This document shows positions 1 through 64,000 of a stretch of DNA of 64,000 bases, piece after piece (within the stretch, counting starts at the first letter, position 1; each line of letters opens with the position of its first letter). The stretch is from Rhizobium sp. BK313 (GTDB lineage Bacteria > Pseudomonadota > Alphaproteobacteria > Rhizobiales > Rhizobiaceae), in NCBI RefSeq assembly GCF_014193655.1, contig NZ_JACHZQ010000005.1, forward strand, positions 124,001-188,000. The letters are read 5' to 3'. The notes below the pieces were generated by a model. It had not been told where the DNA came from and did not search any database. It saw nothing but the letters and a program-made list of their open reading frames with translations. Made by a program: the position numbers and the translations under genes.

Positions 1-83
1 AGGCGTGACTCGCTAAGGCGGGCGAACCCCCGCGCCGCAAGACTGATGAGATGGCCCGGTGTAGAAAGCACGTCTTCGTCCAT
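1..83 (-). CDS. MarR-family transcriptional regulator, N-terminal fragment (cut by window edge)
   Basis: Reading leftwards from an ATG at 83 gives 27 residues starting MDEDVLSTPGHLIS and continuing AARGFARLSESR before the window ends. This matches the first helix of MarR-family regulators (PGHLI...AAR.FARL), a dimerisation segment. The gene is divergent from the SnoaL-like gene at 211, and a palindrome lies between them, which is the usual layout of a MarR repressor and its target. Only the N-terminus is visible, so no DNA-binding helix can be checked. Confidence 0.6.
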   Translation of the reverse strand, partial: MDEDVLSTPGHLISLAARGFARLSESR

Positions 84-95
84 TCCGCTTACCCC

Positions 96-137
96 TTGCC
101 TGCGCTCGATTACAAGATATATATGCACGTATATATC
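96..137 (+). promoter_or_regulatory. Candidate MarR operator and promoter between divergent genes
   Basis: Positions 116-137 form an inverted repeat with perfect 8-base arms GATATATA and TATATATC around a 6-base spacer. A possible promoter overlaps it: TTGCCT at 96-101 and ATATAT at 119-124, 17 bases apart, so the -10 would sit inside the left arm. The arm length and A/T richness fit MarR operators. The assignment to the adjacent MarR gene is inferred from position. Confidence 0.5.
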
Positions 138-210
138 TAGATGCATGGCATTAGACAATGTCGCTTCGATGCCGCCCAGCTAATCTTTCAGTCTATGTTG
201 AGGAAACGAT

Positions 211-588
211 ATGTCGGAAACTGACGTCGAAATGATCAAGCGCATCTATCACAGCTTCAACGCAAGAGACATCGACGATGTACTCGCCGTGCTTTCCGAT
301 GATGTTGCTTGGGCCAACGGTATGGAAGGTGGCCACGTTCATGGTCGTGAGGCTGTGCGAGACTATTGGACACGCCAGTGGGCTGTCGTTAGTCCACACG
401 TTGAACCGGTGACATTTGAAAAAACGGAAGATGGTGCCGTAGCTGTCGAGGTGATCCAGTCAGTATTTGACCTCAATGGTCGGCCTCTAGACGGGCAAAC
501 CCATGGCCTGAAGGACAAGACCGTGACGCATATCTTCCGCATGGAAGGCGATAAGATTGTTCGCTTCGATATCCAGGATGCCCTGTAA
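211..588 (+). CDS. SnoaL-like / NTF2-fold nuclear transport factor 2 family protein
   Basis: A 125-residue protein with the SnoaL-like pattern: an N-terminal helix (MIKRIYHSFNARDIDDVL), then DDVAW, a GREAVRDYW segment near residue 50, and a C-terminal strand with VRFDIQDAL. Members of this alpha+beta cone fold are small-molecule binding proteins or isomerase/hydrolase-like enzymes; the substrate cannot be read from sequence. A GAGGAAA ribosome site precedes the ATG. It lies divergently from a MarR fragment across a palindrome and is probably that regulator's target, perhaps a stress- or xenobiotic-linked enzyme (inference). Confidence 0.75.
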   Translation: MSETDVEMIKRIYHSFNARDIDDVLAVLSDDVAWANGMEGGHVHGREAVRDYWTRQWAVVSPHVEPVTFEKTEDGAVAVEVIQSVFDLNGRPLDGQTHGLKDKTVTHIFRMEGDKIVRFDIQDAL

Positions 589-952
589 GCATTGTCCTGA
601 ACTATGCCTGGATGGCCGCTCCTGGTGCAAAGTTACCGGCAGAAAATGTGGCGCAGACCAAACGATTGTCGCAAACGACACATCATCGTACAGCATCGCA
701 CGATTTGGCTGAGATCCGTCCGTCAAATCGGAAAAGGCCCGGATGAGGACACCGAGCCTTTCACGCGATCCAAATGTCGGATCTCTTCAGACGACAGGGA
801 ACATCTAGTCCCGTGCATTCTGCCGGCACACGCGGCGACTTCGAAAGCGAGAACGACAGGAACATTTACTCGTGCCGTGACAGGGCAAATGATCCGCCGA
901 TATCGTGTCGCTCGGGAAGTCCACTCAAGAACGTGTGCTTCGGCCAGTCACC
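589..952. other. Intergenic stretch without a supported gene
   Basis: About 360 bases between the SnoaL-like gene and the small exported protein, which converge. Short frames here (for example 604-987 on plus) have no recognisable motif, no good ribosome site and no family-like composition. I see no convincing hairpin with a T-run. It may be a decayed region. Confidence 0.4.
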
Positions 953-1270
953 TCAGTGGTGATTTTTATTCGGTCCTTTTCCAGTGACGGGGGTGCAGGT
1001 CCTGACCTTGCAGTTCGGATCGTCGCTGGTTGGAACGGTGGCACTTGCCATCGCCCCTTGCCCAGCGCATGTCATCGAATTCGAGACATACCGATTGTAC
1101 ATCATCAAATTTGGATAGAGGTGCGACGGATATTGCAGCACCACTGAGCCATGTTGGGCCATCTTGTCATGAACGGATGAACAGGTAAGCGATTGGGAGT
1201 CGTACCTGGGCATTGCCACCGCGTTTGTGGAAAACAGTCCAATTGCCGCGAGTAAAATGATCTTCTTCAT
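953..1270 (-). CDS. Small exported protein of unknown function
   Basis: A 105-residue protein starting MKKIILLAAIGLFSTNAVAMP, a clear Sec signal peptide with probable cleavage after AVA near residue 19. The mature part has four cysteines (in LTCSSV, MTCAGQ, NCKVRTC), suggesting two disulphides in the periplasm or outside. An AAAGGA ribosome site lies just before the ATG. I do not recognise a family, and the last residues (GKGPNKNHH) look disordered. The signal peptide and cysteine pairing support a real gene despite its size. Confidence 0.65.
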   Translation of the reverse strand: MKKIILLAAIGLFSTNAVAMPRYDSQSLTCSSVHDKMAQHGSVVLQYPSHLYPNLMMYNRYVSNSMTCAGQGAMASATVPTSDDPNCKVRTCTPVTGKGPNKNHH

Positions 1271-1599
1271 GGGGTTTCCTTTATTCAGCCCTCCGACATC
1301 GCTGTCGAAGACACCCCACCATTAAGGCCTCCGTGACATTGCCTTTGTGACAGTAAGGCTTACTTACTATCTGTCCTCGTGAAATGACTGTTCGAATTTC
1401 AGAATAAACGCAAAGGGCAGTCGACGGCGGCATAATTGATGCAGCAAGTCGGCAGATGACGGCCCCGCCAGCCCGGTATGAGCTCGTGCCGTGATCCATA
1501 AAGTCGACAGGATATCCCTGACTGGCAAAGTCCCGGGCGAAACTGAGGTCCCGTTTGTAAAAGGATGTCAGCTACTGGCCAACACGCCGGCAAAGACGA
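1271..1599. other. Intergenic stretch, possibly remains of a decayed gene
   Basis: About 330 bases between the ArsR gene and the exported-protein gene. On the minus strand an open frame from roughly 1585 to 1281 carries a protein-like start (SFYKRDLSFARDFASQGY, then PVDFMDHG) but lacks a normal start codon and degenerates downstream. A second short frame just after the ArsR stop reads LQGWLLIVFAG, like a membrane-segment start, and stops at once. Neither is called as a gene. Confidence 0.3.
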
Positions 1600-1938
1600 T
1601 CAGCAGCCAGCCTTGCAGAAGACCTCCTGCAACGAATTGACCACGCTGCAGATTTCGGAACTGGCGACGGCATAGTAGACGAGCCGGCCCTCACGACGCG
1701 TATCGACCAGCTTTTCCAGCCGCAACCGCGCCAGATGCTGGGAAACCACCGCTTGTTGCAGACCGAGAAGCCCCTCGATCTCCGTCACGGTCTTTTCGCG
1801 CTTGGCCAGCATGAAGAGAATGATCAGCCGCGTCTCGTGCGACAGAGCTTTCAACAAGATGCTAGCCCTTTGAGCCTTCGCAGTCAGTTCCTCAACATTA
1901 TGCTCGGCAGCACCGCTAGGCGGTGGAGACAGCGACAT
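1600..1938 (-). CDS. ArsR/SmtB-family winged-helix transcriptional regulator
   Basis: A 112-residue ArsR-type repressor. The winged helix spans about residues 25-95: ALSHETRLIILFML, then LLGLQQAVVSQHLARLR as recognition helix, then the wing TRREGRLVYYAV. The CxC metal motif of ArsR/CadC helix 3 is absent (the position reads TVTEIEGLLG). Three cysteines lie near the C-terminus (ICSVV, FCKAGC), so thiol or C-terminal metal sensing is possible. No adjacent metal or sulfur gene survives downstream. The start is an ATG with GAGG about six bases upstream. Confidence 0.85.
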   Translation of the reverse strand: MSLSPPPSGAAEHNVEELTAKAQRASILLKALSHETRLIILFMLAKREKTVTEIEGLLGLQQAVVSQHLARLRLEKLVDTRREGRLVYYAVASSEICSVVNSLQEVFCKAGC

Positions 1939-2040
1939 ATGATAGCCTCGGCGATAAACTCACATAGAGATATGCGTATAATATTATGAATCCAGAAGCT
2001 GGTTCAAAAAGTCGCAGAACACCAAAAAAGGTCCGATTTG

Positions 2041-2811
2041 TCAGCAGATAAGCTGTCCGCCGTTGATCTCGAGCACCTGTCCGGTGATGTAGCCGGAGAG
2101 CGTAGGCGCGGCGAGGAAGAGATACGCAGGCGCGCAATCTTCCGATGTGCCCAGACGCTGTAGCGGGATGGAGCGGCGAGTCTGTTCAAGCTTTTCCTTC
2201 GACGAGTAACGCTCGTGGAAATCGGTGGCGATAGTCCCGGGCGACACGCAATTCACCCGGATACCGTCCGGTGCCAGCTCGCGCGCCAAAGCCTTCGAAT
2301 AGGTGGCGACGAAAGCTTTTGAGGCGGAATAGATCGCCGATCCCGGACTGCCGCCGGTCAAAGCCGAGATCGAAACCGTGTTGACGATCGCGGCCTGACC
2401 CGCCACCCGAAGCATAGGCAACAGCGCCCTCGTCACCTCGACGACGGAGGTCTGGTTGAGCTGGACGATCCGGTCATACTGCTCGTCGGTCAATTCGCCG
2501 GCCGGAAAGCGACCGAGCATGGTACCGGCATTGTTGACCAACACATCGATGCGGTCGAACACATCAGCGGCGGCGAGGGCAAAATCCCTCGTGCCGTTTT
2601 CGCTCGTGAAATCACCGGGAACGAGAAAGGCGCGGCGATCGAGCTCGGCCTCCATCAGAAAATCGGGCAGCTCGCGGCCGGCGTCGCGACCGACATGAAC
2701 GAGAACGCGTGCGCTGCAATCGAGAAACTGCCGCGCCACCTCCAACCCGATGCCGCGGCTGGCGCCGGTGACCACGACATTGCGATTTTCGAATAGCTTC
2801 GGATGAAACAC
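2041..2811 (-). CDS. SDR-family NAD(P)-dependent oxidoreductase
   Basis: A 256-residue classical short-chain dehydrogenase. It has the Rossmann glycine motif TGASRGIG at residues 15-22, NNAG at 93-96, a catalytic Ser near 147 and the YSASK active-site motif at 161-165; the C-terminus GYITGQVLEINGGQ is typical of FabG-like members. The start is GTG at 2811, supported by GGGGAGG upstream. It is divergent from the GlpR-type regulator across about 100 bases that contain ACGAAA repeats, so it may be co-regulated with glpD, perhaps acting on a polyol or sugar. The substrate is unknown. Confidence 0.88.
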   Translation of the reverse strand: MFHPKLFENRNVVVTGASRGIGLEVARQFLDCSARVLVHVGRDAGRELPDFLMEAELDRRAFLVPGDFTSENGTRDFALAAADVFDRIDVLVNNAGTMLGRFPAGELTDEQYDRIVQLNQTSVVEVTRALLPMLRVAGQAAIVNTVSISALTGGSPGSAIYSASKAFVATYSKALARELAPDGIRVNCVSPGTIATDFHERYSSKEKLEQTRRSIPLQRLGTSEDCAPAYLFLAAPTLSGYITGQVLEINGGQLIC

Positions 2812-2864
2812 GATGACCTCCCCAAATCGCAGAATCCGCGCGCCGGCAATTGCGGAATTTTCAC

Positions 2865-2897
2865 TTTATCATATGATGACGAAAAAACGAAAGAAAG
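2865..2897 (+). promoter_or_regulatory. Divergent promoter region with palindrome and ACGAAA repeats
   Basis: Between the SDR gene and the GlpR-type gene lie a perfect 10-base palindrome ATCATATGAT (2868-2877) and two directly repeated CGAAA elements (2880-2892). The same CGAAA/TTCG words recur before glpD at 3696-3740. Autoregulation by the DeoR-family protein is an inference from this shared vocabulary. Confidence 0.35.
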
Positions 2898-2909
2898 GGA
2901 GCGTCGACA

Positions 2910-3683
2910 ATGTTCCTATCCGGACGCCAGACGGAGATTCTGGAAATCGCCAAAGCTGAGGGGCGCGTGCTGGTGGAGGAACTGGCGCTTCGCTTTTCGG
3001 TAACGCCGCAAACCATCCGCAAGGACCTGAACGATCTCTGCGACGGTCGCGTTCTATCGCGCGTGCACGGAGGCGCGATCTTTCCGGGCGGTACGGAAAA
3101 CGTCAAATACGAGGCGCGCCGCTCCATCGCCGCCCCCGAAAAGCAGGCGATCGGCCGCGCCGCCGCGGGCCTCATTCCCAATAATACCTCCCTTTTCATC
3201 AATATCGGCACGACGACAGAAGCCGTAGGCGAGGCTCTGCTTGGCCACCACGAACTGATGGTCATCACCAATAACATCAACGTTGCCAATAAGTTACGCA
3301 TCTTCCCATCGATCGAGGTCGTCATCGCCGGCGGCGTCGTGCGCGGCTCGGACGGCGGCATCGTCGGAGAAGCAGCGGTCGATTTCATCAGGCAATTCAA
3401 AGTGGACTACGCGGTCATCGGCACCTCGGCCGTCGACGCCGATGGCGCGCTTCTGGATTTCGATTTCCGCGAAGTGAAAGTGGCGCAGGCAATCATTGCC
3501 AATGCTCGCCACGTCATCCTGGTGGCCGACAGCACCAAGTTCGAACGCACCGCCCCGGTGCGCATCGGCCATCTCTCGCAAGTCCATACATTCGTCACCG
3601 ACGAGTGTCGCGTCGAGTCCGTTCGCGCCGCAGCGGCGGAACACGGCGTTCGTCTGGTGGAAACCTCGCGCCGGCAGAATTGA
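2910..3683 (+). CDS. glpR: DeoR-family repressor, GlpR-type (glycerol-3-phosphate regulon)
   Basis: A 257-residue DeoR-family regulator. The N-terminal helix-turn-helix (about residues 5-57) contains VEELALRFSVTPQTIRKDLNDL followed by the family's RVHGGA motif. The C-terminal sugar-phosphate-sensing domain (about 75-235) has NIGTTTEAV, NNINVANKL and IGTSAVDADGALLDFD. The gene lies 118 bases before glpD on the same strand, which supports a GlpR role with glycerol-3-phosphate as inducer. Other DeoR members sense other phosphosugars, so the effector is inferred from the neighbour. Confidence 0.85.
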   Translation: MFLSGRQTEILEIAKAEGRVLVEELALRFSVTPQTIRKDLNDLCDGRVLSRVHGGAIFPGGTENVKYEARRSIAAPEKQAIGRAAAGLIPNNTSLFINIGTTTEAVGEALLGHHELMVITNNINVANKLRIFPSIEVVIAGGVVRGSDGGIVGEAAVDFIRQFKVDYAVIGTSAVDADGALLDFDFREVKVAQAIIANARHVILVADSTKFERTAPVRIGHLSQVHTFVTDECRVESVRAAAAEHGVRLVETSRRQN

Positions 3684-3695
3684 TCATCTCATCGC

Positions 3696-3744
3696 TTTCG
3701 TCACGAAACGTTCGTTTGACATTCGTATTGATTTCGTTTTAGAT
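3696..3744 (+). promoter_or_regulatory. glpD promoter with repeated TTCGT operator half-sites
   Basis: TTGACA at 3716-3721 and TTAGAT at 3739-3744 are exactly 17 bases apart, a good sigma-70 promoter. Across and upstream of it TTCG words recur: TTTCGTCACGAAA (3696-3708), GTTCGTTT (3710-3717), ATTCGT (3721-3726) and TTTCGTTTT (3732-3740). Such TTCGT repeats resemble DeoR/GlpR-family operators. Binding by the upstream regulator would occlude the promoter, which fits repression. Confidence 0.6.
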
Positions 3745-3801
3745 GAATTAATTTTCGGATTTTCCATTTCCCCAAAATGGCAGACCTTTTCGGAGGGGCG
3801 C

Positions 3802-5313
3802 GTGAGCGAGCAGATTTACGACATTTTCGTTATCGGCGGCGGCATCAATGGCTGCGGCATCGCCCGTGACGCGACCGGACGCGGCTACAAGGTCGCGCTC
3901 GCGGAAATGAATGATTTCGCCTCCGGCACATCTTCCGGCGCTACCAAGCTCATCCATGGCGGCCTTCGCTATCTCGAACATTACGAATTCCGCCTCGTGC
4001 GCGAATCGCTGATGGAACGCGAAGTGCTCTGGGCGATGGCGCCGCACATCATCTGGCCGCTGCGTTTCGTCCTGCCTTATCACAAGGGCGGCATCCGCCC
4101 GGCCTGGCTCATACGCCTCGGCCTCCTGCTCTATGATCACCTCGGCGGCCGCAAGCTATTGCCCCCGACGGCGACGCTGAACATGAAAACCGATCCAGCG
4201 GGGAAACCGCTGAAGGCGCTGTTTACCAAGGCTTTCGAATATTCCGACGGCTGGGTGGACGACGCGCGCATGGTCGTGCTCAACGCCCGCGATGCGGCCG
4301 ATCGCGGCGCCACCATCATGCCGCGGACCAAGGTGATTTCCGCGCGCCGCGAGGGCGCCATCTGGGCGATCGAAACACAGGACACCGTCACCGGCGAGAG
4401 GCGCGCCTTTCAGTCGCGTATGCTGGTCAATGCCGCTGGACCCTGGGTCGACCATGTTCTGTCCGACGCCTTCGGCAAGAACCAGGTGCACAATGTCCGC
4501 CTGGTGCAGGGCAGCCATATCATCGTCCGTAAGAAGTTCGACGACCCGCGCGCCTATTTCTTCCAGAATCCGGATAACCGCATCATCTTCGCCATCCCCT
4601 ATGAGCAGGATTTCACCCTGATCGGCACGACTGACCGGGACTACAAGGACGACCCGAAGGATGTGAAGATTTCCGACGAGGAAACCACCTATCTCTGCAA
4701 CGCTGCCAGCGAATATTTCAAGGAGCCGGTCCGGCGCGAGGATATCGTCTGGACCTATTCCGCCGTGCGTCCGCTCTATGATGACGGCGCCTCCAAGGCG
4801 CAGGAAGCGACGCGCGATTATGTGCTGAAGGTCGAAGGCATAGAGGGGCAGGCGCCGCTGCTCAATGTCTTTGGCGGCAAGCTCACCACCTATCGCCGGC
4901 TGAGCGAACATGCGCTGGAAAAGATCGGCGAGGTCATCGGCCTCAAGGGCACGCCGTGGACAGCCAAGAGCTCCCTCCCAGGCGGCGACTTCCCGGTTCG
5001 CGGCTATGAGGCGGAAGTCGCCAAGCTGAAGGCGCGTTATCCCTTCCTCGCCGATCCGCATGCCCGACGGCTAGTGCGCCGTTACGGCACTCGCGCCGCG
5101 ACGATCCTCGGAGAGGCGAAAACCACGGCGGATCTCGGCCGCAGCTTCGGCAGCGATCTCTACGAGGCGGAAGTCCGCTATCTCATGGCACATGAATGGG
5201 CCTATACCGCCGCCGACGTCCTTTGGCGCCGTTCGAAGAAAGGTCTTTATCTCTCGAAAGACGAAGCCGCCGCGCTGGATGACTACATGGCCGGCACGCG
5301 GGTTCACGCTTGA
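3802..5313 (+). CDS. glpD: Aerobic glycerol-3-phosphate dehydrogenase
   Basis: A 503-residue FAD enzyme that oxidises glycerol-3-phosphate to dihydroxyacetone phosphate at the inner membrane and passes electrons to quinone. The FAD motif GGGINGCGIARDA is at residues 12-24, followed by GTSSGATKLIHGGLRYLE near 42-59, both characteristic of GlpD. The C-terminal domain includes FGGKLTTYRRLSEHA. The reading frame is open further upstream, but the start chosen is the GTG at 3802, preceded by GGAGGGG and giving the family's normal length. It follows the GlpR gene and a strong promoter. Confidence 0.95.
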   Translation: MSEQIYDIFVIGGGINGCGIARDATGRGYKVALAEMNDFASGTSSGATKLIHGGLRYLEHYEFRLVRESLMEREVLWAMAPHIIWPLRFVLPYHKGGIRPAWLIRLGLLLYDHLGGRKLLPPTATLNMKTDPAGKPLKALFTKAFEYSDGWVDDARMVVLNARDAADRGATIMPRTKVISARREGAIWAIETQDTVTGERRAFQSRMLVNAAGPWVDHVLSDAFGKNQVHNVRLVQGSHIIVRKKFDDPRAYFFQNPDNRIIFAIPYEQDFTLIGTTDRDYKDDPKDVKISDEETTYLCNAASEYFKEPVRREDIVWTYSAVRPLYDDGASKAQEATRDYVLKVEGIEGQAPLLNVFGGKLTTYRRLSEHALEKIGEVIGLKGTPWTAKSSLPGGDFPVRGYEAEVAKLKARYPFLADPHARRLVRRYGTRAATILGEAKTTADLGRSFGSDLYEAEVRYLMAHEWAYTAADVLWRRSKKGLYLSKDEAAALDDYMAGTRVHA

Positions 5314-5435
5314 GCAAGCGTTTCGGGAGCTTAGCACTACGGTTCGGATCCCCCGCGGGTGCATGACACTGGCGTGGTCCGACGGAAGCGTCTAAAAAGA
5401 CAGCCATTAACCTGATCGCTCATAGGCTTGCCCGC

Positions 5436-6413
5436 ATGACTGACTCTGGTGCGGTGATCAACTGGCTTCTCGACTCTGATCCATCGATCCGATGGCAGGT
5501 GATGCGCGACCTGCTCGACGCCCCGGAATCGGAGTGGATGGCGGAGCGGGCCAAAGTGGAAACCGAGGGCTGGGGAGCCAGACTTCTCTCTTGTCAGGAC
5601 GCGGACGGGCAATGGGCAGGCGGCGCCTTCTTGCCGGGTGATTTCGACCCTCGCGAGTGGCAGGAACGCGGTCAGCCTTGGACGGCCACGACCTTCTCGT
5701 TGTCGCAGCTCCGAGAGTTTGGTCTCGATCCATTGTCGGATCGGGCAAAACGAACTGTCGAATTGATCGGCGCAAACTCACGGTGGGATGAAGGCGGCCA
5801 GCCCTACTGGGAGGGCGAAGTCGAAGAGTGCATCAACGGGCGAACCGTTGCCGATGGCGCCTATTTCGGGATCGACGTCTCGCCCATAGTTCGCAGGCTG
5901 GTAGGCGAACGCCTCGATGACGGCGGCTGGAACTGTGAGAGAGCCAATGGCTCGGTCCGTTCGTCCTTCGCCAGCACGATCAACGTGCTGGAGGGGCTCC
6001 TGGAATACGAGAGGGCCACCGGGGGCACGCCTGCATCCCGTGAGGCGCGCAGATCAGGCGAAGAATATCTCCTGGAGCGCAACCTCTTTCGCCGTCTCGG
6101 CACCGGTGAGCCTGCGGACGAGCGATTTCTGCGCTTCGTGCATCCCAACCGTTGGCGCTACGACATTTTGCGTGCGCTCGATTATTTCCGCTTCGCCGCA
6201 ATATTGACCGGCGCTGATCCGGATCCGCGGCTCGGTGAGGCGATCGATCATGTTCGCTCCAGACGCCTCGAGGACGGCACGTGGCCGCTCGAATGGAACC
6301 CGACAGGACGAGTGTGGTTCGAGGTCGACGACGGGCAAGGCAAGCCCTCGCGCTGGGTCACATTGCGAGCGATGCGGGTGCTCAGATGGTGGGAGAGTGG
6401 TGCGTTCAAATGA
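5436..6413 (+). CDS. Terpenoid cyclase / prenyltransferase-like alpha-alpha toroid protein
   Basis: A 325-residue protein often annotated as squalene cyclase-like. It shows QW-type repeats of the toroid fold: CQDADGQWAGG (about residues 52-62), RLDDGGWNCERANGSVRSSF (about 158-177) and RRLEDGTWPLEWNP. The DxDD acid motif of true squalene-hopene cyclases is not visible, and the length is about half that of a cyclase, so it is a single-barrel relative with unknown activity. It starts 122 bases after glpD and is followed convergently by soxR. No other terpenoid gene is nearby. Confidence 0.75.
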   Translation: MTDSGAVINWLLDSDPSIRWQVMRDLLDAPESEWMAERAKVETEGWGARLLSCQDADGQWAGGAFLPGDFDPREWQERGQPWTATTFSLSQLREFGLDPLSDRAKRTVELIGANSRWDEGGQPYWEGEVEECINGRTVADGAYFGIDVSPIVRRLVGERLDDGGWNCERANGSVRSSFASTINVLEGLLEYERATGGTPASREARRSGEEYLLERNLFRRLGTGEPADERFLRFVHPNRWRYDILRALDYFRFAAILTGADPDPRLGEAIDHVRSRRLEDGTWPLEWNPTGRVWFEVDDGQGKPSRWVTLRAMRVLRWWESGAFK

Positions 6414-6425
6414 ACGCATGGCGCC

Positions 6426-6884
6426 CTAGGGATCGAGCAACCGCGGCCCCTGCCCCTCTTCTGCCAGCACATCCCAGGGATTACGCAGCGGACAGCTTTG
6501 GAGCGAGAGACAGCCACAGCCGATGCAGCCGTCGAGCTGATCACGCAGCCCCTGCAACCGCCTGATCCTGTTATCGAGATCATCCTTCCACTGCGCCGAA
6601 AGCGCCCGCCAATCGGCGCCCGTCGGCGTGCGGCCTTGCGGCAGCGTATCGAGTGCCGCTTGAATCTCGGCAAGCGGGATGCCGACACGCTGCGCCACCT
6701 TGATAACCGCCACCCGGCGCAGGATTTCCCGGGCGTAACGCCGCTGATTGCCGCGGCTACGGTGGCTCTCGATCAGCCCTTTCGCCTCATAGAAATGCAG
6801 CGCCGAAACCGCGACGCCGCTGCGCGCTGCCACCTCGCCCACGGTCAGCAATTTGGAAAATTGATCGGATTCGATTTTTCCCAT
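6426..6884 (-). CDS. soxR: Redox-sensitive transcriptional activator SoxR (MerR family)
   Basis: A 152-residue MerR-family protein. The N-terminal winged helix reads [27 protein letters not shown] (about 12-38), then a coiled-coil dimerisation helix, then the [2Fe-2S] cluster motif [12 protein letters not shown] near residues 119-130 with four cysteines spaced as in SoxR. Oxidation by redox-cycling compounds activates it. It is divergent from an FMN reductase with a near-consensus SoxR box between them, the usual layout in non-enteric bacteria, where SoxR directly controls a few redox enzymes. Confidence 0.95.
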
Positions 6885-6893
6885 GACGAGCCC

Positions 6894-6924
6894 TTGACCT
6901 CAACATTACTTGAGGTTCTATAGC
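6894..6924 (+). promoter_or_regulatory. SoxR box within a 19-bp-spacer promoter
   Basis: TTGACC (6894-6899) and TATAGC (6919-6924) are separated by 19 bases, the overlong spacer used by MerR-family activators. The spacer region holds the inverted repeat CCTCAACATTACTTGAGG (6898-6915), which matches the known SoxR consensus except in the central bases. It drives the FMN reductase gene at 6959, so that gene is very probably a direct SoxR target. Confidence 0.85.
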
Positions 6925-6958
6925 TCCTGCTCCGAAGCGCGTAAAGCAGGAGCAACGC

Positions 6959-7534
6959 ATGACAGAACCAACCCGGCTGGCAATTCTCTACGGCAGCACC
7001 CGCAAGGGCCGACTATGTGACCGCGTGGTCAATTGGGTCGCCCGCGAGCTGGCGAACTATCCGCTGATCGACATCGACATTATCGATCCGCTCGAATTCG
7101 GCCTGCCCGTCCTGCACGATAAGGAGCATCCGGCTGTTGCGGCCCTCGCCGAGCGGCTCTCCGAGGCTGATGCCTTCATCGTCGTCACGCCGGAATACAA
7201 TCATAGCTTCACGGCCTCGCTGAAATTCGTGCTCGACCTTGTCTACGAGCCGTGGCAGGGCAAGCCGGTTGCCTTCGTCTCCTATGGCGGCATTTCCGGA
7301 GGGCTTCGCGCCGTCGAACAGTTGCGGCTGGTCTTTGCCGAATTACACACCGTCACGGTCCGCGACACCGTCAGCTTCGCCAACCCCTGGGGCCGGTTCG
7401 CCGAAGACGGCTCTCTCGAAAACCCGATCGAAGCGCGGCAATCGCTGGTGCGGATGATGGCGCGGTTGCATTGGTGGAGCGCGGCATTGAAGCCAGCCCG
7501 GGCAATGCAACCCTATCGCTCCCTCGCGGCCTAA
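6959..7534 (+). CDS. NADPH-dependent FMN reductase / quinone reductase (flavodoxin fold)
   Basis: A 191-residue flavodoxin-like protein of the NAD(P)H:FMN reductase family. The phosphate-binding loop is YGSTRKGRLCDRV near residues 10-22, TPEYNHSFTASLKFVLD near 77-93 is the family signature, and FVSYGGISGGLRA near 103-115 completes the flavin site. It probably reduces quinones or flavins and detoxifies redox-cycling compounds, consistent with the SoxR box upstream. The start follows an AGGAGCAACGC ribosome site. Confidence 0.92.
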   Translation: MTEPTRLAILYGSTRKGRLCDRVVNWVARELANYPLIDIDIIDPLEFGLPVLHDKEHPAVAALAERLSEADAFIVVTPEYNHSFTASLKFVLDLVYEPWQGKPVAFVSYGGISGGLRAVEQLRLVFAELHTVTVRDTVSFANPWGRFAEDGSLENPIEARQSLVRMMARLHWWSAALKPARAMQPYRSLAA

Positions 7535-7599
7535 GCGGCGTTCATCCACGATAACCAACGCCGATTCTCCGTTTCTGGCAGGTACGGAGGACCGCCCGG

Positions 7600-7635
7600 C
7601 GCCCGGGCTTGCATTGCAGGAGCCCGGGCGTCTTT
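7600..7635 (+). terminator. Rho-independent terminator of the FMN reductase gene
   Basis: A perfect 10-base stem, CGCCCGGGCT (7600-7609) with AGCCCGGGCG (7621-7630), has an 11-base loop and is followed by TCTTT. It lies about 65 bases after the stop codon and before the TPP riboswitch. The T-run is short, so efficiency is uncertain. Confidence 0.6.
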
Positions 7636-7702
7636 GTGCAGCCGGCACCTGAATTTTTGTCGTTGCGTTGTCAAAAGACCGGTGTTAGCTTCCGCGCCAT
7701 TC

Positions 7703-7793
7703 ACAGGGGAGCTCCGAAAAGCCGGGGCTGAGATGTGAGGCGACATGCCTCCGGACCCTTCAAAGCTGATCTGGGTAATGCCAGCGGAGCGAG
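7703..7793 (+). promoter_or_regulatory. TPP (THI-box) riboswitch
   Basis: All conserved THI elements appear in order: ACAGGGGAGC (7703-7712), GGGGCTGAGAT (7724-7734), a variable P3 region, GACCCTT (7754-7760), then GCTGATCTGGGTAATGCCAG (7765-7784) and CGGAGCGAGG (7784-7793). The ATG of the next gene follows at 7800, so the ribosome site lies within or beside the 3' end of the aptamer. This suggests translational control, closing the site when thiamine pyrophosphate is abundant. Confidence 0.95.
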
Positions 7794-7799
7794 GTTAAA

Positions 7800-8408
7800 A
7801 TGTTCTCAGGCGCGCAAGTATCTCTGTATCCTATGTCCGGCAATTTCGCCGGCATCATCCTCGGAGCCATCAAGGGGCTCGACCCCTACCGCGATGCGCT
7901 TCGCATCGAAACCGACGATATTTCCACCCTTCTGGTCGGCCCGCCCGATGTGCTGTTCGCAGCGATGCGAGACCTCTTCGTCTTTGCCGCACGATCCGGC
8001 GAACATTGCGTGCTCTCGGCCGCCGTCTCGCGCGGCTGCCCGGGCGAACCGGACGATCCGATCTGCGGCATCAATCTCGGGGAGGGTGTAAGAGCACCGC
8101 TTGCCGAGCGCATCGATGCGGCGCTCACCGCCGTTGCCACCACGCCGGTCACCGATCAGCCGTCCGCCGCGCAGTTCTCGCTCTATGTCATGGGCACCGG
8201 CGACCATATGGACGAGATCTATGGCTGCATCGACTTCCTGAAGCGGTCGGGCACATTCGACAAGGCCAAGAATTTCTCCACCAAGCTGCGGGGCGACGCC
8301 GGCGCGATCTTCGCCACCTTGCAGCAAGCCTTCGTCAATTTCGGCCCGCCCGAAGGCCACGTCACCCTGGACATTACAGTATCCGCAAACAGCCCGACCA
8401 AAGCCTGA
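7800..8408 (+). CDS. ykoF: YkoF-family thiamine/hydroxymethylpyrimidine-binding protein
   Basis: A 202-residue protein with two tandem ACT-like YkoF repeats: residues about 4-95 (SGAQVSLYPMSGNFAGIILGAI) and about 122-195 (SAAQFSLYVMGTGDHMDEI), each opening with a Q-[VF]-SLY strand. Bacillus YkoF binds thiamine in each repeat and is linked to hydroxymethylpyrimidine salvage. It is the first gene after the TPP riboswitch and leads a three-gene ABC importer. A cytoplasmic binding or chaperone role for the imported pyrimidine is inferred. Confidence 0.9.
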   Translation: MFSGAQVSLYPMSGNFAGIILGAIKGLDPYRDALRIETDDISTLLVGPPDVLFAAMRDLFVFAARSGEHCVLSAAVSRGCPGEPDDPICGINLGEGVRAPLAERIDAALTAVATTPVTDQPSAAQFSLYVMGTGDHMDEIYGCIDFLKRSGTFDKAKNFSTKLRGDAGAIFATLQQAFVNFGPPEGHVTLDITVSANSPTKA

Positions 8409-8424
8409 TCAGAGCTTATCGGTC

Positions 8425-9231
8425 ATGTCACGACGTCCGTCCGCTTTTGCGCCATCCGCGCTTCCCACTGCCATTATCGGAGCCCTGCCGGCGATTGCCG
8501 CTGCCGTCGGTTTCCTCGCCCTTTGGGAACTCTACGCCGACTTCTCCGGCATCCGCCCGTCCATCCTGCCGGCGCCCTCGCGCGTCCTGGCGCAGGGCTG
8601 GATCAACCGGCAGGCGCTGATCGACAACACATGGCCGACGCTCAGCACCACGCTTGCGGGCTTCGGCTGCTCGCTCGCCGTCGCTTTCGTCTTCTCCGTG
8701 CTGATGGACTTCGCCCGGCCGGTGCGCCGCGCGCTGTTTCCGCTCTTCGTCATCAGCCAGACCTTGCCGCTGGTGGCAATCGCTCCGCTCGTCGTGCTCT
8801 GGTTCGGCTTCGGCCTGGTGCCGAAGATCCTGCTAGTCGCCCTCGTCACCTTCTTCCCGATGCTGGTGGCGCTGCTACAGGGCTATGAAGCGACCGACAA
8901 GGATATCCACGAGCTGCTGATCTCGATGAAGGCCTCGCGCTGGAGGATATTCTTCCTGGCCCGTTTGCCTTCGGCGCAACCCTATTTCTTCGCGGGCCTG
9001 AGGATTGCGATCACCTATGCCGTCGTCGGCGCCATCTTTGCCGAATATGCCGGCGCCGCCAAAGGGCTGGGCATCTACATTCTCAACGCCAAGAACAATT
9101 TTCGCCCCGATCTCGTGCTCGCCGCCGTCTTCGTCAGCGCCGGCCTGACGCTCGTACTGTTTGCGATCACAGTTCTGCTCGGCCATCTGGCGATGCCCTG
9201 GCGCCATACCGAAAGGCCGACATCGCCATGA
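8425..9231 (+). CDS. thiX: ABC transporter permease for a thiamine precursor (ThiX-like)
   Basis: A 268-residue inner-membrane permease of the BPD_transp_1/SsuC-TauC class with about six membrane segments. The cytoplasmic EAA-like loop is near residues 150-180 (GYEATDKDIHELLISMKASRWRIF, with a C-terminal ARLPSAQPYFFAGL). Four bases overlap the ATPase gene, showing translational coupling. Position in a TPP-riboswitch operon with YkoF and an NMT1-type binding protein points to uptake of formylaminopyrimidine or hydroxymethylpyrimidine rather than the sulfonates of the parent family. Confidence 0.9.
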   Translation: MSRRPSAFAPSALPTAIIGALPAIAAAVGFLALWELYADFSGIRPSILPAPSRVLAQGWINRQALIDNTWPTLSTTLAGFGCSLAVAFVFSVLMDFARPVRRALFPLFVISQTLPLVAIAPLVVLWFGFGLVPKILLVALVTFFPMLVALLQGYEATDKDIHELLISMKASRWRIFFLARLPSAQPYFFAGLRIAITYAVVGAIFAEYAGAAKGLGIYILNAKNNFRPDLVLAAVFVSAGLTLVLFAITVLLGHLAMPWRHTERPTSP

Positions 9232-10013
9232 CCTTACGAGCAATGACCTTGCAGGCAATGACTACGCCCAGATTGGAATTCCGCGGGGTCTCCAAATCCT
9301 TCGGCGCAATGACCGTGCTGGACGACATCTCGCTCACCGTCAACGACGGCGAATTCGTCACCATCGTCGGCCCCTCCGGCGCCGGCAAATCCACCATCCT
9401 GCGACTCTTGACCGGCACTGAAAAGGCGGGCGGTGGTGACATCTTCTTCGATCGCAAACCGCTTTCAGAAAGTGCCGCCAGCTTCGCCTTCATGCCGCAG
9501 CGCGACGCATTGATGCCCTGGAGCAGAATCATCGACAATGCCACGCTCGGTCTTCGCGTCCAGGGCATGGACTGGAAGGCGGCGCAGGCCATCGTCAAAC
9601 CATTGTTCGAGCCCTTCGGCCTTGCGGGTTTCGAAAATTATTATCCGGCTCAGCTTTCCGGGGGCATGCGTCAGCGCGTCGCCCTGCTGCGCACCGTCGT
9701 GCAGAAGCATGACATGCTCCTGCTCGACGAGCCCTTTGGCGCACTCGATGCGCTGACGCGCACGCAGATGCAGGAATGGCTGCAGACCATGTGGGCCGAT
9801 CACCGCTGGACGGCGATGCTGATCACCCACGATGTCCGCGAGGCTGTTTTCCTCTCCGACCGCATCTATGTGCTCTCGCCCCGTCCGGCGCGGATCATCC
9901 GCGAAATCCGCGTGCCGCTGCCGCGCCCGCGAAAGCTCGCCGATCTTGCCGACGCCTCCGTCCGCGATATCGAAGCCGACATTCTCGAAACCCTGCTTCA
10001 TCGACCCACTTAA
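9228..10013 (+). CDS. thiZ: ABC transporter ATP-binding protein for a thiamine precursor (ThiZ-like)
   Basis: A 261-residue ABC ATPase. Walker A GPSGAGKST is near residues 47-55, the Q-loop MPQRDALMPW near 87-96, the signature LSGGMRQRVALLR near 143-155, Walker B MLLLDEPFGALDAL near 163-176 and the switch His in LITHDVREA. It energises the ThiX/ThiY importer. The N-terminus has three in-frame ATGs (9228, 9243, 9258); the first overlaps thiX by four bases, but a later one would also give a normal length. Confidence 0.92.
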   Translation: MTLRAMTLQAMTTPRLEFRGVSKSFGAMTVLDDISLTVNDGEFVTIVGPSGAGKSTILRLLTGTEKAGGGDIFFDRKPLSESAASFAFMPQRDALMPWSRIIDNATLGLRVQGMDWKAAQAIVKPLFEPFGLAGFENYYPAQLSGGMRQRVALLRTVVQKHDMLLLDEPFGALDALTRTQMQEWLQTMWADHRWTAMLITHDVREAVFLSDRIYVLSPRPARIIREIRVPLPRPRKLADLADASVRDIEADILETLLHRPT

Positions 10014-10025
10014 AAGGAGATCGCC

Positions 10026-11042
10026 ATGCCGCTTCTGACGCGCCGCCAGGCTCTTGCCCTGACGCTTGCCTCCGCCACCCTGCCGCTCGCCCGTACCGCA
10101 TTTGCGGCTGCTGAACCGGCTCAGGTCAAGATAGCCCTCGACTGGACGCCGAATACCAATCACATCGGCCTCTTTGTCGCCCAGGCGAAAAACTTCTACA
10201 AGGATGCCGGGCTCGATGTGCAGATCCTGCCCTATACCGACACCGATGCCGGCACGCTGGTTGCCAATGGTGTCGCCGATTTCGGCATCACCGGGCCGAT
10301 CGGGGTCTTCACCCAACGCGCGGCAGGCGCCGACATCAAGAGCGTTTATGCCATCGTGCAGACCGAGACCGGCCGCGTCATCTTCAACGACGGCCGTAAG
10401 GACATCCAGCGCCCGAAAGATCTCGACGGCAAGACCTATGGCGGTTTCGGCAGCGCCTGGGAAAACGCCCTGATCTCCGCCATCATCCGCAATGACGGCG
10501 GAGAGGGCAAAATCAACACGGTGACGCTCGGCACCTCTGCCTACGAGGCACTTGCCAACGGCTCGGTCGATTTTACGCTTGAGGTCTATACATGGGAGGG
10601 CATCGAGGCTCAGCTTGAGAAGAAGGCGCTGCGCCGCTTCCGCTATGCCGATTACGGCGTTCCGGACGAGCAGACGACGTTGATCGCCTCCAGTGACGCC
10701 TATATCGCTGAGAATCCCGAGGCAGCCAAAGCTTTCATCCAGGCGACCAAGCGCGGCTTCGACTACTCCATCGACCATCCTGACGAATCCGCAGATCTGT
10801 TGATCGCAGGCGCCAATGGTGCGCTCACCAACACCGATCTCGTCAAGGCGTCCCTGAAAGAGCTAATCGCCGGCCATTACCTCAAGACAACAGACGGCAA
10901 AAGCGGCGTCATCGATCCCGCCAAGACGCTGGCACTCGGCGATTTCCTGTTCGCCCACGGCATCCTGCTCGACGGCCAGGGCGTGATTCTGAAGGATAAG
11001 CCGGATTTCGGCACTTACTACACCAACGCGCTCTTTGGCTGA
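10026..11042 (+). CDS. thiY: ABC transporter substrate-binding protein, NMT1/THI5-like (ThiY)
   Basis: A 338-residue periplasmic binding protein. The N-terminus MPLLTRRQALALTLASATLP has twin arginines and a hydrophobic stretch ending in AFAAAEP, a Tat-like signal. The mature NMT1/THI5-like domain starts VKIALDWTPNTNHIGLF, whose DWTPN.NH.G motif is diagnostic of pyrimidine-precursor binding proteins such as ThiY. It ends the riboswitch operon 12 bases after the ATPase, preceded by AAAGGAGA. The likely ligand is formylaminopyrimidine or hydroxymethylpyrimidine. Confidence 0.92.
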   Translation: MPLLTRRQALALTLASATLPLARTAFAAAEPAQVKIALDWTPNTNHIGLFVAQAKNFYKDAGLDVQILPYTDTDAGTLVANGVADFGITGPIGVFTQRAAGADIKSVYAIVQTETGRVIFNDGRKDIQRPKDLDGKTYGGFGSAWENALISAIIRNDGGEGKINTVTLGTSAYEALANGSVDFTLEVYTWEGIEAQLEKKALRRFRYADYGVPDEQTTLIASSDAYIAENPEAAKAFIQATKRGFDYSIDHPDESADLLIAGANGALTNTDLVKASLKELIAGHYLKTTDGKSGVIDPAKTLALGDFLFAHGILLDGQGVILKDKPDFGTYYTNALFG

Positions 11043-11107
11043 GCTCACCCATACTTGCCGACACCTTCGCGATGCCCTAACCAAGTGTCGAGGAAGGTGT
11101 CTGCGGG

Positions 11108-12364
11108 ATGAGAATCGAGAAAGAGGCGCGGCTGGGAGGAGCGGATTTCATGCGCGCCGTCGCGTGCCTGATGGTGCTTGCCCATCATCTCGTGCTTCGA
11201 ATGGATTTCAACAAAATCCCCCCGACATTGGACCTGACCTTCTTACTGGCCCGGTTTGGCAATCACGGCGTCTCGGTTTTCTTCGTTCTCAGCGGCTTTC
11301 TTCTCTCTCGTCCCTTCTGGCTGGCGCTGGATAGAGCCCAGCCCTTACCTTCATTGAAGATCTACGCCATGCGCCGCGCTGCGCGCATCCTGCCGGGCTT
11401 CTGGGTCGCCCTCACCGTCGGTTTCGTGATCAGCTTTACCGTCTATGGATTTCCGCTCGATGGAGAGCTGATCGGCCGCTATGTCGCCGGCTTCTTCCTG
11501 ATGAGCCAATGGCATTGGCGCACCTTTTTCCCGGTGCAGGGTGACGGACCGTTATGGTCGATTCCCTTCGAGACAACCTGCTATGTCCTTTTGCCGATCG
11601 GCTTCCTGCTGCTGTTCCATGCGAAGCTGAGATTGCGCTCCGCTCTCGTCTGCCGCCTGCTATGGATCGGCATTATCGCGGCATCATTGCTCGGCCACTG
11701 GTTAGTAGTCACTTACCTCCCGACAGACAACGTCGGACGAGGATGGCAATATGGCTTTCAGGGGGGCGCCAAGGAATGGATGCCGCGCTATAATCCCATC
11801 GGCTTCTTCGCGGTATTCGCACTCGGGGTATTGGCGGCCGGAATCCAGACCATAATCCCGGCCCGGCGCTCGGCAATATGCGATATTATCGGAGCGCTCG
11901 CGATCATCATGGGCGCATGGCAGTTGCCACAGTCCATCGGTGGCCCAGGAGAAGGCTATGCCTGGCTTGGCATTCCCTATCAATTCCCGCTGTTTCCCTT
12001 GGCGGTCGCCATCGCCCTCTGTGCGCTTCCGCAGTCGGTTTTTCTGGGAAGAGTTCTCGATAACAGCCTCAGCCGCTATGTCGCCACCGTCTCCTTCGGC
12101 GTCTATATCTGGCAGGATATCGTGCTGACGCTGATGACGACGCTCTTACCCTGGACCTTCGGCACCGGCTCCGACGATGTTCTAGGGGGATGGATCACGT
12201 CCAGCCTCGTCGCGATCGTCATTATTTTCGCGATCGGCACCATCAGTTACTTTTTCCTGGAACGCCCCGTCATGCGTTGGGCCCGCAGCCGCGAGCAGGC
12301 GAGACGGATGCCGTCCACATCCGACAAAAAAGCCGTCCAACGGAAACCGTTGGGCGGCAGATAA
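11108..12364 (+). CDS. OafA/YrhL-type membrane acyltransferase (acyltransferase family 3)
   Basis: A 418-residue integral membrane protein with about ten hydrophobic segments. The family hallmarks are GADFMRAVACLMVLAHH near residues 12-28, with the HH pair of the catalytic region, and GVSVFFVLSGFLLSRPF near 54-70. The C-terminal YFFLERPVMRWARS is also typical. Such proteins acetylate or acylate surface polysaccharide, peptidoglycan or small molecules across the membrane; the acceptor is not evident. It stands alone, and its 3' end overlaps a terminator belonging to the opposite strand. Confidence 0.88.
   Translation: MRIEKEARLGGADFMRAVACLMVLAHHLVLRMDFNKIPPTLDLTFLLARFGNHGVSVFFVLSGFLLSRPFWLALDRAQPLPSLKIYAMRRAARILPGFWVALTVGFVISFTVYGFPLDGELIGRYVAGFFLMSQWHWRTFFPVQGDGPLWSIPFETTCYVLLPIGFLLLFHAKLRLRSALVCRLLWIGIIAASLLGHWLVVTYLPTDNVGRGWQYGFQGGAKEWMPRYNPIGFFAVFALGVLAAGIQTIIPARRSAICDIIGALAIIMGAWQLPQSIGGPGEGYAWLGIPYQFPLFPLAVAIALCALPQSVFLGRVLDNSLSRYVATVSFGVYIWQDIVLTLMTTLLPWTFGTGSDDVLGGWITSSLVAIVIIFAIGTISYFFLERPVMRWARSREQARRMPSTSDKKAVQRKPLGGR
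12326..12358 (-). terminator. Rho-independent terminator for the minus-strand catabolic operon
   Basis: On the minus strand a 12-base stem with one G-T pair and an AAA/TTT triloop (12332-12358) is followed by six T residues (12331-12326). It lies about 50 bases past the stop of the enolase-superfamily gene and within the coding end of the convergent acyltransferase gene. Confidence 0.85.
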
Positions 12365-12404
12365 GGCGGGAAACGAAACTCGACCAGGGAGGCCGAGCAT
12401 CATG

Positions 12405-13526
12405 TCAGATGCGGGTGGCTTTCAGACGCTCTTCATCGAGAACAACGCCGAGGCCGGGAGATAGCCCCAAATCCAGCCAGCCCTCATCGTGCTTGAGCGG
12501 CATCGCCATCGGATAGTCACGACGGGCCTCGCTCCACTCCGGATTGTCATACGGATATTCGAGCCAAGGCGCATCGCCGACACCCGCGGTCAAATGCGCG
12601 TTCGCCAGCACACCGATACCGTTCGTCCATGAGTGCGGCGTAAATTGGACACCCGCCTCGCGCGCCTGGTAGACCAGCCGCCGGCAGCCGGTGATGCCGC
12701 CGACCAGCGCCACATCCGGCTGGATGACATCGAAGGCACGTTCTTCGATGATGTCCCGGAACTCGTAAAGTTCGCGCGTCATCTCGCCGCCAGCAATGCG
12801 CACCGAAGTTGCCTGCTTCAGCTCCTTCATGCCCTTGCGGTCGGAGCGGTGCAGCGGCTCCTCCATCCAGTAGATGCCGAGCCGCTCCAGTTCTTTCGCA
12901 ACCGTCAGCGCATCCTTGAATGTCCAGGGCAATGTCGTATCCCAGGGCATGCGCCAACCCTGGTTACAGTCGACCATCAGCTCCAGCTTGCTGCCGACAC
13001 GGGCACGGATCGCCTCCAGGGCCTTCACATCGTCCCGCCAACTGCTGCGCCCGCCTACAGATGAGGAGAAGCGGACCTTCATCGCCGGAAAGCCTTCCTC
13101 GAGATAGCGCTCCGCCTGTTCCGCCATCGCAGCCGGCTCCCGCAGCACGCCGGAGGAAGCATAGAGCCGCACACGGCTCGCGCGGCCACCGAGCATCCGC
13201 CAGACCGGTTCGCCGGTGATCTTGCCGGAGAGATCCCACAGCGCCAGGTCCATCGGCCAGCAGCGGCCATAGTGGAAGTTGATATGCGACAGGACTTCGT
13301 AGTGACGCTCCAGATGCCGCGGGTCCTGACCGATGAACAGGTCCTCATGACCTTCGAAGCCCTTCATCAGGTCGCCGGAGCCGATGCCCTCATGGCCCTC
13401 GTCGTCCCTGACACGGACGATCGTCGCATCGAAATGTCGGCGCGGCCGCCCATCCCAGCTCGCCTTGAACGGCGGATCGAGCGCCAGTCTGTGATGACTG
13501 ATTTCGATGGAAACGATCTCGCTCAT
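12405..13526 (-). CDS. Mandelate racemase / muconate lactonizing enzyme family protein (sugar-acid dehydratase-like)
   Basis: A 373-residue enolase-superfamily enzyme. Metal ligands are visible in MVDCNQGW (Asp), YWMEEPLHR (Glu) and RIAGGEMT (Glu); the general base His is in FTPHSWTNG, and the first base position reads KVR instead of the mandelate racemase KxK. This pattern fits a sugar-acid dehydratase or racemase. The ATG at 13526 is preferred over one six codons earlier because GGGGAGG sits ahead of it. It is the last gene of a cassette with an aldehyde and an alcohol dehydrogenase. Confidence 0.88.
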   Translation of the reverse strand: MSEIVSIEISHHRLALDPPFKASWDGRPRRHFDATIVRVRDDEGHEGIGSGDLMKGFEGHEDLFIGQDPRHLERHYEVLSHINFHYGRCWPMDLALWDLSGKITGEPVWRMLGGRASRVRLYASSGVLREPAAMAEQAERYLEEGFPAMKVRFSSSVGGRSSWRDDVKALEAIRARVGSKLELMVDCNQGWRMPWDTTLPWTFKDALTVAKELERLGIYWMEEPLHRSDRKGMKELKQATSVRIAGGEMTRELYEFRDIIEERAFDVIQPDVALVGGITGCRRLVYQAREAGVQFTPHSWTNGIGVLANAHLTAGVGDAPWLEYPYDNPEWSEARRDYPMAMPLKHDEGWLDLGLSPGLGVVLDEERLKATRI

Positions 13527-13547
13527 GGTCTTGCCTCCCCGCAAACC

Positions 13548-15047
13548 TCAGCCGAACTGCTGCCAGATGGTCTTGTAGTCGCAATATTTGTCGATCGCAT
13601 GCACGGAGCGGTCGCGACCGAAACCGGATTGCTTGAAGCCGCCGAAAGGGGTGGCGAAATTCGACATGTCGTAAGTGTTGATCCACACCGTACCCGCATG
13701 GATCGCCTCGGAAAAGCGGTGCGCGCGGTCCATATCCTTGGTGAAGACCGCGCCGGCAAGGCCATAGATCGTATCGTTGGCGATCGTGAGCGCCTCCTCC
13801 TCGGTGTCGAAGGGAATTGCGGCGAGCACCGGTCCAAAAATCTCCTGCCGCGCAAGGCTCATATCGTTGGTCATATCGACGAAGACGCCGGGAGAGACAT
13901 AGTAACCGCCGGTTTCACTCAGCACCCGTTCAGCACCAAAAGCGCGTCGAGCACCCTCCCTCTCGCCGGCAGCAATCATGGAAAGCACCTTGTTCATATG
14001 CTCTTCCTCGATCAGCGCGCCGATCTGCGCCGAGGGGTCGAGCGGATGCTTCAGCGCGATATCCGAGCGCGTCACCGCCTCGATCTTCTCGATCAGTCTG
14101 TCCTGCACCGAGCGCTGCACGATCAGCCGCGTCGAGGCATGGCAGGTCTCACCGGAATTGTAGAAGCAACCCCAGGCAGCCGCGCTTGCCGCAGCGTCGA
14201 GATCGGCGTCTTCGAAGACGACCAGCGGCGACTTGCCGCCGAGTTCGAGCGCCACGCGCTTGACGTTCGACTGTGCCGCATAGCCCATGATCAGCTTGCC
14301 GACCTCGGTCGAGCCGGTGAAGGCGATCATGTCGACATCCATATGCAGCGCCAGCCGCTTGCCGGTCTCCTCGCCATAGCCGGTGACAACATTGAGGACG
14401 CCGGCGGGCAGACCCGCTTCGAAAGCCAGTTCCGCAAGACGGATGGCCGAGAGCGATGATTGCTCGGCCGGCTTCAGCACCACGGAATTGCCGGCGGCAA
14501 TCGCCGGGCCAAGCTTCCAGGCATCGATGATCATCGGATAGTTCCATGGTGTGATCGCACCGACGACGCCGATCGGCACCTTGCGCACCAGGGCGCGGGC
14601 ATTCGGGCCGGTTGGAGCGATCTCGTCGTACATCTTGTCGATCATCTCGCCGTAGAACTGGATGCCGTCGGCGCAAAGGCGCACATCGACAGTGAGCGAG
14701 GCCATGATCGGCTTGCCGACATCCACCGTTTCCAGCATGGCGAGCTCTTCGCCATGGGCGCGGATGAGTTCGGCCCACTTCAGCATGATCCTCTTCTTTT
14801 CCAGCGGCTCCTTCCCACGCCAGACGCCGCTCTCAAATGCCGTGCGCGCGGCGGCCACCGCTGCATCGACGTCAGCCGCATTGCCGCGGGCCAAGTCCGC
14901 GCCTGGTCTGCCGTCCATTGGACGGATGCGGGTAAAGGTCGCGCCGGAAGAAGAGGCGCGATAGGCGCCATCGATGAAATGCCGCCCTTCGAGCTTGAGG
15001 CCGGACAGAACGCTTTCCCAATAGTCGCGCGTGTAATTCTTGGTCAT
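13548..15047 (-). CDS. NAD(P)-dependent aldehyde dehydrogenase (PuuC-like)
   Basis: A 499-residue class-3-fold aldehyde dehydrogenase. The cofactor motif TPWNYPMIIDAWKLGPAI is near residues 160-177, GSTEVGK near 237-243, the active-site Glu in ALELGGKSP near 262 and the catalytic Cys in SGETCHAST near 295. The start at 15047 has AAGGAATCTGAG ahead of it and directly follows the stop of the alcohol dehydrogenase gene. It would oxidise the aldehyde made by that enzyme. Similarity to gamma-glutamyl-aminobutyraldehyde dehydrogenases is general, so the substrate is open. Confidence 0.92.
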   Translation of the reverse strand: MTKNYTRDYWESVLSGLKLEGRHFIDGAYRASSSGATFTRIRPMDGRPGADLARGNAADVDAAVAAARTAFESGVWRGKEPLEKKRIMLKWAELIRAHGEELAMLETVDVGKPIMASLTVDVRLCADGIQFYGEMIDKMYDEIAPTGPNARALVRKVPIGVVGAITPWNYPMIIDAWKLGPAIAAGNSVVLKPAEQSSLSAIRLAELAFEAGLPAGVLNVVTGYGEETGKRLALHMDVDMIAFTGSTEVGKLIMGYAAQSNVKRVALELGGKSPLVVFEDADLDAAASAAAWGCFYNSGETCHASTRLIVQRSVQDRLIEKIEAVTRSDIALKHPLDPSAQIGALIEEEHMNKVLSMIAAGEREGARRAFGAERVLSETGGYYVSPGVFVDMTNDMSLARQEIFGPVLAAIPFDTEEEALTIANDTIYGLAGAVFTKDMDRAHRFSEAIHAGTVWINTYDMSNFATPFGGFKQSGFGRDRSVHAIDKYCDYKTIWQQFG

Positions 15048-15048
15048 C

Positions 15049-16194
15049 TCAGATTCCTTTCGGCAACGCCATGACGGCGGCGGCGAAGCGGTCGATATCG
15101 GCATCCGTCACATCGCGGATGGTCGAGCGCCGCATCGGCTGGTTTTCCGGAGCGCGCATTTCTCGTGCGAGATCGGTCGCCGCGAATGGCATGAACGCTG
15201 CCGGCAGGGCGCGGACGATACCGCAGCGGCCCATCCAGTCGGAGACGAAAGCAGGCAGTGCCTCAGCACTTTCGAGACCGCAAGCCTTCGCGGCAGCGGT
15301 GACATCGTTCGTATCCGCCTCGGCCAGCCAGGGTAGAGTCGCTTCAAAGCCAAGGGCGGTTGCGAGTCCATGGTGAACCGGCGCAAGACCCGCCAGCGCA
15401 TGGCTGATATTGTGAGCAATCGCCGTGCCGCAATTGTCGATGGCAATGCCGGCGAGGCAGGAACCGAGGAGTACATCGCCCCGCGCCTCGATATTGTCGG
15501 GCTCCTTCACAGCCGTTTCCAATGCGCTGGTGATCAGCCGTAGCGCCTGATGCGCATAGAGCTGCGCGCCGCGGTGCGTGTTGCGGTTCGTCGCCGCCTC
15601 GAAGGCATGGATGAAAGCGTCGAGGCCGCACCAGGCGGTGAGATCGGCCGGCAGCGTGGTCGTCAGGGCCGGATCGAGGATGACGAGATCGGCCTTGGTT
15701 TCCGGCCCCCAGATCCAGAGTTTCTTGCCCTCCGGACCTGCAAAAATATTGGTGGCCGAAGTCTCCGAGCCGGTGCCGGCTGTCGTTGGCACCATGATCT
15801 TCTTCAGAGGATTCTTCGGGAGAGGATTGGCGGCCAGTGCATAAAACATCGGATCTTCGCCCGACGCTGCGCAACCGGCGACGATCTTGGCGATATCCAG
15901 CGCCGAGCCGCCGCCGACGCCGATCACCATATCCGCGCCCTTGGCCGCCTCTATCGCCGCGCGGATATGCGCGAGCTTCGGTTCGCCGGAGAAATCCGAG
16001 AAGATCTGCATGGCGAAGCCCGCTTCAGTCAGATCGGCCTTGATCTTATCCGCAAGACCGGATCGGGCCAAGAACGTATCGATCACCAAAAGAGCGGCGG
16101 AAACGCCATCGAAGGATTTGACGGCTGCGGCAAGGCCGGACAGCGCACCGCTGCCAAAGCGGATGTCTGGAATGGCAGAAATGGAAAAGGACAC
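15049..16194 (-). CDS. Iron-containing alcohol dehydrogenase
   Basis: A 381-residue group III alcohol dehydrogenase. The nucleotide motif GVGGGSALDIAKI is near residues 93-105 and PTTAGTGSETS near 137-147. The metal ligands lie in GLDAFIHAFEA (Asp, His) and in HNISHALAGLAPVHHG (His residues), as in FucO and maleylacetate-reductase relatives. It is the first gene of the minus-strand cassette, divergent from a LysR gene. It probably interconverts an alcohol and an aldehyde, or reduces maleylacetate; context favours the former. Confidence 0.92.
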   Translation of the reverse strand: MSFSISAIPDIRFGSGALSGLAAAVKSFDGVSAALLVIDTFLARSGLADKIKADLTEAGFAMQIFSDFSGEPKLAHIRAAIEAAKGADMVIGVGGGSALDIAKIVAGCAASGEDPMFYALAANPLPKNPLKKIMVPTTAGTGSETSATNIFAGPEGKKLWIWGPETKADLVILDPALTTTLPADLTAWCGLDAFIHAFEAATNRNTHRGAQLYAHQALRLITSALETAVKEPDNIEARGDVLLGSCLAGIAIDNCGTAIAHNISHALAGLAPVHHGLATALGFEATLPWLAEADTNDVTAAAKACGLESAEALPAFVSDWMGRCGIVRALPAAFMPFAATDLAREMRAPENQPMRRSTIRDVTDADIDRFAAAVMALPKGI

Positions 16195-16309
16195 GAGATC
16201 ACCTGGAAAAGCGCAGCAAATTCGATGCCATGATCCTGCATCACAATTTCAACTCTTCAAATCTGGCCATTTATCAGGAATATTGATGATCTGAAGTTAT
16301 GGAGAGACA
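16195..16309. promoter_or_regulatory. Divergent promoter region between LysR gene and catabolic cassette
   Basis: 115 bases separate the two divergent starts. The region is AT-rich near 16240-16300 and contains ATCAGGAATATTGATGAT (16272-16289), where ATCA and TGAT arms surround a short AT core, as in LysR T-N11-A type sites. The exact operator and promoters are not resolvable by eye. Confidence 0.35.
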
Positions 16310-17215
16310 ATGCTCGAAAAGATACCGCTGGAGGCCTTCCGCGTGTTCGACGCCGCTGCCCGCGCAATGAACTTTTCCCGCGCAGGCCGCGAACTGAACA
16401 TCACCCAGGCCGCCGTCAGCCGGCGCATCAAGGGGCTGGAGGATCATCTGGGCGCTGCGCTCTTTACCCGGCGCGGTCGAAACTTGGCGCTGACGCCGGA
16501 TGGCGAGCGGCTGTTCCAGCGCGTGCGGGCGACGCTCGAATATCTCGAAGAGAGCCTGGAACCTTTCCGCGCCGGCACGGGCGAGATCATTTCGATCGCC
16601 GCCAGCGGCTCGGTCTCGCATCTCTGGCTCGGGCAGCGGCTTAAGGATTTCGGCAAGGAGAGCCCCGGCATCTCCGTGCGCCTGCTGACAACGGACTCGC
16701 CCTCGGAGCTCGCGTCGGAGACCAACGACCTCGTCATTCTCTATTCCACCGGTGAACACCCGCGCTGGAACCTGACGCTCCTGATGAAGGAAGTGCTGGT
16801 GCCGATCGCCTCGCCGGATTATCTGGCCAGCCGCGCCTTGGAACCACAAGCGTTGACATCGGCTGATATCGCCGGGCTCGATCTGATCGACTACGAGCGT
16901 TTCAACGCCCATTGGATCAGCTTTCGCCAATGGTTCGGCCGCATCGGCAATCCACTGAAGGGCAAGCTGCCACGACCGCGGTTGTCCTTCTCCACCTATA
17001 TCATGGCAGTCGAGGCCGCATTGCGCGGCGAAGGCATCGCACTTGGCAGTCTCGGGCTCATCGAGGAACACCTGCGCTCCGGCGCACTGATCACCATCGG
17101 CAACGACCGTGTCGAAAGCGGCTTCGGTTACTATCTCGGCGCGCCCCGCTTCCGTTCCCTCTCGCCGGAAGCGGGTCAGTTGCATCGGCATCTGCTGGGC
17201 GGCTATCAGGGTTGA
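16310..17215 (+). CDS. LysR-family transcriptional regulator (GcvA-like subgroup)
   Basis: A 301-residue LysR protein. The N-terminal helix-turn-helix is FRVFDAAARAMNFSRAGRE, then LNITQAAVSRRIKGLE (about residues 9-45), with the effector-binding domain from about 93 (IISIAASGSVSHLWLGQRL). The opening MLEKIPLEAFRVFDAAAR is typical of GcvA-like members. It is divergent from the alcohol dehydrogenase, aldehyde dehydrogenase and dehydratase genes and is their likely regulator; the inducer is unknown. Confidence 0.92.
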   Translation: MLEKIPLEAFRVFDAAARAMNFSRAGRELNITQAAVSRRIKGLEDHLGAALFTRRGRNLALTPDGERLFQRVRATLEYLEESLEPFRAGTGEIISIAASGSVSHLWLGQRLKDFGKESPGISVRLLTTDSPSELASETNDLVILYSTGEHPRWNLTLLMKEVLVPIASPDYLASRALEPQALTSADIAGLDLIDYERFNAHWISFRQWFGRIGNPLKGKLPRPRLSFSTYIMAVEAALRGEGIALGSLGLIEEHLRSGALITIGNDRVESGFGYYLGAPRFRSLSPEAGQLHRHLLGGYQG

Positions 17216-17235
17216 TACCGACCAAGCCGCGCAAC

Positions 17236-17260
17236 AAAAAAGCGGCCCCAAAAGGCCGCT
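17236..17260 (-). terminator. Rho-independent terminator of the atp operon
   Basis: On the minus strand a 7-base stem AGCGGCC/GGCCGCT with a 6-base loop (17241-17260) is followed by a T-run (17240-17236). It lies 31 bases after the atpC stop and also close to the end of the convergent LysR gene. Confidence 0.85.
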
Positions 17261-17290
17261 CTCATTCGAAACCCAAGACTAGATACCGGA

Positions 17291-17698
17291 TCAATCTTGC
17301 CCGATTGCGCCGCGCAGACGCGTCATTTCCATGATGTAGTGTTCAAGACGCGACTTGTGCTCGTGATGTTCGACATCTTCGAGTTCTGCTTTGGCGATAT
17401 CGATACGACGCGTCAATTCGTCCTGTCTAAGGTCTTCAACAGGAATTGCGGATTCCGCAAGCAGCGTGCAGCCGGTCGGCAGGATGTCGGCAAAACCGCC
17501 GAACACGACGTAGTCCTGCTTCTTGCCCGTGGCCATATGCACCTTGACGACGCCCGGCTTGATCGTAGTCATCGTCGGCGCATGATGGGCCATCACGGTC
17601 ATTTCGCCTTCGCTGGCGGGAATGACGACATCGATGACGGATTCCGACAGAAGCAGACGCTCCGGAGACACCAGTTCGAAATTGAAATTGTCAGCCAT
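17291..17698 (-). CDS. atpC: ATP synthase F1 subunit epsilon
   Basis: A 135-residue epsilon subunit. The N-terminal beta-sandwich (residues about 3-85) has FELVSPERLLLSESV, then VVIPASEGEMTVMAHHAPTMTTIKPG, split by the usual loop, and the short C-terminal helical part follows. It couples proton flow to catalysis in the F1 stalk. It is the last gene of atpHAGDC, 75 bases after atpD, and is followed by a terminator. Confidence 0.97.
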   Translation of the reverse strand: MADNFNFELVSPERLLLSESVIDVVIPASEGEMTVMAHHAPTMTTIKPGVVKVHMATGKKQDYVVFGGFADILPTGCTLLAESAIPVEDLRQDELTRRIDIAKAELEDVEHHEHKSRLEHYIMEMTRLRGAIGQD

Positions 17699-17773
17699 GA
17701 CCGGTCACTTCTCGATTGTCTTTATTTTAAGGCAACGGCGCACGAGATACCGCGCGCCGTTGGATTGGCCTTA

Positions 17774-20112
<2,339 letters not shown>

Positions 20113-20141
20113 CCGGTATCCGTCCTAGAAGTGAGGCCCGA

Positions 20142-21671
20142 TCAGGCGAAAGACTTGGCGTAGCTGTCGAGAGCAGCTGTGAGCTTGCCCTTGGTCGCGT
20201 CGCTGATGGCCTTTTCGGTGCGGATCGCGTCGAGGATGTCCTTGCCTTCCGACCGCAGGTAGGAAAGCAGCCCCTGCTCGAACTTGCCGATCTGCGGAAC
20301 GGTGATCTTGTCGAGATAGCCGTTGACGCCAGCAAAGATCACAGCAACCTGCTCTTCCGTCTTCAACGGCGAGAACTGCGGCTGTTTCAGGAGCTCGGTC
20401 AGGCGAGCGCCACGATTCAGCAGACGCTGCGTTGCGGCATCGAGGTCCGAACCGAACTGAGCGAAGGCAGCCATTTCACGATACTGGGCGAGCTCGCCCT
20501 TGATCGAGCCGGCAACCTGCTTCATCGCCTTGATCTGTGCCGACGAGCCAACGCGAGAAACCGACAGACCGACGTTAACGGCTGGACGGATGCCCTGATA
20601 GAACAGGTCGGTTTCGAGGAAGATCTGGCCGTCGGTGATCGAGATCACGTTGGTCGGAATGAAGGCCGAAACGTCGTTGCCCTGGGTTTCGATGACCGGC
20701 AGAGCGGTCAGCGAGCCGGCGCCCTTTTCATCGTTCATCTTTGCAGCGCGCTCGAGCAGACGCGAATGCAGGTAGAAGACGTCGCCCGGATAGGCTTCGC
20801 GGCCCGGCGGGCGGCGCAGCAGCAGCGACATCTGACGGTATGAAACGGCCTGCTTCGACAAATCGTCATAGCCGATCAGGGCGTGCATGCCGTTGTCGCG
20901 GAAATATTCGCCCATAGCGCAGCCGGCGAATGGCGCCAGGTACTGCATGGGGGCCGGATCCGACGCCGTCGCAGCGACGATGATCGAGTACTTCAGCGCG
21001 CCGCGCTCTTCGAGCACCTTGACGAACTGAGCGACAGTCGAACGCTTTTGACCGATAGCAACGTAGACGCAGTACAGCTTCTCGCTCTCAGGGCCAGCAT
21101 CGTGGATGGCCTTCTGGTTCAGGATCGTGTCGAGAAGGATTGCGGTCTTGCCGGTCTGGCGGTCGCCGATAACAAGTTCGCGCTGGCCGCGGCCAACCGG
21201 GATCAGCGCGTCGATGGCCTTGAGGCCGGTCGACATCGGCTCATGCACCGACTTGCGCGGAATAATGCCCGGAGCCTTGATGTCGACACGCGAACGGCGG
21301 GTCGCATGGATCGGGCCCTTGCCGTCGATCGGATTGCCGAGGGCGTCAACGACGCGGCCGAGCAGTTCCGGGCCAACCGGAACGTCAACGATCGCGCCTG
21401 TGCGCTTGACGGTGTCGCCTTCCTTGATGTCGCGGTCGGAGCCGAAGATAACCACGCCGACATTGTCGGATTCGAGGTTCAGGGCCATACCACGGATGCC
21501 GCCGGGGAATTCGACCATTTCGCCGGCCTGGACATTGTCCAGACCATAGACGCGGGCGATACCGTCACCGACGGAAAGAACCTGGCCGACTTCGGAGACT
21601 TCGGCTTCTTTGCCGAAATTTTTAATCTGATCTTTCAGAATTGCGGAAATTTCCGCGGCGCGGATATCCAT
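20142..21671 (-). CDS. atpA: ATP synthase F1 subunit alpha
   Basis: A 509-residue nucleotide-binding, non-catalytic subunit. The P-loop [15 protein letters not shown] is near residues 169-183, the arginine-finger region is [14 protein letters not shown] near 365-378, and the N-terminus [16 protein letters not shown] is typical. The start codon shares one base with the stop of atpH (a TGATG junction), indicating translational coupling. Confidence 0.98.
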
Positions 21672-22237
21672 CAGCCGACCTCTTTCAATGCAAGCTTAAG
21701 GGTAGAGAGTTTGGTACGAAGAGACGTATCAATCTGACGGGACCCGACCTTCACGATCAGACCACCAAGAATCGACGGATCGACCGTAACGGCAATCGCC
21801 ACGTCCTTGCCGGTGACGCCCTTCAGCGCCGCCTTCAATTCGTCTTCCTGCGCCAGAGTCAGCGCATGCGCCGAAGTGACCTCGGCAGAAACTTCGCCGC
21901 GATGCTTCGCGGCAATGATACGGAAAGCCTTGATCATGCCCGGCAGCGCAAAAAGGCGCCGGTTGCCTGCCACGACCTTGAGGAAATTAGTGACGTAGTT
22001 GCCGAAGCCCGCCTTTGTCGCCAGCGCCTGGACGGCACCGACCTGCTCTTCTGCTGAAAAGACTGGGCTCAAGACGAAACGCTTCAAATCATCGCTGTCA
22101 TCCAGCATGGCTTGGAACCGATCAAGATCGGCGGTCACTGTCGGGACAGCACCCTCCTCGAGGGCCAGTTCGAACAATGACGAGGCATATCGCTCTGCAA
22201 CACCAGAAATATGCTGGGATGTGTCTGCCACGGGCAC
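21671..22237 (-). CDS. atpH: ATP synthase F1 subunit delta
   Basis: A 188-residue peripheral-stalk subunit (OSCP family). It starts [20 protein letters not shown], and the C-terminal signature [22 protein letters not shown] is cut here to the first 20: [21 protein letters not shown] choose the GTG at 22237, preceded by AGGGAA, because it gives the usual rhizobial N-terminus; an ATG six codons upstream (22255) is possible. It opens the operon. The Fo genes are not adjacent, as is usual in Rhizobiaceae. Confidence 0.93.
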
Positions 22238-22396
22238 AAAATTCCCTGATTTCAACCCAAGAATTCGGCTTCCGAGAGACGGAAGTCACATGCTCTTGAA
22301 TTCGTTTTGATTTCCCCCAGAAATCAGCAGGGGCTTCCCCCTACCTCATCCGAAATTCGGGGTTCGTCTAACATAGGATATTGAGACTCGCAACAC

Positions 22397-22422
22397 GCGT
22401 ATTCGCCGAATACGCTATTCGG
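22397..22422 (-). promoter_or_regulatory. Interlocking inverted repeats upstream of the atp operon
   Basis: GCGTATTCG and CGAATACGC form a perfect 9-1-9 inverted repeat (22397-22415). The right arm then forms a second perfect repeat, CCGAATA-CGC-TATTCGG (22406-22422). The three alternating ATTCG/CGAAT half-sites look like an operator for a dimeric regulator. It lies about 160-185 bases upstream of the atpH start; the regulator is unknown. Confidence 0.4.
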
Positions 22423-22499
22423 GTGAATTTATGATGGCAAAAATTCAAAACCACGGGGATAGCGCAGGCAATGCTAGCTGATGCGAAAGCATTTTCGCT

Positions 22500-22883
22500 T
22501 CAAATGTAGCCCAATCCGTAAAGAAGCGGTAGAGCCGCCAGGGCCGCCTGAACAACCAGAAGTAACAGATTCAAGATCACGCTCCCCCGATCCGACATGA
22601 TAGAAAGGATGCGGCCAAAGGCGGCAACAGCGAAGGACGCCCCAAGCGCCAGATAGATCATCGGCTGGGCCAGCAGAATAGCGACAAGCCCGAAACCGAG
22701 ATAGAAGCCGCCCATCGAACGCCCCTCGGCATAGGCTTCCGGCCGCCCCTCGCGCACCTGCAGCTTGAGAAAACGATAGGCGTAGCCTGGAGCAAACATC
22801 ATGATGAAGCCGATGAGCGCCGTAAACGCCGCCGAGCAATAGGCAAGCTGCTCGCCCAGGTCAGTCGGAAAATAAAGCTCCAT
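22500..22883 (-). CDS. Small four-helix membrane protein of unknown function (DUF4345-like)
   Basis: A protein of 127 residues with about four hydrophobic segments: LAYCSAAFTALIGFIMMFAP, then FYLGFGLVAILLAQPMIYLA, LGASFAVAAFGRI, and a C-terminal NLLLLVVQAALAALPLLYG. The motif between the first two segments (EGRSMGGFYLGFG) resembles DUF4345-type proteins. The start at 22883 (MELYFPTDLG) is chosen because GGGGACG precedes it; a frame start eight codons earlier exists. It lies between priA and the atp operon on the same strand. Confidence 0.7.
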   Translation of the reverse strand: MELYFPTDLGEQLAYCSAAFTALIGFIMMFAPGYAYRFLKLQVREGRPEAYAEGRSMGGFYLGFGLVAILLAQPMIYLALGASFAVAAFGRILSIMSDRGSVILNLLLLVVQAALAALPLLYGLGYI

Positions 22884-22982
22884 CGGTCGTCCCCAAAATC
22901 GGCCCAAATCATCAAGAGGCTGACTTATGACATGAAGCGGCGGAACAGGGGAAGACGCTGGAAAGGCGTCGTTCTCGCGAAA

Positions 22983-25214
22983 CTACAAGAAACTCTGTGG
23001 ATCGATGTCCAATTGCACATGCACGGAGCCACGCTCCTTCGGTGCCTGCGCCAGCATAGCCTTGAGAAAACCCTGCATGTCGGAATTGCGCTTGCCGTGC
23101 ACCAGCAGGCGGAAGCGATGGCGGCCGCGCACCAGGGCGAGCGGCGCTTCGGCGGGACCAAGGACGGAGATCCCCTGCACCTGTGGCGCGGCGCTCCGCA
23201 TGCCGCGGGCGTGGGTCTCGGCATCCTGGCGGGTTTCGGCGGAAACGATGATCGATGCAAGCCTGCCGAAAGGCGGCAGTACCGCCCTCTCACGCTCGGA
23301 AATCTCGCGCTCGTAGAATGCGCTGGCATCGCCGGAAACGATCGCCTGCATGACCGGGTGCTGCGGCTGATAGGTCTGCAGCAACCCGTGGCTCTTGAGG
23401 CCGGTTCGCCCGGCGCGTCCCGTTACCTGCGACAGCAATTGGAACGTCCGCTCGGCAGCGCGCGGGTCGCCATTGGCAAGGCCGAGATCGGCGTCGACAA
23501 TGCCAACCAGCGTCATCAGCGGGAAATTATGGCCCTTGGCGACGAGCTGCGTGCCGATGACGATATCCGCCTCTCCCTTGGCAATGGCCTCGAGTTCAAG
23601 CCGCAGCCGCTTGACGCCGCCCATGATGTCGGAGGAGAGCACGATCGTCCGCGCCTCGGGAAAATGCCGCTCGACTTCCTCGGCGATGCGCTCGACGCCC
23701 GGCCCACAAGCGACGAGATGGTCGAGCGTGCCGCATTCCGGGCAGGCCTCGGGCGTCCGCTCGGCGTAGCCGCATTGATGGCATTGGATCTGGCCACGGA
23801 AACGATGTTCCACCAACCAGCTCGAACATTGCGGGCACTGGAAGCGGTGGCCACAAACCCTGCAGAGCGTCAGCGGCGCATAGCCCCGCCTGTTGAGAAA
23901 CAGCAGCGATTGCTGGCCCTTCTCCACCGTCTTGCCGATCGCCCGGATCAGCAGCGGCGACAGAAAGCCGCCACGCTCCGGTGCATGCCGGCGCATGTCG
24001 ATCAGATGCAGATCCGGAAGAGCCGCATCGCCGAAGCGAGTCGGTAGGTGGATGGTGCTATAGCGCCCGCTCTGCCCATTCACCTGGCTCTCGACCGAGG
24101 GCGTGGCCGAGACCAGCACCACTGGAAAATCGCCGATCCGGCCGCGCACGACCGCCATGTCACGGGCATTGTAATAGACGCGATCCTCCTGCTTGTAGGC
24201 GGGATCATGTTCTTCGTCGACGATGATCAATCCCAAGTCTTCGAAGGGCAGGAACAGCGCAGAGCGTGCGCCTGCAACGACCCGAACTTCGCCGGTCACC
24301 GCCTGCCGCCAGACCTTTTCACGCATGCGCGGTGCCAGGTCCGAGTGCCACTCGGCCGGCTTGGCGCCAAAACGATCCTGGAAGCGCTCGAGAAAACTCG
24401 CCGTCAGCGCAATTTCCGGCAGCAGAATCAACACCTGCTTGCCGCGCTTCAGGGTCTCGGCGATCGCCTCGAAATAGACCTCGGTCTTGCCTGAGCCGGT
24501 GACGCCGTCGATTAGCGAAACGGAAAACTCCCCCTTGCGCACCTCGGCTAGGATCTCATCGGCCGCTTCGCGCTGCGGTCCTTCGAGCCGCGAGCCGATG
24601 TAGTCGGGATCGGGCGTGGCGACAACGGGCGGCGGCGGCAAGAACACCGTTTCGAAAATGCCTTGCGTGATCAGCCCGTCGATGACGCTCACCGAGACGC
24701 CGGCGGCATGTGCCAGCCCGCTGCGCGTCCAGGATAGGCCGTCGTTTGCCGCCTCCATCACCCGGGCTCGAGCCGGTGTCAGCCGTTCCGGCGCGCCGCC
24801 GACAAAACGAAGGCCCTCGACCATTGGTTCGGGATCGAAGGCAGCCGGCGCCCGCAACGCCATGCGGGCGACGAGACCGGGCGGCGACAGTGTATAGGCG
24901 GCCACCCAGTCGATGAAATCGCGCATCTCCCTGGTGAGCGGCGGGCAGTTGAAGACGTGGCTGATCGGCCGCAGCTTCTTCGGATCGACGCCACCCTCGT
25001 CGCCGCCGTCCCAAACGACGCCGATCACCTGCCTCGGCCCGAGCGGCACCTGCACGACCGAGCCGGGCTCGACCGCCATGCCTTCCGGCACCGCATAGGA
25101 ATAGGGCTTCGGTGCCGGCATCGGCACCAGAACCGGGACCGTGCGGCTCATGGTCGAGTTTACGGGCGCGGCTTCGAAAAGCGCGCCAAACAGATCGGAC
25201 GAATCTTTACTCAT
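22983..25214 (-). CDS. priA: Primosomal replication-restart helicase PriA
   Basis: A 743-residue superfamily 2 helicase. An N-terminal DNA-binding domain (VPVLVPMPAPKPYSYAVPEG) is followed by Walker A GVTGSGKTEVYFEA, the helicase box DEEHDPAYKQ, and the zinc-binding cluster CRVCGHRFQCPQC ... CHQCGY ... CPECG; the C-terminal helicase lobe includes GTQLVAKGHNFP. PriA reloads the replisome at stalled forks. The ATG at 25214 (MSKDSSDLFG) matches the rhizobial N-terminus better than one 14 codons upstream. Confidence 0.96.
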   Translation of the reverse strand: MSKDSSDLFGALFEAAPVNSTMSRTVPVLVPMPAPKPYSYAVPEGMAVEPGSVVQVPLGPRQVIGVVWDGGDEGGVDPKKLRPISHVFNCPPLTREMRDFIDWVAAYTLSPPGLVARMALRAPAAFDPEPMVEGLRFVGGAPERLTPARARVMEAANDGLSWTRSGLAHAAGVSVSVIDGLITQGIFETVFLPPPPVVATPDPDYIGSRLEGPQREAADEILAEVRKGEFSVSLIDGVTGSGKTEVYFEAIAETLKRGKQVLILLPEIALTASFLERFQDRFGAKPAEWHSDLAPRMREKVWRQAVTGEVRVVAGARSALFLPFEDLGLIIVDEEHDPAYKQEDRVYYNARDMAVVRGRIGDFPVVLVSATPSVESQVNGQSGRYSTIHLPTRFGDAALPDLHLIDMRRHAPERGGFLSPLLIRAIGKTVEKGQQSLLFLNRRGYAPLTLCRVCGHRFQCPQCSSWLVEHRFRGQIQCHQCGYAERTPEACPECGTLDHLVACGPGVERIAEEVERHFPEARTIVLSSDIMGGVKRLRLELEAIAKGEADIVIGTQLVAKGHNFPLMTLVGIVDADLGLANGDPRAAERTFQLLSQVTGRAGRTGLKSHGLLQTYQPQHPVMQAIVSGDASAFYEREISERERAVLPPFGRLASIIVSAETRQDAETHARGMRSAAPQVQGISVLGPAEAPLALVRGRHRFRLLVHGKRNSDMQGFLKAMLAQAPKERGSVHVQLDIDPQSFL

Positions 25215-25391
25215 TGCGCCAGACCATGCCCCGAGCGGCGACAAAAGAAAACCCATGTTGCCATGTTGTTCTTATTCTTCACCTTCACCGCGGATGGAAC
25301 GCAGGGAACGGTACTGGGTGTGCGGACATGGAGCGAAGCTGCATACTGAAGGCCTAATCTATTTTGTCAGGCAAGAGAACGGTGCGCGTGG

Positions 25392-25835
25392 TCAATCGAA
25401 CCGAAGGAGATGCGAATAACCGTTGCCGAGGTGCGGCTGAAAGCCAAGCGCCTGCCAAAACGCCGATGCATCTTCGCTTCCCGAATGAACGGTGAGCAGC
25501 GTCGTCGCCTGTCGGGCCTGATCGATCAGAGCATCTGCCAGCATGCGGCCGATGCCCTGGCCCCGCACCGATGGGTGGACATAGAAGCGACGCATACGCA
25601 ACGCGTCGGCAATCGTAGGCTCTGCTGAAAGGCCGCCAATGCCAACCGGCGCTTCACCCGCAAAAGCCATCAAGAGGCACTCGCCGTCGCGATCGAAGCG
25701 ATTGCTTCCATCGAACCATTCGTCGATCAACCGATCGATAAAACGATAGCCTTCCCGCCGCGCCTCGATTGCAAGTGAATGTACGTGCGGTGGCAATGCA
25801 CCGACGATAGGACGAATATCGACCTCAATTGCCAA
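25392..25835 (-). CDS. GNAT-family N-acetyltransferase
   Basis: A 147-residue GNAT protein. The acetyl-CoA site is YVHPSVRGQGIGRMLADALI near residues 85-105, the R-G-Q-G-I-G motif being the family hallmark; an N-terminal acceptor half (VDIRPIVGALPPHVHSLAIE) and a C-terminal FWQALGFQPH motif complete the fold. The acceptor is unknown. It sits between the acyltransferase gene (27 bases upstream) and priA on the same strand. Confidence 0.85.
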   Translation of the reverse strand: MAIEVDIRPIVGALPPHVHSLAIEARREGYRFIDRLIDEWFDGSNRFDRDGECLLMAFAGEAPVGIGGLSAEPTIADALRMRRFYVHPSVRGQGIGRMLADALIDQARQATTLLTVHSGSEDASAFWQALGFQPHLGNGYSHLLRFD

Positions 25836-25862
25836 TGATGTGCCTCTCGACGAACGCAGTCG

Positions 25863-26819
25863 TCAAACGGAATGCTCCGCGACGGCAGCGGCCATATCCT
25901 GCGCCGCAGCCGGAGTGCTGACCGGCGTAAAAGTTGCGTTCCCGTCCGCCGCCAGATCGAACACCGTGTGCTTTTCCAGCGCCTTCGTCACTTCGTTGAC
26001 GTCGCCGTCCAGTTGCTCGACCGGAATGAGATTGCCGATCAGGAAATCGAAGCGGTCACCGCGCTTGTTGAGGAGTTCGTGGAACACCGTCATGTCCCGC
26101 AGTTCCGTTGACCATTTGGCGAACCAGTAGAACAGCCCCGAATTGCGCGCCGTCAGATGCACCGGCAGGATCGGCAGATTGTATTTGCGCGCCAGTCCCA
26201 CGGCTGACGTTTTCCAGGGCCGCTCGTTCAACTTGCCGTTTGCCCAATAGGCGATGCGGCCGGAAGGGAACAGCACGGTGACCTTTCCCTCGGCAACGGC
26301 CCGATTGGTGAGCTGCAGCGTTTCACGGGTCTTCAGCTTGCTCTTATATTCCTCGCGCCATTCGACAGGGATGATCATCTCAGCGAAACGAGGATTGACG
26401 CGGACGGCATCGCGATTGGCGAAAACCATCATGTCGGGCCGACGCGTCTTCAGGAGATCGAAAACCGCGACGCCATCGGCAATGCCGGTCGGATGGTTGC
26501 TGACGAGAATGAAGCCGCCGGAGGCCGGTATGCGCTCGGCATGCGTCACCCCGATATCGAGTTTCAACAGATCGCTCATATATTCGAAGCACTGGAAACC
26601 CGGCAGCTTGGCGACATCGTTGGCAAATTCGATCGCCTTGTTGTAGCGCAGCAGCGTGTAGAGAAAGGGCCTCATCAACGGCCAGAGCGGGTTGCGGACG
26701 ATCTTCTGGCCGCGCTCGGCGATCAGCGTATCGACGATGTGTCCAGGCTGGCCCTGGGACACCAAAGCGATCGCTTCTGCAAGTTGCCCCAATGCAGTTA
26801 TCGAACCGCGACGTGCCAT
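25863..26819 (-). CDS. PlsC-like lysophospholipid acyltransferase family protein
   Basis: A 318-residue acyltransferase. VSNHPTGIADGVAVFDLL near residues 111-128 carries the catalytic His with an Asp one residue further than the usual HX4D, and LFPSGRIAYW near 182-191 with PILPVHLTARNSG near 214-226 are the next conserved blocks of the glycerol-acyltransferase fold. It probably acylates a lysolipid at the inner membrane. The substrate, whether glycerol-based or ornithine lipid, is not decided. Confidence 0.85.
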   Translation of the reverse strand: MARRGSITALGQLAEAIALVSQGQPGHIVDTLIAERGQKIVRNPLWPLMRPFLYTLLRYNKAIEFANDVAKLPGFQCFEYMSDLLKLDIGVTHAERIPASGGFILVSNHPTGIADGVAVFDLLKTRRPDMMVFANRDAVRVNPRFAEMIIPVEWREEYKSKLKTRETLQLTNRAVAEGKVTVLFPSGRIAYWANGKLNERPWKTSAVGLARKYNLPILPVHLTARNSGLFYWFAKWSTELRDMTVFHELLNKRGDRFDFLIGNLIPVEQLDGDVNEVTKALEKHTVFDLAADGNATFTPVSTPAAAQDMAAAVAEHSV

Positions 26820-26887
26820 GAAATGCCCTGGATGGTTGGGTTATACTCTATCGCAATCGAATATGATCGAAGCATGACAAGCGCCTC

Positions 26888-26935
26888 GCGTATAACCGCT
26901 TAAATCGAATTTGATTTAAGGAATGGCTTATACGC
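26888..26935. repeat. Nested perfect inverted repeats between divergent genes
   Basis: An inner repeat CTTAAATC (26899-26906) and GATTTAAG (26913-26920) is nested within an outer repeat GCGTATAA (26888-26895) and TTATACGC (26928-26935). The 48-base element lies in the 254-base gap between the divergent acyltransferase and xerC genes. It could be an operator pair or a cruciform; no T-run follows, so a terminator is unlikely. Apart from this the gap holds only promoters. Confidence 0.5.
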
Positions 26936-27073
26936 AGTTGAAAAAATACTACCGCGTTCGTCCGCACTCAAAGGAGAGGCACGGCGCAGTAGGAATGTTA
27001 GCGATTCCATAACCTTCCCTGCTTCAAAGTGGCAGAATGAATTTGAATTTCAAGGGGTTTTCCACTGAACGAG

Positions 27074-28000
27074 TTGCTGATTATCGCCGATCCCGGGCTG
27101 ATGGCCGAGCGCAACCGTTGGCTGGATGCTCTCGGCCAAGAGCGGCGGCTTTCCGCCCACACGTTGAACGCCTATGAGCGCGACACACGGCAATTCCTGA
27201 CGTTTCTGACCGGCCATCTCGGCGGTCCGGCGACGATCAAGGATATTCACGCGTTGCGCCCCGCCGACTTCCGCGGTTTTCTCGCCACTCGTCGCAAGGA
27301 TGGCGCGGGTGCACGTTCGCTCGGGCGCAATCTCGCCGGCCTTCGTTCCCTGCTGCGTTACCTCGAAAAGAAGGGGCTGGTGAATGCGGCCGGCGCCGGC
27401 GCGGTGCGGTCGCCGAAACAGCCGAAATCGCTGCCGAAACCGCTGTCGGACACCCAGGCAATCACCGTCGTCAGCGATGAGGCGCAGATGCATGACGAAC
27501 CCTGGATCGCCGCGCGCGACACGGCCGTGCTGACCTTGCTCTACGGCTGCGGCCTGCGCATCTCCGAAGCGCTGAATCTGACGCCGGAAGATGTGCGCCC
27601 CGGCGCGACGGCGCTGCGCATCACCGGCAAGGGCAACAAGACCCGGCTGGTGCCGCTGCTGCCGATCGTTCTCGAAGCGGTCGAAAAATACCGCGCACTC
27701 TGCCCCTATCATCTCGACGCGGGCACTCCCCTCTTTCGCGGCGCGCGTGGCGGCAAACTGCAGGCCGGCATCATCCAGCGCGGCATGCAGAAGCTGCGCA
27801 GCGCCTTCGGCCTGCCGGACACCGCTACGCCGCATGCGCTGCGCCATTCTTTCGCCACGCATCTGCTCGCAGGTGGTGGTGACTTGCGCACGATCCAGGA
27901 ATTGCTCGGTCATGCCTCTCTTTCGACGACCCAGGTCTATACCGGCGTCGATTCATCGCGGCTGCTGGAGGTCTATGATCGGGCTCATCCGCGGGCGTAA
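27074..28000 (+). CDS. xerC: Tyrosine recombinase XerC
   Basis: A 308-residue tyrosine recombinase that resolves chromosome dimers at dif with XerD. The N-terminal SAM-like domain (about 10-95) has ERRLSAHTLNAYERDTRQFL. The catalytic residues are Arg in YGCGLRISEALNL, Lys in ITGKGNKTRLVPL, His-x-x-Arg in TPHALRHSFATHLL, His in LGHASLSTTQVY, and the nucleophile Tyr in TQVYTGV. No ATG fits: the TTG at 27074 is given, but CTG at 27065 lies at better spacing from AAGGGG (27052-27057). Confidence 0.93.
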   Translation: MLIIADPGLMAERNRWLDALGQERRLSAHTLNAYERDTRQFLTFLTGHLGGPATIKDIHALRPADFRGFLATRRKDGAGARSLGRNLAGLRSLLRYLEKKGLVNAAGAGAVRSPKQPKSLPKPLSDTQAITVVSDEAQMHDEPWIAARDTAVLTLLYGCGLRISEALNLTPEDVRPGATALRITGKGNKTRLVPLLPIVLEAVEKYRALCPYHLDAGTPLFRGARGGKLQAGIIQRGMQKLRSAFGLPDTATPHALRHSFATHLLAGGGDLRTIQELLGHASLSTTQVYTGVDSSRLLEVYDRAHPRA

Positions 28001-28130
28001 GAAAATATTAACCCCTCGCGTTAAGGGAATATGCGTGTCCGAAGGGTAGTGCAGAAGCATGTATGGGCATGTCTCGCGAAAGCCACGTTCGCGCTTTAGG
28101 AGTCGTGCCCTCTGCCAGCGGAAGGTTTAG

Positions 28131-29222
28131 ATGATTTCTGCCCTCGAACCTAAGACGATGCAGTCGATGAAACCGGCAATCGGCGACCTCCTCCTTTGGC
28201 TCGCCACAGCCTTTCCATTGATGCTGGCAGTTCTGTTGATCACAACCGTACTCAGCTTGCAGCCGGCGCATGCCGACGAGACGGCATCCGACAGCTGCGG
28301 CGGCAAAGATCTGATGGCTGAACTGCAGAAAAGCGATCCCGCGAAATATGCCTCCGTCCTCGCCGAGGGTGCCAAAGTAGCGAACGGCAAAAGCATCTTC
28401 TGGAAGATCGAAAAGCCCGGCCTGAAACCTTCCTGGCTGCTCGGCACCATGCATGTCAGCGACGCGCGCGTGCTGACCATGCCGAAGGGTGCAGCCGAAG
28501 CAAGTGCTGCCGCCGATACGATCGTCGTCGAATCCGATGAAATCCTTGACGACAAAAAGGCGGCGGCGGCTCTCTTCGTCAATCCGTCGCTGACCATGCT
28601 GACCGACGGCTCGACCATCAGCCAGCATCTGTCTCCCGAAGACAATGCCAAGCTGGAAGCGGGCCTAAAACAGCGCGGCGTGGCGCTCGCCGCCGTCTCC
28701 CATATGCAGCCCTGGTTGATTTCGAGTTCTTTCGAAATGACCGCCTGTGAAGTCCGCCGCAAGGCGACCGGGATGAAATTCCTCGATCAGAAGCTGGCCA
28801 GTGACGCCGCCGCTAAGGGCAAGCAGGTCAAGGGCCTGGAAACACTGGCCGAACAGGCCAAGGCCATGAGCGATCTGCCGATCGAACTGCATCTGAAATC
28901 GCTGATCCAGACGCTCGAACTCGGCGACAAGATCAATGACATCAACGAAACCATGACCGATCTCTATCTCGCCGGCAATATCGGTGCGATCATGCCGATG
29001 CTGAAGAATATCGTGCCGGACCAGAACTTGTCCGACGACGATACCGCCGCATTCGAACAGCGCATCATCCTCGATCGCAACAAGGTAATGGCGGAGCGCG
29101 CCGCGCCTATCCTTGCCCAGGGCAATGTGTTCATCGCCGTCGGCGCGCTGCATCTGGCGGGCGATCAGGGTCTCGTCGAATTGCTGCGCAAGCAGGGTTT
29201 CACGGTGACCGCTGCCGACTGA
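28131..29222 (+). CDS. TraB/GumN-family protein, exported or membrane-anchored
   Basis: A 363-residue protein. After a hydrophobic N-terminal segment (about residues 18-45, ending SLQPAHADE) comes the TraB/GumN domain with the conserved SWLLGTMHVSD (GxxH) near residues 100-110 and the distal VFIAVGALHLAGDQGL near 334-349. The paired GTMH and GALH motifs recall Tiki-type metalloproteases. Function in bacteria is unclear. The start has GGAAGG upstream. Its 3' end overlaps the convergent DUF2867-like gene by 23 bases. Confidence 0.85.
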   Translation: MISALEPKTMQSMKPAIGDLLLWLATAFPLMLAVLLITTVLSLQPAHADETASDSCGGKDLMAELQKSDPAKYASVLAEGAKVANGKSIFWKIEKPGLKPSWLLGTMHVSDARVLTMPKGAAEASAAADTIVVESDEILDDKKAAAALFVNPSLTMLTDGSTISQHLSPEDNAKLEAGLKQRGVALAAVSHMQPWLISSSFEMTACEVRRKATGMKFLDQKLASDAAAKGKQVKGLETLAEQAKAMSDLPIELHLKSLIQTLELGDKINDINETMTDLYLAGNIGAIMPMLKNIVPDQNLSDDDTAAFEQRIILDRNKVMAERAAPILAQGNVFIAVGALHLAGDQGLVELLRKQGFTVTAAD

Positions 29223-29712
29223 GTGCTCCCATTCGTTTGCCGAAGTCCGTCAGCATTGTCTTGACAATCAACCGATGGAACGGCGTGATCACAGCGATAT
29301 AGATCCGGCCGAGCAAAATCTTCCGCTTCACGAGCGTTGTCGTATCGATGAGTTGACGCCCCTGACCATCATCCCGCACGTCGATCACGATACGAAAATC
29401 AAGGTGCTTGTCGTCGAAACCGAGAACAACTTGGTTCTCCGATTTGCTGACGATCGGAAAGAAGCCGATTGTATCCGACGTATGTGGGGAATGATGTCTC
29501 GTGGATTTCAGGCCGAAGACACCGACAATCGTATCACGCAGCCTTAACAGTGACCGCACCCAGAAAGGAAATTTGCCGAACATTGCGCGTGCTGCGACAA
29601 CCGCCGTAAAATCCGATTGCTGTACCTGCAACTCGTAACAATCGGCCCAATCCGCGTCCGGCAACGCGGGATGCGGCATATGTGGTTCAATCATTATGGG
29701 CTTTGCCGACAT
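29200..29712 (-). CDS. DUF2867 domain-containing protein
   Basis: A 170-residue soluble protein. The central part (SLLRLRDTIVGVFGLK, then GFFPIVSKSENQVVLGFDDKHLDFRI) and the C-terminus (TTLVKRKILLGRIYIAVITPFHRLIVKTML, given in part: KRKILLGRIYIAVITPFHRL) match the DUF2867 pattern seen in SRPBCC-like and SDR-associated proteins. I start at MSAKPIMIEP (29712), since the upstream extension has no ribosome site. Function unknown. Confidence 0.7.
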   Translation of the reverse strand: MSAKPIMIEPHMPHPALPDADWADCYELQVQQSDFTAVVAARAMFGKFPFWVRSLLRLRDTIVGVFGLKSTRHHSPHTSDTIGFFPIVSKSENQVVLGFDDKHLDFRIVIDVRDDGQGRQLIDTTTLVKRKILLGRIYIAVITPFHRLIVKTMLTDFGKRMGALSRQRSP

Positions 29713-29809
29713 TCTGTCGTCCGCTGTTTCATTCTCTGCAAAGTAGCATAACCAACGTGCTGCCAGACATACAAACAGCAGCTGCGGCAATTCGTTCACG
29801 ACAACCGGC

Positions 29810-29842
29810 AAAAAGAAACGGCGGCCGTCATCACGGCCGCCG
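29810..29842 (-). terminator. Rho-independent terminator after lpdA
   Basis: On the minus strand a perfect 10-base GC stem (29819-29842, 4-base loop) is followed by TTTCTTTTT (29818-29810). It lies 29 bases beyond the lpdA stop and ends the TCA-cycle gene block. Confidence 0.9.
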
Positions 29843-29870
29843 CTCACATCAAAAGTAACGTCTCTATACC

Positions 29871-31277
29871 TTACATATGGATCGGCTTGAAGAAGGTCGC
29901 GAGTGCCGCTTCCTTCACGGCTTCCGACATGGTCGGATGTGCATGGCAGGTACGGCCGAGATCTTCCGACGAGCCGCCGAATTCCATCAGCACGGCAATC
30001 TCGTGAATCATCTCGCCGGCGCCGAAGCCGACGATGTGGCCGCCGAGAACGCGGTCGGTGTCCTTGTCCGCCAGGATCTTGACAAAGCCATCCGTCGCCA
30101 GCATGGCGCGGGCGCGTCCGTTGGCGGTGAAGGGGAATTTGCCAACCTTGTAGGCGACACCCGCGGCCTTCAGTTCTTCCTCGGTCTTGCCGACGGAGGC
30201 GACTTCCGGCTGCGTATAGACCACGCTCGGAATGACGTCATAGTTCACATGGCCCGCCTGGCCGGCTAGGATTTCGGCGAGCGCCACGCCCTCGTCTTCC
30301 GCCTTGTGCGCCAGCATCGGACCCTTCACCACGTCGCCGATGGCATAGATGCCGGGAACATTGGTCTTGAAGTGGCCATCGATCTCGACGCGCCCCCGAT
30401 TGTCGAGGACAACGCCAGCCTCTTCCAGGCCGAGACCGGCCGTGTAGGGCTTGCGGCCGGTGGACACCAGCACGACATCGGCATCGAGCACCACCTTGTC
30501 GCCGCCCTTGACCGGCTCGAAGGTAACCTTGGCACCGTTGCCGACCTTCTCGACGCTGGTGACCTTGGCACTGAGATGGAAGTTGATGCCCTGCTTGGCC
30601 AGCATGCGCTGGAACTGCTTGGAAACTTCGCCGTCCATGCCGCCGAGGATGGTGTCGAGATACTCGACCACGGTGACCTTGGCGCCGAGGCGCGACCAGA
30701 CCGAGCCGAGTTCGAGACCGATGACGCCGCCGCCGACGACAATCATGTTTGCCGGCACCTTGTCGAGCGCGATACCGCCGGTGGACGAAATGATCACCTT
30801 CTCATCGATTTCGAGGGGCACACCCGGAATGCCGGCAACGTCGGAGCCAGTCGCGATGACGATGTTCTTGCCTTCGATCTCGGTCACCTTGCCATCTTCG
30901 GCTGTCACGGAGACCTTACCGGCAGCGACGATCTTGCCCGTGCCCTGGAAGGCATCGATCTTGTTCTTCTTGAAGAGGAAGGCAACGCCGTCGACGTTCG
31001 ACTTCACCGTCGCATCCTTGTGCGCCATCATCTTCGAAAGGTTGAGCGTCGGCGCGGCGACTTCGACGCCGAGCGCATCCATGCCATGGCCGGCATGATG
31101 GAACATTTCGGAAGCATGCAGCAGCGCCTTGGAGGGGATGCAGCCGACGTTGAGGCAGGTGCCGCCAAAGGTGGCGCGCTTTTCGACGACTGCCACCTTG
31201 AGGCCGAGTTGTGCCGCCTTGATGGCGCAGACATAACCGCCGGGGCCGGTTCCGATAATGATCACATCGTAGGACAT
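29871..31277 (-). CDS. lpdA: Dihydrolipoyl dehydrogenase (E3)
   Basis: A 468-residue FAD disulphide oxidoreductase. The FAD motif IIIGTGPGGYVCAIKAAQLG is near residues 5-24, the redox-active disulphide GGTCLNVGCIPSKALL near 39-54, the NAD motif VVGGGVIGLELGSVWSRLG near 181-199 and the catalytic His-Glu pair in CHAHPTMSEAVKEA near 445-458. It reoxidises the lipoyl group of SucB and closes the sucAB-linked block, separated from sucB by four accessory genes. Confidence 0.97.
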   Translation of the reverse strand: MSYDVIIIGTGPGGYVCAIKAAQLGLKVAVVEKRATFGGTCLNVGCIPSKALLHASEMFHHAGHGMDALGVEVAAPTLNLSKMMAHKDATVKSNVDGVAFLFKKNKIDAFQGTGKIVAAGKVSVTAEDGKVTEIEGKNIVIATGSDVAGIPGVPLEIDEKVIISSTGGIALDKVPANMIVVGGGVIGLELGSVWSRLGAKVTVVEYLDTILGGMDGEVSKQFQRMLAKQGINFHLSAKVTSVEKVGNGAKVTFEPVKGGDKVVLDADVVLVSTGRKPYTAGLGLEEAGVVLDNRGRVEIDGHFKTNVPGIYAIGDVVKGPMLAHKAEDEGVALAEILAGQAGHVNYDVIPSVVYTQPEVASVGKTEEELKAAGVAYKVGKFPFTANGRARAMLATDGFVKILADKDTDRVLGGHIVGFGAGEMIHEIAVLMEFGGSSEDLGRTCHAHPTMSEAVKEAALATFFKPIHM

Positions 31278-31305
31278 TGTTTAATTTCCTTGTTTTCTAT
31301 CTCTG

Positions 31306-31944
31306 TTAGTCAGTCGCCCGCGCCAATGCGAGGCGGATGCCGAAGCCGACAAGAGCCGCTCCGGTGATGCGGTTGAACCATTTGCCGCTGGCGATGAAGC
31401 GATCGCGGACCGGCTTGACGGTGAAGAAAATGGAAACGCCGGCGAACCAGGCGACGAGCGCCGTCGCCATGCCGATGCCATAGCTGAACTGGATCAGCGC
31501 CGGTGTGTCGTGACGCACGAGCGTCGAAAACAGCGACAGGAAAAACAGCACCGGCTTCGGATTGAGCGCATTGGTGATGAAACCCGTCGCCAGGCAGCGC
31601 CAGATGGAAACCGGCTTGCGGTCCTCGTCGCTGATCTCGATCTCCTTCACCTTGAAGCCCGGCTCCCGGAAGGACTTGATGCCGAGATAGACGAGATAAA
31701 GGACGCCAGCCCATTTGATCAGGCTGAAGAGCATCAGTGATTTCGAGACGATGAGGCCAAGGCCGAGAATGGTGTAGCTGACGTGGAAGAGCAGCGAGAA
31801 GCCCATGCCGAGGCCGGTCATGACAGCCGCGCGGCGGCCATGCACAATGCTTTGGCGCAGGATGACGGCAAAATCAGCGCCCGGTGCGACGATGAAAATC
31901 GAAAACACCGCCATCAAGCCGAGGAATTCCAGAAGATATTGCAT
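31306..31944 (-). CDS. LysE/RhtB-family translocator
   Basis: A 212-residue inner-membrane exporter with about six hydrophobic segments. The N-terminal family block is FLGLMAVFSIFIVAPGADFAVILRQS (the conserved PG..F near residues 21-25), followed by GLGMGFSLLFHVSYTILGLG and AGVLYLVYLGIKSF. Members export amino acids or related metabolites. It lies within the sucB-lpdA interval, 28 bases before lpdA and 18 bases after the SDR gene, so it may share the transcript. Confidence 0.9.
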   Translation of the reverse strand: MQYLLEFLGLMAVFSIFIVAPGADFAVILRQSIVHGRRAAVMTGLGMGFSLLFHVSYTILGLGLIVSKSLMLFSLIKWAGVLYLVYLGIKSFREPGFKVKEIEISDEDRKPVSIWRCLATGFITNALNPKPVLFFLSLFSTLVRHDTPALIQFSYGIGMATALVAWFAGVSIFFTVKPVRDRFIASGKWFNRITGAALVGFGIRLALARATD

Positions 31945-31962
31945 GATCTCCGCCTTTCCCGA

Positions 31963-32718
31963 TCAACGGCCGCCGCTCACATCGAGGACGGCGCCCGTTA
32001 TATAGGATGCCTGGGAGCCCAAGAGGTAGAGGATGGCATCAGCCACTTCTTCCGCCGTCCCCGCCCTCTTCATCGGCAGTTGCGGGGCGATTTCGCGCGC
32101 CCGGTCGGGCAGGCCTGCGGCCGCGTGGATGTCGGTATCGATAATGCCCGGCCGCACCGCGTTGACCCTTATGCCCTCGGCTGCCACCTCTCGCGCCAGA
32201 CCGAGCGTGAACGTATCGATCGCGCCTTTGGACGCCGCATAGTCGACATATTGCCCGCCGCCGCCCAGAGTGGCTGCCACGGAGGAGACGTTGACGATCG
32301 CGCCGCCCTTGCCGCCATGGCAGGTCGACATGCGGCGAACAGCTTCCGCGGCCGCGAGCATCGAGCCGGTGATGTTGATGCGAAACATGCGGTCAAGCCG
32401 CTCCGGCGTCATCTCGTCCAGTCGCTGCACACGATCCACGATGCCCGCATTGTTGACGAGACCGTCCAGCCGGCCGAAATGTTGGTCGACGGTGGAAAAG
32501 ATGGATCGGATTTCGTCGGCCGAACCAACATCGCCGGCGATGGCAATCGCCTCACCGCCGGCATCGCGGATCGCAGCGACGACCGTCTCCGCCGCCACCT
32601 TGTTCGAAGCGTAATTGACGGCCACGGCCCAGCCTTGTCGGGCAGCGGCGATCGAAACCGCCGCCCCGATACCACGGCTGCCGCCGGTGACGAGAAGAAC
32701 AGGAGATTTGCCAATCAT
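31963..32718 (-). CDS. SDR-family oxidoreductase (YgfF-like)
   Basis: A 251-residue short-chain dehydrogenase. VTGGSRGIGAAVSIAAARQG near residues 9-28 binds the cofactor; LVNNAGIVD near 88-96, the catalytic Ser in NVSSVAATLGGG and the YVDYAASKGAID active site near 157-168 follow, with PGIIDTDIHA and GAVLDVSGGR at the end. The ATG at 32718 has AAGGA eight bases upstream and overlaps the stop of the preceding gene by four bases, showing coupling. The substrate is unknown. Confidence 0.9.
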   Translation of the reverse strand: MIGKSPVLLVTGGSRGIGAAVSIAAARQGWAVAVNYASNKVAAETVVAAIRDAGGEAIAIAGDVGSADEIRSIFSTVDQHFGRLDGLVNNAGIVDRVQRLDEMTPERLDRMFRINITGSMLAAAEAVRRMSTCHGGKGGAIVNVSSVAATLGGGGQYVDYAASKGAIDTFTLGLAREVAAEGIRVNAVRPGIIDTDIHAAAGLPDRAREIAPQLPMKRAGTAEEVADAILYLLGSQASYITGAVLDVSGGR

Positions 32719-33245
32719 TCGCCGCATCCTTTCAAGGTTAAGACATCCCACGGAGCGACGGTTGCTTTGCCCTCGCCCCAGATAGAGGATTCACGGATCG
32801 AAGGCCCGAGTGCCGGTAGGAACAGCCGTGCCGCGGCCCCGGCACCCTCCGCCGGCAGGGCACTGATGTTGCCCGTCAGGTCGGAGGCATAGATCATGCC
32901 CTGCCACACGGTGCAGGCGCGGAGATCTGCGCCTGTCACATCGCCTTCCGGACAATTGAACATGATCATGCCATTAGCACGCAGTAGATCGTCCGAGCGC
33001 ATCACCACGCCATCCGCCACGATCGGTGTGTTGCGCACGGCGAATTTGAACTTGTTGCTGGTGGCGGCCGCCTGGGAGCCGACTGGTTCGAAACGCAGCT
33101 CGTAGGCGTCGTCCATGTCGCCGTAAACAGCCTTTTCCTGCACGCATTCATCCGCCAGCGCCGGGGCGGGAATGGCCGTAAACGCCATCATCGCCCAGTG
33201 CACGGGGGTCAATCGTGCCATCGCCCGGTTCACCCGCATGATCAC
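32715..33245 (-). CDS. Secreted protein of unknown function, paired with DUF4241 gene
   Basis: A 176-residue protein with an N-terminal hydrophobic segment and probable signal cleavage after PALA near residue 31 (then DECVQEK). The mature part has four cysteines (DECV, FNCPEG, RACTV, KGCGE), suggesting two disulphides. I recognise no family. The start is GTG at 33245, overlapping the stop of the DUF4241 gene by four bases; ATG at 33239 is the alternative. Its 3' end overlaps the SDR gene. The tight coupling to a second exported protein implies joint function. Confidence 0.75.
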   Translation of the reverse strand: MIMRVNRAMARLTPVHWAMMAFTAIPAPALADECVQEKAVYGDMDDAYELRFEPVGSQAAATSNKFKFAVRNTPIVADGVVMRSDDLLRANGMIMFNCPEGDVTGADLRACTVWQGMIYASDLTGNISALPAEGAGAAARLFLPALGPSIRESSIWGEGKATVAPWDVLTLKGCGE

Positions 33246-33991
33246 CCTCCCCCCGGCTCGTGCCGGCCATCTGCATTTTCGGTCACCCCGAAATCCGTGA
33301 ACAGCACCAGCGGGCGATCATTCGCATCGAGACCCCAGAACACTGGATAGAAACCGTCCCCCCAACCGCTCCAGAAGATCGCGACATTGCCGCGTTTCCC
33401 GATCACCGGCCGATGCATGACATATTTATCGTCATTCACGTTGATTTCGGAAGCCAGCACATCGTCGTAATAGTTGATGTCCGAAGAGGACTTCTGCGTG
33501 CGGACCTGCTGCTCCCGCTCCTGAATCAGCGCATATGTATCCGCATCCATGTAGCAGCCGAGACCGGCGTCCACCGGATAGCCAAAGAACTCGTCGCCCT
33601 TCAGCGACTTGATATCCTGGTCGGGAATAAGCGCCAGCTCCCAGCGCACCGGCTTGCCCTCGGCAAAGCGCAGGCTGGCGGCGGCGATGCGGCCGAAGGC
33701 TTCATAAAGCGTCACGGGATAGTTGCCGGGCGGAACGGTCCTGACGAAAGCCCTGCGATCCGGCCCGACCAGAGGATCGCTGGCGACAATGCGACCGGAC
33801 GTCAGTTCGACATCGCCCATGCGAAAGACGGTGATCGACCGAGCGGCGAGATCGGCGTCGCTCAGCGACGCCAGATCGAGATTACTGCTGAGCTTTGCAG
33901 CTTCGAAATCATCCGCGACAGCGGAGGATGGCATCCACGCGGCAACAGCGCAAAAGAGTCCGCGCATCGTCCGCATGGGCCATTTCGACAT
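33242..33991 (-). CDS. Exported DUF4241 domain protein
   Basis: A 249-residue protein. A signal-like N-terminus (RGLFCAVAAWMPSSAVADD, cleavage near 27) precedes a DUF4241 domain: TSGRIVASDPLVG near 64-76, VPPGNYPVTLYEAFG near 86-100, LKGDEFFGYPVDAGLGCYMD near 129-148, and a C-terminal SGWGDGFYPVFWGLDANDRP. DUF4241 proteins are usually cytoplasmic, often linked to immunity or polymorphic-toxin settings, so an exported form is notable. It lies 14 bases before sucB's 3' end region and overlaps the next secreted-protein gene. Confidence 0.85.
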   Translation of the reverse strand: MSKWPMRTMRGLFCAVAAWMPSSAVADDFEAAKLSSNLDLASLSDADLAARSITVFRMGDVELTSGRIVASDPLVGPDRRAFVRTVPPGNYPVTLYEAFGRIAAASLRFAEGKPVRWELALIPDQDIKSLKGDEFFGYPVDAGLGCYMDADTYALIQEREQQVRTQKSSSDINYYDDVLASEINVNDDKYVMHRPVIGKRGNVAIFWSGWGDGFYPVFWGLDANDRPLVLFTDFGVTENADGRHEPGGG

Positions 33992-34005
33992 GAGCCAGCG
34001 CTCCC

Positions 34006-35226
34006 TTAGAGATCGAGAACCAGACGTTCCGGATCTTCCAGGCTTTCCTTGACACGCACGAGGAAGGTGACGGCTTCCTTGCCGTCGACCATACGGTGAT
34101 CGTAGGAAAGCGCCAGATACATCATCGGGCGAATGACGACCTGGCCGCCGATGGCGACCGGGCGCTCCTGGATCTTGTGCATGCCGAGAATGCCCGACTG
34201 CGGCGCATTGAGAATCGGCGAGGACATCAGCGAACCGTAGACACCGCCATTGGTAATGGTGAAGGTGCCGCCCTGCATATCAGCCATTGACAGCGTACCG
34301 TCGCGGGCAGCCTTTGCCAGACGGCCAAGCTCCTTCTCGACCTCCGCGATCGACATCTGGTCTGCATCGCGAATGACGGGAACAACAAGGCCTTTGTCGG
34401 TGCCGACTGCCATGCCGATGTGGCAGTAGTTCTTGTAGACGATGTCGGTGCCGTCGATCTCGGCGTTGACCGCCGGGAGTTCCTTCAGCGCATGCGTGAC
34501 GGCCTTGGTGAAGAAGCCCATGAAGCCGAGCTTCACACCATGCTTCTTCTCGAAGATGTCCTTGTACTTGTTGCGCAGGTCCATGACGGCCTTCATGTCC
34601 ACCTCGTTATAGGTGGTGAGCATGGCCGCGGTATTCTGTGCATCCTTGAGGCGCTTGGCGATCGTCTGGCGCAGGCGGGTCATCTTGACGCGCTCTTCAC
34701 GGCCGGCGTCTTCGACAGCGGTCGGGGCACGGACGGCAACCGGAGCAGCCGGTGCGGCGGCAGGCGCCGAAGCCGCCTTGGCAACAGCGGCAATGACATC
34801 GCCCTTCAGGACCTGGCCGCGCTTGCCGCTGCCGTCGACCTGATCGGCCGACAGGTTATTTTCTGCAAGCAGCTTGGCGGCAGCAGGCGCCGGCGGCATG
34901 GCGGAAGCGGGGGCGGCAACGGCTGGAGCTGCAACCGGGGCGGTAGCGGCAGGCGCCGCAGCCTGGGCCGGAGCGGCAGCAGCGCCGTTGCCGGCGGAGA
35001 TCTGGCCGAGCAGCGCGCCGAGGCCAACGGTTTCGCCAGCCTGGGCGACGATTTCGCTAAGCGTACCAGCTGCGGGCGCGGGAACTTCGATCGTTACCTT
35101 GTCGGTTTCCAGCTCGAGAATCGGCTCGTCGGCCTTGATGGCATCGCCGACCTTCTTGAACCAGGTGCCGACGGTCGCCTCGCTGACGGACTCGCCGAGG
35201 GTAGGAACGCGGATTTCAGTGGCCAT
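34006..35226 (-). CDS. sucB: 2-oxoglutarate dehydrogenase E2, dihydrolipoyllysine succinyltransferase
   Basis: A 406-residue E2 subunit. The N-terminal lipoyl domain (residues 1-77) has the modified Lys in [16 protein letters not shown]; an Ala/Pro-rich linker follows, then the E3/E1-binding domain near 115-150 ([20 protein letters not shown]), and a catalytic domain ending with the active-site [16 protein letters not shown]. It transfers succinyl groups to CoA. It is encoded after sucA with a YciI-like gene in between. Confidence 0.97.
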
Positions 35227-35257
35227 TGTTCAGATCCTGATTTTTCGTCGTTATACG

Positions 35258-35578
35258 TTAAGTAGATGATCCGGCAGCAGACGGCCGGAGAATGACAGAT
35301 GGCATCGGCGAGATTTCGGTACGGAAGCCGAGCCCGGCAAGCAGGACGGGATCAGCATCGCAGAGCGCCTTCGCGGCGTCGGCATCTGCTGTCTCGATGA
35401 TCGCCATGCCAAAGGCACCGTCGGCAGCGAAGACCGGGCCGACGACAATGGCCACCCCGGTTTGTGCATGTCCGTGCCAATAGGCAGCATGTTGTTGCAT
35501 GACGGCCATCTCCTCCCCAGTGGCGTCATGTGGAAAGCTGGGACGCGGCGGCACAAGTTTCATATGAAAATAAGCCAT
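35258..35578 (-). CDS. YciI-like protein inserted between sucA and sucB
   Basis: A 106-residue ferredoxin-fold YciI-type protein: MAYFHMKLVPPRPSFPHDAT, then EEMAVMQQHAAYWHGHAQTG with a conserved His, IVVGPVFAADGAFGMAIIE and a C-terminal DPVLLAGLGFRTEISPM. The Asp-His pair of YciI active sites is partly present. It lies 32 bases upstream of sucB and 73 bases downstream of sucA on the same strand, so it is probably co-expressed with the 2-oxoglutarate dehydrogenase. The reaction is unknown. Confidence 0.8.
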   Translation of the reverse strand: MAYFHMKLVPPRPSFPHDATGEEMAVMQQHAAYWHGHAQTGVAIVVGPVFAADGAFGMAIIETADADAAKALCDADPVLLAGLGFRTEISPMPSVILRPSAAGSST

Positions 35579-35650
35579 CGTCCCGCCTCCCTATCGTCTT
35601 TGCTCGATGATCTTGTCAGAAAACCGCTTCGCACTTTTCTGGATCATGCT

Positions 35651-38635
35651 TCAACCGCCAAGCGCATCCTCAAGGAACGCGGCAAGCTGCGCCAGATGCT
35701 TGGACATCAGGCCCGTCGCCGGGGAGGCGGCGGCCGGACGGCCAGTGTAGCGAACGCGCTGGTACTTGGCATCGATATGGGCGAGCACCCATTCCAGATA
35801 GGGATCGATGAAGGACCATGCGCCCATGTTCTTGGGCTCTTCCTGGCACCAGACCATCTCCGCATTGCGGAAGCGGCTGAGCTCGTTGATGAGCGCCTTG
35901 GCCGGGAACGGATAGAGCTGTTCGATGCGCAGCAGATAGATGTCGTCGATGCCGCGCTTCTCGCGCTCTTCCAGCAGGTCGTAATAGACCTTGCCCGAGC
36001 AGATGACGACACGACGGATCTTGTTGTCCTTCTGCAGCTTGATCGGGCCGTCCTTGATGACTTCCGCATCGTCCCAGAGCAGACGGTGGAAGGAGGTTTC
36101 TCCCGCCATTTCCGCCAGGCTCGACACGGCGCGCTTGTGGCGCAGCAGCGACTTCGGCGTCATCAGGATCAGCGGCTTGCGGAAGTCACGCTTCAGCTGA
36201 CGGCGCAGGATGTGGAAGTAGTTCGCCGGCGTCGTGACGTTGGCGACCTGCATGTTGTCTTCAGCACAGAGCTGCAGATAGCGTTCCAGACGGGCCGAGG
36301 AGTGTTCCGGGCCCTGACCTTCATAGCCATGCGGCAGCAGGCAGACGAGGCCGGACATGCGCAGCCACTTGCGTTCGCCCGACGAGATGAACTGGTCGAA
36401 GACGACCTGTGCGCCGTTTGCGAAGTCGCCGAACTGGGCTTCCCAGAGCGTCAGCGCATTTGGACGGGCGAGCGAATAACCGTATTCGAAGCCGAGAACC
36501 GCCTCTTCCGAGAGCATCGAGTTGATGACCTCGTAACGAGCCTGGGTCGGCGACAGGTTGGCGAGCGGGATGTAGCGCTCTTCGGTTTCCTGATCGTAGA
36601 GAACCGAGTGACGCTGCGAGAAGGTGCCGCGTTCGCAATCCTGGCCGGACAGACGGATCTTGTGGCCCTCGACGACGAGCGAGCCGAAAGCGAGCGCTTC
36701 CGCCATTGCCCAGTCGATGCCTTCGCCTGTCTGGACCATGCTGGCGCGGTTTTCCATGAAGCGCTGGATGGTACGATGCGCATGGAAACCGGTCGGGATT
36801 TCAGACAGCTTCCGGCCAATGTCCTTCAGCGTCTTCATCGGCACGGCCGTCTTGCCGCGGCGCTGCTCGTCGGCATTGTCAGCCGTGTGCAGGCCCGACC
36901 ATTCGCCATCCAGCCAGTCGGCCTTGTTCGGCTTATAGGATTGGCCGGCCTCGAACTCCTGTTCGAGATGGGCACGCCAGTCGGCCTTCATCTTCTCGAC
37001 TTCGCCCTCGCTCAACACTCCTTCGGCGACCAGCCGCTCGGAATAGAGCTGCAACACCGTCTTGTGGGCGCGGATGACCTTGTACATCTTCGGCTGCGTG
37101 AAGGACGGCTCATCGCCTTCATTGTGGCCGTAGCGGCGGTAGCAGAACAGGTCGAGGACGACGGGCTTGTGAAACTTCATGCGGAATTCGGTAGCGATCT
37201 TGGCCGCATAGACCACAGCTTCCGGATCGTCGCCGTTGACATGGAAGATCGGCGCTTCGATCATCTTGGCGACGTCGGACGGATAGGGCGACGAACGCGA
37301 GAAGGCCGGATTGGTGGTAAAGCCGATCTGGTTGTTGATGATGACGTGCATCGTGCCGGCGACCCGGTGGCCGCGCAGGCCCGACAGGCCAAGGATTTCA
37401 GCAACCACACCCTGGCCGGCGAAAGCGGCGTCGCCGTGGATCAGCAGCGGAACGACCTTGGAACGCTCGGAGAGCGGAATGACGTCGCCGTCCCAGACGG
37501 TAGCGCTCATATCCTGCTTGGCGCGGGCCTTGCCCATGACGACAGGGTTGACAATTTCCAGATGCGACGGATTAGCCGTCAGCGAAACGTGCACCTTGAT
37601 GCCGTCGAAATCGCGGTCCGAGGAGGCGCCGAGATGGTACTTGACGTCGCCTGAACCTTCGACCTCGTCCGGCGCGTAGGAGCCGCCCTTGAACTCGTGG
37701 AAGATCGCCCGATGCGGCTTGGCCATGACCTGGGAGAGCACGTTGAGGCGGCCGCGATGGGCCATGCCGAACACTGCTTCCTTAAGGCCAAGCTGGCTAC
37801 CGCTCTTGAGAATCTGTTCCAACGCCGGGATCAGCGATTCGCCGCCGTCAAGGCCGAAACGCTTGGTGCCCTTGAACTTGACGTCGAGGAACTGTTCGTA
37901 GCCTTCGGATTCGATCACCTTCTGCAGGATCGCCTTTTTGCGCTCCTGGCTGAAAGCAATACCCTTGTCGACACCCTCGATGCGTTCCTGAATCCATGCC
38001 TTTTCTTCCGGATTGGAAATATGCATGAACTCGACGCCGAGCGTCGAGCAATAGGTGCGCTCGAGGATTTCCATCATCTCGCGTATGCTGGCATATTCGA
38101 GGCCGAGCACGTTGTCGATGAAGATCTTGCGGTCGAGGTCGGCCTCGGTGAAGCCATAGGCTTCCGGCGACAACTCCTTGTAGTCTTCTACCGCGGCGGC
38201 GATACCGAGCGGATCAAGTTTGGCGTGAAGGTGGCCGCGCATGCGATAGGCGCGGATCATCATGATGGCGCGAACGGAATCGCGCGTCGCCTGCAGGATG
38301 TCGGAGGTATCGGTCGGCTTGCCCGCGGCTTCGGCCTTGGCCTTCACCTTGGTCTCGATGACCTTCTCGACGACGCCCCAGTTGCCATCGAGCGCCGAAA
38401 CGAGTTCGCCGTTTGCCTGGATGGGCCAGTTCTTCCGCTGCCAGGATGCGCCCTTGGCCGCCTTCTTCACATCATCCGGACTGTCGTCCAGCGCCTTGAA
38501 GAACGACCGCCACTCGTCGGAGACCGACGAAGGGTCGTCCTCGTAGCGCGCATAAAGCTGCTCGATATAGGCAGCGTTGGCGCCATCCAGGAACGAGGTA
38601 ATCTGAAACTGCTCGTTGGCTTCTTGCCTTGCCAT
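35651..38635 (-). CDS. sucA: 2-oxoglutarate dehydrogenase E1 component
   Basis: A 994-residue thiamine-diphosphate decarboxylase. The N-terminal segment FLDGANAAYIEQLYARYEDD near 15-34 recruits E2; GMAHRGRLNVLSQV near 288-301, HLGASSDRDFDG, and GDAAFAGQGVVAE with IINNQIGFTTNP form the ThDP site; the C-terminal domain has CLLPHGYEGQGPEHSSARLE. It decarboxylates 2-oxoglutarate and reductively succinylates SucB. It begins 175 bases after sucD, across a hairpin that may attenuate transcription. Confidence 0.98.
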   Translation of the reverse strand: MARQEANEQFQITSFLDGANAAYIEQLYARYEDDPSSVSDEWRSFFKALDDSPDDVKKAAKGASWQRKNWPIQANGELVSALDGNWGVVEKVIETKVKAKAEAAGKPTDTSDILQATRDSVRAIMMIRAYRMRGHLHAKLDPLGIAAAVEDYKELSPEAYGFTEADLDRKIFIDNVLGLEYASIREMMEILERTYCSTLGVEFMHISNPEEKAWIQERIEGVDKGIAFSQERKKAILQKVIESEGYEQFLDVKFKGTKRFGLDGGESLIPALEQILKSGSQLGLKEAVFGMAHRGRLNVLSQVMAKPHRAIFHEFKGGSYAPDEVEGSGDVKYHLGASSDRDFDGIKVHVSLTANPSHLEIVNPVVMGKARAKQDMSATVWDGDVIPLSERSKVVPLLIHGDAAFAGQGVVAEILGLSGLRGHRVAGTMHVIINNQIGFTTNPAFSRSSPYPSDVAKMIEAPIFHVNGDDPEAVVYAAKIATEFRMKFHKPVVLDLFCYRRYGHNEGDEPSFTQPKMYKVIRAHKTVLQLYSERLVAEGVLSEGEVEKMKADWRAHLEQEFEAGQSYKPNKADWLDGEWSGLHTADNADEQRRGKTAVPMKTLKDIGRKLSEIPTGFHAHRTIQRFMENRASMVQTGEGIDWAMAEALAFGSLVVEGHKIRLSGQDCERGTFSQRHSVLYDQETEERYIPLANLSPTQARYEVINSMLSEEAVLGFEYGYSLARPNALTLWEAQFGDFANGAQVVFDQFISSGERKWLRMSGLVCLLPHGYEGQGPEHSSARLERYLQLCAEDNMQVANVTTPANYFHILRRQLKRDFRKPLILMTPKSLLRHKRAVSSLAEMAGETSFHRLLWDDAEVIKDGPIKLQKDNKIRRVVICSGKVYYDLLEEREKRGIDDIYLLRIEQLYPFPAKALINELSRFRNAEMVWCQEEPKNMGAWSFIDPYLEWVLAHIDAKYQRVRYTGRPAAASPATGLMSKHLAQLAAFLEDALGG

Positions 38636-38753
38636 GGTGATATGCGGACGCTCTCGTCCGCCTCCCGACTTGTTTGCTTTGCCGGCTTATGGATATCCGG
38701 CGACCATATTTCGTCTGCGATCCTCGGACCGCATATCTACTTCTAAGAATTCG

Positions 38754-38792
38754 AAAACCGGACGGGATATGCGGCTGCCGCTGCCCGTCCGG
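38754..38792 (-). terminator. Possible attenuator hairpin between sucD and sucA
   Basis: CCGGACGGG (38758-38766) pairs perfectly with CCCGTCCGG (38784-38792), and the loop holds a smaller GCGG/CCGC stem. Note that on the minus strand sucD lies downstream of this element; the hairpin followed by TTTT (38757-38754) therefore sits just past the sucD stop only in the sense of the intergenic spacer (sucD stop is at 38811). It could attenuate transcription entering sucA, or act as an RNA-processing site. Confidence 0.45.
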
Positions 38793-38810
38793 GTCTTGCT
38801 ATAGGTAGGA

Positions 38811-39713
38811 TCAGCCCTTCAGGACTTCCACCAGCGTCTTGCCGAGACGCGCCGGCGATGGCGACACGCGAATGCCTGCCGCTTCCATCGCTGCAATCTT
38901 GTCTTCCGCGCCGCCCTTGCCGCCGGAGATCACGGCGCCGGCATGACCCATGGTGCGGCCGGGAGGTGCCGTGCGGCCGGCGATGAAACCGACCATCGGC
39001 TTCTTGCGGCCCTTCTTGGCTTCGTCCTTGAGGAACTGTGCGGCTTCTTCTTCGGCCGAACCGCCGATTTCACCAATCATGATGATCGACTTGGTTTCGT
39101 CGTCGGCGAGGAACATTTCCAGGATGTCGATGAACTCGGTGCCCTTGACCGGGTCGCCGCCGATACCGACAGCCGTCGTCTGGCCGAGACCTTCGTTGGT
39201 GGTCTGGAACACGGCTTCGTAGGTCAGCGTGCCCGAACGCGAGAGAACGCCGACAGAGCCCTTCTTGAAGATGGAGCCCGGCATAATGCCGATCTTGCAT
39301 TCGTTCGGCGTCAGAACACCCGGGCAGTTCGGTCCGATCAGGCGGGACTTCGACTTCTGAAGGCGATCCTTGACCTTGACCATGTCGGCAACCGGAATGC
39401 CTTCCGTGATGCAGACGATCAGCGGGATCTCGGCTTCGATCGCTTCGAGGATCGCAGCCGCAGCGCCTGCCGGCGGCACGTAGATGACCGAGGCGTTGGC
39501 GCCGGTCGCATCCTTGCCTTCAGCGACCGACTTGAAGATCGGCAGCTTTTCGCCCTTGGCGCCGGTCCAGGTTTCACCGCCCTTGGAGGGGTGGATACCG
39601 CCGACCATCTTCGTGCCGTGATAGGCAAGCGCCTGTTCAGTGTGGAAAGTACCGGTCTTGCCGGTCAGGCCCTGAACCAGAACCTTGGTGTCTTTGTTGA
39701 TGAGAATAGACAT
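38811..39713 (-). CDS. sucD: Succinyl-CoA ligase (ADP-forming) subunit alpha
   Basis: A 300-residue alpha subunit. The CoA-binding fold has [20 protein letters not shown] near residues 11-30, [14 protein letters not shown] near 73-86 and [19 protein letters not shown] near 124-142; the phosphorylated His lies in [18 protein letters not shown] near 242-259. It makes ATP or GTP from succinyl-CoA. It follows sucC, with a DUF1579-like gene in between. Confidence 0.97.
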
Positions 39714-39725
39714 GCGAGGCCTTTG

Positions 39726-40217
39726 TTACGAGAGGTTGGAAGACGCGGAGGCAACGCGACGATAGACGCCGCTGACGACCTCCTGCCATGTATCGCTGCC
39801 GGCGGGCGAGAAAGTGACGCCCATGCGGTAGCAGTCTTCATTTTCGAACTGGAAGAGAGTGCGTTGCGCACCGCGCGGCGAAACCTTGGTCAGGACAAGT
39901 TCGTCGTCGATCCACTCGCCGGAGGCAGGCGCGGCGGGCACGAAGCCCACCGTATCGAACTGATAGAGCTTGTAGGCCTGATCCGCAGCGTCGAAGCCGA
40001 GAATGTTCCGGGCTTCAAACGATGTGCTGCCGTCCCGCGTCTGCACGTAGCGCTGTTCGACGAAAACTCCGCCGAACAGACACTCGGCCGAGAGCCGCGC
40101 GGTTGCCGTTCCTTCCTTCGTCCAGGCCGAAGCCGCGACGAGCTCTTCCCCCTCCCAGGTGCCGGCAAAGGCACCGAGGCGAAGATGAGCAGCCGTTGGA
40201 GCGAAGGAAGTAGCCAT
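39726..40217 (-). CDS. DUF1579-like protein inserted between sucC and sucD
   Basis: A 163-residue protein with a lipocalin-like THAP4/DUF1579-type layout: LGAFAGTWEGEELVAAS near residues 14-30, then beta strands TARLSAECLFGGVFVEQRYVQ and ILGFDAADQAYKLYQFDTVG, and ECYRMGVTFSPAGSDTW-type strands toward the end. It lies 12 bases before sucD and 5 bases after sucC, so it is almost certainly co-transcribed. Its role is unknown; a link to the TCA step is by position only. Confidence 0.8.
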   Translation of the reverse strand: MATSFAPTAAHLRLGAFAGTWEGEELVAASAWTKEGTATARLSAECLFGGVFVEQRYVQTRDGSTSFEARNILGFDAADQAYKLYQFDTVGFVPAAPASGEWIDDELVLTKVSPRGAQRTLFQFENEDCYRMGVTFSPAGSDTWQEVVSGVYRRVASASSNLS

Positions 40218-40222
40218 CCCGA

Positions 40223-41416
<1,194 letters not shown>

Positions 41417-41443
41417 GGGCTTATCCCTGTTGGAAGGCGGAAA

Positions 41444-42508
<1,065 letters not shown>

Positions 42509-42546
42509 TTATTTTGAGATCAGGAATTTCAATCGGTTAGATCCAT

Positions 42547-42572
42547 AATTTCTTACGTAAACGTAAGAAATT
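42547..42572. repeat. Long perfect inverted repeat upstream of mdh
   Basis: AATTTCTTACGT and ACGTAAGAAATT form 12-base perfect arms around two A residues. The element lies 15 bases after the zapE stop and 141 bases before the mdh start, both on the minus strand. There is no T-run after it, so it resembles an operator with TTACGT half-sites more than a terminator. Nothing else notable was seen in the 180-base gap. Confidence 0.55.
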
Positions 42573-42586
42573 CTGTCACCGATTTG

Positions 42587-43750
42587 TTACTCGGCGGCGC
42601 GCTTTGCATGAGTCTGGGCGAGGTATTCCGCGCTTCGCATTTCGAAAAGCCGCGATGCCGTTCGATCGAATTCGAAGCCTTCCGTGCCACGTCTTTCGAC
42701 CAGAAGATCCTCCGGCATCGCCTCCGCAGAAACATAAAGCCGGATGGCATGATCGTAAAGCGTGTCGATGAGGATGATGAAACGCTTGGTCTGGTTGCGT
42801 TTTTCCGGTCCGAGCTTCGGAACGCGGTCGAGAAAGATCGTGTCGAACCGATTTGCGATGGCCAGAAAATCGGCCGCACCCAGCGGCGCTTCGCAGAGAT
42901 CGGCGAAGGAGAAGCGTGCCATGCGATCGACGGCGAGCGGCACATGGATGGAACGTCCCTTCATGGGAATGTCCAGCGGCTGAGCCTTGCGCCCGTGCAG
43001 CGCCTGCATCCAGGACGCATCCATCGCCATATCGGTGCGCTCGTTGATCGGTATCAGATAGACCGGCTGGCTGTTCAACTTCTCCAGGCGGTAGTCCGTC
43101 GGTGAATCCAGCGTGACGACATCGACATACCGCTGCATAAGATCGATGAAGGGCAGGAACAGGCCCCGATTGAGGCCGTCGCGATAGAGATTGTCAGGCT
43201 CGACATTGGATGTGGCGACCAGTACACAGCCCAACGAAAACAGCTCGGAAAACAGCCGCGACAAGATCATCGCATCGGCGATATCGGTTACGGAGAATTC
43301 ATCGAAGCAAAGCAGCCCTGCCTGGCTATAGAGGTCGGCTGCGACCGGGGGCATCGGATCGGCCTGCTTGGTCTCGCCGTTCTTGAACTTCAGCCGGTGA
43401 GCGGCGATGCGGTTGTGCACGTCCGCCATAAACTCATGGAAATGCGCCCGGCGTTTCCTGCTGCAGGGCGCCATGGCGAAAAACATGTCCATCAGCATGG
43501 TCTTGCCGCGCCCGACGCTGCCATGGATATAAAGGCCACGGACGATCTCGGTCGGCTTCTTGCGCGCGGCAAACATCCAGCCGAGTGCGCTCGATTTGGT
43601 CGCCGGCCGCTTCCGCTTGAGATCGGCAAGCACGCGATCGAGGGATTTCGCCACATCCATCTGCGCCGAATCCACCTGAAGCGATCCGGAAGCCGTCAGC
43701 GCCTTAAGATGTTCGACGACGCTGATGGAATAGTCGGGCATGGGCTGCAT
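42587..43750 (-). CDS. zapE: Cell division protein ZapE (AFG1-like ATPase)
   Basis: A 387-residue AAA-type ATPase. Walker A is YIHGSVGRGKTMLMDMFF near residues 74-91, Walker B is LLCFDEFSVTDIADAMIL near 148-165, with the family block VLVATSNVEPDNLYRDGLNR near 176-195. ZapE/AFG1 proteins act on the Z-ring under stress and in membrane-protein quality control. In rhizobia the gene commonly precedes mdh, as here. Confidence 0.92.
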   Translation of the reverse strand: MQPMPDYSISVVEHLKALTASGSLQVDSAQMDVAKSLDRVLADLKRKRPATKSSALGWMFAARKKPTEIVRGLYIHGSVGRGKTMLMDMFFAMAPCSRKRRAHFHEFMADVHNRIAAHRLKFKNGETKQADPMPPVAADLYSQAGLLCFDEFSVTDIADAMILSRLFSELFSLGCVLVATSNVEPDNLYRDGLNRGLFLPFIDLMQRYVDVVTLDSPTDYRLEKLNSQPVYLIPINERTDMAMDASWMQALHGRKAQPLDIPMKGRSIHVPLAVDRMARFSFADLCEAPLGAADFLAIANRFDTIFLDRVPKLGPEKRNQTKRFIILIDTLYDHAIRLYVSAEAMPEDLLVERRGTEGFEFDRTASRLFEMRSAEYLAQTHAKRAAE

Positions 43751-43812
43751 GGGGAGATACCCGCCTGTGCAAGAGGGAAGCGGTCGGATGGCCCAACCGC
43801 TTCAAAAGAGCT

Positions 43813-44334
43813 TTATCGGCTGAGGCTGAGCGGCTGGCCGGACGCGGTGGAGCCGTCGAAGCGTGAATCGGCCGTCTTGTAGAGCGTGCCGATCTGGCTG
43901 CCATCACGGTTCTTGAGGATGACCTGCTTGCCGGAAACTTCCCACGAGCCCATGGTCGTCAGCTCGCCCGCACAACCGCGCGTGCCGCCGCGCGAGCCGC
44001 TGCCGAGATTGGTGAGTGTCAGGAACATGTCGCAGCTCGCTCCACCGTTGCTGACCTTCCAGCTACCGACCATCGATTCCTTGGTCACGTCTTGCGCCGA
44101 AGCGGCCATCGCCTGCTGTTGCTGCTGATTGCCCGCGTTCGGCGTGTTCGTCGGTGCCGCCGGAAATTGCGATGCGCCGGCAGTGGGCGGAAGCTGGCTG
44201 GATTGGACGGAGGGAACGGGCTGGGCCTGCAGTGGCGGGGGAGAATAGTCGTCGTTGTATGCTGTGCGCTGGCAACCGGCAAGCGACAGACCTATCGCCG
44301 CAGCCGTCACTGCATATCTCAATTGCATCATCAT
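43813..44334 (-). CDS. omp19: Omp19-type outer-membrane lipoprotein with protease-inhibitor (Inh) domain
   Basis: A 173-residue lipoprotein. The signal ends in the lipobox LSLAGC near residues 16-21, followed by a Pro/Gln-rich linker including a run of glutamines (NQQQQQ), then the Inh beta-barrel domain from about 85 ([34 protein letters not shown]) with two cysteines for one disulphide. Brucella Omp19 inhibits proteases. It lies 62 bases before zapE. Confidence 0.9.
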
Positions 44335-44469
44335 ACTCCTAATTGTCCACCATCGATGTTTGCAAACTGGCGCTTAATTAAGTTGGAATTATCGTATTTC
44401 ACTTTGGTTAATCAAGTCGCTACGGGCATAAATCGCTGGAGGCCATACCTCCGCAAGAATCCGGTAGTT

Positions 44470-45276
44470 TCAAGGCTTAACCCGGCAAACCTCATCCAGA
44501 TAGAAATGATCGGCCAGCCTCTGCATGATTTTGTCGCGTTCCACGTCATGGCGGAGATTGCCTGAGAAATCGGAATAGCGTGCGAGCGAAGCTGATAAAA
44601 ATTCCGTGAGTTCGGCCGGCGGCACGCCCTCGCCCATCTCGCGCGTCTCTTTCTTGAGAGCCACCATTTGCAGAATGGTTTCCCGTATGTTCCGGGCTAT
44701 GTCGATACCTTCGAGGCATTCGAGCATGTTCATCGGCGGCAGCTTGGCGAAATTGGTCTGCCGCATCCATTCGAGTGCGATCGCCGGACGAATGGAATAA
44801 AGCAGCTTCTTTAAGCGAACTGTTTCGGATCCGTCGCTTGGCTGATGCCGTTTCATCAGGCCAATATAGTGCTGGGCAACCTTTTCGGGCACCATGATCG
44901 CATCCAGCAGTGCGGCGAGGCGATCGCGAAAGCCGGGTTCTTCCTCATAGATGATGGGGGATTTCAGCCATTCGACGAGAACGGCATTGCCCTTCAGCGC
45001 CAAAAGCAGCGCCTTACGCAAATCCCACCCGCCGGTGTCGATGTCACCGACGATCGGAAACTCGATCACGTCGCGATGCGAGAACAAAGTCAAATGATCC
45101 CGCTCCGGCCTGACATAGACGAAGCGGCAATCATAATCACTGTCGGGCGAGGCAAATCCCCAGGCGCGACTGCCGCTTTCGATGGCAAGACCGATACGAA
45201 TACCCTCGGCTTTGACCGAAGCAAGCCGCAACCGAATTTCTGCGACCGCTTCCGGCGCGAAGCCTTCCATCGTCAT
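44470..45276 (-). CDS. RlaP-type nucleotidyltransferase
   Basis: A 268-residue protein of the predicted nucleotidyltransferase family PF10127. The core reads IGLAIESGSRAWGFASPDSD near residues 27-46, then YDCRFVYVRPERDHLTL: the GSRAWG and SDYDCRF acids form the metal site. It also has LVEWLKSPIIY near 99-109. Relatives sit beside RNA ligases (RNA-ligase-associated nucleotidyltransferase) or act alone on unknown substrates. No RNA ligase is adjacent. It lies between sdhB and omp19. Confidence 0.85.
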   Translation of the reverse strand: MTMEGFAPEAVAEIRLRLASVKAEGIRIGLAIESGSRAWGFASPDSDYDCRFVYVRPERDHLTLFSHRDVIEFPIVGDIDTGGWDLRKALLLALKGNAVLVEWLKSPIIYEEEPGFRDRLAALLDAIMVPEKVAQHYIGLMKRHQPSDGSETVRLKKLLYSIRPAIALEWMRQTNFAKLPPMNMLECLEGIDIARNIRETILQMVALKKETREMGEGVPPAELTEFLSASLARYSDFSGNLRHDVERDKIMQRLADHFYLDEVCRVKP

Positions 45277-45325
45277 GCAGCCATAGTCCTTCTCGCCCGC
45301 GGCACAGACGAACGGTCGCCGGCGG

Positions 45326-46105
45326 TTAGACCCGCCGTTCGACCATCATCTTCTTGATTTCAGCGATCGCCTTGGCCGGGTTCAAACCCTTGGGGCAGGT
45401 CTGGGCGCAGTTCATGATCGTGTGGCAGCGGTAGAGGCGGAATGGGTCCTCGAGATTGTCGAGACGCTCGCCTTTTGCCTCATCGCGGCTGTCGATCAGC
45501 CAACGATAGGCCTGCAGAAGAACGGCCGGACCGAGATAGCGGTCGCCGTTCCACCAATAGCTCGGACAGGAGGTTGAGCAGCAAGCGCAGAGGATGCATT
45601 CGTAGAGGCCGTCGAGCTTCTGGCGGTCCTCGTGGCTCTGCTTCCATTCCTTTGCCGGCGGCGGCGACACCGTCTTCAGCCAGGGCTCGATCGAGCGGTG
45701 CTGCGCGTAGAAATTCGTCAGGTCAGGTACGAGGTCTTTGACAACGGGCAAATGCGGCAGCGGGTAGATCTTCACTGTACCCTTGATCTCGTCCAGACCC
45801 TTGATGCAGGCGAGCGTATTGGTACCGTCGATGTTCATCGCGCAGGAGCCGCAGATGCCCTCGCGACAGGAACGGCGTAACGTCAGCGTCGGGTCGATCT
45901 TGTTCTTGATGTAGAGCAGACCGTCGAGCACCATCGGGCCGCAATCGTCGACATCAATGTAATAGGTGTCGATGCTCGGGTTCTGGCCGTCATCCGGGCT
46001 CCAGCGATAGACGCGGAATTCGCGCGTATTCTTCGCGCCTGCCGGCTTCGGCCAGACCTTGCCTTCACGCATCTGAGAGTTCTTGGGGAGAGCGAGTTCA
46101 ACCAT
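45326..46105 (-). CDS. sdhB: Succinate dehydrogenase iron-sulfur subunit
   Basis: A 259-residue subunit. The [2Fe-2S] cluster motif is [16 protein letters not shown] near residues 78-93, and the [4Fe-4S]/[3Fe-4S] motifs are [16 protein letters not shown] near 171-186 and [17 protein letters not shown] near 228-244. It carries electrons from FAD to ubiquinone. It is the last gene of sdhCDAB, 17 bases after sdhA. Confidence 0.97.
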
Positions 46106-46122
46106 AGTCAGTTCCTCTCAGA

Positions 46123-47979
46123 TCAATACACGCGTGCCTTCGGCTCGATCTTGTGCGGATCGATACCTTCGGCAATCAGTTCGGTATGAACGGGGCGATA
46201 GTCCAGCTTGACATCGCCGGCCTCATTGACCCACGCGAGCGTGTGCTTGCGCCAGTTTTCGTCGTCACGGCCGCCGAACTTGCCTTCCGTGTAGTCCTCG
46301 CGGGCATGTGAGCCGCGGCTCTCCTTGCGGGCTTCGGCGCCATAGATCGTCGTGATGGCGTTAGCCATCAGGTTGTGCAGTTCCAGCGTCTCGACAAGGT
46401 CGGAATTCCAGATCAGCGAACGGTCGGTGACCTTGATGTCGGGCAGCTCGTTCCAGATCGCCGAGAGGCGGCGGCAGCCGGATTCCAGCGATTCCTGCGT
46501 GCGGAACACCGCCGCGTCTTCCTGCATGGCGCGCTGCATCTTTTCGCGCAACACCGCCGTCGGCGTCGAGCCGCTGGCATGGCGCAGTCGGTCGAAGCGC
46601 TCCATGATCTTGTCGCAGGCGGCAACATTGACCGGCGGCACTGGGCTCGCCCGGTCAATGACCTCGCCGGCGCGAATGGCGGCGGCGCGGCCGAAGACCA
46701 CAAGGTCGATCAGCGAGTTGGAACCGAGGCGATTGGCGCCGTGCACCGAGGCGCAACCGGCTTCGCCGACGGCCATCAGGCCCGGCAGAATACGCTCCGG
46801 ATTGTTGCCGTCGGCGTTCAATACCTCGCCCCAATAGTTCGTCGGAATGCCGCCCATATTGTAGTGGACGGTCGGCAGAACCGGGATCGGCTCGCGTGTG
46901 ACGTCGACGCCAGCAAAGATCTTGGCGCTCTCGGAGATGCCCGGCAACCGCTCGTGCAGCACAGCCGGATCGAGATGGTCGAGGTGCAGGAATATGTGGT
47001 CCTTGTTCTTGCCCACGCCGCGGCCTTCGCGGATTTCCAGTGTCATGCAGCGCGAAACGACGTCGCGCGAGGCAAGATCCTTGGCCGAAGGCGCGTAACG
47101 CTCCATGAAGCGCTCGCCCTCGGAGTTGACGAGATATCCGCCTTCGCCGCGCGCACCCTCGGTGATGAGACAGCCGGAGCCGTAAATCCCGGTCGGATGG
47201 AACTGCACGAACTCCATGTCCTGAAGCGGCAGCCCGGCACGGGCAACCATGCCACCACCGTCGCCGGTGCAGGTGTGGGCCGACGTCGCCGAGAAATAGG
47301 CGCGGCCGTAGCCGCCGGTCGCCAGCACCACCATCTTGGCGGCAAAGCGATGGATCGTGCCGTCATCCAGGCACCAGGCGACCACGCCAGTACAGCGGCT
47401 GCCGTCATCGGACATGATCAGGTCGAGCGCGAAATATTCGATGAAGAATTCGGCATTGTTGCGCAGCGACTGGCCATAGAGGGTATGCAGAATGGCGTGG
47501 CCGGTACGGTCGGCGGCAGCGCAGGTGCGCTGCACCGGCGGGCCTTCGCCGTAGTTCTGCATGTGGCCGCCGAACGGACGCTGGTAGATCTTGCCTTCTT
47601 CGTTGCGCGAGAACGGCACACCGTAATGCTCGAGCTCATAGACCGCCTTTGGCGCTTCCATGGTGAGATATTGCATGGCGTCGACGTCGCCGAGCCAGTC
47701 GGAGCCCTTGACGGTGTCATAGAGATGCCATTGCCAGCTATCCGGCGTCATGTTCTGCAACGAGGCGGCGATGCCGCCCTGGGCTGCGACCGTATGCGAG
47801 CGGGTCGGGAATACCTTGGTGATGCAGGCGGTGCGGAAGCCCTGCTCTGCCATGCCGAGCGTGGCGCGCAGGCCGGCGCCGCCGGCGCCGACGACGATCA
47901 CATCATAGGAGTGATCAACATACTTGTAGGCTTTCCCATTTTGGGCAGGCCCATTCTGAGCGGATGAGTTCGGTGCCAT
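46123..47979 (-). CDS. sdhA: Succinate dehydrogenase flavoprotein subunit
   Basis: A 618-residue FAD subunit. The FAD motif [20 protein letters not shown] is near residues 28-47 and the covalent-FAD His is in [15 protein letters not shown] near 61-75. The active-site region [20 protein letters not shown] lies near 256-275, with the capping-domain Arg in the [18 protein letters not shown] segment. The N-terminus has a Gln/Asn-rich extension ([12 protein letters not shown]). It lies six bases after sdhD. Confidence 0.97.
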
Positions 47980-47985
47980 CTGTAA

Positions 47986-48366
47986 TTATCCTACGAACGC
48001 GATCTTCAGAATGGCGAAGAGACAGAGCCCCGCCACGATGACCGCGAAAAACGTGTTGAGCATGAGAAGGACGATCTTGCCGAATTCGCCGTGCACATAG
48101 TCCTCGATGATGACCTGCATGCCGAGCCTCATATGAATGACGCCGGAGATCACCATCAGGCCCATGATGACGGCAACGAACGGATTCGACAGCGCGCGCA
48201 CGACATCCGCATAAGGAGCGCCGGCATAGATCATCAGGAAAATGACGAAGAAAATGATGAGCGGAACATTGGCGACGGCGGTCAGGCGCTGACGCCAGAA
48301 ATGATCGGTGCCTTCCTTGGCGGAACCGAGGCCGCGGACTTTGCCCAAAGGGGTGCGCATATCCAT
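47986..48366 (-). CDS. sdhD: Succinate dehydrogenase hydrophobic membrane anchor subunit
   Basis: A 126-residue anchor with three membrane helices: [20 protein letters not shown], then [20 protein letters not shown], and [20 protein letters not shown]. The heme/quinone residues are in [20 protein letters not shown]. It anchors SdhAB with SdhC. Confidence 0.95.
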
Positions 48367-48452
48367 GAGAAGTATCCTTTACAGCAATGATCTCGAACCG
48401 AAGGACCGCGAAGCGAAAAATGAGAAGCGGTTTTCGGACAAGATCATGCCAA

Positions 48453-48851
48453 TCAAATCAGCCGGATGGCGATGCCGATGATCCAGACCATCGCGGTAAG
48501 ACAGAGCGAACCGACGAGCGTCGCCTTGGCCATCCTGGTCGAGACGGCGGGGTCGAAGCCGTATCCGAGGTCCCAAACGAAATGGCGGAAGCCGCCGAGC
48601 ATGTGGTGCAGCAGCGCCCAGGTATAGCCGAGCAGGACGAGCCGGCCGATGATCGAACCCATGATCCAGTTGACCAAGTCGAAATAGCCCTGACCGGTCG
48701 CCGCCGCGATCAGCCACCAGGCGACCAGCAGCGTGCCGAAATAGAGCGCGCCCCCGGTAATACGGTGAATGATCGACATGACCATGGTGGGAATAGGCTT
48801 GTAGATTTGCAAATGCGGCGACAGGGGCCGGTTTTGTGTGACGTTCGCCAT
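48453..48851 (-). CDS. sdhC: Succinate dehydrogenase cytochrome b556 subunit
   Basis: A 132-residue anchor with three helices. The signature RPLSPHLQIYKPIPTMVMSI is near residues 8-27, HRITGGALYFGTLLVAWWLI near 29-48 (quinone-site Ser/Arg region) and the heme His in LLHHMLGGFRHFVWDLGYG near 81-99. It is the first gene of the operon; sdhD starts 86 bases further on. Confidence 0.95.
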   Translation of the reverse strand: MANVTQNRPLSPHLQIYKPIPTMVMSIIHRITGGALYFGTLLVAWWLIAAATGQGYFDLVNWIMGSIIGRLVLLGYTWALLHHMLGGFRHFVWDLGYGFDPAVSTRMAKATLVGSLCLTAMVWIIGIAIRLI

Positions 48852-49160
48852 CAGAACCTCGCGGCGTTACGATACGCTTCGATCCCGGATATTTCCGGGG
48901 CAACACACTTGGGGAAATCCTGTGTGCGTTGCATCAATTGCGACCATTAATCACGGAAAGGCATGTCGACAAGCACAATTGCTGTCTGCCTCGAATTTAA
49001 TCGATTCGGGTCGTCAGACATCTTTAGCGAGTGCGCGGATACGACATTCTCCGATTGGCCGATCGATACGATTTTCCCGCCCACCGAGTGGACTTAACAC
49101 CGTTCTTGCGGCACTCTGTTCTTCATATTTTATTAAGGATTTAGAGCGCGAGGCGAACCC
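48852..49160. promoter_or_regulatory. Divergent region upstream of sdhCDAB and the repeat-protein gene
   Basis: About 310 bases containing the promoters of both sdhC (minus) and the secreted repeat protein (plus). CCCGGA-TATT-TCCGGG (48886-48901) is a small hairpin within the presumed sdhC leader, and CGAAT-N7-ATTCG occurs near 48990-49010. I cannot assign exact promoters, and I see no gene. Confidence 0.3.
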
Positions 49161-49739
49161 ATGGGACGGCATCTTTTCAAGGCAACAACGCTCGTTTTGG
49201 CGGCAGCCGCCGCTCTCTCGTCCGTTTCGGCCTCGGCGGGCGACAATCGCCATGGACACCGTCAGTTCCGCCATCCTGGCTCGGTTCCGCTGCATGAAAT
49301 CTCCTGGACGCAACGCCATGCGCAACCGCATCCGGCCAGAATTGTCCCCATGGACCGGCGATCCCCGGCTCATATCGGTGCCTTTGCCGGCACGACGGCC
49401 GCCTTTTCGGGCGGCTATGGCCACGGACACCGGCCGTTCCGCTATCCTCGCCCGGTGCGGCTGGATGAAATCTCGTGGCCGCAGCGCTACACGCAGCCGC
49501 AACCGGCCAGAATTGTCCTCATGGACCGGCAATACGCGGCCGACGTCGGTACCTACGCCGGCACGGCGGATATCTATCAGGCCGATGGCGGCACTTATGT
49601 CGTCGGCTATGGCGGCTACGGATCCGATCAGTATCAGGGCAGACCCGTTACGCTAAGGCCGCGCGCGAAGGTCATCGACGTCAAACTTGCCCGCAATGCC
49701 TGTTCCTATGAAGCCGGCGTGTGTGTGATTCGCCCCTGA
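49161..49739 (+). CDS. Secreted protein with two tandem 57-residue repeats
   Basis: A 192-residue protein with a Sec signal (FKATTLVLAAAAALSSVSAS, cleavage near ASA-GD at 27). Two homologous units follow: the first contains HEISWTQRHAQPHPARIVPM and the second DEISWPQRYTQPQPARIVLM, each followed by a DRxx...GTYAGT-like turn. The C-terminus has a Gly/Tyr-rich stretch and two cysteines (NACSYEAGVCVI). I recognise no family. The repeat unit and the signal peptide make it a real gene; the location beside sdh is probably incidental. Confidence 0.75.
   Translation: MGRHLFKATTLVLAAAAALSSVSASAGDNRHGHRQFRHPGSVPLHEISWTQRHAQPHPARIVPMDRRSPAHIGAFAGTTAAFSGGYGHGHRPFRYPRPVRLDEISWPQRYTQPQPARIVLMDRQYAADVGTYAGTADIYQADGGTYVVGYGGYGSDQYQGRPVTLRPRAKVIDVKLARNACSYEAGVCVIRP
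49251..49592 (+). repeat. Tandem duplication of 171 bp inside the secreted-protein gene
   Basis: Two units begin at CATGGACACCG (49251) and CACGGACACCG (49422), exactly 171 bases (57 codons) apart. Long identical blocks are shared, for example GGCCAGAATTGTCC and CATGGACCGGC, while other positions differ, often changing residues. The duplication is in frame, so the gene grew by internal duplication. Confidence 0.8.
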
Positions 49740-49745
49740 CAGCCC

Positions 49746-50396
49746 TTAGCCGGCAAGAAATTGCCAGACCGTCGTCTTCTTCACTTCGCTGTCCTCCAGC
49801 GCTCGCGTCACCGGCACCTGATAGCTAGCACGGGCCTCCAAATGGTCCTTGGGCAGGTAGGCTCTGCCGGGATCGCCCACCAGAACGAGATGACCCTCTC
49901 CCACCAACTGCTGGAACCAGGGAATCAGGCGATCGGCGAAATCGCGATCGTAAAAGACATCGCCGGCGAGAACGACGTCGGCATTCGTCGTCTGGCCAAT
50001 GAGATTGTCGCCGGTGAAGTCGAGCGTGACATCGTTCTCCGCAGCGTTCAGCCGTACCACCGTCTCCGCCCAGGGATCGATATCGGCGGCGAACACATGG
50101 CTTGCACCCGCGAGCTTGGCAGCAATCCCGACCAGGCCGGAGCCGCTGGCGAAATCCAAAACCCGTTTTCCGGCAACCGTGTCGGGATGATCGAGGACAT
50201 AGCGCGCAAGTCCCTGTCCGCCGGCCCAGGCAAAAGCCCAGAAGGGCGGCGGCAGGCCGATCTCTTCGAGCTCCTCCTCGGTCTTCAGCCAGAGATCATG
50301 GGCTTCACTCGCCAGATGAAGCCGGATTTCCGGCACATGCGGCGGCGCCATGAGACTGGTGTTTGCACGGATGAAACTCTCCGGTTCGGTCTTCAA
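49746..50396 (-). CDS. Class I SAM-dependent methyltransferase (ETFB lysine methyltransferase-like)
   Basis: A 216-residue methyltransferase. Motif I is VLDFASGSGLVGIAAKLAGA near residues 79-98, the acidic loop is VFAADIDPWAETVVRLNA near 101-118 and the catalytic-loop region is ADVVLAGDVFYDRDFAD near 138-154. PPPFWAFAWAGGQGLARYVL near 49-68 is shared with METTL20/ETFB lysine methyltransferases. The target may be electron-transfer flavoprotein beta or a ribosomal protein; which is not decidable here. Confidence 0.82.
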   Translation of the reverse strand: MKTEPESFIRANTSLMAPPHVPEIRLHLASEAHDLWLKTEEELEEIGLPPPFWAFAWAGGQGLARYVLDHPDTVAGKRVLDFASGSGLVGIAAKLAGASHVFAADIDPWAETVVRLNAAENDVTLDFTGDNLIGQTTNADVVLAGDVFYDRDFADRLIPWFQQLVGEGHLVLVGDPGRAYLPKDHLEARASYQVPVTRALEDSEVKKTTVWQFLAG

Positions 50397-50415
50397 ATCG
50401 TCCTCGAGTCAGGGG

Positions 50416-50847
50416 TCAGATGGGCGGATTGTCGAGTTCGCCCATGCGGCAGACTTCGAGCCATTCGTCATCGGTCACCGGTTGAACGGAAAGCCGCATC
50501 GAAGTGACGAGCGCCATCTGCGAAAGTTTCGGATTGGCCTTGATATCCTTCAGCGACACCGGCTTCGGCATATCGCGCACGGCGCGAATATCCACGCAGT
50601 CCCAGCGCGGATCGTCCTTGGCAGTCGAATCGGGATGCGACAGCGCGCAGACCTCGACGATACCGACGATCTCCAGACCGTCATTGGAATGGTAGAAGAA
50701 ACCCTTGTCGCCGATCTGCATCGCCCGCATGTTATTGCGGGCGAGATAGTTGCGCACGCCAGTCCATTCCGTGCCCTTCTCGCCGGCTTTCTTCTGCGCC
50801 TCCCAGGACCACGAGGACGGCTCGGATTTGTACAGCCAATGCGCCAT
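50416..50847 (-). CDS. EVE domain-containing protein
   Basis: A 143-residue protein that is essentially one EVE (PUA-like) domain: MAHWLYKSEPSSWSWEAQKK at the start, WTGVRNYLARNNMRAMQIGD near 28-47 and FFYHSNDGLEIVGIVEV near 50-66. The aromatic pocket of EVE domains binds modified bases in nucleic acids. In alphaproteobacteria this stand-alone form is common. It lies two bases after the YciI-like gene and upstream of the methyltransferase, so the three may be co-transcribed. Confidence 0.92.
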   Translation of the reverse strand: MAHWLYKSEPSSWSWEAQKKAGEKGTEWTGVRNYLARNNMRAMQIGDKGFFYHSNDGLEIVGIVEVCALSHPDSTAKDDPRWDCVDIRAVRDMPKPVSLKDIKANPKLSQMALVTSMRLSVQPVTDDEWLEVCRMGELDNPPI

Positions 50848-50849
50848 GC

Positions 50850-51143
50850 TTATGCCTCCGGATTGTTGAAGACCCAGTTGAATGGCTTGACCTCGACGCT
50901 CTCGAACAGGCCGGCCTTGGTGTAAGGATCGGAATCGGCAATCGCCTTAGCCGCTTCGATCGTTTCGGCGCTGACGATGACGAGGCTTCCATTGGGCTTG
51001 CCTTCGGCATCGAGGAAAGGACCCGCCATCTTCAGAGTACCCTCGGCATTGAGCCTGTTCAAATGCTCAAGATGGACAGGGCGGGTGTCCATGCGGACAT
51101 TCAAGTGACCGGGCTTGTCCTTACAGACAAAAGCAAACAGCAT
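50850..51143 (-). CDS. YciI-like family protein
   Basis: A 97-residue ferredoxin-fold protein: MLFAFVCKDKPGHLNVRMDT, then RPVHLEHLNRLNAEGTLKMA with the conserved His, GPFLDAEGKPNGSLVIVSAE and IADSDPYTKAGLFESVEVKP with the catalytic-type Asp-Pro-Tyr motif. YciI proteins have weak hydrolase or dehydrochlorinase-like activity; the physiological role is unknown. It is a second, distinct YciI paralogue in the window (see 35258-35578) and directly precedes the EVE gene. Confidence 0.9.
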   Translation of the reverse strand: MLFAFVCKDKPGHLNVRMDTRPVHLEHLNRLNAEGTLKMAGPFLDAEGKPNGSLVIVSAETIEAAKAIADSDPYTKAGLFESVEVKPFNWVFNNPEA

Positions 51144-51197
51144 GGTTTCATTCTCCTGTGGAAATCAGAATTGAGATATCATTGGCCTTCGGCGCAA

Positions 51198-51632
51198 TTA
51201 TCCAGTGCCCCTCCGGAGAGGATTGACGATATCCAGACCCCAAAAATCTCTTTCGTTGTCTGTTACCAAAACACAATCATTTACGACTGCAACCGAGGCT
51301 GCGATCATATCAAAGGGATCGCGTGGCCGACCCGCCGCTCTTCCTTCGGCCATAAGTGCTGCCCAGACCAACCCGGCACGCTCGTCAAAAGGAAGAATCC
51401 GGCCGGTAAACACTGCCTGTGGCCCCGCACGGCTTGAAAACCACGCTTCCAGCAAATTGCGTTTGCGTCCCGCCGGCATGATCAAAATACCGCGCTGAAT
51501 CTCGGCAACTACAAGTGACGGAACAAACAAATCGCTATCTACCTGCTCCTCATACCATGCCAGAAGAGCAAGCGAGGGTTCAGGCTTAATCGCATTGCTG
51601 ACGATATTGGTATCAAGCAAATAGCGCTTCAC
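51198..51632 (-). CDS. VapC-type PIN-domain toxin (type II toxin-antitoxin)
   Basis: A 144-residue PIN ribonuclease. Active-site acids are visible: Asp in YLLDTNIVSN near residue 7, Glu in VVAEIQRGI near 44, Asp in RDPFDMIAAS near 105 and Asp in VLVTDNERDFWGL near 125. ATGA overlap with the antitoxin gene shows coupling. FitB-like spacing is present. The likely target is RNA. Confidence 0.92.
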   Translation of the reverse strand: MKRYLLDTNIVSNAIKPEPSLALLAWYEEQVDSDLFVPSLVVAEIQRGILIMPAGRKRNLLEAWFSSRAGPQAVFTGRILPFDERAGLVWAALMAEGRAAGRPRDPFDMIAASVAVVNDCVLVTDNERDFWGLDIVNPLRRGTG

Positions 51633-51928
51633 AGATCGATCTCTCGCGGCTGAGTTCGTGGCCGTTCGAGATCGAGTTCCGCGTCCTCAAGAGGAAAGCT
51701 CCGCAGTGCGGCGATGACGCCGCCCTTCTTTGGCGGATCACTCGATATCGTCTTGGCGACGACATCGCGAATGCGGGCCGATTCAGGACTGTCCTCCGCC
51801 AAACGTCGCGCCAGCGAGCGAATGAGAGCACGATCGCCATCAAGACCGAGCACCTCGAAACGGGCTAGACCACGTTCGCCAAGGCGAGAACGGTAATTCT
51901 GAATCGCGCGTTTTTGTGAGCTGCCCAT
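51629..51928 (-). CDS. Antitoxin of the VapC-type toxin
   Basis: A 99-residue small basic protein: MGSSQKRAIQNYRSRLGERG at the start resembles a ribbon-helix-helix-like or MetJ/VapB strand-helix region (RLGERGLARFEVLGLDGDR), followed by an acidic C-terminal tail (PLEDAELDLERPRTQP) that would wrap the toxin. The gene precedes the toxin with a four-base overlap and has GGAGG upstream. Direct repeats over the promoter suggest autoregulation. Confidence 0.82.
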   Translation of the reverse strand: MGSSQKRAIQNYRSRLGERGLARFEVLGLDGDRALIRSLARRLAEDSPESARIRDVVAKTISSDPPKKGGVIAALRSFPLEDAELDLERPRTQPREIDL

Positions 51929-51935
51929 CGCGGCC

Positions 51936-51980
51936 TCCAGTTATATCCAGTAATATATCCAGTGCGCCATTGATGTTCAA
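51936..51980 (-). promoter_or_regulatory. Promoter and direct-repeat operator of the toxin-antitoxin pair
   Basis: On the minus strand, TTGAAC (51980-51975) and TATATT (51957-51952) are 17 bases apart. ACTGGATATA occurs twice at 12-base spacing (51963-51954 and 51951-51942), followed by a third ACTGGA (51941-51936) overlapping the ribosome site. The repeats cover the -10 region, as expected for repression by the antitoxin complex. Confidence 0.65.
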
Positions 51981-51986
51981 GCTTTC

Positions 51987-52976
51987 TTATTCCGTGGTGA
52001 TCGGCCGCGTCATCAGTTGCTCGATAGCAGTCGGGATATCCAGCTTGCCGTCGATGATGGCCGAGACCGCTTCTGTGATCGGCATGTCGACACCGAGCCC
52101 CCTTGCTAGGCGCGCCGCGATGGAGGCGGCATAGGCGCCTTCGACGAGATCGCCATGCGATGGATCGGCCGTCTCGCCGCGGCCGAGCGCAATGCCGAAG
52201 CGCAGGTTGCGGGATTGGTGGCTGGTCGCGGTCAGCACGAGATCGCCTAGGCCGGAAAGCCCGCGCACCGTCTCTGCCTTGCCGCCCTTGGCAAAGACAA
52301 AGCGCGACATTTCCGCAAGGCCACGGCTGATCAGCGCCGCGCGCGCCGAATCGCCGATGCCGCGCCCTTCGACAATGCCGCAGGCAATCGCCAAAACATT
52401 CTTCAGCGCACCGCCAAGCTGCACGCCCACGCGATCGTCGGAAGCATAGAGACGGAATGTCGGCCCTGAAATCGCCTGCGCCAGCCGTTCCGCCACCGCC
52501 ATATCCGCAGCCGCGATCGCCATGGCCGTCGGCAAGCCCTTGGCAATATCAGTGGCAAAGCCCGGCCCGGAGAGAACGGCGATGGCGTGGTGCGGCAATT
52601 CCCGCTCCAACATGTCGGTCAGCAGGTCGCCGGAGACCTTGTCGATGCCCTTGGCGCAGGTGACGACGATGGCATCCTGCGCCAGATAAGGCCCGTAATG
52701 ACGTGCAGCATCCGCCTGGGCCTGCGACGGCATGGCGAAAAGCACGATGCCGGCATCCGAAATCGCGTCAGGCTCGGCGGAAAATTGCAGCGAGTCCGGC
52801 AGATCGATGCCCGGCAAGGCCGTGTCATGCATCCGGTCAGCCCTGAGATCTGCCATCAGCGCCGCCTTGCGCCCGACCAGCGTCACCTGGCTCTTTCCGG
52901 TCAGGGCGATGACGGCGGCGAGCGCCGTGCCGAAGGCGCCGGCGCCGACCACCGCGATCCGCTCATTGTCGCTCAT
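51987..52976 (-). CDS. gpsA: NAD(P)H-dependent glycerol-3-phosphate dehydrogenase
   Basis: A 329-residue enzyme that makes sn-glycerol-3-phosphate for phospholipids from dihydroxyacetone phosphate. The nucleotide motif [20 protein letters not shown] is near residues 8-27, the catalytic Lys lies in [15 protein letters not shown] near 186-200, and [14 protein letters not shown] near 241-254 is conserved. Its start overlaps the tsaD stop by four bases (ATGA). Confidence 0.96.
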
Positions 52977-54070
52977 GCCTTCGCTCCTCGTTTGCCGTGC
53001 CCCAAAAGAGTTTCCGCCTTCTGATCGAGCGGCCAGCGCGAGCGCGGCTGCACATCGAGGCCGTCGGGCGCTGCGCCTGTCGCCATGCGCTCCAGGCCCG
53101 CCCAGGCGATCATCACGGCGTTATCGGTACAGAGCCTGAGCGGCGGCGCGATGAACCGGAAACCATTGAGATCGCAGAGCTCTTGCAGCGTGCGACGCAG
53201 CTCGAGATTGGCAGCGACGCCGCCGGCAACAACCAACGCCGGCTTGTCCGCTGTCTTCGGAAAATCCCTTTTGAAACGCTGCAGGCCGCGCCCGATGCGG
53301 TCCTTCAATGTGCGCGAGATCGCCTTCTGGAAGGAAGCACAGATATCTGCGACATCCTGCTCGGTTACCGGCGCGATTGCCGTTGCCGCCTGTCGCACCG
53401 CAGTCTTGAGCCCGGAGAAGGAAAAGTCCAGACGGGTCTCGCCGACCAGCGGCCGCGGAAAATCAAATCGATCCGGATCGCCGTTCTTCGCAGCCGCTTC
53501 GACCGCCGGGCCGCCGGGATAAGGCAGTCCGAGCAGCTTCGCCGTCTTGTCGAAGGCTTCGCCCAACGCATCGTCGATGGTCGTGCCCCAGCGCTCGTAT
53601 TCGCCGACGCCGCGCACCAAAATCAGTTGCGTATGGCCGCCGGAGACGAGCAGCATGAGATAAGGAAAGGTGAGCCCGTCCGTCAGCCTTGCCGTCAGTG
53701 CATGGCCCTCTAGATGGTTGATGGCGTAGAGCGGCTTGCCGGTCGCCCTCGATATGGCCTTGCCGGTCATCAGCCCGACGAGCAGGCCGCCGATCAGACC
53801 GGGGCCGGATGTGGCCGCAACGGCGTCGACATCGGACAGCGACACATTGGCGCGCTTGAGCGCCTCGTCGATCAGGGTATCCAGCGCCTCGACATGCGCC
53901 CGCGCAGCAATTTCCGGCACGACGCCGCCATAGGCGCTATGCTCGTCCAGTTGGCTCAAAACCACGTCGGAGGCAACCGTGGCGGTGCCGTCGTCCCGGC
54001 GCTCGACAATGGCCGCGGCGGTTTCGTCGCAACTTGTTTCGATGCCGAGAATGCGAAGAAAGGGCGCCAT
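52973..54070 (-). CDS. tsaD: tRNA N6-threonylcarbamoyladenosine transferase TsaD
   Basis: A 365-residue ASKHA-fold enzyme that transfers threonylcarbamoyl to A37 of ANN-decoding tRNAs. [20 protein letters not shown] is near residues 8-27, the metal-ligand motif [11 protein letters not shown] near 122-132, [17 protein letters not shown] near 146-162, and the nucleotide loop [16 protein letters not shown] near 285-300. It is followed by gpsA in an overlapping pair and is divergent from hemC across 84 bases. Confidence 0.96.
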
Positions 54071-54154
54071 GGAAGCGGTTCGTTACCTGTTGGTCGATTG
54101 CGATGAAGCGGAAATATGGTTACGGGAACTGTCGGTAACAACGGATCAAAGCGG

Positions 54155-55084
54155 ATGCAAACAAAACCTTTCCGGATCGGCACGCGCGGCAGCCCACTTG
54201 CGCTGGCGCAAGCGCATGAGGCCCGCGATCGCCTGATGGCGGCGCATGGCCTGCCCGAGGAAATGTTCGAGATCGTCGTTCTGACCACCAAGGGCGACCG
54301 CATCACCGATCGTTCATTGGCGGCGATCGGCGGCAAGGGCCTGTTCACCGAGGAGCTGGAACAGAAGCTGAGCTCGGGGGAACTCGATTTCGCCGTCCAC
54401 TCTGCCAAGGACATGGCGACGAAGCTACCGGAAGGATTGGCTCTATCAGCCTACCTGCCTCGCGAGGATATCCGCGATTCCGTGATCGGTCGCACGGCGC
54501 CGAGGCTGATCGACCTGCCGCATGGCGCGACCGTCGGTTCTGCGTCGCTGCGTCGCCAGGCGCTCATTCGCCGCCTCCGTCCGGATATCAAAGTCATCAC
54601 CTTTCGTGGCTCGGTCGAAACCCGGCTGCGCAAACTCGAAGAGGGCCAGGCCGACGCGACGCTATTGGCGCTTGCCGGCTTGAAGCGGCTCGGCAAGGTG
54701 GATGTGATCACCGACATTCTCGATCCGGACGAATTCCCACCGGCGCCGGCACAAGGGGCGATCTGCATCGAAAGCCGCATCAGCGACAACAGGATGAACG
54801 ACCTGCTCTCCGCTATCAATGATGGACCGACCTTCGACACCGTTTCCTGCGAACGCGGCTTCCTGGCTGCACTCGATGGCTCCTGCCGCACGCCGATTGC
54901 CGGCTATGCCGTCTGCGAGGGTGATCACATCAGGTTCTTCGGCATGATCCTGACGCCCGATGGCCAGCAGGTGCACACCACCACTATCGAAGGCCATCGC
55001 CGGGACGCCGAGGCGCTCGGCACCAACGCCGGCCAGGCGATTCGTGCCGAGGCCGGCAGCACCTTCTTTGAAGATTGGACCTGA
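54155..55084 (+). CDS. hemC: Hydroxymethylbilane synthase (porphobilinogen deaminase)
   Basis: A 309-residue enzyme that joins four porphobilinogens. The N-terminal [20 protein letters not shown] is near residues 7-26, the catalytic Asp region is [15 protein letters not shown] near 81-95, and the cofactor Cys is in [13 protein letters not shown] near 243-255. I start at 54155 (MQTKPFRIG), the usual rhizobial N-terminus; an ATG 13 codons upstream is less likely. It leads the hemC-hemD gene group. Confidence 0.94.
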
Positions 55085-55090
55085 CATCCG

Positions 55091-55819
55091 ATGCGCGTCG
55101 TCGTCACCCGTCCTGAGCATTCGGGTGAACACACCGCCCAGCGGCTTGCGGAGATGGGGCATGAGGCGGTGCTTTTGCCGTTGTCGAAGCCTGTGCGCCA
55201 TCCCGGCACAGCCCAGCAAGCCCTATCGAACACTCAGGGCGCTATTGCCGTCACCAGTGCCGAAGCGATCCGCACGATGGGTGCATTAGGCCAGCTCCTC
55301 GAGCCTCATCTCAGCCGCCCGCTTTTCGCAGTCGGCAAAGCGACCGCCGAGGAGGCCAGGGACCTTGGTTTCACCAGTGTTTTTGTATCAGAGGGCAGCG
55401 GCACCGAGCTCGCGGAACTGATTTCCCGCGAATGGACCGATATTCCTCAAGCCCCCTTGCTCTATCTTGCAGGCTCGCCGCGCGCCGCGGGTTTCGAGGC
55501 AAGATTGACGGGGCTGAATATCCCATTCCGGACGGTCGAATGCTACCGCATGCAGGATATCGTCATCGACGATGCAACCCTTCGCCGGCTCTTTCTCGAT
55601 GCTTGCGCCGATGCCGTACTGCTCTATTCGCGTCAGACGGCGATACGATTCTTCAGCCTGCCCCTCCTGCAGCAACATCCGAGTTCCCTCGCCCGGATAA
55701 GATTCCTTTGCCTAAGCGAAGCGATTGCCCAGGCCGTCCCGACCTCCCTACATTCTCATGTGGATATCGCTAATATACCGGACGAAGACAGTCTTCTGGC
55801 GCTTCTGGCAGCGGAGTGA
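55091..55819 (+). CDS. hemD: Uroporphyrinogen-III synthase
   Basis: A 242-residue HemD family protein with two alpha/beta domains: MRVVVTRPEHSGEHTAQRLA at the start, AVGKATAEEARDLGF near 79-93 and LLYLAGSPRAAGFEARL near 123-139, then a C-terminal DAVLLYSRQTAIRFF. HemD is poorly conserved, but position six bases after hemC supports it. It closes hydroxymethylbilane to uroporphyrinogen III. Confidence 0.9.
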   Translation: MRVVVTRPEHSGEHTAQRLAEMGHEAVLLPLSKPVRHPGTAQQALSNTQGAIAVTSAEAIRTMGALGQLLEPHLSRPLFAVGKATAEEARDLGFTSVFVSEGSGTELAELISREWTDIPQAPLLYLAGSPRAAGFEARLTGLNIPFRTVECYRMQDIVIDDATLRRLFLDACADAVLLYSRQTAIRFFSLPLLQQHPSSLARIRFLCLSEAIAQAVPTSLHSHVDIANIPDEDSLLALLAAE

Positions 55820-55898
55820 CGCCGCAATTTTGATCTAAGCTCTTTCCATAATCGACTTGTCTGTCTAACTTCGCTGCAGCGCATGAAAAGAGGACCTC

Positions 55899-57164
55899 AT
55901 GGTATCGGGAAACCCGCCAAACCATTCGAAGCCCAACGACGAGCCGATCACGATCGACCTGGAAGCTGAGGAAACTACTCAAGCCGCGGCCTCCGAAGAG
56001 ATGACGGAGCGAAACCACAGCGAACCCGGCAGCTCCTCCGCCGATGAGGTGGAAATGCCGCTGGAAACCGAGAAGGAGACGCTGGGGGAAGAGGTCGATG
56101 AGCCCATCGCAGAAGCTCCGGCAGATAAGCCCAAAGCCGCGAGCGCGCAGGAACCTGAGCCCACCCGCGCCGAGCAAACCTCGGCTTCCCCGCGACAGCA
56201 AGGCGCAACATCGGGCCTGATCGCCGCGGGCATTGTCGGCGGCCTGATCTCCCTCATCTGCGTCGGCGCCATCCAATATGCGGGGCTCCTGCCCGGTGGC
56301 AGGCCTGCAAATGATAATTCTGCCGATATCGCTGCGCTCACAGCCGAAATCGACGGGTTGAAACAGACGGTTTCCAATCTCGCCGCCGCTCCCGCTGCAA
56401 CACCTGATGCGACGCTTGCAGCCCGCGTCGCAGCACTCGAGACAGCGGCTGCCAATACCACGGCCGCAAGCGGATCGTCCGATGCAAGCAGCAGCGATGC
56501 CGACCAGAAGATTGCCGCGCTCGGCGCGGAAGTGGATCAATTGAAGGCGACCCTCGCTCAGGCGACGCAAAGCCAAGCCTCGTCCGACGCCGATGTCAGC
56601 AAACGTCTGGCGGACGCAGAGAAGAAGCTGAGCGGCCCGAGCCAGGAAAGCGCTGTCGCCCGGGCCATTGCGGCGGCGGCACTGAAGGCGGCGATCGATC
56701 GCGGTGGTCCCTTTCAGCCTGAGCTCGACACCTTCGCCAATGTTGCGCCCGATGACCCCGCAGTTACCGATCTGAAGGCCTTCGCCCAGACCGGCGTTCC
56801 CTCGCGCGCCGATCTCATTCGCCAGGTATCCGACGTTGCGACGGCGATCGTCAGTTCGACGCAGCAGGACGACCCCAACCAGAGCTGGAGCGACCGCTTG
56901 CTGACAAGCGCCAAATCTCTGGTGCAGGTGCGCCCGGTCGGCAACGTCTCTGGCGACAGTGTCGAGGCTATCACCGCCCGCTTCGAGGACAAGGTGAAGA
57001 ACGGCGATCTGCCCGGCGCCGTCACCGAGTGGAATAGCCTGCCGGACGCCGCCAAGTCGGCTTCCGCCGCCTTCAAGCAATCGTTGGAAGCTCGTACCCG
57101 CGTCGAAGATCTGGTTGGTGCAGCGCTATCGAAGGCGATCGCCGACACCGGAAAACAGAGCTGA
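55899..57164 (+). CDS. Mic60/mitofilin-like inner-membrane protein (COG4223)
   Basis: A 421-residue protein. An acidic, disordered cytoplasmic N-terminus (about 1-105) is followed by one membrane helix (SGLIAAGIVGGLISLICVGA near 109-128), an Ala-rich coiled coil (about 145-250, with AALTAEIDGLKQTVSNLAAA) and a C-terminal helical domain (FKQSLEARTRVEDLVGAALS). This layout and its place right after hemD and before hemY match alphaproteobacterial Mic60, which shapes intracytoplasmic membranes. No sequence alone proves the role. Confidence 0.85.
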   Translation: MVSGNPPNHSKPNDEPITIDLEAEETTQAAASEEMTERNHSEPGSSSADEVEMPLETEKETLGEEVDEPIAEAPADKPKAASAQEPEPTRAEQTSASPRQQGATSGLIAAGIVGGLISLICVGAIQYAGLLPGGRPANDNSADIAALTAEIDGLKQTVSNLAAAPAATPDATLAARVAALETAAANTTAASGSSDASSSDADQKIAALGAEVDQLKATLAQATQSQASSDADVSKRLADAEKKLSGPSQESAVARAIAAAALKAAIDRGGPFQPELDTFANVAPDDPAVTDLKAFAQTGVPSRADLIRQVSDVATAIVSSTQQDDPNQSWSDRLLTSAKSLVQVRPVGNVSGDSVEAITARFEDKVKNGDLPGAVTEWNSLPDAAKSASAAFKQSLEARTRVEDLVGAALSKAIADTGKQS

Positions 57165-57178
57165 GGACGGGTGAAAGA

Positions 57179-58783
57179 ATGACAAGACTGCTTATTTTCG
57201 CCGTTCTCGTCCTGGTACTCGGCTATGGCTTTTCCTGGCTGGCAGATCGTCCCGGCGATCTTTCGCTGGTTTGGGGCGGTGAACTCTATCAAACCAAGCT
57301 TATCGTCGCGGCCGGTATCCTGATTGCGCTCATCGCCGCCGTCATGGTGGTCTGGTGGTTCATCCGCTTGATCTGGACCTCGCCGCATTCCGTCACCCGC
57401 TATTTCCGCGCCCGCAAACGCGACCGCGGCTATCAGGCTCTGTCGACCGGACTGATCGCCGCCGGGGCCGGCAATGCGCTGCTCGCTCGCAAGATGGCGG
57501 CGCGGACGCGCGGCCTCATCCGCGCCGACCAGGAGCCGCTGATCAACCTGCTCGAAGCGCAGGCCGCGCTGATCGAGGGCAAACATGACGAGGCCCGGCA
57601 AAAATTCGAGTTAATGGCCAACGACCCGGAAACTCGCGAGCTCGGCCTGCGCGGCCTCTATCTCGAAGCCAAGCGCCTCGGCGCGCACGAAGCCGCGCGG
57701 CAATATGCCGAAAAGGCGGCCGACCAGGCCCCCTATCTCCCTTGGGCAGCGCAAGCGACGCTGGAATACCGCAGTCAGGCCGGTCATTGGGACGAAGCCA
57801 TCAAGCTTCTAGACCAACAGAAGATCGCTCGTGTCATTGATAAGGATACCGCCAACCGCCAACGCGCCGTGCTGCTGACTGCGCGCGCCAACGACAAGCT
57901 CGAAAGCGATCCGGCCGGTGCCCGAGACGATGCGCTGGCCGCGCTGAAGCTGTCCTCCGATTTCGTGCCGGCAGCACTTACGGCCGCCAAGGCATTGTTT
58001 CGCGAAGACAAGGTCCGCAAGGCCGCATCCATTCTCGAACAGGTCTGGAAAGCAGAGCCGCATCCGGAGATCGGCAGGGCCTATGTCCGCGCCCGCAGCG
58101 GCGATTCCGTCGCCGATCGCCTGAAGCGTGCCGAGAGGCTGGAGGCGATCCGCCCGAACAATGTCGAAGCGCTGCTGATCACGGCAAAGGCGGCACTCGA
58201 CGCCCGCGACTTCGCCAAGGCCCGCGCCAAGGCCGAGGCAGCGGCCCGCATCGACGCCCGCGAAGGCGCCTTCCTGCTGCTGGCCGATATCGAAGAGGCC
58301 GAGACCGGAGACCAGGGCCGCGTCCGCCATTGGATGGCGCAGGCACTACGCGCGCCGCGTGATCCGGCCTGGGTAGCCGATGGCTTCGTCTCCGACAAAT
58401 GGCTGCCGCTGTCGCCCATCACCGGCAGGCTCGACGCCTTCGAATGGAAGGCGCCCTTCGGCCAACTCGAGGGGCCGGTGGAAGAGGGCACGGCCGTCTC
58501 GGTCGATGCCGCGCTGCGGTCGCTGCCCCCGGTGAGCGAGGCGGCTTCCCCAACCGCTGCGACAAAATCGGCTTCACCAACAGTTGCTTCGCCGGCTGCC
58601 GGTACCTCTGTTATAGAATTGGAACCGATCGCGACGAAGCCGGCGCCAGCCCCATCCGCCGCCAAATTCGAGCCGACAAAGGAGCCCGAACCAAGGCCCT
58701 TCTTCGGCGGTGCGCCCGATGATCCGGGCGTGAAAGATCCCAAGCTTGAACCGGAACCCAAGACACGGCTCAAGCTCTTCTAA
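57179..58783 (+). CDS. hemY: HemY-type TPR membrane protein (heme biosynthesis operon)
   Basis: A 534-residue protein. Two N-terminal membrane helices (LLIFAVLVLVLGYGFSWLAD near 4-23, and IVAAGILIALIAAVMVVWWF near 42-61) precede HemY_N motif FRARKRDRGYQALSTGLIAA near 77-96 and TPR-like repeats through about 410; the tail from 430 is Ala/Pro-rich and disordered. HemY here is the HemX/HemY membrane protein, not protoporphyrinogen oxidase. It follows the Mic60-like gene by 14 bases. Confidence 0.92.
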   Translation: MTRLLIFAVLVLVLGYGFSWLADRPGDLSLVWGGELYQTKLIVAAGILIALIAAVMVVWWFIRLIWTSPHSVTRYFRARKRDRGYQALSTGLIAAGAGNALLARKMAARTRGLIRADQEPLINLLEAQAALIEGKHDEARQKFELMANDPETRELGLRGLYLEAKRLGAHEAARQYAEKAADQAPYLPWAAQATLEYRSQAGHWDEAIKLLDQQKIARVIDKDTANRQRAVLLTARANDKLESDPAGARDDALAALKLSSDFVPAALTAAKALFREDKVRKAASILEQVWKAEPHPEIGRAYVRARSGDSVADRLKRAERLEAIRPNNVEALLITAKAALDARDFAKARAKAEAAARIDAREGAFLLLADIEEAETGDQGRVRHWMAQALRAPRDPAWVADGFVSDKWLPLSPITGRLDAFEWKAPFGQLEGPVEEGTAVSVDAALRSLPPVSEAASPTAATKSASPTVASPAAGTSVIELEPIATKPAPAPSAAKFEPTKEPEPRPFFGGAPDDPGVKDPKLEPEPKTRLKLF

Positions 58784-58795
58784 GAATGGAATCGA

Positions 58796-59281
58796 ATGTT
58801 TGAACGCTTTCAGGAATTCTTTCAGAATCTGACCAAGGACCACCCCAAATCCGGTTTTGCTCCCGACGATCCGCGCATCGCGGTTGCGGCGCTCTGTTTT
58901 CAGGTGATGGAGGCGGACGGCAAGATCGAGGAAAGCGAGAAGAAACGGCTTCGCAAGCTGCTGAAGAGCCAATACGGTCTCGACGGCCGCCAGCTTGACG
59001 CACTGATCGCCGCGGGCCAGGAGGCCGAGAGCGAGGCGGTCGATTATTATCGCTTCACCTCCGACCTGAAGCGTCACCTCAACAGCGAACAGCGCCTCGA
59101 GCTTCTCGGCATCCTCTGGGACATCGTCTATGCCGACGGCGAACGCAGCGAAATGGAGGACCATGCCATCTGGCGGATAGCCGATCTCATGGGCATTTCC
59201 GACCGCGAGCGCGTTATCAAACGCCAGGAGGCTGCTGCCCGCGCCCCTGGTCGTAAGATGGAGACCGGGGATGATGATTGA
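58796..59281 (+). CDS. TerB-family protein
   Basis: A 161-residue TerB-like protein. The core from about 27 to 140 has IAVAALCFQVMEADGKIEES, RKLLKSQYGLD, FTSDLKRHL and LWDIVYADGERSEMEDHAIW; the repeated ADG.. acidic motifs are the putative metal-binding sites of the TerB fold. It is the TerB/DnaJ-type without a J domain. It follows hemY by 12 bases and its end overlaps the glutamine amidotransferase gene by 11 bases. Its function is unknown; tellurite resistance should not be assumed. Confidence 0.9.
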   Translation: MFERFQEFFQNLTKDHPKSGFAPDDPRIAVAALCFQVMEADGKIEESEKKRLRKLLKSQYGLDGRQLDALIAAGQEAESEAVDYYRFTSDLKRHLNSEQRLELLGILWDIVYADGERSEMEDHAIWRIADLMGISDRERVIKRQEAAARAPGRKMETGDDD

Positions 59282-60005
59282 GGCGCCGAAAGGCCGCAAA
59301 CATCATCCGATATTGATCGTCCTGCACGGGGAGCGCTCCAGCCCCGGCCGGGTCGGCCAGATGCTCTTGGACAAGGGCTACGATCTCGACATTCGCCGGC
59401 CGGTGCTCGGTGAGAGGCTGCCGACGACGATGGAGGGTCATGCCGGCGCGGTGATCTTTGGCGGACCCATGAGTGCCAATGATCCGGACGATTTCGTGAA
59501 GGCCGAGATCAATTGGCTCGACGTGCCGCTGAAGGAAAACCGCCCCTTCCTCGGCATCTGTCTCGGCGCGCAAATGCTCGCCCGCCACCTCGGCGCCAAG
59601 GTGAGGGCCCGCGACGACGGCAAAACCGAAATCGGCTGGTATCCGCTACAGCCGACCGAAAAGGGACGCCTTTTGATGCGCCGCTGGCCGCAAATGGTTT
59701 ATCACTTCCACCGCGAAGGCTTCGACCTGCCGCGGGGTGCCGATCTGCTGGCGACCGGCGAGACCTATCCCAACCAGGCCTATCGCTATGGCGCCAACGC
59801 CTGGGGCTTGCAGTTCCACGCCGAACTCACCCGCGCCATGATGCAGCGCTGGGTCGTGCATGGCGAACACCGCTTCTGCATGCCGAACGCCCAGCAGGGC
59901 CGCGAACATCTGGAAGGCCGCATGATCTTCGACCCGGCGCTCAAAGCCTGGCTTTCCGAATTCCTCGACCTCGTTTTCGAGGGCAAGCAGGCGATGGCGG
60001 CGTAA
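59271..60005 (+). CDS. Class I glutamine amidotransferase-like protein
   Basis: A 244-residue protein of the GATase1 fold. The nucleophile Cys lies in PFLGICLGAQMLARHLG near residues 92-108 and the His-x-Glu pair in WGLQFHAELTRAMM near 179-192; GAVIFGGPMSANDPDDF near 60-76 forms the oxyanion region. It stands alone, without a synthetase partner, as in the YfeJ-like group. ATGs at 59271 and 59274 are both possible; the first has GGAGACCGGGG upstream. It overlaps the TerB gene. Confidence 0.9.
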   Translation: MMIEAPKGRKHHPILIVLHGERSSPGRVGQMLLDKGYDLDIRRPVLGERLPTTMEGHAGAVIFGGPMSANDPDDFVKAEINWLDVPLKENRPFLGICLGAQMLARHLGAKVRARDDGKTEIGWYPLQPTEKGRLLMRRWPQMVYHFHREGFDLPRGADLLATGETYPNQAYRYGANAWGLQFHAELTRAMMQRWVVHGEHRFCMPNAQQGREHLEGRMIFDPALKAWLSEFLDLVFEGKQAMAA

Positions 60006-60034
60006 GCTGCCCCACATTATGCTGTCCCTATGCG

Positions 60035-61135
60035 TCAGCCCTGCTTTTCTTCGCTCGCCGACTGGGCACCGATCGGCGGGCCGAGCAAAAGGTTGATAAG
60101 TACCAAAAGCCCTATGGCCCCAATCATACCGGCGATGCGGTTGAAGGCCGGTAGCAGACTGACCGCAGGACCCGTATCCTGCACAAGCGTCAGGATCAAT
60201 GCGATAGCAGCCTGCGCACCGACGCCAGGGATGCCATGGCTCCCGTTCTGGATCTGCATGGCAAGCCAAGTACCTGCCATCAGCAGTAGAAGCCAGGGCA
60301 CGAAAGATTGGCTGATCGGCAAGAATAGCACCATCGCGCCGAAACAGCCGCCCAATATACACCCGGCTACCCGGTGCAACATGCGCTGGGCTATCGCCGA
60401 CTGATCCTTTTCCGAGATGCCGGTGAGGGTGGGGACGGCCATGACCGCGCCGATCGAAATCGCCATCTGACTGAGATTAGGCAATTCCAGTTGCCGCCAA
60501 ACCAGAGGCACGGCGGCAACCGCCATTCCGGTCCGCACGGCATGTGACAGTACATGCCAGTTGCGACCCAACAAACTGTGCCAGCCGGGCGGCGGCGCCG
60601 CGGCTGCGCTTTCTGCCGGCGCCAACAGCCATGTCACAAGCAAGGCCGTGGCGGTGCCGAGCATGATCTCGGCGGCGCGATAGAAGGCGATGGAAAGGGC
60701 CATGGTCGGATCGTTCAGCGAACCGAGGGTGACCATCATGGCCGTGATCCCGCCGAGCAGCCAAGCATAGCCATGCGGGCTCAGCAACGCACCGAGGATG
60801 GCAAGCGTGCCGGCGGTAAAAAGAAGCAGCATCGTTGCCACCGGATCATAAACTGCCAAGGGTACAAGAGCGAAACTCGCGATCGCGCCGGCCAGCGTGC
60901 CGACGATTCTCATCCCGCCCTTTTGCCAGGATTGCGGATGGCTCGCCTGCACGCACATGAAGGCACTGATCCCGGCCCACCAGGGATTGTTGAGCCTCAG
61001 GATCAGCGCGAGGACGAGCGCGAGCCCAACCGCCAGTGCCGCGATATTGGCTTGCCGCAAGCGCGGACCGGAAAGGCTCAACTCCGCCAGCTCGCCGCGG
61101 ACCGCACCGACGAGCTCTGCAAGAGCCTGCCTCAT
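60035..61135 (-). CDS. FUSC-family membrane transporter (aromatic acid exporter-like)
   Basis: A 366-residue inner-membrane protein with about ten hydrophobic segments in two FUSC-type halves: GLALVLALILRLNNPWWAGI, then a helix pair beginning GALIASFALV-like (TLAGAIASFALVPLAVYDPV) and a C-terminal LALLLMAGTW region. Relatives (AaeB, YccS) export aromatic acids or other toxic compounds. I start at ATG 61135, which overlaps the HlyD-type gene by four bases; longer frames to 61339 run into that gene. It forms an efflux pair with the HlyD protein. Confidence 0.85.
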   Translation of the reverse strand: MRQALAELVGAVRGELAELSLSGPRLRQANIAALAVGLALVLALILRLNNPWWAGISAFMCVQASHPQSWQKGGMRIVGTLAGAIASFALVPLAVYDPVATMLLLFTAGTLAILGALLSPHGYAWLLGGITAMMVTLGSLNDPTMALSIAFYRAAEIMLGTATALLVTWLLAPAESAAAAPPPGWHSLLGRNWHVLSHAVRTGMAVAAVPLVWRQLELPNLSQMAISIGAVMAVPTLTGISEKDQSAIAQRMLHRVAGCILGGCFGAMVLFLPISQSFVPWLLLLMAGTWLAMQIQNGSHGIPGVGAQAAIALILTLVQDTGPAVSLLPAFNRIAGMIGAIGLLVLINLLLGPPIGAQSASEEKQG

Positions 61136-62145
61136 GGGAAGATCAGCGTGCTGGCATCCGATCCCATGTAAAGGGTCAGGTCGGATGGAGGATCGACCAG
61201 CTTCAGCGTTACCGGAAAGCGGCGCCGCAACCTGATCCAATCGGTGGTGGGGGCGACATAGGGCAGGAGTCCGTCCTGTTCGGGGCCTCTGCTGATGCCG
61301 CGCGACACACCCTCGATACGAGCGCGATAGAGACGCCACGGATGCGTGTCGAGCCGTACCCAGGCGGCGTTGCCGGGCTGCAAATTCCTGATGTAGTTCT
61401 CCTTATAGTTCGCGACGATGCGCCAGCCTGCCGCATCGACGATGCCGACGAGCGCCTTTCCGGCCGAGGCCGTATCGCCCACGCTCACGGAAAGATTGTT
61501 GACCGTACCGTCGACGGGTGCGCGTATCTCGGTTTGGCCAAGTTGCCATTCAGCCAAGGCGAGCGCGGCCTGAGCCTGCGCGACGATCGCCTCCTGACTA
61601 GCCGCCAACTGGGATGCCTTGTCGACCGCCTCGCGCGCCGCCGCCGCCTCAATGGTCGCCCGCTCCTTGGCGGAAACCGCATCGTCAGCAGTCAAGGCCA
61701 CTTGCTTCTGGTCATCGCCGGCCTGTTGGAGTGCGGCCGTCGCAGCCGCCAGCCGATTCTGAGCGGCGGCAAGATCGTCGCTGACAAGCTTGTGGTTCGT
61801 ATCCGCTTCCTGCACGGCTGCTTTGCGTTGATCAACGACGAGTTGGAAGGGCACCTTGTCGATCACCGCCAAAATATCGCCGCGCCGCACCTCTCGGTCG
61901 TTAGCGACATTGACGCTCACGATCACGCCCGTCACTTGCGGGGCGACCGCCACGAAACCCGTTGTGACATAGGCATCGTCCGTATAAGCGATAAACGACG
62001 TCAAAATCTCCCAGACCACCAATAGCGCCAGCAGGCTGGCTAGACCCACGGCAAGCCGGAACGCTCGCCGGCGCTCGGTCGGCGCCGCCGGTGGCGGAGC
62101 AGATGGTTCTGGCTCGATCGGTTCGTTGCTCGTCGTGTTGCTCAT
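61132..62145 (-). CDS. HlyD/EmrA-type periplasmic adaptor protein
   Basis: A 337-residue membrane-fusion protein. One N-terminal membrane helix (LAVGLASLLALLVVWEILTS near 30-49) is followed by the biotinyl-lipoyl half motif TGVIVSVNVANDREVRRGD near 75-93, a long coiled-coil hairpin (about 105-195) and the second half DGTVNNLSVSVGDTASAGKA near 205-224. It overlaps the FUSC gene by four bases, so the two form an AaeAB-like exporter. The ATG at 62145 is preferred over a GTG five codons upstream. Confidence 0.9.
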   Translation of the reverse strand: MSNTTSNEPIEPEPSAPPPAAPTERRRAFRLAVGLASLLALLVVWEILTSFIAYTDDAYVTTGFVAVAPQVTGVIVSVNVANDREVRRGDILAVIDKVPFQLVVDQRKAAVQEADTNHKLVSDDLAAAQNRLAAATAALQQAGDDQKQVALTADDAVSAKERATIEAAAAREAVDKASQLAASQEAIVAQAQAALALAEWQLGQTEIRAPVDGTVNNLSVSVGDTASAGKALVGIVDAAGWRIVANYKENYIRNLQPGNAAWVRLDTHPWRLYRARIEGVSRGISRGPEQDGLLPYVAPTTDWIRLRRRFPVTLKLVDPPSDLTLYMGSDASTLIFP

Positions 62146-62193
62146 GGCGACAACATGCACGCGCGCTTACCATCATGACAAGAAAATTGTGGC

Positions 62194-63450
62194 TTACGCC
62201 ACCTGCGGCTCGCCCTCGCGGTCCGGCGCGTTCAGATTGTCGATCCGACGCAATTGCGGGAAACCGCTTGCCCAGATGATCGCCACTGCCAACGTGCCGA
62301 TGCCGCCGATGACGACGGCAGGGACGGCGCCGAAATAGTGCGCCATAGTGCCGGCGCGGAACTCGCCAAGTTCGTTCGACGCACCGACGAAGACCATATT
62401 CACGGCGTTGACGCGGCCGCGCACATGGTCCGGCGTCCAGAGCGTGATCAGAGTTTCGCGGACATAGACGGAAATCAGATCGGACGCGCCCATGATGGCG
62501 AGTGCCGCAATTGACAGCCACGGCGTATGCGAGATGCCGAAAATCAAAGTTCCCAGCCCAAACATCCCGACGCCGATGAACATGCAAATCCCAGCCCGAT
62601 GCCGGATGGGATAGGTTGCCAGAAACAGGCCCATGGCAATGGCGCCGAAGCTCGGAGCAGCGCGCAGCAGGCCGAGACCCCAGGGACCCAGCGTCAAAAT
62701 ATCACGCGCGTAGACCGGCATCAGCGCCACCGCACCGCCGAGCAGCACGGCAAAGAGATCGAGCGAGACGGCACCGAGCACGACCTTTTCCGACCAGATA
62801 AAGCGAAAACCGGCGAGAATTTCGGTCAGGCTTCTCGATTCATGCGCGATACGCTGCTGCGGCTTCGGAATCAGGAACGTCAGCAGCGAACCGGCGGCAA
62901 AAAACAGAACAGCCACACTGTAGGAAACGCTCGCTCCGACACCGTAGAGCAAGCCGCCGGCGACGGGACCGAGAATGGCGGCCGCGTCCCAGGACATCGA
63001 ATTCCAGGTGATCGCGTTCGACAGGTCCTTCGGCGGGATAAGATTCGGAGCGAGCGACTGCATCGCCGGCGTCATGAAAGCGCGCTCGACGCCGAAGACC
63101 GCAAGGATCATGAAGACCAGCAGCGGCGCGAAAGCGTTGGTAACGGTCAGGAACAACAGCGCGGCGGTGCAGAGCGTGCCGACAAAAATGCAGATCGCCG
63201 AGACCATGCGCCTGTTATAGCGGTCGGCAACCGTGCCGGTCACCAGGATCAAAAGCAGGGACGGGAGGAACTGCACGAGGCCGATCAGGCCGAGATAAAT
63301 CGGATTGCCGGTATGATCATACATCTGCCAGCCGACGGAGACGCTGACGACCTGTGTGGCGAAAGCCGTCAGAAAACGGGCGAAGAAGAAATAGGTGTAG
63401 GCGATATGCCTGAACGCGGCAAATCGGTCTCCGCTGGCAACCAACGACAT
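62194..63450 (-). CDS. MFS transporter (EntS/MFS_3-like)
   Basis: A 418-residue transporter with about 12 hydrophobic segments. The family motif A region is LVTGTVADRYNRRMVSAICI near 68-87, and VFGVERAFMTPAMQSLAPNL near 114-133 with TWNSMSWDAAAILGPVAGGL are typical of MFS_3 exporters. Substrate unknown. The start is uncertain: ATG 63450 (MSLVASGDRF) gives the usual length; a TTG 26 codons upstream keeps the frame open. It ends 48 bases from the HlyD start, so an operon is possible. Confidence 0.88.
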   Translation of the reverse strand: MSLVASGDRFAAFRHIAYTYFFFARFLTAFATQVVSVSVGWQMYDHTGNPIYLGLIGLVQFLPSLLLILVTGTVADRYNRRMVSAICIFVGTLCTAALLFLTVTNAFAPLLVFMILAVFGVERAFMTPAMQSLAPNLIPPKDLSNAITWNSMSWDAAAILGPVAGGLLYGVGASVSYSVAVLFFAAGSLLTFLIPKPQQRIAHESRSLTEILAGFRFIWSEKVVLGAVSLDLFAVLLGGAVALMPVYARDILTLGPWGLGLLRAAPSFGAIAMGLFLATYPIRHRAGICMFIGVGMFGLGTLIFGISHTPWLSIAALAIMGASDLISVYVRETLITLWTPDHVRGRVNAVNMVFVGASNELGEFRAGTMAHYFGAVPAVVIGGIGTLAVAIIWASGFPQLRRIDNLNAPDREGEPQVA

Positions 63451-63594
63451 GAGGTGAGGCTTTCCGACCAGGGCAAATGCGCGGAACGCGCTTGCTCGGC
63501 CTGTTAAACATGATTCAGCGTGCTTCAAAGCATGGGACTTGCCCGTTAAGTCGCCAATGTCTACATGTCTGTCAACCGCGAAATGGAGACGGAT

Positions 63595-63888
63595 ATGCTT
63601 GCCTTATTTCAAACCATTGATCTGGCTTTGAATCTTTATACCTGGGTGCTGATCGCGAGTGCCATTTTCTCATGGCTCTATGCTTTCAATGTCATCAATT
63701 CGAGCAATCAGTTCGTCAACTCGGTTGGAAGTTTCCTCTATGCGGTCACGGAGCCTGCGCTCCGCCCGATCCGGCGCGTGTTGCCCGATCTTGGCGGCAT
63801 CGACATTTCGCCCATCATTCTGCTGCTGATCATCTTCTTCTTCCGTTCCCTGATGTGGAACACGCTTTACCCGCTCTTTGGCCGGTGA
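63595..63888 (+). CDS. YggT-family membrane protein
   Basis: A 97-residue protein with two hydrophobic helices: [20 protein letters not shown] near 12-31 and [20 protein letters not shown] near 74-93, joined by the family's [19 protein letters not shown] segment. YggT proteins are linked to osmotic tolerance and Z-ring-adjacent gene clusters. The ATG at 63595 has GGAGACGGAT upstream; ATGs at 63565-63583 are alternatives. Its stop overlaps the DUF167 start by four bases. Confidence 0.9.
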
Positions 63889-64000
63889 GCGAGGCCTGGC
63901 AAGCTTTTGCCGACCACGTGAGACTATCCGTCCGGCTCACGCCCAATGGCGGGCGTGACGCCATTGAAGGCGTCGAGGCCGGCGCCGACGGCGAGCCCTA
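63885..64000 (+). CDS. DUF167 (YggU) family protein, N-terminal fragment (cut by window edge)
   Basis: From GTG 63885 the frame reads [20 protein letters not shown] then [18 protein letters not shown] to the window end. The [VL]RLTP..GRDAI block is the DUF167/YggU signature. The GTGA overlap with yggT matches the common yggT-yggU pairing. The C-terminus is outside the window. Confidence 0.85.

Follow-up and report, generated by a model that had tools for sequence, protein, structure and literature searches.

In the 64,000-nucleotide stretch of Rhizobium sp. BK313 DNA analyzed here (hereafter, the window), a gene next to hemY encodes a protein that, by profile comparison, is a true alphaproteobacterial Mic60, and in about a quarter of the sampled neighbourhoods Mic60 is covalently fused to the heme biosynthesis enzyme HemD. 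We propose that Mic60 and HemY form an inner-membrane module that would shape the membrane and offer heme enzymes a docking arm. We give this reading an even chance of being right, and the docking is the part that we infer. The observed parts of the module are the identity of the protein, its gene partnership, the recurrent fusion to HemD and the retention of Mic60, mostly together with HemY, in genomes where hemC and hemD were not found. The puzzle addressed is that a protein that builds cristae in mitochondria originates from a heme gene cluster, the reason for which is sought. The window gene itself is a known kind of gene in a known place. What is new and bears on the heme link are the patterns of fusion and retention, which make that link testable.

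A Mic60 homologue beside hemY in the window

The initial annotation described a single Mic60-like feature at 55899-58783. The window does hold a mitofilin-like gene and a heme cluster, but this interval contains two genes, mic60 and hemY (Table 1), separated by 14 bases, with hemD ending 79 bases before mic60. Two N-terminal membrane helices were predicted in HemY from hydropathy, and the protein scored 77 bits against TIGR00540, under the cut-off of 142 bits. On the strand opposite to the hem genes lie tsaD, gpsA, yciI and an EVE gene. This head-to-head arrangement, TsaD-GpsA-YciI-EVE against HemC-HemD-mitofilin-HemY, was published by Bell and co-workers, who described the protein both as a diverged homologue of HemX and as a relative of mitofilin (PMC7641849). 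All eight genes of the published block were found in the window, on two strands, and the window differs from it by an extra PIN-domain gene and a small gene between gpsA and yciI. The PIN-domain gene (48.5 bits) and the overlapping small gene, which had no Pfam match, occupy 51198-51928 on the minus strand and look like a toxin-antitoxin pair; the block is otherwise conserved. The TerB-like gene that follows hemY gave an empty alignment when used as a single-sequence query against 100 fetched neighbourhoods, and may therefore be a local addition.

Table 1 Features of the mic60 region (positions in the window; residue numbers refer to Mic60)
Feature	Positions	Strand	Description and basis
tsaD	52973..54070	-	Divergent from the hem cluster; TIGR03723, 420 bits
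hemC	54116..55084	+	Hydroxymethylbilane synthase; TIGR00212, 331 bits
hemD	55091..55819	+	Uroporphyrinogen-III synthase; NF006621, 311 bits; Pfam HEM4, 88.8 bits
mic60	55899..57164	+	Mitofilin homologue of 421 aa with a single predicted membrane helix; Pfam Mitofilin
Short motif TIDLEAEE	55950..55973	+	Residues 18-25, in the arm N-terminal of the membrane helix; regular expression
Predicted membrane helix	56202..56258	+	Residues 102-120; hydropathy 1.83 over 19 residues
C-terminal helical mitofilin domain	56637..57161	+	Residues 247-421; AlphaFold2 helices (model residues 151-325); Pfam 257-390
HemX-aligning part	56868..57014	+	Residues 324-372; hhalign 93.9, 48 columns; includes W330
hemY	57179..58783	+	TPR protein, 534 aa; PF07219 member; Pfam HemY_N, 89 bits (cut-off 31)
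TerB-like gene	58796..59281	+	Pfam TerB, 129.5 bits; 12 bases 3' of hemY

The mitofilin identity proposed in the initial annotation was borne out. A profile search for the C-terminal mitofilin signature, set beforehand as the test that could refute it, revealed a match to Pfam Mitofilin (PF09731) at residues 257-390 (E = 6.2e-9, 35.8 bits, cut-off 27.4) that covers the C-terminal part alone. No other protein of the genome (8.0 Mb) matched PF09731 at E 0.001, and no NCBIfam model matched the window protein at E 0.01. A profile built from the window protein and 31 relatives (A1) had as its top match 7pv1, the solved structure of a Mic60-Mic19 fusion (E = 3.9e-12, positions 454-517), and its other matches were mostly coiled coils.

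The predicted architecture consists of a single N-terminal membrane helix, long helices in the AlphaFold2 model, within residues 141-243, that would form a coiled coil, and the C-terminal domain. The mean pLDDT of the model (residues 97-421) was 80.6; in the C-terminal domain most blocks of 10 residues reached 95-98, with 75-88 in its middle part. Foldseek returned nothing at E 0.001 or better with this model, and a VIA fold search gave four-helix bundles (best Z 8.3), with Mic60 absent from the list. Lipid-binding site 1 (LBS1) of Mic60 is described as containing a functional aromatic residue (PMC12631773). W330 of the window protein is a candidate for this residue, register against the fungal protein aside; its column holds W in 63 of the 101 aligned sequences, a count that rises to 72 when F is included. 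At residue 392 (57072-57074), the window protein has F, and 99 of 101 aligned Mic60s have W.

Gene order, HemD fusions and retention

The place of Mic60 among the hem genes, between hemD and hemY, has been published for alphaproteobacteria (PMC7641849). The initial annotation had called this place conserved, and the fetched neighbourhoods agree. We collected 100 of them, 97 from class members and three from order lists; the 97 were hand-picked from 200 genomes with a match, stronger matches first and with some same-genus rows skipped. Among the neighbourhoods with room, hemY followed at a distance of no more than 600 bases in 92 of 94 (one more had it at 1.9 kb and one lacked it), and hemD was upstream of or fused to Mic60 in 90 of 93. 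The gene hemC was present in 84/93 and a divergent tsaD in 86/93. Such recurrence of the gene order far exceeds chance. The protein itself was found in all 37 same-genus genomes searched (our own and 36 others of 5.8-7.8 Mb), in 21 of 24 other genomes of the same order, and, by profile match, in 200 of 289 genomes of the class, a count that may include some coil-only matches. One class genome (G149, contig C1) carries three equal-scoring Mic60 copies (106-1437, 4407-5738 and 4597743-4599074), two of them opposed near the contig start, which probably reflects misassembly at the ends of the record.

In 27 of the 100 neighbourhoods, HemD and Mic60 were encoded in one uninterrupted open frame. Because such fusions are common, the heme link is more than gene order. 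The initial annotation had called this link conserved but unexplained; conserved it is, but the order had already been published and the fusions exceed it. All 27 frames begin with HemD, followed by a hydrophobic helix (score at least 1.7, in a scan that covered only the stretch between HemD and the mitofilin domain) and the mitofilin domain. Pfam searches on six fused frames detected HEM4 in all six and Mitofilin in five; the sixth frame (locus L191) scored 97 bits against our own C-terminal profile. The fused frame of Dongia mobilis matched both HEM4 (139.7 bits) and Mitofilin (44.7 bits). When fused proteins were used to search named genomes, 33 of the 80 loci obtained were fused, which is no frequency since the query was made of fusions; seven of the 80 had no visible Mic60. 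The two sets overlap, L223 being identical in sequence to L135 and L280 (Aestuariispira insulae) being the same as L191; Pfam likewise gave no Mitofilin match in L280. Fused records not titled as metagenome-assembled genomes (MAGs) include Dongia mobilis, Dongia deserti, Rhodospirillaceae bacterium R-7, Sneathiella chungangensis, Sneathiella litorea, Aestuariispira insulae and Hwanghaeella grinnelliae. Therefore, the fusions do not stem from errors in assembling metagenomes. A quick tree built from hemC, tsaD and hemY (93 rows) showed at least 18 changes between the fused and the free state, with gain and loss indistinguishable. Literature word searches showed no HemD-Mic60 fusion in titles and abstract openings; earlier Mic60 papers may mention them.

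HemD is a cytosolic enzyme. Since it precedes the helix in all the fused frames, the arm of Mic60 should face the cytoplasm, which would place the mitofilin domain beyond the inner membrane. The natural fusions, some of which occur in isolates (Dongia mobilis and Sneathiella litorea among them), separate possible answers to the puzzle and offer concrete strains and constructs for testing. The retention of Mic60, mostly with HemY, where hemC and hemD were not found likewise splits the candidate answers.

This retention was seen among 11 chosen genomes, most of them small, seven of which had a Mic60 match but no HemY row. A HEM4 match was absent in nine of the 11, and two genomes (G464 and G359) were left out of the retention count, their Mic60 match being coil-like or unrelated. 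In the seven Mic60 genomes without HEM4 (hemD), hemC gave no match either; six of these genomes are 99 to 100% complete and one (G335) is 78% complete. In five of the seven, hemY lies beside Mic60 (in one case as a weak piece of 26.8 bits), and in two no adjoining hemY was found. The five include a reduced genome of 1.5 Mb (G208) that belongs to the same family as the window. The pattern in these seven genomes suggests that the Mic60-HemY pair outlives HemC-HemD, that Mic60 can outlive all its hem neighbours, and that neither HemD nor HemY is obligatory for Mic60. It rules out Mic60 solely as a holder of HemD, and, as far as sequence matches can tell, it counts against a purely heme-serving Mic60.

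The same seven genomes, the reduced one included, speak for an alternative in which Mic60 only shapes the inner membrane and the hem genes are co-expressed operon neighbours, since more bioenergetic membrane needs more heme. The phenotypes reported for bacterial Mic60, which concern intracytoplasmic membranes and membrane deformation (PMC12136173), are in line with it. Co-expression, however, cannot account for the single HemD-Mic60 chain of 27 of the 100 neighbourhoods, repeatedly gained or lost, and it leaves unaccounted for that hemY stays by Mic60 in five of the seven genomes without hemC and hemD. We consider this alternative possible but somewhat unlikely.

A further alternative is that Mic60 chiefly serves HemY, in heme handling or in hemoprotein assembly in the membrane, with membrane bending as a by-product. 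No other neighbour is as constant as hemY (at most 600 bases away in 92/94), and hemY also adjoins Mic60 in those five genomes, which fits this explanation. However, the other two of the seven keep Mic60 with no adjoining hemY found. Moreover, mitochondria kept Mic60, and to our knowledge they have no HemY. Mic60 as mainly a servant of HemY seems improbable to us.

Variation of the N-terminal arm

The arm preceding the membrane helix varies in content. Some arms carry HemD or a DNA-binding-like domain, or the two together; others have a short motif, and still others lack all of these. The helix, the mitofilin domain and the HemY neighbour are steady. In the window protein the arm bears the motif TIDLEAEE. 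The corresponding expression, which was devised once the sequences had been seen and whose counts are inflated by kinship, matched 22 of 29 same-genus N-termini and 17 of 32 others of the same order (shuffle means 0.11 and 0.07). Among these 32, two (G013 and G009) were entered twice, both as misses, and several are truncated at locus ends or have variants outside the expression. Elsewhere in the class, the motif was found in five free arms out of 67, where shuffles averaged 0.27 and reached 3 at most, and in one of 27 fused arms. A search of the window's own genome for TID[LF]EA gave three matches, and by eye only that of Mic60 sits in an arm before a membrane helix. We also considered TIDLEA as a mark of several membrane proteins and rejected it: of the other two matches, one is an open frame of 79 residues and one lies inside a frame of 240 residues, in a search that fits TID[LF]EA only.

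A helix-turn-helix (HTH) domain was found in 22 of the 99 arms scanned, six of which also carry HemD. These DNA-binding-like domains suggest that the arm can bear other cargo. A profile of the HTH from 18 named loci matched the phage Cro structure 3bd1 (E = 1.6e-5), and Pfam gave Cro and YdaS matches, all sub-threshold. Among the named loci, 26 of 80 had a Cro-like HTH in the arm (for example, L258 at 5909-6127), Azospirillum brasilense among them, and all eight Azospirillum loci not titled as MAGs had an HTH arm. The frequency of the domain, its likeness to Cro and its constancy in Azospirillum would fit a membrane-tethered regulator, the arm of which binds DNA or a regulator and signals the state of the membrane or of heme to the hem genes. 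Against such a regulator, the HTH domain is absent from the window protein and from most others, and its presence changes at least eight times on the tree. We regard a regulatory role of this kind as very improbable.

The reading that we prefer, a Mic60-HemY module, is that of a membrane platform with exchangeable docking, in which the helix and mitofilin domain would stay constant and the arm would change. In Mic60, a disordered arm in the cytosol would lead into one helix that crosses the inner membrane, and the coiled coil and the C-terminal mitofilin domain would follow, the latter outside the cytoplasm. The protein would work together with HemY, encoded downstream, in the inner membrane. 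By homology with studied relatives, the mitofilin side may bind and bend the membrane. The arm would dock heme-pathway proteins at the membrane, through covalent fusion to HemD in some genomes and as a free arm in the others. Membrane shaping would be the core duty of Mic60, and the docking of heme enzymes may have been added or retained in heme makers. In Rhizobium sp. BK313, HemD is a separate protein encoded in the same gene run. We infer docking there as well, with the conserved TIDLEAEE as the best candidate docking site. Several observations count against the docking reading: 73 of the 100 neighbourhoods are unfused, Mic60 is kept in the seven genomes without hemC and hemD matches, the HTH arms suggest other cargo, and motifs of the TIDLEAEE type are restricted to some clades, with only five matches among 67 free Mic60s from the rest of the class.

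Comparison with HemX and other Mic60 proteins

With other Mic60 or mitofilin proteins, including the Mic60 of Cereibacter sphaeroides, the window protein shares the C-terminal mitofilin domain, one membrane helix and the coiled coil. It differs from them in its short length (421 aa), in TIDLEAEE in the arm and in F392.

In other proteobacteria, HemX (PF04375) has the same gene place as Mic60, with hemD and hemY. In 30 HemX loci, hemY was found in all and hemD in 29 (at E 0.001, with some matches weak). PF04375 had no match in the genome of the window. Across 150 sampled genomes of the phylum, 31 of the 112 that lie outside the class had HemX, as did none of the 38 inside, and Mic60 matches reaching the C-terminal domain occurred in 31 of the 38 and in none of the 112. 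Outside the class, 22 of the 112 genomes did give Mic60 matches, which we discounted as coiled coil because all the pieces end by profile position 373; a coiled-coil match inside the class (G252) was likewise not counted.

Arm, helix and helical domain follow in similar order in HemX and Mic60. When both were compared with hhalign from the membrane helix to the end, 48 columns that surround W...LV.VRR aligned with a probability of 93.9%, against 2.7% for a reversed control and no more than 0.1% for any of six shuffles. Other cuts gave 24.5, 37.2 and 17.0%, and the full alignments 78.6% over 14 coil columns. Since only the helix-to-end cut was strong, one of five set-ups, homology of Mic60 and HemX is supported, not proved. 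A relation between the two, as others have stated, is likely from these alignments. NCBIfam holds a model for a HemD-HemX fusion (NF005411), whereas none of our 30 HemX loci was fused to HemD.

A heme link of Mic60 is also known from mitochondria, where MICOS is reported to bind ferrochelatase (PMC9133952, PMC12519212). In yeast without Mic60, heme synthesis is impaired when ferrochelatase is overexpressed (PMC9133952; an effect of Mic60 loss is also reported in PMC12519212). By analogy, the contact between MICOS and ferrochelatase may be seen as a parallel to the bacterial heme link, and we count it in favour of the Mic60-HemY module with its docking arm. A bolder explanation, which we hold to be quite unlikely, is that Mic60 and HemX belong to a single ancient family, whose first role was to scaffold the middle part of heme synthesis (HemC-HemD and HemY) at the membrane. 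Cristae shaping would then be a later use of this scaffold, and the contact of MICOS with ferrochelatase would be its relic.
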